DNA of 29,074 nt from Chlamydiota bacterium (GTDB lineage Bacteria > Auribacterota > Tritonobacteria > UBA1439). The notes beneath the pieces are model-generated. The model saw only the letters and a list, made by a program, of their open reading frames with translations. It was not told the DNA's origin and did not search any database. Within the stretch, counting starts at the first letter, position 1; each line of letters opens with the position of its first letter. The stretch is taken from the NCBI GenBank assembly GCA_012729785.1, contig JAAYCL010000017.1:1-29074 (forward strand), written 5' to 3'. Below, piece by piece: positions 1 to 29,074 of the stretch. Position numbers and translations under genes: made by a program.

Positions 1-81
1 ACAATCCAGTGCTTCACTGATACTCAGCCCGGCTGGCAAGAGAAGAGCGTGGAAGTTCAGTGCAGGGGGGCAGGCCTTACT

Positions 82-104
82 GGCAAGGTGTCTTTACGCT
101 TGCC
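82..104 (-). terminator. Possible hairpin downstream of the SPFH gene
   Basis: A six-base-pair inverted repeat (GGCAAG at 82-87 and CTTGCC at 99-104, loop of 11) lies about 35 bases past the stop codon of the minus-strand SPFH gene. No clear T-run follows on the minus strand, so a rho-independent terminator is only a guess. I see no gene in 1-137. Confidence 0.25.
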
Positions 105-137
105 TTCTGCCTACATAGGTGACCCCGGCCGTTCTCC

Positions 138-992
138 TCAGCCCTTCTTGAGCGGCAGCACCCCCGCGAGCTCCCCGATCACGTTGACGAGCTCCGCGTT
201 CTGCGGCACGACCACCTTCGCGTTCGCCGCGAGCGCCTTCTCCACCGCCTCGAGCTTCCGGAGCACCTGCGCGTTCCCGACGAAGTACCGCTCCGCCGCC
301 TCGTTGACGAGCCGTATCGCCTCCGCCTCGCCCTCGGCCTGGAGGATCCGCGCCTGCTTGATCCCTTCGGCCTTCTTGATCTCGGCCCGCTTCTGCCCGT
401 CGGCGGCGGTCTCGGTCGCGGTGGCGAAGTCCACGGCGGCGATCTTCTCGTTCTCCGCCTTCACCACCTTGTTCATCGTCTCCTGCACATCCTTCGGGGG
501 GTCGATCTCCTTCAGCTCCGTGCGCACGATCTCGATCCCCCAGTGCTGCGTCTCCATGCAGAGGGTCTTGTGGAGTTCCTCGTTGATCTTGCCCCGCTCG
601 CTGTTGGCGGATTTGAGGGTCAGCGTGCCGATGATATTCCTGAGCGTCGTGCGGGCGAGGTTCACGATCTGCCACTCGTAATGGTGCACGTTGTACTGCG
701 AGTTTTTGACGCTCTCCTCGTCCTGCCGCACCTTGAAGTAGACCTGGGCGTCCACGCGGGCGTTCAGGTTGTCGTTGGTGATGATCTCCTGCGGCTGGGC
801 GTCCACCATCTGCTCGGTGACGTTGACCTGGAACATCCTGTCGATGACGGGGATGATCCAGTGGAATCCCGGCTCGGCGAAACGGCGGTACCTGCCGAGG
901 CGCTCGATCAGGCCGCGATGCGTGGGCCTGACGATGCGGATGCCCATGAAGAAGAGCACGACGGCGACCATGAAGACAGGGACAAGGATCAT
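138..992 (-). CDS. SPFH/band-7 (stomatin/prohibitin family) membrane protein
   Basis: An integral membrane protein of the SPFH superfamily, whose members form large ring- or cage-like oligomers that organise membrane microdomains and often partner with proteases. Residues 1-17 form one N-terminal membrane anchor. The band-7 domain follows, including the stretch RLGRYRRFAEPGFHWIIPVI (about 30-50), a hallmark of stomatin/QmcA-type proteins. A long Ala/Glu/Lys-rich helix (about 160-255) then ends in a short hydrophobic tail. The start at 992 (285 residues) is chosen over the in-frame ATG at 1016 because GGAGGG lies just upstream of 992. The length is near the usual 300 for QmcA-like proteins. 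It is the last gene of the run starting at 2711, 41 bases after the foldase gene. No NfeD-type partner is visible before the window edge. Family assignment is firm; the cellular role is inferred. Confidence 0.9.
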   Translation of the reverse strand: MILVPVFMVAVVLFFMGIRIVRPTHRGLIERLGRYRRFAEPGFHWIIPVIDRMFQVNVTEQMVDAQPQEIITNDNLNARVDAQVYFKVRQDEESVKNSQYNVHHYEWQIVNLARTTLRNIIGTLTLKSANSERGKINEELHKTLCMETQHWGIEIVRTELKEIDPPKDVQETMNKVVKAENEKIAAVDFATATETAADGQKRAEIKKAEGIKQARILQAEGEAEAIRLVNEAAERYFVGNAQVLRKLEAVEKALAANAKVVVPQNAELVNVIGELAGVLPLKKG

Positions 993-1033
993 CCGGCCCT
1001 CCAATTCTCCGCGCACGGCGCGCGGGAACGCCT

Positions 1034-2242
1034 CTATCTCCCCGCATCCGCCTCTGGCGCCGCGGGGGCGCCGCCAGCCTTCGCCTCGGGCGCCGCGGGC
1101 TCGTCGGGCGCCGCGGGGGCGCCGCCGGCCTTCGCCTCGGGCGCCGCGGGCTCCTCGGGCGCCACGGGGGCGCCGCCGGCCTCAGCCTCGGGCGCCGCGG
1201 CCCCCTGCGGGTCGCCGCTCTGCGCCGGTGAGAATGCCTGCGGAGCCGGGCGAAACTCCTCGGCGGGGTATTCTATCTTCGCCTCTGTGCGAAGCTTCTC
1301 GAGGTACTCCCGCGCGGCATTCCCCTTCCTCTGCTGCGTGAGGAATTCGGATATCCGCGCGGAGGCGTTCTCGAGCGACGCCTTCTCCGGCTCCTTCCGG
1401 TCGGTCACCTTGATCAGATGGTAGCCGAACGGGGTCTCGACGACCTCTCCGAGCTCTCCCTTGGGCTGCGCGAAGGCGGCCGTTTCGAACTCGGGGACCA
1501 TCTTCCCCTTTTCGAAGAAGCCCAGGTCCCCGCCGCTCTCCTTGCTGGGGCAGTCGGAGTTCGCCTTCGCGACCTCGGCGAAGTCGGCGCCTCCGGCGAT
1601 CTTCTCGCGCAGGGCGGCGAGCGCCGCCTTCCTCTCCGCCTTCTTCTCGGGGGGATCGTCGGCGGAGACGGCCAAGAGGATATGGCTCGCCCGGACCCGC
1701 TCGGGGAGGTCGAAGCTGGAGACGTTGGCCTCGTAGAACTCCTTGATCTCCTCCGCGGTCGGCTCCGTCCCCTTCGGCAGCTGCCGGTCGAGGAGCTCCT
1801 TGATCACGAGGTTCTGCGCGATGTCGCGCCTGAGCTCCGCCTCGCCGACGCCCATCGCGGAGAGCTGCTCCTTCATCTTCTCGGGATCGGGGAACATCTT
1901 CACGACCTTCTCCATCTGTTCCTCGACCGCCTTCGGGTCCGCAACGACCCCCTTCCGCTCCGCCTCCTGGACGAGAAGCCTCTGGTTGACGAGGTTTTCG
2001 AGGGCCTGTCTCCCGAGCGCGGTCTTGATCGAGGCGCGCTGTTCGTCGGAGACGCCCGCCCCCATCTGTTTCGTGAAGGCGTCGGTGATGCGGTCGACCT
2101 CCGCGCGCGGGATCGGCGCGCCGTTGACGACCGCGGCCGCGCCTCCCGCGTCCGTCTCGGCGGCCTCCCTCATGCCGCACCCCCCGCCCGCGAGCGCCGC
2201 CGCGCAGGCGCACGCCACCGCGCACCCCAGGTACCGCTTCAT
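1034..2242 (-). CDS. PpiC-type (parvulin) peptidyl-prolyl isomerase, SurA/PrsA-like foldase
   Basis: Periplasmic peptidyl-prolyl cis-trans isomerase and chaperone, 402 residues. A hydrophobic signal segment (1-21) ends near Cys22; the residues before it (GGG) are a poor lipobox, so lipidation is uncertain. Residues 36-160 resemble the helical SurA N-terminal domain (AVVNGAPIPRAEVD, then QALENLVNQRLLVQEAERKG). The parvulin domain spans about 183-280 and shows RASHILLAV, SGGDLGFFEKG and TPFGYHLIKV, the usual core of the fold. Residues 349-402 are an Ala/Pro/Glu-rich tail made of three copies of a 17-residue unit, which is unusual for the family and probably disordered. The gene lies between a BamE-like lipoprotein gene (49 bases upstream) and an SPFH gene (41 bases downstream), a context consistent with outer-membrane protein quality control. 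Confidence 0.92.
   Translation of the reverse strand: MKRYLGCAVACACAAALAGGGCGMREAAETDAGGAAAVVNGAPIPRAEVDRITDAFTKQMGAGVSDEQRASIKTALGRQALENLVNQRLLVQEAERKGVVADPKAVEEQMEKVVKMFPDPEKMKEQLSAMGVGEAELRRDIAQNLVIKELLDRQLPKGTEPTAEEIKEFYEANVSSFDLPERVRASHILLAVSADDPPEKKAERKAALAALREKIAGGADFAEVAKANSDCPSKESGGDLGFFEKGKMVPEFETAAFAQPKGELGEVVETPFGYHLIKVTDRKEPEKASLENASARISEFLTQQRKGNAAREYLEKLRTEAKIEYPAEEFRPAPQAFSPAQSGDPQGAAAPEAEAGGAPVAPEEPAAPEAKAGGAPAAPDEPAAPEAKAGGAPAAPEADAGR
1037..1198 (-). repeat. 51-bp tandem repeat encoding the Ala/Pro-rich tail of the foldase
   Basis: About three in-frame copies of a 51-base unit encode AAPEAKAGGAPAAPDEP and close variants. The copies are nearly identical at DNA level and the unit length is a multiple of three, so copy number can change without breaking the reading frame. 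Confidence 0.85.
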
Positions 2243-2291
2243 CGTCGCCGTCCCTTCCCGGGCGCCGCGTGGCGCCCGCGTTGTTCGATGC

Positions 2292-2711
2292 TCAACGCCC
2301 CTTGAGCTTCCTCACCGTCTCCGGCGTGCCCGCGGAGTCGAAGCTGGGCGGTACGCGCAGCTCGCAGCGCATCTCGAGCTTCTTGAGCGCCTCGTAGCTG
2401 CTGTACCTGCCGCCGCACCAGTCCGTGAGATGCCCGTCCACGAACCACGCCCTGACCACATGCGTGGTGGGGACCTTGATCCAGCCGTAGTCGTCGAGGT
2501 AGTTGGGGATCCCCATCGACTCCCTGGAGTAGTCGATCGCCTGTACGAAGCTGTTCCCCACCTTCTCGTGGTAGATCGCCTTGGGTTGGCCGTACAGCGC
2601 GGTCACCTCGTCCTGGGTCATCCCCGCCTTCAGTCTTTCCGTCCGCAGCGTCCCGCAACCGCAGACGACCGCCGCCGCGAGGACGACCGCCGCACGCACC
2701 GTCGTCTTCAT
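2292..2711 (-). CDS. BamE/SmpA-like small lipoprotein
   Basis: A 139-residue predicted lipoprotein. A signal peptide (1-18) ends in VVCGC, so Cys19 is the likely lipidated residue. Residues 27-45 (LKAGMTQDEVTALYGQPK) match the start of the SmpA/OmlA (BamE) fold, in which a conserved GMT...EV..LLG.P segment forms the first helix and turn. The rest (PNYLDDYGWIKVP, RAWFVDGHLTDW) fits the beta strands of that fold but is divergent, so it may be a BamE-like protein rather than true BamE. GGAGG lies six bases before the ATG, and an extended -10 element (TGCTACACT on the minus strand, 2737-2745) lies just upstream. This makes it the likely first gene of the run through the foldase and SPFH genes. 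Role in outer-membrane assembly is inferred from fold and neighbours. Confidence 0.8.
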   Translation of the reverse strand: MKTTVRAAVVLAAAVVCGCGTLRTERLKAGMTQDEVTALYGQPKAIYHEKVGNSFVQAIDYSRESMGIPNYLDDYGWIKVPTTHVVRAWFVDGHLTDWCGGRYSSYEALKKLEMRCELRVPPSFDSAGTPETVRKLKGR

Positions 2712-2736
2712 TCGATCCTCCTTTCGCGCCTCGCGC

Positions 2737-2745
2737 AGTGTAGCA
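2737..2745 (-). promoter_or_regulatory. Extended -10 promoter for the 2711-138 operon
   Basis: The minus strand reads TGCTACACT, an extended -10 (TGn plus TACACT), about 25 bases before the lipoprotein start and 40 bases past the exbD stop codon. No good -35 hexamer is visible. Confidence 0.55.
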
Positions 2746-2784
2746 CACCCCCCGCCGCCGCGCCAAGCGCGCAGTTCCCCGTTT

Positions 2785-3192
2785 CTACTCCTCCGTCGCC
2801 AGCGACACGTCGTAGATCCCCGCCTCCTGGCAGGCGTTCAGGACCGCCACGATGTTCTGGTGGTACGCCTGCGCGTCGCCGCGCACGAAGACGCGGGGCT
2901 TCTGCGCCGCCGCCAGCGTCTCCTTGAGCCGTTTCGGCAACTCCTCGACCGTGACCGGCTTCTCCCCCATCGTGATCGTGCCGTCCTTCGCCACCGTCAC
3001 CGCGATCGGCTGGATCTCCATCGACACCGCCTCCGAGGATTTGGCCTTCGGCAGGTCCACCTGGAGCTCCCGCTGAACCCGCTGGAAGGAGGTGGCGACC
3101 AGAAAGAAGACAAGCAGGTTGAAGACGACGTCGATGAGCGGCGTCAGGTTCAGCTCATCCCCCTCCGTCCACTTCTTCCGCACGAGTCTCAT
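2785..3192 (-). CDS. exbD: ExbD/TolR-family biopolymer transport protein
   Basis: A 135-residue ExbD/TolR family protein, the proton-channel partner of ExbB in inner-membrane motors that couple the proton motive force to envelope work. A basic cytoplasmic start (MRLVRKKW) is followed by one membrane helix (about 18-36) containing LTPLIDVVFNLLVFFL; Asp21 matches the essential proton-binding Asp of ExbD/TolR. The periplasmic domain ends with the typical GDAQAYHQNIVAVLNACQEAG helix region. The start at 3192 overlaps the stop codon of exbB in ATGA, so the two are translationally coupled. It is the last gene of the four-gene operon starting at 7479. ExbD rather than TolR is chosen by general sequence feel; no Tol-Pal genes are nearby. 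Confidence 0.93.
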   Translation of the reverse strand: MRLVRKKWTEGDELNLTPLIDVVFNLLVFFLVATSFQRVQRELQVDLPKAKSSEAVSMEIQPIAVTVAKDGTITMGEKPVTVEELPKRLKETLAAAQKPRVFVRGDAQAYHQNIVAVLNACQEAGIYDVSLATEE

Positions 3193-3911
3193 CGCTCGCC
3201 CCTCCTCTCGAACAGGTCCTCGAGAAACGCCCGAAGCGTGATCTCCATCCGCTCCGAGACCCTGCCCTCGAGGATACCGCGGAAGTAATGGTAGAAGGCG
3301 AGCGTGGGGATGGCGATGAGGAGCCCCGCGGCGGTCGTGATGAGCGCCTCCGAGATGCCCGCCGCGAGGAGGTCGGCCCTTCCCAACCCGGACTCCGAGG
3401 CCACCACGTTGAACGCCTTGATGATGCCGAAGATCGTGCCCAAAAGCCCCAGGAGCGGGCTGATGTTCGAGATCACCAGGAGCGGCCTGATCCGCAGGGC
3501 AAGGTCGTCCATCTCCCGAGCGCCGAGATCCTCCACGGTGCTCCGGATCACCGCGTTCGAGATCGACGGTCGTTCGTTCAGCGTCAGGGCGACGGTGAAG
3601 ACCGAGGCGGCGGGGTTCCGGTGCTTCCGGCAGTACGCCATCGCCCGGTCGAACTCCCCCGCCGCCACGAGCGCCCGCACATGCTTGACGAACGGGAGCG
3701 GCACGATGCGGTCCGGGCGCATCATGATGAACCGCTCCACGGCGAACCCGAGCGCCAGGACCGAGCAGGCGAGGAGCGGCCACATCAGCACTCCCCCCCG
3801 CTCGAACTCCTGAAACCTCAGAGTGAACCACGAATCCGCCGCGCAGCACGCGGGCGCCGCCGCACACAGGAACGCCGCCAGTGCCGACAGTTGCCGCATC
3901 GACCTTCTCAT
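3189..3911 (-). CDS. exbB: ExbB/TolQ/MotA-family proton channel protein
   Basis: A 240-residue ExbB/TolQ family protein. A cleavable-looking signal segment (about 1-25) precedes three membrane helices at about 39-62, 143-170 and 186-211. The long cytoplasmic loop and the motif SPLLGLLGTIFGIIKAF (about 151-167) are the family signature, and EALITTAAGLLIAIPTLAFYHYF marks the last helix. With ExbD it should form the proton-conducting stator. The start at 3911 overlaps the stop of the upstream TonB-like gene in ATGA; a second Met four codons in is the alternative. An N-terminal signal extension on ExbB occurs in several phyla, where extra periplasmic parts are also found. The client protein is probably encoded in the same operon. 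Confidence 0.93.
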   Translation of the reverse strand: MRRSMRQLSALAAFLCAAAPACCAADSWFTLRFQEFERGGVLMWPLLACSVLALGFAVERFIMMRPDRIVPLPFVKHVRALVAAGEFDRAMAYCRKHRNPAASVFTVALTLNERPSISNAVIRSTVEDLGAREMDDLALRIRPLLVISNISPLLGLLGTIFGIIKAFNVVASESGLGRADLLAAGISEALITTAAGLLIAIPTLAFYHYFRGILEGRVSERMEITLRAFLEDLFERRGER

Positions 3912-4921
3912 CTCATTCCCCCCTTCCGTTGTTCCCCGCCGCCCGCGGGGCGCTCAGGAGCCCCGGCCGCCGCGGGCTGCTGTCCCGCACCCGCCGATTG
4001 TGCCTTCTTCTCCGCCGACGCCACCGTGAACCCCGGCCCCCGGAACGACCAGGCGGGGACGAAGACCACCCGGTCGAGTTCCTCCGGTTCCGTTTCCGAT
4101 TGCGCGAAGTACCGTTCCTCGGCCGCGATGATCGCCGCCACGGCCGCGGCCGAGGGAGAGAGGTAGGAACGCGGCGGACCGTCCGTCGGCTCCTCCAGCG
4201 ATACGGCCCCCGGCCCCGCGGGGGGCATCGGCGGCCTCTTTCCCCTCCGTTTCACGCCGACGCGCGAGGCGAGGTTCCGCATCTGCCCCTGCGTGAGGAG
4301 CCACTCCGAGGTGAAACGGAGGTTGAAATCGGTCACCGGCCGGCTCCCGTAGCCGACCTCCATCTTGAAGACGTCCATGATGCGGCCGATCTCGAAGTCG
4401 GAGCATTTCCTGAGGTCGATCACCCGCCGGTAGCCGACCGTCCCCTCCTCGGCCAGCGCCTCCTCGACGCGGAGGGCCTCCGAGGTTTTCGAGACCCAGG
4501 TGCGCGCCATCGTCTCCCGATCCTGGAGCATCTCCCGCAGGCGCGTCTCCTTTGCCTTGACCGACTTCTCGGCGATCTCCGGGCTGAGCACGCGCGAGAG
4601 CTTCCGCCGTATCTCCTCCGCGCCGTAGACCGGCCGCCGCACCGGGGGCTTCTCCGCCGGCTTGGCCTCGGGCGCCTTCAGCGGGGCCGGGGCCTTCACC
4701 GGGGCGGCATCCCGCGCACGCGGCCTGAGCGTGAGGGAGACGCGCCTCCCCCCGGCCGGCCTCACGCGGGGCGGCTTCCCGAACCAGCGGGGGCCGAAGG
4801 AGAAGAGGAACGCAAGGTGCACGGCGAGCGAGGCGGCGAGGCAGACGAAGAGGATCCTGCGGCGCCGCCGCCTCTCCGCCTCCCGCCACGACCGTTCCCG
4901 CCCGCCCGTCTTCGCCTTCAT
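3908..4921 (-). CDS. Single-TM, Pro/Ala-rich TonB-like protein of an ExbBD operon
   Basis: A 337-residue protein, start chosen at 4921 because its ATG overlaps the stop of the upstream gene in ATGA; an in-frame GTG at 4933 is possible. It has a very basic N-terminus (RERSWREAERRRRRR), one membrane helix (about 22-44, including a His as in TonB helices), then a Pro/Ala/Lys-rich stretch (about 48-100). This is the layout of TonB or TolA. However, the rest (about 105-245) is a charged domain (VYGAEEIRRKLSRVL, RRVIDLRKCSDFEIGRIM) with no recognisable TonB C-terminal domain, and the last 80 residues are low-complexity. It sits between a large TPR/coiled-coil protein gene and exbB. I infer that it transmits ExbBD energy to an unknown periplasmic partner. 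Confidence 0.75.
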   Translation of the reverse strand: MKAKTGGRERSWREAERRRRRRILFVCLAASLAVHLAFLFSFGPRWFGKPPRVRPAGGRRVSLTLRPRARDAAPVKAPAPLKAPEAKPAEKPPVRRPVYGAEEIRRKLSRVLSPEIAEKSVKAKETRLREMLQDRETMARTWVSKTSEALRVEEALAEEGTVGYRRVIDLRKCSDFEIGRIMDVFKMEVGYGSRPVTDFNLRFTSEWLLTQGQMRNLASRVGVKRRGKRPPMPPAGPGAVSLEEPTDGPPRSYLSPSAAAVAAIIAAEERYFAQSETEPEELDRVVFVPAWSFRGPGFTVASAEKKAQSAGAGQQPAAAGAPERPAGGGEQRKGGMR

Positions 4922-7479
4922 TCCTCCACCCACTCCTCCGCCTCCTCCGCCTCCTCCTGCCCCACCTTCAACTGCTCCTCGGCGTCGTCGACGACCTTCC
5001 CCGCCCGCTCTATGGTTTCGGTCGCCTTCTCCTTCGCCTCCTCGTACTCCGCGCGGTCGAAATGATCGCGCGCCTCCGCCATCAGATCCCTTGCCTCGTC
5101 GAGGTCTGACCGAAGCGTATCGAACTCCTCCTCGAGCTCGTCCTCCGTCTCCTGCACCGAATTCTCCGCCTCGGTGATCGCGTTCTCCGCCTCCTCGATC
5201 TCCTTCTCCGCCTCCTCGCGGAGCTCCCCGGAGATCCCGAGCAGCTTCTCCGCCTCCTCGCGGGCCGCGGTGGCCGTCTCGAGAGCCTCCTGCGCTGCGT
5301 TGTTCGCCTCCTCGGAAGCCTCCGCCTCGACGAACCCCTCCGCGTCGCCGACAAGATCCTGCGCCTTCTCGAGGAGATCGCGCGCTTCGCTCATGTCGAC
5401 CTGCTCCCCCTCGCCGCGGTCGATCAGGTCGGAGGCGACCTCGATCTCGTCGCGCGCCTGGTCGAGCAGGTCCTGCGCGTCGCCTCCGCGGTCGTCGCCC
5501 CGCGCCGCCGCCCTGAGATTGAGCTTGTCGGCCAGCGACCCCCTGAGCCGCGCGATCTCCATCCCCGGGAACTCGTCGGTCAGGCCGAAGTAGAACGCGA
5601 TCTTCTTCTTCAGCACCAGGTCGGCCCCGTCGATCTCCAGGACCCGGTGCTTCAGGAGGTCCCTGAATATCCGGTCGATCCTCTGATAGCCGCGCTGCGA
5701 CGTCTCGTACCAGGTGAGGGCGATGAGAAGCTGCGCACGGTCCTGCAGGTCATCGTCCGGATCGGCGTCGAGGATCTCGTCGCACCGCGCATAGACCGAC
5801 TTGGCGTCGCCCGTGAACGACGCCTCGTACGCGCCGCGCAGGAGGAGCAGGAGGGCGCCACGCTGCTGCGCCTTGCGCTGGGCGTAGAGGTCGAGCATCC
5901 TCCCCGCCTGCGCGGCCATCGTGCTCTTGGCGTGCCTCTCCGCGACCGCGCGGAACTGTTTCGCCGCCCCCTCGAGGTCCCCGGCCTCGTAGAGCTCCCT
6001 CCCCTTCGCGAAGAGCCGGATCGCCTCCGCCTCCCGCGCGGCCCCGCGCACCGTCCGGTCGCCGGGCGCCCAGTGCTCGCTCACCGCGAGTGCGCGGGAC
6101 GCGGCGTCGACATCGCCCCCGGCGATCGCGTCGACGGCCGACTGGAACAGCTCCTCCGACACCAGGGCGTCGGGGGGGATCCCTTGGAGCGTCTCCACGA
6201 TCTGCGCGATCCGCGCCTGGCCCATCTTCCGCAGGCCGCTCGCCCCTTCCGGGATGGCCGCGTAGAGGGCGGCGGCGCGCATCAGGAAGTCGTACGACGC
6301 GAACCGCTTCTTCTCGAAGCGGGCGTTGCCGGCGGCGGCCTCGAGCCGGTTCGCCTCGCGGTAGACCTTCCAGGCGTTCTCCGGCACGTCCAGATCCCGC
6401 AGCTCGTCGAGGCCGTAGAGCGCGCCGAGGCGCGAGAGCGTCCAGTCGGAGCGGTATCCCTCGCGCAGGAGGAGCCCGAGGACGATCCGCGCGCGGTCGG
6501 TGCGGCCCTGCTCGATGCTCGACCGGGCGAGCGCGGAGAGGGCGGTGAGGAACAGCGCCTTCTGCTTTTCGCTCGCCGGGGAGCGGATCTCGATGCCGGC
6601 CGCCGCCATCAGTTTCTCGAGCGCCTCGAGTTCGCGCACGGAGGCGTACTGCTCCATCGCCGCCTCGGTCGAGTCGATCCTCGGCGGGGCCGCGTCCCCC
6701 GCGATCAGGCGGTACGCCGCAGCCGCGTCGTCCCGCATCCCGCGCCGGAGGTAGAAGGTGCAGGCGTCGCGATGGAACCCGTCCCGGGCCGAGGGGGTCA
6801 CCCGCGCCTTCCGCGGCGTTCCGACGGTCGCCAGCGCATTGCGCATCAACGACGCCGCGTCGCGCACGGAACCCGCGGCCGCCTGGCGTACGATGACGTT
6901 GTAGCCCCGCCCGGAGAGATACTGCGCGCGCACGGGCCCCGCCCATCCGGCGGACCGTTCGAGCGCGCCCTTGATCGCCGCGGCCGGGTTGGCGAGGAGC
7001 CGCGGCGGGGGGGGGGACACGGCGACGTCGTCGGGGTGGGCGGCGATGTCCGCAAGGAAGCGCGCGCGCGCCTCCTCCCTGTCGGGCGGACCCCACGAGG
7101 GGAGCGGGGACGCCGCCTCGATCAGCGTCCGCGACAGGACGCCGAGGCGGTAGACCAGGTACGGGGACGGCCCGGCGGCGAAGAGGGCGCGCAGCAGGGC
7201 GACCTGCGCCGCGAGCGCCTCCGAAGCCGGCCCCGCGGCGTCCACCCCCGCGATGCCGGCGTAGGCGAACGCCGTCGACGGCGTCGCGTCGAGCCCCTCG
7301 CGGTAATATTCCGGCTGCGCGCGGAGGAGCGCGGGGACGGGCCCGTCGAACCCGGCGAGCGCCGCCGAGGCCGCCCGCTCGATGAAGGCGTCCGCGCCGA
7401 ACCCGGGCGCCACGGAGAGGAGGAGGGCGCAGGCCGCAACGACGGCGACGCGTGCGGCGGGCGCGGGCGGCGGGTTCAT
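4918..7479 (-). CDS. Large secreted TPR-like protein with a C-terminal acidic coiled coil
   Basis: An 853-residue exported protein. Residues 1-29 are a signal peptide (cleavage likely near GFGA). Residues 30-640 are Ala-rich helical pairs that look like degenerate tetratricopeptide repeats, clearest around ALEKLMAAAG, ALSALARSSIEQGRTDRAR and LFAKGRELYEAGDLEGAAK (about 490-515). Residues 658-853 are extremely Glu/Ala-rich heptad-like sequence, probably a long coiled coil, ending EEAEEAEEWVEE. It is the first gene of an operon with a TonB-like protein, ExbB and ExbD, whose starts and stops overlap. I infer that it is a periplasmic scaffold or binding partner of the ExbBD-driven machine. No enzyme motif is seen, and I recognise no named family beyond TPR-like. 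Divergent overlapping promoters lie at 7526-7556. Confidence 0.85.
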   Translation of the reverse strand: MNPPPAPAARVAVVAACALLLSVAPGFGADAFIERAASAALAGFDGPVPALLRAQPEYYREGLDATPSTAFAYAGIAGVDAAGPASEALAAQVALLRALFAAGPSPYLVYRLGVLSRTLIEAASPLPSWGPPDREEARARFLADIAAHPDDVAVSPPPPRLLANPAAAIKGALERSAGWAGPVRAQYLSGRGYNVIVRQAAAGSVRDAASLMRNALATVGTPRKARVTPSARDGFHRDACTFYLRRGMRDDAAAAYRLIAGDAAPPRIDSTEAAMEQYASVRELEALEKLMAAAGIEIRSPASEKQKALFLTALSALARSSIEQGRTDRARIVLGLLLREGYRSDWTLSRLGALYGLDELRDLDVPENAWKVYREANRLEAAAGNARFEKKRFASYDFLMRAAALYAAIPEGASGLRKMGQARIAQIVETLQGIPPDALVSEELFQSAVDAIAGGDVDAASRALAVSEHWAPGDRTVRGAAREAEAIRLFAKGRELYEAGDLEGAAKQFRAVAERHAKSTMAAQAGRMLDLYAQRKAQQRGALLLLLRGAYEASFTGDAKSVYARCDEILDADPDDDLQDRAQLLIALTWYETSQRGYQRIDRIFRDLLKHRVLEIDGADLVLKKKIAFYFGLTDEFPGMEIARLRGSLADKLNLRAAARGDDRGGDAQDLLDQARDEIEVASDLIDRGEGEQVDMSEARDLLEKAQDLVGDAEGFVEAEASEEANNAAQEALETATAAREEAEKLLGISGELREEAEKEIEEAENAITEAENSVQETEDELEEEFDTLRSDLDEARDLMAEARDHFDRAEYEEAKEKATETIERAGKVVDDAEEQLKVGQEEAEEAEEWVEE

Positions 7480-7525
7480 CGTCCCCCCGTCTGCGCCGCC
7501 CCGCCCGCATCCGGAAGCGGTCCTG

Positions 7526-7556
7526 TGGTATACTCGGGACGGTCGCGGGATGTCAT
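7526..7556. promoter_or_regulatory. Overlapping divergent promoters (ExbBD operon / ECF sigma operon)
   Basis: On the plus strand TGGTATACT (7526-7534) is an extended -10 for the sigma-factor operon. On the minus strand ATGACA (7551-7556) and TATACC (7527-7532) are separated by 18 bases and form a sigma70-like promoter for the 7479 operon. The two -10 elements share the palindromic GTATAC, so the two transcripts should compete. Confidence 0.5.
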
Positions 7557-7596
7557 GGGATGCGCCCTATGGTATCCGATAGGACCGGGGTTTGAA

Positions 7597-8142
7597 ATGC
7601 CAAACATGCATACCGACCTCCCGCGTCTCCTCGACGGCGACAAGGCGGAGTGGGACGCGTTCGTCGACCGGTTCACCCCGGTCATCTGGGCGGCGGTGAA
7701 GGGATCCCTCTTCGCCCACACGGGCGCGGTGAACGAGGAGGACGTGCGCGACCTGGTCCAGGCGGTCTTTGTGCGCCTGGTCGGACGCGACTTCCGTCTG
7801 CTCAGGACCTACGATCCGCGCCGGGCCTCGCTCGTCACCTGGCTCACCATCGTCGCGCGGAGCGTGGCGATCGACTCCCTGCGGCGGCGGCGCCTTTCGA
7901 CCGTTTCAATCGGGGAGGCGGCGCTCGAAATCCCGGCGCCCCCGCCGGTCTCCAACGCCGGGATCGAGCTCCCCGAGGGGCTGCTCTCGCCGCGGCAGAA
8001 GCTGGTCCTCCACCTCCTCTGCGACCGGGGAATGGAGCCGTCGGAGATCGCCTCGATCCTCGGCGTGAACGCCCAGACGGTGCGGAGCACGGTGCACAAG
8101 GCGGTCGTGAAGCTGCGGAGGCAACTCAAGGAACAGCGATGA
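7597..8142 (+). CDS. ECF-type RNA polymerase sigma factor
   Basis: A 181-residue sigma70-family (ECF) factor with only regions 2 and 4. Region 2 covers about 20-97 (AFVDRFTPVIWAAV, EEDVRDLVQAVFVRLV, TWLTIVARSVAIDSLRRRR). Region 4 covers about 129-177 (LSPRQKLVLHLLCDRG, EIASILGVNAQTVRSTVHKA), with the helix-turn-helix that reads the -35 element. The start at 7597 is chosen for the weak GGGG upstream; an in-frame ATG at 7555 would add 14 residues. The neighbouring anti-sigma gene starts 60 bases downstream. The set sigma, anti-sigma and CpxP-like protein points to an envelope- or metal-stress regulon. An extended -10 at 7526 would allow housekeeping expression; an autoregulated ECF promoter is not obvious. 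Confidence 0.93.
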   Translation: MPNMHTDLPRLLDGDKAEWDAFVDRFTPVIWAAVKGSLFAHTGAVNEEDVRDLVQAVFVRLVGRDFRLLRTYDPRRASLVTWLTIVARSVAIDSLRRRRLSTVSIGEAALEIPAPPPVSNAGIELPEGLLSPRQKLVLHLLCDRGMEPSEIASILGVNAQTVRSTVHKAVVKLRRQLKEQR

Positions 8143-8202
8143 TCAACGCCCGCGGCGGGGATGGTCGGGCCGGTCGGTGCGTATAACATCCGGAGGATGC
8201 CG

Positions 8203-8739
8203 ATGAACGGAACGCGTGACGAATTCCGCGAGGAGCGGGAGCTCTGGAAGCGGGTAAGGGTCCCCGAAGCGGGGGCGCCCTCCGCCTGTCCGGGGCCCGC
8301 CGAGCTCGCCGCCTATCTCGACGGGGCGTGCCGGCGCGACGCGCGCAACCGGATCGAGGAGCATCTGCGGCTCTGCCCCGCCTGTGTCGGGGCGGTGGCG
8401 GAGCTCCGCCGCCTGCTGCGCGCGGGCCCCGCGCCCGCCCCCGCCGCGGTCTTCGAACGCGCCAAGGGGCTGGTGGCGCGCCCGCCGGTACACGGCAGGG
8501 ACGGCGACCTGTTCGCCGCCTTTCGCGGCACGCTCGCCCTCCTGCGGACCGGCGCGGCCTGGGCGGCCGCGGCGGCGCTCGTCGTCTCGGCGTGCGCGGC
8601 GGGGTTCACGATGGGGCGGGAAACGTTCCCCCTCCCCCGCGCGGCGGGATCCGCGCAGATGTCGCACCTGAACCCGGACGCCGTCTCCGCGGAGTTCGGC
8701 CGCCTGGAACAGCCATTCCTGGGAGGTGAGTTGTCATGA
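8203..8739 (+). CDS. Zinc-finger anti-sigma factor, single-pass membrane protein
   Basis: A 178-residue protein that should sequester the upstream ECF factor. The N-terminal half contains the ZAS-type motif HLRLCPAC (His54, Cys58, Cys61; H-x3-C-x2-C) within EEHLRLCPACVGAVAELRRLLR. One membrane helix follows at about 116-137, then a short periplasmic tail of about 40 residues. The start at 8203 is set by GGAGG six bases upstream; ATG codons at 8161 and 8197 are in frame but lack a properly spaced ribosome site. Its stop overlaps the next start in ATGA, so it is coupled to the CpxP-like gene. The short periplasmic part suggests that sensing depends on a partner, probably the next gene product. 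Confidence 0.9.
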   Translation: MNGTRDEFREERELWKRVRVPEAGAPSACPGPAELAAYLDGACRRDARNRIEEHLRLCPACVGAVAELRRLLRAGPAPAPAAVFERAKGLVARPPVHGRDGDLFAAFRGTLALLRTGAAWAAAAALVVSACAAGFTMGRETFPLPRAAGSAQMSHLNPDAVSAEFGRLEQPFLGGELS

Positions 8740-9188
8740 GACCGGCGTCAAGAAACCTGCTGTGCATCCTCCTCCTCGTCTCGGTCGGGTTCAACCTGTT
8801 CTTCATCGCCGGCTACCGCCGCGCCCGCTCGACGCTGGACAAGCTGAAGTCCGACAGGGGCTACATCCAGCTCCTCTCCCGCACGCTCCATTTCACCCCG
8901 GAGCAGGAGGAGAAGCTCGTCGAGATCAGGCAGCGGCTCCAGGAGGAGACCGCCGAATTCAACCGGTCCCACTCCCCGGAGATAGACGCGTTCTGGGATG
9001 AGGTGGTCAAGGACAACCCGGATCCCGACAGGATACTGGAACTGGAGCAGTCCCTCGCCGAGAAGCGGATCGAGATGCGGCAGCGCATGGTCGGGCTGAT
9101 CCAGGAGGCGTTCGGTTGCCTCACCCCCGCACAGCGCCGCGATTTCGCGCAGATGATCAAGGAGCGCAGTTTCCTGAAGCAGCTCTGA
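8736..9188 (+). CDS. CpxP/Spy/ZraP-like periplasmic stress protein, membrane-anchored
   Basis: A 150-residue protein with an N-terminal hydrophobic segment (about 8-26; signal anchor or uncleaved signal) and a helical periplasmic part. It carries two LTxxQ-type motifs, FTPEQ (53-57) and LTPAQ (129-133), which mark the CpxP/Spy/periplasmic heavy-metal-sensor fold. Between them is a long charged helix (EKLVEIRQRLQEETAEFNR). Such proteins act as periplasmic chaperones or sensors. Located third in the sigma/anti-sigma operon and coupled by ATGA with a good GGAGGTGAG site, it is a likely signal input to the anti-sigma factor. The ligand is unknown; only one Cys lies in the soluble part and there is no His cluster, so metal binding is not supported by eye. 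Confidence 0.88.
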   Translation: MRPASRNLLCILLLVSVGFNLFFIAGYRRARSTLDKLKSDRGYIQLLSRTLHFTPEQEEKLVEIRQRLQEETAEFNRSHSPEIDAFWDEVVKDNPDPDRILELEQSLAEKRIEMRQRMVGLIQEAFGCLTPAQRRDFAQMIKERSFLKQL

Positions 9189-9312
9189 GGTTTCGTTTGG
9201 GAGCCCCGGATGGGGGCACGGGCGATCCTCCCCTGCGGCAGGGCGATGCCGCCGCCGGGCGTCGAGCGCGCTCCCGAATCCGATCGTCCGCGAGGCGAAA
9301 CCGGCACCCGCG

Positions 9313-9328
9313 CCCCCCGGAGGGGGGG
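9313..9328. terminator. GC-rich hairpin between convergent genes
   Basis: CCCCCC, loop GGA, GGGGGG(G) forms a strong GC-only hairpin in the 168-base gap between the convergent CpxP-like gene and the 880-residue secreted-protein gene. A second weaker stem (GCCCC/GGGGC) lies at 9203-9217. Neither is followed by a T-run, so termination is inferred from position. Confidence 0.35.
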
Positions 9329-9356
9329 AACGCGTCGCCCGGAATCCGCGCTAGAT

Positions 9357-11999
9357 CTACTTCAGCGCGAACGGCGCAACGGCCAGCAGGAACGCGTCGC
9401 CCGGGCCCGTGATCGGCTGCTCGGGAGCGAAGAAGCCCACCATCACCGAGCAGTTCCCCCTCGGCGCGCCCGGCGGTACCGTGAGCGACATGAAGGGATA
9501 GGTGAACCCCGCGGGCAGCCCGTGTACATTCGTCGCCAACGGTTGAATCCGCGGCGACAGCGTTATCGCGTCCAGCATCGACCCATCGGGCAGATTGACC
9601 ACCGCGTAGGCGTTGAACGTCCTCGCCACCGCCCTGTTCAGTCTGAATGTCGCCGCGAACGGACTCCCCGGGCGATAGGAGGTGCCGTTCAACAGCACCT
9701 GCGCCCGAGGGAGAGGGGTCGGCGTGGGCGTCGGCGACAGCGCTGCCTGCGCCAGATTGCACAGCCCCCGGTCCCAGTACGTTGAACCGTCGTGGGCGAT
9801 GTAGAGGCCCACGGTATCACCGTGTATCGCCGGGAAGTAGACCCGCTTCGTTTGGCCCCCGTCGTACGTCACCGTGACGTAGTCGCCCGCCTGGACGGCG
9901 ATCCCCTCCTGGTCCCGTCCCACCAGCACCCCCGCCGGCTGCGGCGCGTAGGCGGCCTTGTCCGTGAAGATGTTGCTGTTGTCGTACACGTACCCGAGCG
10001 GCTTCCCGTAGACGTCGTCCGCCAGGCCGAAGTAGAAGTTCCATCCCGCGCCGACGCCCGAACGCGTCGAGGCGATGCGCAGGTTCGTGATATCCCCGAT
10101 CTCCAGCGGGGCGGTGCACGGCGTCGGGGTGCGCGTGGGCGTGGGTGTGATCGTCGGCGTGGGGGTCCTCGTCGGCGTGCGGGTCGGGGTGCGCGTGGGT
10201 GTCCTCGTCGGCGTGGGGGTGATCGTCGGCGTCTCCGTCGGTGTGGGCGTGATAGTCGGTGTGGGGGTGATCGTCGGCGTGGGCGTGATCGTCGGCGTGG
10301 ATGTAATCGTGGGGGTGGGGGTGATCGTGGGCGTCGGCGTGGGCATCGATTCCAGGCAATAGAGAAGATCGCCGTTGGGATGCGAACCGTAGATCCTTCC
10401 GCCCGAGTCTATCGCGTTCGCGCCGTGATTGATGGCCGTCCAGGAATGGAGACGGTAGCTCCACGAGAGACTCCCGTTGGCGTTGAGGCAGTGGTTGCCG
10501 CAATAGATCTTCCCGTTGGAATCGATCGCGGGGGCATAGGCGATGCCTTGATACGACCAGGTAAAGGTCCCGTCGGAGGCAAAGCTGCTGAGATACCTAC
10601 CATTCACATTACTCAAGGTGACGTACACCTTCCCGTCAGACCCTATCGCGGGCGAGGTGTAGTCGTTTAATTCCATTGGATACGTCCAGGCAATGGTTCC
10701 GTTCGAATTGAAGCAGTAGAAGAAATAGTCGGCGCCCCGGTATATCCTCCCATCCGAGCCGATCGAAGGTTTGCAGTTTGCGTAATCGCCTAGTGCATAA
10801 GACCAGACGCGGTCTCCTTCTTTATCGATGCAGAGAAAGTTGCTGTATAAGTTGACGTATACCCTGCCGTCGGAATCCACTGCGGGATAGGAGTCTATTG
10901 ACGAATACTTACGATACGACCACACCATGCCGCCGTTCGGAGTCATGCTGTAGAGCATATTGCCATCGCCGACATACACCGTGCCGTCAGACCCTATTGC
11001 CGGCGTACTGTAATAGATATTATACATTCTATAACTCCAGTCGAGCCCCCCGTTTGACCTGATGCTGTAGAAGGTGTTATCTTGCGAGGTGATATATATG
11101 CTCCCGTCGAAGCCGATCGCAGGCGAGGATGTTATTTCATGGTCGGTTCTGTAACTCCACGCGATATCGCCGTTGGGGGTAAAACTGTAGAAGCGCAGGT
11201 CGTCCGAGCCGACGTACACCCGTCCATCCGTACCTATCGCGGGAGAAGAATATACGGAATCTAGAAAACGATAACTCCACGCCAGGGTCGGCCTGTACGG
11301 GCCCGCGTACTCGCTCCGTCCGGTATGCTGGGCATCGTGCTGGAACATCGGCCAGGGCGCCCGTGGGGCGGCCTGCGCCAGGTCGCACAGGTCGCGGTCC
11401 CAGTACGTCGAACCGTCGAATCCGATATACAGCGTACTCTCCCCGCTCAGGGCGGGAAAGTAGATCTTTCTCGTCCGGCCCCCGTCGTACGTCACCGTGA
11501 CGTAATCGCCCGCCTGGACGGCGATATCCTCGGAGTCGCGCCCCACCCAGACCCCCGTCGCCTGCGGCTGTTCATACCCGGCTCCGTCCTCGAAAATATT
11601 GCCGTTGTCATTCACGGCGCCAAGGGGGTTCTCATAGATAGCGTGCGCAAGGCCGAAGTAGAAGAACCACCCTCCATCCATGCTCGACCGCGTCGTCGCG
11701 ATCTGCAACCCCTCCACGTCCCCTATCTCGAGCGCCGGCCGGCACAGTTCGTGGATCCCCGCCCCGAGGTTCTCATCGGTGTCCGAAGAAGCCTGTCCGG
11801 CTTCGGCCGCTTCGCCGGAATCGAATGCGGCGGCATCCCCATGCCCCGTTTCTAGGGCCGCGCCGTCGGCGGGTGCGGCGACGTCGTACCCGTACACGGA
11901 GTCCGTTCCCTCCGCGCGCTCCGCCTGTGCGGCGCCCTCGGCCGGAGAATGAAACGGCACAAGACACAGCACGCAAAGCGAAAGCAGTGTCCTCTTCAT
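9357..11999 (-). CDS. Secreted WSY/PQQ-type beta-propeller protein with Thr/Pro linker and two copies of an unrecognised domain
   Basis: An 880-residue exported protein. In order: signal peptide (1-22); low-complexity acidic/Ala segment (about 24-85); domain copy 1 (89-210); propeller (about 214-552); Thr/Pro linker (553-628); domain copy 2 (631-752); short linker; C-terminal beta-rich domain (766-880). The propeller starts with [13 protein letters not shown] and shows eight WSY/WTY repeats at 241, 281, 321, 360, 399, 438, 481 and 513, each followed by PAIGSDGxVYVG-like strands. This is typical of PQQ-repeat (BamB-like) seven- or eight-blade propellers. No enzyme residues are recognised. The two domain copies share [15 protein letters not shown] and DGSTYWDR. 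It probably acts at the surface or in the matrix, in binding rather than catalysis. AGGAGGG precedes the ATG. The propeller part is AT-richer than its neighbours. Confidence 0.88.
10116..10343 (-). repeat. Short-period repeat encoding a Thr/Pro linker
   Basis: A degenerate 6- to 12-base repeat (GTCGGCGTGGGC-like on the plus strand) encodes [10 protein letters not shown] and RTPTRTPT runs over about 76 residues. Such linkers are commonly extended and O-glycosylated in secreted proteins; glycosylation is inference here. Confidence 0.9.
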
Positions 12000-12488
12000 C
12001 CGCGCCCTCCTGCCTTTGTCAAGTCCGTGTTCGCAGGGATACCGCGATACGCCGGGGTCGTTTTTCCCCCATCCGATGCGGATTAACCGTGCACCCCGTT
12101 GCGCCCGAACCCATAACGGTGCGATAGGTTACCGCCGCGGCATGGCCAAGCGTAGCAGTCTGCGGGTATATCCACAATCAAAATATTCACGGAATGTCAC
12201 GGGATACCCGCCTCTGAATCGCACGGGCTGTTGCCTGCCCGCGCGAAGGAACGGGTCTCGTGCCGCCGGGCGGGACACCCCCGTATACGGCCGGATGAAG
12301 GCGGATTCCCGTCGGCGACCTCGACGGCGCCGTTCCGTCTTCTCCCGCGTGGCGTTCAGCTGATTCGACGGGCCCCTTCCCCGCGTGGGCATGCGCCGGG
12401 GGGATGGGACGCGATCGGCCTCAAACAATTGCCGCCGGGCCTCCCCTTCCGGGAGAAACCCGGCGGCATCGATCGCCGCGCCTTTTCC
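12000..12488. other. Gene-poor intergenic region with an AT-rich inverted-repeat island
   Basis: I find no convincing gene in these 489 bases; the open frames are Arg-rich with no family resemblance. An AT-rich island at 12162-12211 is bounded by GCGGGTAT and its reverse complement ATACCCGC. On the minus strand it contains ATTTTGATTGTGGATATACC, which could hold the promoter of the 9357-11999 gene, giving a leader of about 165 bases. CCGTATACGG at 12281-12290 is a perfect 10-base palindrome. An operator or regulatory role is a guess. Confidence 0.4.
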
Positions 12489-12773
12489 CTACCAGGCCCA
12501 CGCGGACCAGGTCGGCACCGGCCGGTACCACGGATAGGGCGCCGGCGCCCAGACGACCTGCGGGGGCGGCACGCACCACCCCGGGGCGCGCCAAACCCTC
12601 GGCCCGTACCAGCCGCCGCGCCGCGGCCCGCGGCTGTACCGATGGCCGTGGTGCCCCGCCCGGCCGTCCCATCTCCCGTGCCTTGGCCCGCGGTGCCCGT
12701 CGCGGGCGCACGCCGTCCCGGCGGCGAGCGCCAGGGCCAGGCCGAGAACCGCCGCCACCGCTCCCCTCTTCAT
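12489..12773 (-). CDS. Small secreted His/Arg/Gly/Trp-rich protein
   Basis: A 94-residue protein starting at 12773, where AGGAGGGG lies a few bases upstream; a start at 12800 is also open but lacks this site. A signal peptide (about 1-22, ending TACA) is followed by an Arg/His/Gly-rich stretch (GHRGPRHGRWDGRAGHHGHR) and a Trp/Pro/Tyr-rich tail (WAPAPYPWYRPVPTWSAWAW). I do not recognise the family; small exported proteins with this kind of composition occur in many proteobacteria and candidate phyla without known function. His-rich segments could bind metal. A TATAAC sequence (minus strand, 12817-12822) is a possible -10 element. It is separated from the symporter gene by 121 bases. Confidence 0.6.
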   Translation of the reverse strand: MKRGAVAAVLGLALALAAGTACARDGHRGPRHGRWDGRAGHHGHRYSRGPRRGGWYGPRVWRAPGWCVPPPQVVWAPAPYPWYRPVPTWSAWAW

Positions 12774-12878
12774 CCGGCCCCTCCTTTCCTCCGTACGCAC
12801 AACCCCACTCCTGCACGTTATACGGAGGAACCGCCCGCTGTATCCCCGCCGGATCGACGCGCGGCGTTCCGGAGGCGC

Positions 12879-12890
12879 GCGGCGCGCCGC
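12879..12890 (-). terminator. Possible terminator palindrome after the symporter gene
   Basis: GCGGCGCGCCGC is a perfect 12-base GC palindrome a few bases beyond the symporter stop codon. It could fold into a short hairpin, but there is no T-run, so confidence is low. Confidence 0.25.
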
Positions 12891-12894
12891 ACGG

Positions 12895-14382
12895 TCAGGA
12901 GCGGCGGGCGGAGAGGAGGAAGCCGGCCAGCAGTATCGTGAGCGTTCCGACGACGGGGATGAGGAACGGGTGGAAGGGGCTCCGCAGGGCGGCGGGGCAC
13001 CAGGCGGCGCGGGGGGTGAACGTCATCCAGCCGATCAGCGCCACGCCCGCCGCGACCCCGCCGGCCGCCGCACGGCTTCCGGCGCGGCTCCGGAGACAGC
13101 CTAAAAGAAAGAGCCCCAGCATCCCCCCGCTGAAGATGCCCGAGAGCTGCCACCAGGCGTCGAGCACGCTCTTGATTTTGATCATCCACAGGGCGAAGCC
13201 GACGCCCGCGAACCCCCAGAGGACGGTGCTCGCGCGGAGCACCGCCATCGACTCCCGCTCGCCCGCCCGGGGGCGCAGGTAGCGGCGATACAGATCGCAG
13301 AGCGTGAGCGTGGCGCAGCAGTTCACGCTCGTCGAGATGGTGCTCATCGCCGCGGCGAAGATCGCCGCGATGAGGAGTCCCGACACCCCGGGCGGCAGGA
13401 TATGCACGATGTAGTACGGAAAGACGTTGTCCCCCGCCCCCTCCGCGATCTCCGCCCGCAGCTCGGGCGGGAACGCCTCGGGGCGGGCCGCGGCGTAGGC
13501 GAAGAGCGCCGTGCCGATGAAAAAGAAGAACGCCGACACGGGGATGTAGAGGAGCGCGCTCATCCAGACGGAGCGTTTCGCCCCGCGCTCCGAGCCGGTG
13601 GCGATGTAGCGCTGGACGTAATTCTGGTCGATGCCGAAGTTCTGCAGGTTCATGAAGAGGCCGTACAGGAGGACAACCCAGAAGGTCGCCGAGGCGAGCG
13701 AGGGTCCGAAGCTCCCGAGGCTGAACTTTCCGTGCGCCGCCGCGATCCTGAACACCTGCCCCGGCCCCTCCGGCATGCCCAGCGGGATGCACACGACGCA
13801 GATGAGCGCTCCCGCGATGAGGATGACGCTCTGGATCGAGTCGGTGTAGATGACCCCCTCGATCCCGCCCATGAGCGTGTAGAGCGTCACGAGGAGGCCG
13901 GTGGCGAGGATGGTGAGGCGCGCGTCCCATCCGAGGAGATGGTTCAGGGGCAGGGCGAGGAGGTACATGATCGACCCCATCCGCGCCATCTGCGTCAGCA
14001 TGTAGCAAACGACCGCATAGGAGCGCGCCCAGGCGCCGAAGCGACGCTCGAGATGCGCGTAGGCGGAGATGTCGCCGCAGCGGCGGAAGAACGGGACGAA
14101 GAACCGGGCGCCGGCCCAGGCCGCAAGCGGAAGGGAGAGACTGAAGACGAACGGGTTCCAGTTCCCCGAGAACGCCTTCCCCGGGAGGGCGAGGAACGAG
14201 ATGCTGCTCACGTAGGTGCCGAAGATGGAGAGGCATACCGCCCACGCGGGCAGCGCCCCGCCCGCCTTCATGAACGCCTCGGAGGCGCGGCTCCTGCGCA
14301 GGAAACAGCAGCCGAAGGCGACCGTGCCGACCGTGTAGACGGCCAGCACGGCGATATCGAGCGTCGGGAGGCGGTGCTGCAT
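12895..14382 (-). CDS. Sodium:solute symporter (SSS family)
   Basis: A 495-residue polytopic protein with about 13 membrane helices, the usual size and layout of the SSS (SLC5-type) sodium-coupled symporters. The segment [21 protein letters not shown] (from about 171) matches the family signature, and the first helices contain [22 protein letters not shown], the usual substrate/sodium region. The substrate cannot be read from sequence. It starts nine bases after the stop of the hydantoinase-family gene, so the two are cotranscribed, and the substrate is probably a hydantoin, dihydropyrimidine, ureide or related cyclic amide used by that enzyme. A modest AAGGG ribosome site is present. Known hydantoin and allantoin porters are usually NCS1 rather than SSS, so the pairing is worth noting. 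Confidence 0.93.
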
Positions 14383-14391
14383 CGGACCCTT

Positions 14392-15690
14392 TCAACCGTT
14401 GTGCACAACGGACGCGCCGAGGACCGTCGCCGCGAGCCGGCCGGTCAGGCGCATCCCCTGGTAGGGGGAGAAGTCGCAGCGCATGTGCAAGGCGGCGTGA
14501 TCGATCGCCGTCTCCCCCGCGGGGTCGTAGACGAAGAGATCCGCCTTCCGCCCCTCCTCGATCCCCGCGCGCGGGGAAAGGCCGAATATCCTCGCCGCGT
14601 TCCCCCCCGCGAGCGCGGAGAGCTTTTCGTACGAGAAGCCGCGCCGCCTCCCCTCCCCGAAAAGGAGCGGCACCATCGTCTCGACGCCGGGTATACCGAA
14701 CGGGAGGCGGGTGAAGTCGCCGCCCCACGCCTCCTTCTGCGCGCGCATAAACGGGCAATGATCGGTCGCGACGACGTCTATCGAGCCGTCCGCGAGGCCG
14801 CTCCAGAGCGCCTCCCGGTCCCGTTCCTTCCTGAACGGAGGAGCGCAGGTCGCGCAGAAGCCGTCCGGATCGGCGTATTTCGCCTCGGTGAGGAACAGAT
14901 ACTGCGGGCACGTCTCCGCATAGATGCGCCGCCCCGCCTCCCGATGCCGCCGCACCGCCTCGAGCCCCGCCGCGCTCGAGAGGTGGACGATGTAGACCGC
15001 GGGGCGGTGTCTCGCCGCGCACGACATCACCGTGTCGATCGCCCGCGCCTCGCACTCGGGCGGACGGCTGCCGGGGTAGCACGCGAGCGCGGTCTTCCCC
15101 TCCGCGACGAGCCGCGCCTGCGCCCGCGCGATCGCCGGGCCGTCCTCGGCGTGGACCATGAGGATGCAGTGTCGTTCCGCGCAGAACCGGCAGAGACGGT
15201 CGAGCAGGTCGCGGCCGACAAAGGGGTCGTTCATGTGCACCTTGAAGGAACGCGCCCCCTCCGCGACGCACTCCTCCATCTGCGCCTCCAGGTCCGCGGG
15301 ATTCTCGGAGACCGCGACGTGGAGAAAGAAATCCGTCCGGCAGCGCGCCCGGGCCGCCTCGCGCCGCGCCTGCAGGGCGTGGACGAGCCGCTCCCCCTTC
15401 TCCGGGTAGGCGAAGTCCCCGAGCGCCGTCACCCCGCCGAAAAGCGCCGCGCAGGAGCCGCTGTCGAAATCGTCGGAGGAGATCTTCCCACTGACGGTGA
15501 GGAGCTCCATATGCACGTGCGGATCGACCGCGCCCGGGAGGACGACCAGCCCCTCGCCCTCCACTGCGCGCATCTTCCCCGCCTTCCCCGCGCCTCCGAC
15601 GCGGAGGATCCTCCCTCCCCCGACCGCAACGTCCGCCCGCTCCATCCCGCGCGGGGTCAGCACCTCCGCGTTCCTGACGACGAGCTCCAT
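14392..15690 (-). CDS. Hydantoinase/dihydropyrimidinase-family amidohydrolase
   Basis: A 432-residue cyclic amidohydrolase of the dihydropyrimidinase/D-hydantoinase/allantoinase group, slightly short for the group (450-480). The binuclear metal centre is intact: DPHVH (His58, His60), the lysine to be carboxylated in SFKVHM (Lys150), HAEDG (His180), HLSSAAG (His236) and TDHCP (Asp310). ETCPQYL (from 259) is a hallmark of dihydropyrimidinases and hydantoinases. The C-terminal small domain has the usual GRKADLFVYDP ending. The start at 15690 is chosen for the family-typical opening (MELVVRNAEVLTPRG); AAGGAG lies upstream, and the longer in-frame start at 15804 adds an unrelated Arg-rich stretch. 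It is cotranscribed with a sodium:solute symporter. The exact substrate (hydantoin, dihydropyrimidine or other) is not determinable. Confidence 0.92.
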   Translation of the reverse strand: MELVVRNAEVLTPRGMERADVAVGGGRILRVGGAGKAGKMRAVEGEGLVVLPGAVDPHVHMELLTVSGKISSDDFDSGSCAALFGGVTALGDFAYPEKGERLVHALQARREAARARCRTDFFLHVAVSENPADLEAQMEECVAEGARSFKVHMNDPFVGRDLLDRLCRFCAERHCILMVHAEDGPAIARAQARLVAEGKTALACYPGSRPPECEARAIDTVMSCAARHRPAVYIVHLSSAAGLEAVRRHREAGRRIYAETCPQYLFLTEAKYADPDGFCATCAPPFRKERDREALWSGLADGSIDVVATDHCPFMRAQKEAWGGDFTRLPFGIPGVETMVPLLFGEGRRRGFSYEKLSALAGGNAARIFGLSPRAGIEEGRKADLFVYDPAGETAIDHAALHMRCDFSPYQGMRLTGRLAATVLGASVVHNG

Positions 15691-15730
15691 GCCGGACCGC
15701 CGCTCCTTTCCGTTGCGCCGCACCGGCCGT

Positions 15731-15736
15731 AGTATG
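15731..15736 (-). promoter_or_regulatory. Candidate -10 for the hydantoinase/symporter operon
   Basis: The minus strand reads CATACT about 40 bases before the start at 15690. No convincing -35 or TGn extension is present. Confidence 0.3.
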
Positions 15737-15782
15737 CTGGATCGCCCCTTTGGATTCAGCATCTTTCGAAGCCGCCGGACGT

Positions 15783-15812
15783 TTGGAATTCTTCTGTCGC
15801 GCATGGTATCAT
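15783..15812 (+). promoter_or_regulatory. Extended -10 promoter for the phospholipase C-like gene
   Basis: TGGTATCAT (15804-15812) is an extended -10, with TTGGAA (15783-15788) as a weak -35 at 18 bases spacing. It lies about 60 bases before the gene at 15873. Confidence 0.45.
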
Positions 15813-15872
15813 GGCGGAGACGCGGGGGGAATCAGGTTGCCGCGAAGCCGTGCCGGACACCGGGGGTCTCAG

Positions 15873-16847
15873 ATGATGCGTGCGCGATGCGCGGGGGCGA
15901 TCGCCGTCGCGGCGGCGGTGTGCCTCCCCTCCCCCGCCGTGCCGTTCGGCGGCGACGGACACCGGCTCGTGAACCGTCACGCGGTGGACAACCTCCCCGC
16001 CTCGATGCAGGACGACGGCTCGGGGAACGCCTTCGGCGACATGCGCCTTCTCCTCGAGTACCAGGCGACGGCCCCCGACTGGCAGAAGAGCTACGACGGA
16101 AACGAAAACGCCCGGCACTGGTGCGACATCGACTCGCAGCTCGGGGCATACCCGCCGCCGTTCGACACCGTGCCCCGCGACCAGGCCGCCTATCTCTCCG
16201 CCTTCGGCCGGGACAACGGCGTCCTCCAGTGGGAGGGGATCGAGGAGCATTACGGCCGCCTCGTCGGCCTGATGCGGGCGCGGAACTGGCTCGCGGCCTA
16301 CCAGTGCGCCGCCGAGCTCGGGCACTACGTCGCGGACGCTTCGTGCCCGCTCCACTGCACCCGGCATTTCGACGGCTACCGGTACTGGCATCCCCTCTAC
16401 GATCCGCGGAACGTGGGCATCCACAGCCGGTACGAGAGCGAGATGGTGACTCGGCATATCCCCTCCCTCGCGACCGCGCCCGGCTCCGCGGTCTACGTCG
16501 TCGACCGCGTCGAATGCGGCTTCGCCCTCATCGCCGGCGGCTGGAACCTCTTCGACGAGGTGCTCGCCGCGGATCTCGAGGCGCAGGACGAGACGGGCGG
16601 CGATTCGAGCCCCGCCTACTTCCAGGCACTCTACGACCGGGTCGGCACGGACGCGGAGGCGCAGCTCGAGCTCGCCGCGCGGAGGACCTCCGACCTCTGG
16701 TACTCCGCCTGGATCGACGCGGGAAGCCCCTCCTTCTCGCCCGCCGCCATCCGCTTCAGCTTCCAGGCGCTCTCCCCGCCGGCCCCCTCGGGATGGGGCG
16801 TCTCCGCGGAGCACCCGTACGGGCCGTTCGGCGCCTTCGGTTGGTAG
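15873..16847 (+). CDS. Secreted zinc-dependent phospholipase C / S1-P1 nuclease fold protein
   Basis: A 324-residue exported protein (start at 15873 or the adjacent 15876; signal peptide to about residue 23). Its metal-ligand pattern fits the trinuclear-zinc PLC/S1-P1 superfamily: His30 in GGDGHRLVN, Asp69 in APDW, His82 in ARHWCDID, His151-x3-Asp155-x5-His161 in ELGHYVADASCPLH, and His184-x3-Glu188 in IHSRYE. The last pair with Glu matches bacterial phospholipase C (His142/Glu146), whereas S1-P1 nucleases have Asp. The mature N-terminus, normally a Trp that binds zinc, reads PFGGDG, so that ligand appears replaced. Substrate (phospholipid head groups or nucleic acid) is uncertain. It stands alone, with an extended -10 just upstream. 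Confidence 0.85.
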   Translation: MMRARCAGAIAVAAAVCLPSPAVPFGGDGHRLVNRHAVDNLPASMQDDGSGNAFGDMRLLLEYQATAPDWQKSYDGNENARHWCDIDSQLGAYPPPFDTVPRDQAAYLSAFGRDNGVLQWEGIEEHYGRLVGLMRARNWLAAYQCAAELGHYVADASCPLHCTRHFDGYRYWHPLYDPRNVGIHSRYESEMVTRHIPSLATAPGSAVYVVDRVECGFALIAGGWNLFDEVLAADLEAQDETGGDSSPAYFQALYDRVGTDAEAQLELAARRTSDLWYSAWIDAGSPSFSPAAIRFSFQALSPPAPSGWGVSAEHPYGPFGAFGW

Positions 16848-16854
16848 AGGCCGC

Positions 16855-16867
16855 GGCCCGCCGGGCC
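16855..16867. terminator. GC hairpin between convergent genes
   Basis: GGCCC-GCC-GGGCC forms a five-base-pair stem a few bases after the PLC-like stop codon. The remaining convergent gap to 17052 shows no gene. No T-run, so weak support. Confidence 0.3.
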
Positions 16868-17051
16868 CCGTGGAGATCGTTTCCCCCCGAGGCGCGCCGG
16901 CGGTCCTCGGCGGGGCGCTCTTTCGCGGTGGGCGACCGAAACGGCGGGCCCGTCCGGTTCGTCTTCCCCATCCTGTCGTTCGCGGCCGAGCCGGCCGACG
17001 GCCCCTCCACGCGGCGGGGGATGCGGAAGGCGGGCGCGGCTTCGCAGACCG

Positions 17052-18089
17052 CTACGCCTCGGGCGGGGGGCCGCCGATCTGCGTCTTCACGAACCAGTAC
17101 ACCCCCCACCCGAGCGCCGCCGCGGCGGCGATGAGCAGCAGTCTCCTTCCGCGCCCGGCGGCCTTCTCCACGGGGGGGGCGACGGCGGGCGGGGCGGTTG
17201 GCGCGGGCATGGCCGTGGCCGTGGCCGCCGGTTTCGGGGTCGCCTTCGCGAAGGCGCTCGCGAGGAGGGCCTTCGCCCGGGCGTCGCGCTCCTTCTTCTC
17301 CTTCGCCCCCGCGACCACCGCGATGAACCGGTTTCCGCCGCGCGCGGCGGTGGCGACGACCGAGTATCCGCCGAGCCTGAAGTAACCGGTCTTGAGCCCG
17401 TCGCAGCCGGGGAAGACGCCGAGGAGCCGGTTGTGGTTCCGCATCTCGAACGAATCGCCGCGGAACCCGCGGACCTGGGTCGAGGTGTACGCCAGGGCGC
17501 CGGGGCAGGCGGCGACGGCGCGCCCGAGAACGGCGAGGTCGCGCGGGGTGCTCAGATCCGGCTCCTTCCCCTTGTCGGGCGGAAGGCCGTGGACGGACGC
17601 GAAGCGCGTCGACGTCATCCCGAGTTTGTCCGCCTTCTCCTGCATCAGCCGCACGAACCCCTCCGTCGAACCCGCCACGTGCAGGGCGAGGGCGACGGCG
17701 GCGTCGTTCGCCGACTGGACCATCAGGGCGTAGAGGAGCTCCTCCACGGTGAAGGTCTCGTTCTCGGCGAGGTAGACCTGCGAGCCCCCGATGCGGGACG
17801 TCTCCGCCGTCGTCGTGACCGGCTCCTGAAGGTCGAGCGACTTCTCTCCGACCCGCTCCAGGATGATCAGCAGGTCCATCAGCTTCACGATGCTCGCCGG
17901 GTAGCACTCGGCGTCGGCGTTCTCCTCGAAGACCGTCCCGCCCGTCTCCGCGTCCACCACGATCGCCCCGACATACGGCGACCCGGTGCGCGGGGGGATC
18001 TCCGCGCGCGCGGCGGCCGCGGCGGGAGGGCGGAGCGAGGGGAGCAGCAGGACGGCGGACAGCAGGGCGGTGCGACAAAGTCCTTTCAC
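17052..18089 (-). CDS. D-alanyl-D-alanine carboxypeptidase (penicillin-binding protein, S11 family)
   Basis: A 345-residue low-molecular-weight penicillin-binding protein that should trim the terminal D-Ala from peptidoglycan stem peptides in the periplasm. Start is a GTG at 18089 with AAGGAG seven bases upstream. Signal peptide (about 1-27). The three catalytic motifs are intact: SIVK (Ser66, Lys69), SAN (126-128) and KTG (233-235). The PBP5 C-terminal beta domain is absent; instead an Ala/Pro-rich linker (about 282-312) leads to a C-terminal membrane helix (317-334) and a short tail. The protein would therefore be anchored at its C-terminus, in the manner of the amphipathic anchor of PBP5 but with a true helix. 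It has its own extended -10 at 18124. Confidence 0.93.
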   Translation of the reverse strand: MKGLCRTALLSAVLLLPSLRPPAAAAARAEIPPRTGSPYVGAIVVDAETGGTVFEENADAECYPASIVKLMDLLIILERVGEKSLDLQEPVTTTAETSRIGGSQVYLAENETFTVEELLYALMVQSANDAAVALALHVAGSTEGFVRLMQEKADKLGMTSTRFASVHGLPPDKGKEPDLSTPRDLAVLGRAVAACPGALAYTSTQVRGFRGDSFEMRNHNRLLGVFPGCDGLKTGYFRLGGYSVVATAARGGNRFIAVVAGAKEKKERDARAKALLASAFAKATPKPAATATAMPAPTAPPAVAPPVEKAAGRGRRLLLIAAAAALGWGVYWFVKTQIGGPPPEA

Positions 18090-18123
18090 CGATTTCTCCT
18101 TGTTTCCGGTATCGGGGAAGGGA

Positions 18124-18151
18124 AGTCTACCAGAACCGCCCCTCCGTTCAA
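18124..18151 (-). promoter_or_regulatory. Extended -10 promoter for the D,D-carboxypeptidase gene
   Basis: On the minus strand TTGAAC (18146-18151), spacer 16, then TAGACT (18124-18129) preceded by TGG. The -35 overlaps the stop codon of the upstream membrane-protein gene. Confidence 0.5.
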
Positions 18152-18798
18152 CGCTTTTCAAAGCCGCGAAGCGGCGCCGGTACCGCGCACGGGCGGTGCG
18201 CCCGCCGCGCCGCGGCCCGCGAGACCCGCCACAGCCACCAGCCGCACGCGCAGAGCGCGCCGGCGGGGTCGATCAGATAGTCCCACAGATTCTCGGCTTC
18301 CAACGCCCCCAGGTCGAACGCCGCGAGCGCGGCGAGCGCGGTGAATGCCGCGCCGCGGCGCCCCGTGCGCCACGCCCAGACGGAGAATGCGAGCACGCAT
18401 GCGGCCGGCAGCAGCGGACGGTAGCCGGTCCGGTAGAGGTCCCACGGCACGGCGCCCGCGGCAGCGGGGTAGAGCGCCAGGGCGGAGACCGCCGCCGCCG
18501 CGGCGAGCGCCGAGAGGTCTCTTCGGGAGAGGAAGGATTTCCCCCCCGCCGCCAGGCACGCCGCCGCGGCGAGGGCGGCCAGGGTAACCACGCTCAGCTC
18601 CCCGACGGCGCCGCGGATATGGGCGTACAGGGGGAGCCCCCCGGCCGGCACGGCGAGGCACGCCGCGCCGGCGGCCGCGAGCAGGAGGCGGGGGAGGCGC
18701 CCCGGTCCGAGGAGCCGCCCGAACGAAGCAGACGCGGCGGCGAGGGCGAGGGCGGGGCCGAGGGCCGCGAGGAGCTGTTCGAGGAGGGGGGGCCGCAT
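18148..18798 (-). CDS. Polytopic membrane protein of unknown function
   Basis: A 216-residue Ala/Leu-rich protein with about six predicted membrane helices, for example LLEQLLAALGPALALAAASA, LPRLLLAAAGAACLAVPAGG, VVTLAALAAAACLAAGG and FTALAALAAFDLGAL. Near the C-terminus it has a conserved-looking ENLWDYLIDPAGALCACGWWLWR. I do not recognise the family. Its ATG shares one base with the stop of the sialidase-like gene (TGATG), so the two are coupled and probably work together. The coding frame was chosen over longer overlapping frames because it starts exactly at this junction and is hydrophobic throughout. Confidence 0.7.
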   Translation of the reverse strand: MRPPLLEQLLAALGPALALAAASASFGRLLGPGRLPRLLLAAAGAACLAVPAGGLPLYAHIRGAVGELSVVTLAALAAAACLAAGGKSFLSRRDLSALAAAAAVSALALYPAAAGAVPWDLYRTGYRPLLPAACVLAFSVWAWRTGRRGAAFTALAALAAFDLGALEAENLWDYLIDPAGALCACGWWLWRVSRAAARRAHRPCAVPAPLRGFEKR

Positions 18799-19964
18799 CA
18801 GAGCGCCTCCAGCCATGCGCGGTTGAAGCGGACGTGCCGGATGCGGGCACGGTTCCACGAGTAGACGAGGTGAAAGGTCCCGTCGCTGGCCTCGATCAGG
18901 AACGGGTATGAGAAGCCAAGCGTCTCCTCCCCATCCCCCGCCCGCGCGAACTCGTACACATCCTCCCACGTCTCGCCCCCGTCCCGGGACCGGGCGAGGC
19001 CGAGGTTGTCGCGGTCGTACTCCATGGTGTTGTAGGCGAGCCAGAGCGTCCCGTCCCGCGACCGCACCGCGCTCACCGAGGAGTTCGGATTGGGGAGCCC
19101 CGTCAGGGCGGGCCTCGACCAGCGCCGCCCCCCGTCTGCGGAGCGCGACCGGAGCAGGCGCCGTTCCGGCATTCCGCTCTGGCGCAGAAAGGCCACCGCC
19201 CGGGCGTCGTCCAGCGGCACCACGGACGGCTGCAGCGAGGAGCGGCCCCACGAGATCCGGCGTTCGTCGCGCACGGAGCCGTCCGGTCCCAGGACGAGCA
19301 GCGCCCCGAACTTCCCGATCAGTTCGTGGTACACCGGCAGGCCGATCGAGCCGTCGCGGTACCGCACCGCGCCGCAGCGCACGAGCGTCCCCATGTTGAG
19401 GATCGGACAGGTGACGAGGCGTTGCGCCCTGCTCCACGCGCGCCCGTCGTCGTGCGAGACCTTCACGTTGAGCGCCCCCCCCGACCAGCCGCCGACGGAG
19501 ACGGTGACGTAGAAGAGCCGCAGCCGCCCGTTTTCATCGCGGTGGAGCACGGCGTTGCCGATCTTCCGCACGCTCCGGCCGAGCTCGGCGCCGGTGGCGG
19601 CCGCGTCAGTGATGAAGCAGGGGGAGGACCACCGGCCGGAGCGGCGATCCCACGATGCGGTGTACAGGGCGACATCGGCGGAGCCCTCCTCGACCCCCGC
19701 GTACCAGACCGCCAGCAGATCCCCGCCCCCGAGCTCGACGAGCGCGGGGCAGTGGGCGGTCTGCAACGGCTCCTCCGGGTCGATGAACTCCTCCCGGTAG
19801 AGCGGGCGCCCGGCGGGAGCCGACGGCGGAGCGGACGGCGCGACATCGAACCCGGCGGGGGGCGGGGCGGTGACGGCCTTGAAGAGGGGCGGGAAACCGG
19901 CGAGGCAGAAGAGGACCACGAAGGCGAGACGGGGGGCGGCGCCGCGCAACGCTCGTGCCTTCAT
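18798..19964 (-). CDS. BNR-repeat sialidase-like protein
   Basis: A 388-residue six-bladed-propeller protein of the sialidase/neuraminidase superfamily (COG4692-like). A membrane anchor or signal segment lies at about 12-31. Three Asp boxes are clear: SHDDGRAW (170-177), SADGGRRW (275-282) and SRDGGETW (326-333). Strand-turn segments such as CPALVELGGGDLLAVWYAG and YPFLIEASDGTFHLVYSW are typical. The catalytic Arg triad, Tyr and Glu of true sialidases cannot be assigned with confidence, though HELIGKFG and EYDRDNLG are in suitable places. It could therefore be a glycoside hydrolase or a carbohydrate-binding propeller. GGAGGTGG precedes the ATG, and TGATATACT lies at 19993. It is coupled to a polytopic membrane protein. 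Confidence 0.85.
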   Translation of the reverse strand: MKARALRGAAPRLAFVVLFCLAGFPPLFKAVTAPPPAGFDVAPSAPPSAPAGRPLYREEFIDPEEPLQTAHCPALVELGGGDLLAVWYAGVEEGSADVALYTASWDRRSGRWSSPCFITDAAATGAELGRSVRKIGNAVLHRDENGRLRLFYVTVSVGGWSGGALNVKVSHDDGRAWSRAQRLVTCPILNMGTLVRCGAVRYRDGSIGLPVYHELIGKFGALLVLGPDGSVRDERRISWGRSSLQPSVVPLDDARAVAFLRQSGMPERRLLRSRSADGGRRWSRPALTGLPNPNSSVSAVRSRDGTLWLAYNTMEYDRDNLGLARSRDGGETWEDVYEFARAGDGEETLGFSYPFLIEASDGTFHLVYSWNRARIRHVRFNRAWLEAL

Positions 19965-19992
19965 CGATCCACCTCCCTCCCGCCGCCGCGGC

Positions 19993-20021
19993 AGTATATC
20001 ACACGCCGGGGCGCCTGTCCG
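19993..20021 (-). promoter_or_regulatory. Extended -10 promoter for the sialidase-like operon
   Basis: Minus strand: CGGACA (20016-20021), 17-base spacer, TATACT (19993-19998) preceded by TGA. It is one of the best promoters in the window. Confidence 0.6.
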
Positions 20022-20033
20022 GCCCGGGGCCCC

Positions 20034-21881
20034 CTACCCCTGGAACACGACGCGCATCTCGCACCGATCACAGTCGAACTCGAGCCGGTGCCTCCGCCGC
20101 GCATCCGCGAGGAAGAGCGGGGCGGCCGACGGCGGCCCCTCCCCTCCCCGCCGCGGACAGAGGCCGAGCCGTTTCCGCACGCAGGCGCGGGCGGTGAGGA
20201 CGGTCGTGCCCGCCGGGACGCCCGAGAGCTCGAGCGCATCGGCGACGACGACGGCCCCGTGGCGGGCGTAGAAGCGCCGCGCGAGCCTGTTCGAGACATT
20301 GAGGCGGTGGTCGCGCTCCTCCCCGGGATAGGGGACGCGGTTCGGAACGATCGCGCGGGCCTTGCCCGGGCGCGCGGGCGAACGCGCCTCGTCGAGGCGG
20401 GCGACGAGTTCCCGGCGCATCGCGTTCAAAAACGACGCCTTGAGCAGCAGCGGGCGACTGAGCGCCGCGTCGACGGCGGAGGCCGCGTAGGGGGTCCCCC
20501 CCAGTTTCGAGAAGTGGGCTTGGATGGCGGCGGCCGCCTTGGCGATGCTCCGGGCGGGCACCTTCTCCGCCGCCGCCTCGACGCGCGCCGCGACGCCGCG
20601 CGGGTCCGTCGCCACCGCGGAGAAACCTGCGCGGGTCTCGCGGAACACGACGCGAACGGGGATCCTCCGCGTCGGCGGGGTGCGCGACAAGGCCGCGAGG
20701 AACCCCCGATCGCGGTTGCGGTAGAGCGCGGCGCCGGCGCAGAAGATCCGCGGGTCCCGGGGGTAGATCCGCTCCCCCCGCGCGCGCGTCACGAAGGTGC
20801 CGCGGAGCGCGCCGCGGCGGTCGAAGAGGCAGATGCCGTCGCCGTTGTTCAGCGAGGCGCCCCCGCGCAGGATAAAATGGTCTTTGCGCACGGCCGCCAC
20901 CGTCCCGACCGGTTTCCCTATCGACTTGGGCGTCAGCGGAAAGACGGCGTCCTCCGGGCGCCCTTCGATGCAGTACCCCGTCCGCCCGCGGCTGAAGGTC
21001 CGTTCCGGGTCCGGCTCGAAGGAGAGCGAGACCTCGCCGTCGGAGGCCCGCGCGAGGCCGGGGACGGAGCCGATGACCGCGTCGAGCGCACGGCGGCAGT
21101 AGGCGGTCATGTTCGAGACGTATGCGGCGTCCTTGAGGCGCCCCTCGATCTTGAAGGCGGTGACGCCCGCCTGGACGAGATCGAGCAGGCGCGGAACGAG
21201 GTCGAGGTCCCTGAGCGACAGCGGGTGCCGGTCCCGCTCGAGGATCCGACCGCCGGCATCCTCGACCGAGTAGCGCCCCCGGCACGGCTGCGCGCACTCC
21301 CCCCGGTTGGCGCTCCGGCCGCAGACGGCGAGACTGAACCGGCACTGCCCGCTCACCCCCGCGCAGAGCGCCCCCGCGATGAAACACTCGAGTTCGACCG
21401 CCGTGCGGGCGCGGATCTCCCGGATCTCATCGAGGGTGAGCTCGCGGGCGAGGATGACGCGGCTGAAACCGACCTCCTCGAGAAACCTCGCCTTCCGCCC
21501 GTCGCGGATGTCGGCCTGCGTGCTCGCGAAGAGGGGGATCGGCGGGAGGTCCATCTCCAGGATCCCCATGTCCTGGACGATCAGGGCGTCGGCGCCGGCG
21601 GCGTACAGCTCGTGGATCAGCTCCCGCGCCGCGTCGAGCTCGGCGTCGTAGAGGACGGTGTTCAGCGCCGCGTAGACCCGCGCGTGGAACCGGTGGGCGT
21701 AGTCGGCGAGGCGGCGTATCTCCTCCGTCGGGTTCCCCGCGGCGAGGCGCGCCCCGAACGCCCGGGCCCCGATGTAGACGGAATCGGCCCCCGCGTCGAT
21801 CGCGGCGACCCCGCACGCGAGATCCCGCGCCGGCGCCGAAAGCTCCAGCGCGCGCGCCGCACATCCCTTCCCGGCGGCCAT
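20034..21881 (-). CDS. rlhA: U32-family protein, RlhA-like (23S rRNA hydroxylation)
   Basis: A 615-residue U32 family protein. Despite the peptidase name, E. coli members act in RNA hydroxylation: RlhA on 23S rRNA C2501 and TrhP on tRNA U34. The U32 signature is present at about 164-183 (ELECFIAGALCAGVSGQCRF), with further Cys at 187, 196 and 200. The N-terminus (LELSAPARDLACGVAAIDAG) is the usual U32 TIM-barrel start. The C-terminal half carries what looks like DUF3656 (KLGGTPYAASAVDAALSRPL, ASFLNAMRRELVARL), and the end has FDCDRCEM. Length and DUF3656 favour RlhA over TrhP. It is transcribed divergently from uvsE across a palindromic promoter. Single-gene unit; the ribosome site is a plain G-run. 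Confidence 0.85.
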   Translation of the reverse strand: MAAGKGCAARALELSAPARDLACGVAAIDAGADSVYIGARAFGARLAAGNPTEEIRRLADYAHRFHARVYAALNTVLYDAELDAARELIHELYAAGADALIVQDMGILEMDLPPIPLFASTQADIRDGRKARFLEEVGFSRVILARELTLDEIREIRARTAVELECFIAGALCAGVSGQCRFSLAVCGRSANRGECAQPCRGRYSVEDAGGRILERDRHPLSLRDLDLVPRLLDLVQAGVTAFKIEGRLKDAAYVSNMTAYCRRALDAVIGSVPGLARASDGEVSLSFEPDPERTFSRGRTGYCIEGRPEDAVFPLTPKSIGKPVGTVAAVRKDHFILRGGASLNNGDGICLFDRRGALRGTFVTRARGERIYPRDPRIFCAGAALYRNRDRGFLAALSRTPPTRRIPVRVVFRETRAGFSAVATDPRGVAARVEAAAEKVPARSIAKAAAAIQAHFSKLGGTPYAASAVDAALSRPLLLKASFLNAMRRELVARLDEARSPARPGKARAIVPNRVPYPGEERDHRLNVSNRLARRFYARHGAVVVADALELSGVPAGTTVLTARACVRKRLGLCPRRGGEGPPSAAPLFLADARRRHRLEFDCDRCEMRVVFQG

Positions 21882-21904
21882 GCGCCCCCCGTTTTCCCCG
21901 TCCC

Positions 21905-21935
21905 TTGCCCCGCCCCCGAAGGCGGAGTATACTCC
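21905..21935. promoter_or_regulatory. Palindromic divergent promoter between rlhA-like and uvsE genes
   Basis: GGAGTATACTCC (21924-21935) is a perfect 12-base palindrome that contains TATACT on both strands. For uvsE, TTGCCC (21905-21910) gives a -35 at 17 bases spacing. The same element read on the minus strand would serve the U32 gene. It may be a shared bidirectional promoter or an operator over the -10. Confidence 0.5.
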
Positions 21936-22043
21936 ATCCGTTGATAGGTGCGCACGCGTTCATCCACGCGCAGGCGGCGCCGGTCGTGTACCGGCACACG
22001 GAACCCGCCTCTTCGCGACGAGGGGCGGCGCATCGAGGCGGGC

Positions 22044-22925
22044 ATGAGGATCGGCTACCCCTGCGTCAATCTCGGCATCGGCTGCACGAGCGCCCGCACC
22101 TTCCGCCTGCGCTCCTACTCCGCCGCGCTCTTGCAGGAGAAGCTCGCCGGGAACCTCGACTGCCTTCGCGACACGCTCGACTGGAACGCCGCCCGCGGGA
22201 TCCTCTTCTTCCGCATCACCTCGGACCTCGTCCCGTTCGCCTCGCACCCGGTCTGCCGCTTCGACTGGAGGCGCAGGTTCAAACGCGACCTCGCCGGCAT
22301 CGGCGCACGCATCCGGCGGAAACGGATGCGCGTCTCGATGCACCCGGACCAGTTCACGCTCATCAACTCCCCGGACCGCGGCATCTTCCTGCGGAGCGTC
22401 CGGGAGCTTCGCTACCACGCGGAGCTGCTCGACGCGATGGAACTCGGCGCGTCGGCGAAGCTGCAGATCCATGTCGGCGGGGTGTACGGCGACCGCGAGG
22501 CCGCGATGCGATGCTTCGTCTCGAGGTACCGGGAGCTCCCGCCGGCGGTCCGACGGCGGCTCGTCATCGAGAACGACGAGCGATGCTGGCCGCTCGCCGA
22601 CTGCCTCGCGATCCACCGGCACACCGGCGTCCCGGTCGTCTGCGACGTGTTCCACCACCAGATCCTCAACCGGGGGGAGACGGTCGCGGAGGCGCTCCGC
22701 CTCGCCGCGAAAACGTGGGGGAGGCGCGACGGCCCGCCGATCGTCGATTTCAGCGCCCAGGCGCCCGGAAAGCGCCCCGGGACGCACGCCGCGAGCCTCC
22801 CGCCCGCCGCCTTCAAACGCTTCCTCGACGACGCCCGGCCGCTCGACCTCGACCTGATGCTCGAGATCAAGGACAAGGAGCGGAGCGCCCTGCGCGCCCT
22901 CCGCATCGTCTCCGCGCCCCGCTGA
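22044..22925 (+). CDS. uvsE: UV damage endonuclease UvsE/UvdE
   Basis: A 293-residue UVDE-family endonuclease, which nicks DNA 5' to cyclobutane dimers and other lesions in an alternative excision repair pathway, using a metal cluster in a TIM barrel. The start at 22044 gives the family-typical opening MRIGYPCVNLGIGC. Key motifs: SMHPDQFTLINSP, HVGGVYGDREAA, VIENDERCW and VCDVFHHQ, which hold the metal ligands, and the late IVDFSAQ and LEIKDKE segments. Length is normal. The upstream in-frame Met at 21948 adds an Arg/Thr-rich tail with no family match. It is divergent from the rlhA-like gene. Nothing is cotranscribed, and the downstream segment is a decayed gene. Confidence 0.95.
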   Translation: MRIGYPCVNLGIGCTSARTFRLRSYSAALLQEKLAGNLDCLRDTLDWNAARGILFFRITSDLVPFASHPVCRFDWRRRFKRDLAGIGARIRRKRMRVSMHPDQFTLINSPDRGIFLRSVRELRYHAELLDAMELGASAKLQIHVGGVYGDREAAMRCFVSRYRELPPAVRRRLVIENDERCWPLADCLAIHRHTGVPVVCDVFHHQILNRGETVAEALRLAAKTWGRRDGPPIVDFSAQAPGKRPGTHAASLPPAAFKRFLDDARPLDLDLMLEIKDKERSALRALRIVSAPR

Positions 22926-22960
22926 CCCCCGCGACGCGCCGGGCCGTCCGTGACGACTAG

Positions 22961-23432
22961 TTCGCGGAGCGTTGTGCCTCCGACGGCGCGCTCGAGGCGC
23001 GCCTCGACGGGGCCGATCCCCCCGGCGTCTCCGACGCGGCGTTCGCCGCGGGCGGCATCGCGCTGTATACGGGGGGCGTCCCCGCGACAGTTCCGCGCGC
23101 GCGCCCGCCGAAACGGCGCTCTTCCCGGTGTACGCGTACCGCCGGCGGGAGAAAATCGTTCTGTCACCGGCGGCTGCGTGTACCGAAGCGGCTCCATCCC
23201 GCTTTTGGAGGGTGCCTGCCTGTTCGCGGATTTCCGCACGGCGAGGCTAAGGAGTCTTCGCCGCGCAGGGGGGGCGGGTGCCGGGCTTCGCCGACCGCGC
23301 CGCCGGGCTCTCGTTGGGGCGGCGTGCGCCGCGATCACCCCGGTCACCTCGTTCGGCGGGGACGCGGAGGGCGAGGTGTACCTCTGCGATCTCGAGGGGA
23401 CGATCCTGGAGATCGTTTCGCGCGTGGAATAG
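22961..23432 (+). pseudogene. Remnant of a PQQ/soluble sugar dehydrogenase-like gene
   Basis: A decayed gene read in three successive frames. About 22961-23095 reads a fragment with DGALEARLDGADPP and GGIALYTGGVPATVP, which I cannot place. Then about 23116-23150 reads ALFPVYAYRRRE in another frame. From about 23150 the third frame reads ENRSVTGGCVYRSGSIPLL, ACLFADFRTARLRSL and SFGGDAEGEVYLCDLEGTI, which is the C-terminal pattern of soluble glucose/sorbosone (PQQ-type) dehydrogenases: PVY.Y, SVTGG.VYRG, Y.F.D, then SFGED..GE.Y..D..GTI. The N-terminal catalytic part is missing. The stop codon is 12 bases from the convergent transporter gene. Confidence 0.7.
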
Positions 23433-23443
23433 CGGTCGGCCGC

Positions 23444-25621
23444 TCAGGGCACCCAGTGGAGGAGGTCGCGGATCATCGACCAGCGGCGGCGCTCCTTGAA
23501 CGGATTCTGTCCGAGGACCCAGTAGTCGTACTTCCGCTCCAGCTCGCCGTGCGCCCGCTGCATATCCAGCATCCCCTCGACGAACCGCAGGAACGAATCG
23601 TCGCTGCGCTTGGCGACCGGGTAGGCGTGCAGGAACTTCATCCCCGCCCTCGGCCCCAGCAAGGCGACGCAGTACGCCGGGTACAGGAGCGTCCACGGCG
23701 CCCCCTCCTCCGCGGTCGTGAGGAACGCCTCCGCGTTCTCCCCGTTGAAGAAATCCTTCTCCGAATCCAGCCGGATCATGCGGGCGCGCGGGAGGATCTG
23801 CGGCATGATCTCCTCGTAGGCGCTCCCGCGCAACACGGCGATGCGGAGGCCGTCGCGTCGCGCGACCGCGTCGAGATCCGAGAACTCCTCCCGCCGGTGG
23901 TCCTCCGTCACGAACGCCAGGTGGGAGGTCATGTACGACGCGCTGAACTTCATTTTGGCGAGCCGCTCGGCGGTGATCACGACCCCGGCCATCACGATGT
24001 CGACGCTTCCGTCGTCGAGGGCCGTGTGGAGCGCATCGAAGGTGATGGGAATGAACTCGACGCGGGGCACGCCGAGGAGCGCCGCGAGCTCGCGCGCCGA
24101 CTGGACGTCGTAGCCGACAAGGTCGCCCCTGGCGTTGAAGAAGGTGAACGGGAGGGCGTCCTCGTTGTAGCCGACGCGGAGGGCGCGCCGGTCCCGTATC
24201 CGGTCGAGCACGTCGTCGTCATCGTCGTGGTGCGAACGGACGGCGCGGTACTCCCCGATCGTGCGGTAAACCGTGACGGTCGGCTCCCCTCCCCCGCCGG
24301 CGGGGAACGGGGGCATCTCCATCCCCGAGAGTTTCTCCTGCCCGCGGTACGGCCCGGTCAGCATCGCGGTGAACGCCGCCCGCACCCCCCCGACGCAGGC
24401 GGCCATCGCGATGACGACGACCGCCGCCGCGCGCGCGATCCTCCACCCCCGGAGGCGGACGCGGCCGGCGATGAGCGCGGCGCAGGAGGCCGTGAAGGCG
24501 AAGAGAAACATCGACGAGAGCCCCGCCCCGAAGTAGCTGTTGATCGGCGACGAGGCGATGTAGAGCTGGAACGCATCCTCCGGGAGGCGCATCAGGTCCA
24601 GCAGGAACGGCACCGCCGCCTTGCCGGAACCGAAGAAGCTGAGGAGGCCCGCCGCGGCGCACTGGAGCTGCCGGAGCGGATCGAGCGGCGTCTCGTACAG
24701 CCACCCGGTGAAGAGGATGAACAGGTACGGGGCGAAGTCCCCCCACCGCGGGAAGTTGTAGGCGATCGGGAGCAGCACCTCCGCGTAGGCGCCCGTCTTT
24801 CCGCCGCCGTCCCCGCGCCCGGCGAACAGCTCCCGCACGCCGCGTTCGATGAGCGGGAGCGCGATAAAGGAGTTCTGCGCGGAGAAGGCGAGCACCACGG
24901 CGCCGCTCGAGGCCGAGAGCACCTCCCGGAGGCGGAAGCCGGTGCAGGCGGAGACGAAGAGCGGCAGGACGACGACGGCGAGGACGACGCTCAACACGAT
25001 GTACGACTCGCAGAAGAACTGGAGCTGGAAGAGCGCGTCGGGGGAGAGGGTCCCCGCCGCGTGCGCGGAGACGACGAATATGCCGTACGGCACCGTCTCC
25101 ATCACGAAATCCATCACGCGCGAGAGCGTCTCGGAGACGACGCGGAGGATCCCGATGAGCGACTCCTTGCCGCGCGCGCCGATGAGGGCCGCGCCGAGGA
25201 AGATGGAGAAGAGGACGATCGCGGGGAGGACGCCCTCCGCGAGCGACTTGAACGGATTGGCGGGAATGAAGGTGTCGAGGATGCCCGCCGATGCGGGCTT
25301 CTCGACCTCACCCGCGCTGTAGAAGGCGCCGGTCGGGCGCGGCGGGAACGCGTACTGCATCGAGAAGAAGATCAGGATCCCCGCAAGCCAGAGGCAGAGC
25401 ATCAGGAGCCCGCCTTTGCGGGCGACCGTGCGCGCCTCCCCCCCGTCGAGCCCCCCGATGCCCGCGACGATCGAGACCATGACGTACGGGATCACCGCCA
25501 TCTGCATCAGCTTGATGAATGCGTCCGACAGCGGTTCGAGGACCCGGCACAGATCGCCGAAGAAGAGGCCGCAGAAGACCCCCGCGCCGAGCCCGACGAA
25601 TATCCGGTTCTTCCTCCGCAT
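23444..25621 (-). CDS. Dicarboxylate/amino-acid:cation symporter fused to a periplasmic solute-binding domain
   Basis: A 725-residue fusion. Residues 1-410 are a DAACS (DctA/GltP-type) symporter: eight-helix layout, LMQMAVIPYVMVSIVAGIGG in the N-terminal part, AFSAQNSFIALPLIERG at the position of hairpin 1, and ASSPINSYFGAGLSSMFLF near hairpin 2. The NMDGT motif that binds cation and substrate in this family is not seen; the matching place reads YNFPRWGD. After a last helix (about 396-418) and a linker, residues 475-708 are a family-3 solute-binding protein: LRVGYNEDALPFTFFNARGDLVGYDVQSARELA, DIVMAGVVITAERL, SASYMTSHLAFV and GLRIAVLRGSAYEE. It would place a captor domain at the outer membrane face of the carrier. 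Its gene follows a small one-TM protein by 18 bases. Confidence 0.9.
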   Translation of the reverse strand: MRRKNRIFVGLGAGVFCGLFFGDLCRVLEPLSDAFIKLMQMAVIPYVMVSIVAGIGGLDGGEARTVARKGGLLMLCLWLAGILIFFSMQYAFPPRPTGAFYSAGEVEKPASAGILDTFIPANPFKSLAEGVLPAIVLFSIFLGAALIGARGKESLIGILRVVSETLSRVMDFVMETVPYGIFVVSAHAAGTLSPDALFQLQFFCESYIVLSVVLAVVVLPLFVSACTGFRLREVLSASSGAVVLAFSAQNSFIALPLIERGVRELFAGRGDGGGKTGAYAEVLLPIAYNFPRWGDFAPYLFILFTGWLYETPLDPLRQLQCAAAGLLSFFGSGKAAVPFLLDLMRLPEDAFQLYIASSPINSYFGAGLSSMFLFAFTASCAALIAGRVRLRGWRIARAAAVVVIAMAACVGGVRAAFTAMLTGPYRGQEKLSGMEMPPFPAGGGGEPTVTVYRTIGEYRAVRSHHDDDDDVLDRIRDRRALRVGYNEDALPFTFFNARGDLVGYDVQSARELAALLGVPRVEFIPITFDALHTALDDGSVDIVMAGVVITAERLAKMKFSASYMTSHLAFVTEDHRREEFSDLDAVARRDGLRIAVLRGSAYEEIMPQILPRARMIRLDSEKDFFNGENAEAFLTTAEEGAPWTLLYPAYCVALLGPRAGMKFLHAYPVAKRSDDSFLRFVEGMLDMQRAHGELERKYDYWVLGQNPFKERRRWSMIRDLLHWVP

Positions 25622-25639
25622 CCTCCCCCCTCCGGCGTC

Positions 25640-25837
25640 TCAACGCCGCGGGATGAAGCCGCGCACGTAGGCGTTGAATTTGCCCCAGTTCAGGCGATGC
25701 TCCACCTGCACCCGGTCCGGCGCGCCCGGCACGTCCGAGGGCGTTCTCGTTTCGATGCGTTCGAGCGTCCCGCTCTGGTGGAAAACCCAGAGGAACAGGA
25801 TGAGCAGGATGAGAACTAGCATTGTGCGCATCTTCAT
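25640..25837 (-). CDS. Small single-TM protein upstream of the transporter fusion
   Basis: A 65-residue protein: short basic start, one membrane helix (about 6-19, MLVLILLILFLWVF), then a 45-residue exported or cytoplasmic tail ending WGKFNAYVRGFIPRR. Start at 25837 with GGAGGGG upstream. It lies 18 bases ahead of the symporter-binding-protein fusion and has its own promoter (25867-25895), so it may be a small subunit or regulator of that transporter, comparable in arrangement to small transporter-associated proteins. No family is recognised. Confidence 0.7.
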   Translation of the reverse strand: MKMRTMLVLILLILFLWVFHQSGTLERIETRTPSDVPGAPDRVQVEHRLNWGKFNAYVRGFIPRR

Positions 25838-25866
25838 AGGGCCCCTCCCCTTGGATCGGATGCAAA

Positions 25867-25895
25867 ACTGTACTACAGGGGTATGACGTTGTCCA
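25867..25895 (-). promoter_or_regulatory. Sigma70-like promoter for the transporter operon
   Basis: Minus strand: TGGACA (25890-25895), exactly 17 bases, TACAGT (25867-25872). The predicted transcript starts about 22 bases before the small-protein start at 25837. It separates this operon from the genes upstream. Confidence 0.6.
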
Positions 25896-25943
25896 GTAGG
25901 GAGTATCGGGGACGCTTTTGGCAACCTATTGAGGGGCAGCGTA

Positions 25944-26265
25944 TTAGAACATACACACAACTTTCTGCAAGGCAACAAGTTGTTTGTATGTTAGTACTTG
26001 CACTGGGAGATCGGAGTAGCAAGATTGTCTCCGAGCGAGCATCTCCGTCCCGTTCCAGCCGCCCCCGGGGTTCTCCTCGCAGTGATTGCATCTTCCCGCG
26101 CATTCTTCCAGGATGACGCGCGAGAGCGCGCACCTGACCACTCAAATCCCTGATCACTGCGCGTTGCAGCGCATCCTCGGCGATCAGCATCTTCGTCAAC
26201 TCAGGGAGCTCCGCATCGGATATCCGTCTCGACTCTTTATCCGTCACCTCCCATTCCCGGACCAT
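25944..26265 (-). pseudogene. Small Cys-motif gene with a probable frameshift
   Basis: Starts at 26265, overlapping the histidine kinase 3' end by 29 bases. Residues 1-44 (DAELPELTKMLIAEDALQRAVIRDL) read as a helical protein in one frame. From about 26141 the coding signal moves to the +1 frame, which reads VVRCALSRVILEECAGRCNHCEENPGG, a C-x3-C-x2-C motif with strong GC third positions, ending at 25944. The first frame beyond 26141 becomes Arg-rich and unstructured. A single-base insertion (or a real frameshift event) near 26141 would join them into about 108 residues. Alternatively the second frame is a separate small gene starting at GTG 26141. I do not recognise the family. Confidence 0.45.
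25948..25992. repeat. Imperfect 16-bp inverted repeat in an AT-rich pocket
   Basis: AACATACACACAACTT (25948-25963 region) and AAGTTGTTTGTATGTT (25977-25992) are reverse complements with a single mismatch, separated by 13 bases. The arms are AT-rich in a GC-rich region. They overlap the end of the Cys-motif frame. On the minus strand the hairpin lies between that gene and the transporter promoter, so it may act in termination or protein binding. No T-run follows. Confidence 0.55.
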
Positions 26266-27052
26266 CTCGCTTCCCGTCTTTCACGGCGACTTTCTGCGCG
26301 GGGAATCTGCCGTACGCCTCATTGAGCACGCCTGTGGAAAGGGGGAGGCGCGGGTCCTCGACGAGGGGCAGATCGAGGGTAATAGTTGCCCCGCGGCCGT
26401 TTGAGGACCCCACGCGAAGGCTGCCGCCGTGCTCCTCGATGATCCTCCGCGAGATGCTTAACCCCAGCCCTGTCCCCTCCCCCGTGGGTTTCGTCGTAAA
26501 GAACGGCTCGAATATCCTTTTCACGTGTTCATCACGGATGCCGCGCCCGCTGTCGCGGAACTCGATCACCGCCTTGCCCCCCTCCCTCCTCCCGTGCACC
26601 TCCAGCACCCGCTTTTTCACCTTCAGCAGCTCGTAGAAGGCATTGTGCAGGATGTTGAATACCACCTGCTGCACCTGGAACTCGTCGACCAGCGCCTCCA
26701 TGCACTCCGGCGGGAACGTTAACCGCACCTTGATCGCGGCGGATTCGAAGAGACGGGTTTTGATCTCCACCGGTTTGGTAATCACCCTCCGCAGGTCCGT
26801 CCTCTGCCGTTCCATCCTCCGGCTGCGTGCGAATTCAAGGACCCCCTTCGCCATGCCGCAGCATCGTTCGCAGGACATCAGCATTTCATCCGCGTATTTC
26901 CACGATTCCGCTTGCGCCTTCTTGAGCATGGTCGCATACCCCAGCAGGACCGTGAGCTGGTTATTGAGCTCGTGCATGATCTCCGACGTCGTCTCCCCTA
27001 TGCACGCCAAACGCTCGATCCGCGCGATCCGACTCCTCTCTACTGGATACAT
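26237..27052 (-). CDS. Soluble histidine kinase without a sensor domain
   Basis: A 271-residue HisKA/HATPase kinase. The start at 27052 has AAGGAA upstream; the longer frame to 27157 adds a His/Arg-rich stretch that looks non-coding. Only about 18 residues precede the H-box, ETTSEIMHELNNQLTVLLGYATML (His27 is the phosphate acceptor). The ATPase domain is complete: N-box QQVVFNILHNAFYELL (Asn137), FRDSGRGI (G1), FEPFFTTKPTGEGTGLGLS (F and G2 boxes) and GRGATITLDLPL. No membrane helix, PAS or GAF domain is present. A run of Cys (CERCC, 61-65) lies in the DHp region and a C-terminal tail of 35 residues follows. No response regulator gene is adjacent. It likely takes input from a partner protein, possibly one of the nearby genes. 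Confidence 0.92.
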   Translation of the reverse strand: MYPVERSRIARIERLACIGETTSEIMHELNNQLTVLLGYATMLKKAQAESWKYADEMLMSCERCCGMAKGVLEFARSRRMERQRTDLRRVITKPVEIKTRLFESAAIKVRLTFPPECMEALVDEFQVQQVVFNILHNAFYELLKVKKRVLEVHGRREGGKAVIEFRDSGRGIRDEHVKRIFEPFFTTKPTGEGTGLGLSISRRIIEEHGGSLRVGSSNGRGATITLDLPLVEDPRLPLSTGVLNEAYGRFPAQKVAVKDGKRDGPGMGGDG

Positions 27053-27232
27053 CCGTTCTTTCCTTTTATGGCGATGGAGCGCCGCGCACCCCTTCGGCGC
27101 CCCATCATGCCCATGATCCATGCGATGTACGACGGGCGGTTCGTTCCTTTGCCGCACCTCTTCTTATCGCATCATGCTGTGCGCTTCACGATCGACACTA
27201 TGCATGCGTCTTCCCATCAGTCCTCGTCCCGC

Positions 27233-29074
27233 TCACCAGCCGAACTCCTGTGCCCCTATCGGCCCCCAATGGCCAAGCATCCCTCCACCGTTATCGCGAT
27301 AATATCCGTCGGCCAGCCTCGCACCCGACGATCCGAAGCTCACCCGTAGGAGTTCTTCCGGTGCGGCACATGCCGCGCTCGTCAATGCGCTGTCGTAATA
27401 CGTCGCACCGTTCTTCCCGATATAGAGCGTCACGGCCTCCATCGTGTCGAGCGCCGGGAGGTATACCTTCATCTCCTCCCCTGCTACGTTCGTGATAACG
27501 AGATAATCCCCAGCCTCGATCGTGATTGCCGCCTCCGCCGGCTCGATGAACAGTGCCGCGGCGGTTGACGGATATTCCCCTCCCGCCACGAATTCGTTGT
27601 CGCCGTCGTTGACCGATCCCATGATCTCCCCTGACGGATTCGTCGCCGTTCCGAGATAATATACGAATCCGTTCCCCACGGCGGATCTCGGCTCTTCGAT
27701 CCTCATCCCGAAAACGGTCCCCGTCTCCAGCGGCCGACTCTCCGCTGTCGGGGTGGGCGTGATCGTCGGAGTAGCCGTCGGCTCGGGCGTAGCCGTCTCC
27801 GTCGCCGTTGGTGTCGGCGTCTCCGTCGGCGTCTCAGTCTGGGTCGGCGTTCCCGTCGGGGTCGCCGTCTCGGTCGCAGTGGGGACCGGCGTTTCCGTCG
27901 CCGTCGGCGCGGGTGTCTCCGTCGGCGTGGCCGTCGGGATCTCCGTAGGCGTCTCCGTCGGCACCGGCGTCGGGGTTTCGGTCGGCGTCTCCGTGGGAAC
28001 CGGCGTCTCCGTAGGCGTGATCGTTGGCACCGGCGTCGGGATCTCGGTCGGCGTCTCAGTCGGCGTCTCAGTCGGCGTCTCCGTAGGCGTCGGTTCCGGC
28101 GTCCACTCCGTCTTTACCTCATACGCCACCGGATTCTCGTTCGCGAAGTGTATCCACCCCACTCCCTCCGCCCATGCGTAGCCCGAGAAGTTCCCTTCCC
28201 CATCCACCACCACACGGCTGTCCGTCGAATGGAAATTCACCCATCCCGCCAGCTCGCACCATCCGTACCCGGACAAGTTCCCCGAACCGTCGTTGTTCAC
28301 CCCCCAGTCCGTCTCGTCCGTGTTCGCGTACGGAGGAGTCTCGCTCGACGCCAGCTGGATCCATCCCGTGTTCTCCTGCCAGACGTATCCGTATACCCCC
28401 GTATCCGTAACCGTCGCGCCGCCGTCCGACGGCCTCATGTTGCACCAACCGGCGTGCTCACTCCACGCGTATTTATGATTAGGGTCTATATTCCCGATAC
28501 CAGGCACCGATGTGGCGGTCGCCGTCGGTGTCGGTGTCGGCGTCGGCTGTCCTTCCTCATCTCCTACGGTCGCAACCGGTTCTGGTTTTACATATGGCCG
28601 TATCTGAAGATTATCTATATAGAACGCGGAATCTCTTGCCCCAACTCCTATATAACCCGCTGCAATCTGGTCGCCTGATTCGCTCCCCTTGTAATCTCCC
28701 TCCACGTACATTTCTCCCGTTGCTTTCCATCCCCCTTCTATTTCGCCATGATTCCACCACCGCATCATTGTTTCTTTTATCGTTTCGAAACCAGGCGTAG
28801 GGGCGTCCAACAAAAGAAAATTCGGGGCAATGCACATATGCAGGTTATTATCGCCGTATGTCAACGGATATACCGCTTTAAAATTCATCACTTCATTATC
28901 CATCGAGCTGCCATGGATAACGCCGCTCCAACCGTTGCCGATATAAGTTACAACCTTCAGTAGATCATATTTGACTTCCGCCGTGTCGAATTGCGCCATG
29001 CTATACCACAGAATCGAATTGAGAAACGGACCGCCCGAATCTATTCTCACTCTTTGATTTTCTGAATCATAGGT
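27233..29074 (-). CDS. Secreted Thr/Pro-linker protein with GYxWxExxGW repeats, cut by window edge
   Basis: The frame is open to the window end (613 codons seen; the N-terminus and signal peptide lie beyond 29074). Using Met/Val at 29050 as residue 1: residues 1-155 look like a concanavalin/LamG-type beta domain ending [19 protein letters not shown]; four repeats follow at 195 ([13 protein letters not shown]), 221 ([13 protein letters not shown]), 261 ([13 protein letters not shown]) and 290 ([13 protein letters not shown]), a unit often seen in bacterial surface proteins; a Thr/Pro/Glu linker spans 318-438; and residues 440-560 are a third copy of the domain found twice in the 9357-11999 protein, sharing [10 protein letters not shown] and [12 protein letters not shown]. 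The C-terminus ends in GAQEFGW. The 28.5-29.07 kb part is markedly AT-richer. Function is probably surface attachment or matrix. Confidence 0.88.
27737..28099 (-). repeat. Thr/Pro/Glu linker repeat
   Basis: A degenerate 12-base-period repeat encodes about 120 residues of [12 protein letters not shown]-type sequence. It is separate in sequence from, but of the same kind as, the linker at 10116-10343. Confidence 0.9.

Follow-up and report, generated by a model that had tools for sequence, protein, structure and literature searches.

An undescribed, probably accessory domain of secreted proteins in Candidatus Auribacterota and a conserved C-terminal tail found beside it

Introduction

Two proteins encoded on a single contig of an uncultured bacterium share a domain of about 120 residues, which raises the question of whether this domain belongs to a known family, how widely it is spread and what it does for the proteins that carry it. 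The DNA analyzed here, referred to as the window, is the entire contig C17 (29,074 nucleotides) of a genome of 2.59 Mb in 45 contigs. A literature search returned nothing relevant on the domain, or on the tail described below, in this phylum. The family is of interest because it lacks annotation and marks proteins that an uncultured phylum secretes, and because its fold is predicted with confidence and ready for expression.

Domain copies and host proteins

The features of the window are listed in Table 1. A sequence-only reading had proposed that the domain occurs three times with conserved spacing, and both points are borne out by alignment. The full-length local alignments score 421 (A-B), 182 (A-C) and 221 (B-C), far above the maxima of 63, 51 and 56 obtained from 1000 shuffles (z 30-70), with identities of 66% between copies A and B and 37% between copies A and C. 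Thr/Pro linkers, which had been described beside all copies, are found beside copies B and C and are missing from copy A, where no [ST]P pair occurs within 40 residues on either side.

Table 1. Features of the window (first eleven rows) and tail loci elsewhere
Feature	Position	Strand	Evidence
Protein p1, 880 aa	9357..11999	(-)	ORF; Pfam PQQ_2 E 1.2e-14; signal peptide
C-terminal beta-rich module of p1	9360..9707	(-)	sequence
Domain copy B	9741..10118	(-)	profile E 1.4e-51
Thr/Pro linker ahead of copy B	10116..10343	(-)	sequence
PQQ/BamB-type beta-propeller, between copies A and B	10515..11288, approximate	(-)	PF13360 E 1.2e-14, above cut-off
Domain copy A, N-terminal	11364..11744	(-)	profile E 2.5e-50; AlphaFold2 pLDDT 97.4
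Protein p2, truncated by contig end	27233..29074	(-)	5' part on contig C6; 127-nt exact overlap
C-terminal tail, behind copy C	27236..27358	(-)	tail models E 4.1e-20 and 2.2e-12, this tail being a member of both models
Domain copy C, without cysteine pair	27359..27736	(-)	profile E 9.1e-43
Thr/Pro linker of p2	27770..28123	(-)	sequence
GYAWxExxGWI repeats of p2	28121..28489	(-)	sequence
Further tail loci	L182, L185, L187-L193, L196, L198-L202		

Protein p1 consists, in order, of a signal peptide, copy A, the propeller, a Thr/Pro linker, copy B and the C-terminal beta-rich module. The propeller is also matched by PF13570 with an E-value of 3e-27, which is under that model's own cut-off. By eye, and without a profile, the C-terminal regions of three other loci (L014, L111 and L113) look like the C-terminal module of p1. 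The right end of the window and contig C6 share exactly 127 nt, so that p2 can be read onward into C6. Read across both contigs, p2 comprises a start, a signal peptide, DUF2341 (E 2e-25), GYAWxExxGW repeats, a linker, the domain and the tail. An exact overlap of 127 nt also joins contigs C4 and C44, and the assembly was probably broken at these ends by the repeats. Both p2-type proteins of this genome are followed by a histidine kinase gene, at 26237-27157 (-) for p2 and downstream of the tail in L078. The two kinases are related and both start with MYPVE, which suggests a duplicated gene pair.

Conservation and predicted fold

Among 40 copies of the domain, conservation is strongest at Y113, Y105, Y94, P96, W25, D115, D45, D79, T112, G110 and G78. 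Both glycines are present in 40/40 copies, Y113 in 39/40, and D115, D45, D79 and T112 in 38/40. In the AlphaFold2 model, D45, N48, G78-D79, G110, T112 and D115 are mostly located in loops. Of two cysteines, one just ahead of the domain and the other at Cys119, 21 copies have both and 15 have neither, with two odd copies (Fisher p 9e-9, a guide only, since related copies are not independent). Because these cysteines are present or absent together, a disulfide joining the two ends of the domain is suggested, which would fit an exported protein.

The view that the domain does not belong to a known family has held up. Pfam and NCBIfam gave no convincing match above curated cut-offs over the domain in the 26 copies scanned; matches to SH3_2 and MazE/AbrB are short pieces in one to three members that cover no coherent part of it. 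The profile has no significant match among solved structures in the PDB, the best being a designed protein (E 0.045). The coherent beta fold that had been anticipated is present in the AlphaFold2 model of copy A, which is all-beta with a pLDDT of 97.4 and a pTM of 0.90. In Foldseek searches with this model, nothing in the PDB or among viral structure models reached an E-value of 0.001.

Distribution

In its own genome, copy A as query gives 13 matches, which correspond to about 11 copies in eight proteins. The partial matches at the end of C4 and the start of C44 are counted as one split copy in view of the contig overlap, and a 23-residue fragment inside an 89-codon frame (C11:4423-4491) is left out; some copies are interrupted by contig ends. 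A family profile (A1) built from 26 copies detects the domain in 8 of the 44 genomes of the phylum to which this genome belongs, Candidatus Auribacterota. In a sample of 384 genomes, the domain is matched outside the phylum only in G136 (two matches) and G115 (a weak, partial match, E 7.9e-5); in the phylum of G136, which is distinct from Candidatus Auribacterota, the domain is present in three of six genomes. The expectation that many secreted proteins of a single lineage would carry the domain is supported. In addition, a scan of named genomes, run on two short peptide patterns that may miss distant copies, yielded five loci, including one in Candidatus Erginobacter occultus (Candidatus Auribacterota) and one (L072) in a metagenome-assembled genome labelled Proteobacteria. 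In L072, a segment that looks dockerin-like by eye follows the domain at the C-terminus. Spread via plasmids or phages was considered and rejected, as tblastn gave no match.

Modular context and role of the domain

The domain is combined with a PQQ-type propeller (p1), DUF2341 (p2), subtilase and PPC domains, and further with NHL, SBBP, FG-GAP, laminin-G and right-handed beta-helix modules; no glycoside hydrolase is present among the partners found here. Many host proteins carry export signals. A Thr/Pro linker lies ahead of 31 and behind 24 of 45 copies; in the same proteins, the background rate for 40-residue stretches is 14%. Tandem copies are found in L014, L018, L130 and L210, and N-terminal placement is seen for copy A and in L118 (residues 206-333 of 1564). 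L017 is almost bare, with a signal peptide, the domain and a short C-terminus, and L211 and L212 consist of an N-terminal membrane helix and the domain, with nothing else. The domain proteins of family f9 (L120-L129 and L131-L133) end in FG-GAP-type repeats, with last residues that are mostly YFGxxxDxPVTR-like.

It had been suggested that the domain could itself be a C-terminal anchor, and this is not supported. The tandem, N-terminal, near-bare and membrane-helix copies point to a self-contained module and argue against a C-terminal sorting signal. A C-terminal domain recognized by a secretion system for sorting or anchoring, of the kind used in type IX secretion, would agree with the location of most copies in the second half of the protein, often shortly ahead of a C-terminal element (the YGW tail, FG-GAP-type repeats or the dockerin-like segment of L072). 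The N-terminal, tandem and membrane-tethered copies speak against it, as does genome G006, which has 39 tails but only one domain, and this explanation is considered improbable. SprA_N, sought as a marker of type IX secretion for the domain as well as the tail, had no match in nine genomes, where a control search likewise matched nowhere.

With moderate confidence, the domain is interpreted as a mobile secreted accessory module, most likely for binding or display, that holds its partners at the cell surface or against an extracellular target. A beta-sandwich-like domain would be exported together with its host protein and fold on its own, and in many copies it would probably be closed by the end-to-end disulfide. 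Thr/Pro linkers would tie it to catalytic or propeller modules. Two conserved loops, VxDNxNxFxD and DGSTYxD, could mediate binding, perhaps with the help of Ca2+. Carbohydrate binding, which had also been proposed from sequence, is possible.

Given the diversity of the partners, none of them a glycoside hydrolase, the role of the domain may instead be purely structural, and the loop conservation may serve folding. The domain would then be an Ig-like or FN3-like spacer without a ligand, making long surface proteins stiffer and longer, in line with the diverse partners, the tandem copies and the long linkers. However, loop residues as strongly conserved as these are rare in spacers, and the bare, membrane-anchored single copies have nothing to space, which makes a spacer rather unlikely.

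A conserved tail ending in YGW

The sequence-only reading overlooked a separate conserved C-terminal tail immediately behind copy C. This tail of about 40 residues ends in YGW and lies directly behind the domain in p2 and in other domain proteins. Its occurrence beside the domain is unexpected and undescribed, and as a finding it may be more important than the domain. In four related genomes, a model built from seven tails has 12 matches in G000, 8 in G001, 10 in G003 and 30 in G006, and a model built from 27 tails has 20, 14, 18 and 39, respectively. The 27-tail model also has one match each in G004 (L080) and G026 (L140), both of which run on into a full-length domain, and none in the other 38 genomes of the phylum. 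In the loci examined, the stop follows within two residues in 50 of 61 distinct tails and within 15 in 56. Stop readthrough or frameshifting after the tail was rejected, as TGA (27), TAA (15) and TAG (14) are all used, no downstream frame continues the domain and no homologous sequence lies behind the stop.

Tail hosts include subtilase, endonuclease/phosphatase family, LTD, metallo-beta-lactamase, GDSL and cysteine-peptidase-like proteins. By a crude test, signal peptides are present in 18 of the 32 complete frames with a tail and in 107 of the 645 other frames. Beside the domain, the tail is predicted to be disordered (pLDDT 37-47, from only six sequences), and packing of the tail onto the domain was rejected on this basis. 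Of the candidate partners, secretin was rejected because it is present in both tail-bearing and tail-less genomes, and exosortase because it does not track the tail: none was detected in G000 and G003, both rich in tails. Exosortase-type tags moreover have a transmembrane helix and a basic end at the C-terminus, and the tails contain no hydrophobic helix.

The tail is similar to the opening ~37 residues of full-length domains in L195, L140, L207 and L208, and it resembles about one third, at the start, of a malectin-like or AGA-YXIM galactose-binding domain (PF21254). The tail proteins stop at YGW, and the remainder is missing. The full-length relatives, whose chain runs on, match or resemble galactose-binding-like domains; one of those in L195 matches PF21254 past the tail-like stretch with an E-value of 1.9e-5, just below the cut-off. 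The tail domain also has a full-length relative at the C-terminal end of a protein weakly matching PMT_2 glycosyltransferase (L194:4621-6927, (+)). In G001, a putative zf-HC2 anti-sigma factor (L195:4292-5074, (-)) has a membrane helix followed by the tail at its C-terminus, and the adjoining gene encodes a protein whose modules are full-length versions of the tail domain. A similar short membrane protein with the tail is encoded in G003, which belongs to another genus (L196:6947-7576, (+)).

Judged from these sequences, the YGW tail looks like an undescribed C-terminal tag, and the most natural guess for its role is that of a signal for sorting or docking. It is tentatively proposed, as a possibility of less than even probability, that the tail arose from the first strands of a galactose-binding-like domain and serves dozens of proteins per genome as a new signal for sorting or docking, that a membrane anti-sigma factor carrying it could sense receptor occupancy, and that the 120-residue domain is a module for surface display, often located immediately ahead of the tail. 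If the tail is a sorting signal, it would reveal an unknown protein-display route within one branch of the PVC group. The proteins of that route could then be listed from sequence.

Comparison with known systems

Like C-terminal sorting tags such as MYXO-CTERM (PMC11980579), the YGW tail is a lineage-specific C-terminal sequence shared by dozens of proteins that are diverse and for the most part secreted. Unlike MYXO-CTERM, it lacks an invariant cysteine, a transmembrane helix and an Arg-rich end, and no processing enzyme was identified for it.

For the domain, the best rows in VIA-align, which covers only the fold families on the VIA list, are PLAT/C2-like sandwiches, as found in lipoxygenase N-terminal and clostridial phospholipase C-terminal domains. 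The top rows reach Z 4.7 with an rmsd of 3.9 over 106 residues (3vf1), and 1ca1 gives Z 4.1 with an rmsd of 3.4 over 92 residues. Identity in these rows is about 7-14%, the Foldseek match is weak (E 0.48) and there is no sequence match to the domain. As Z-values below 5 are in the range of unrelated sandwiches, kinship to PLAT/C2-like domains is too weak to claim.

Carbohydrate-binding and other accessory modules are mobile, secreted and linker-flanked, and they occur at either protein end and in tandem. The domain differs from carbohydrate-binding modules (CBMs) in that no CBM family is matched, the best being CBM32 at E 0.1 in one member, and in that its partners are not glycoside hydrolases. 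It resembles CBM-type accessory modules in being mobile, secreted, flanked by Thr/Pro linkers, placed at either end and repeated in tandem. The domain family is real and undescribed, and it is of a familiar kind, namely a secreted accessory module.
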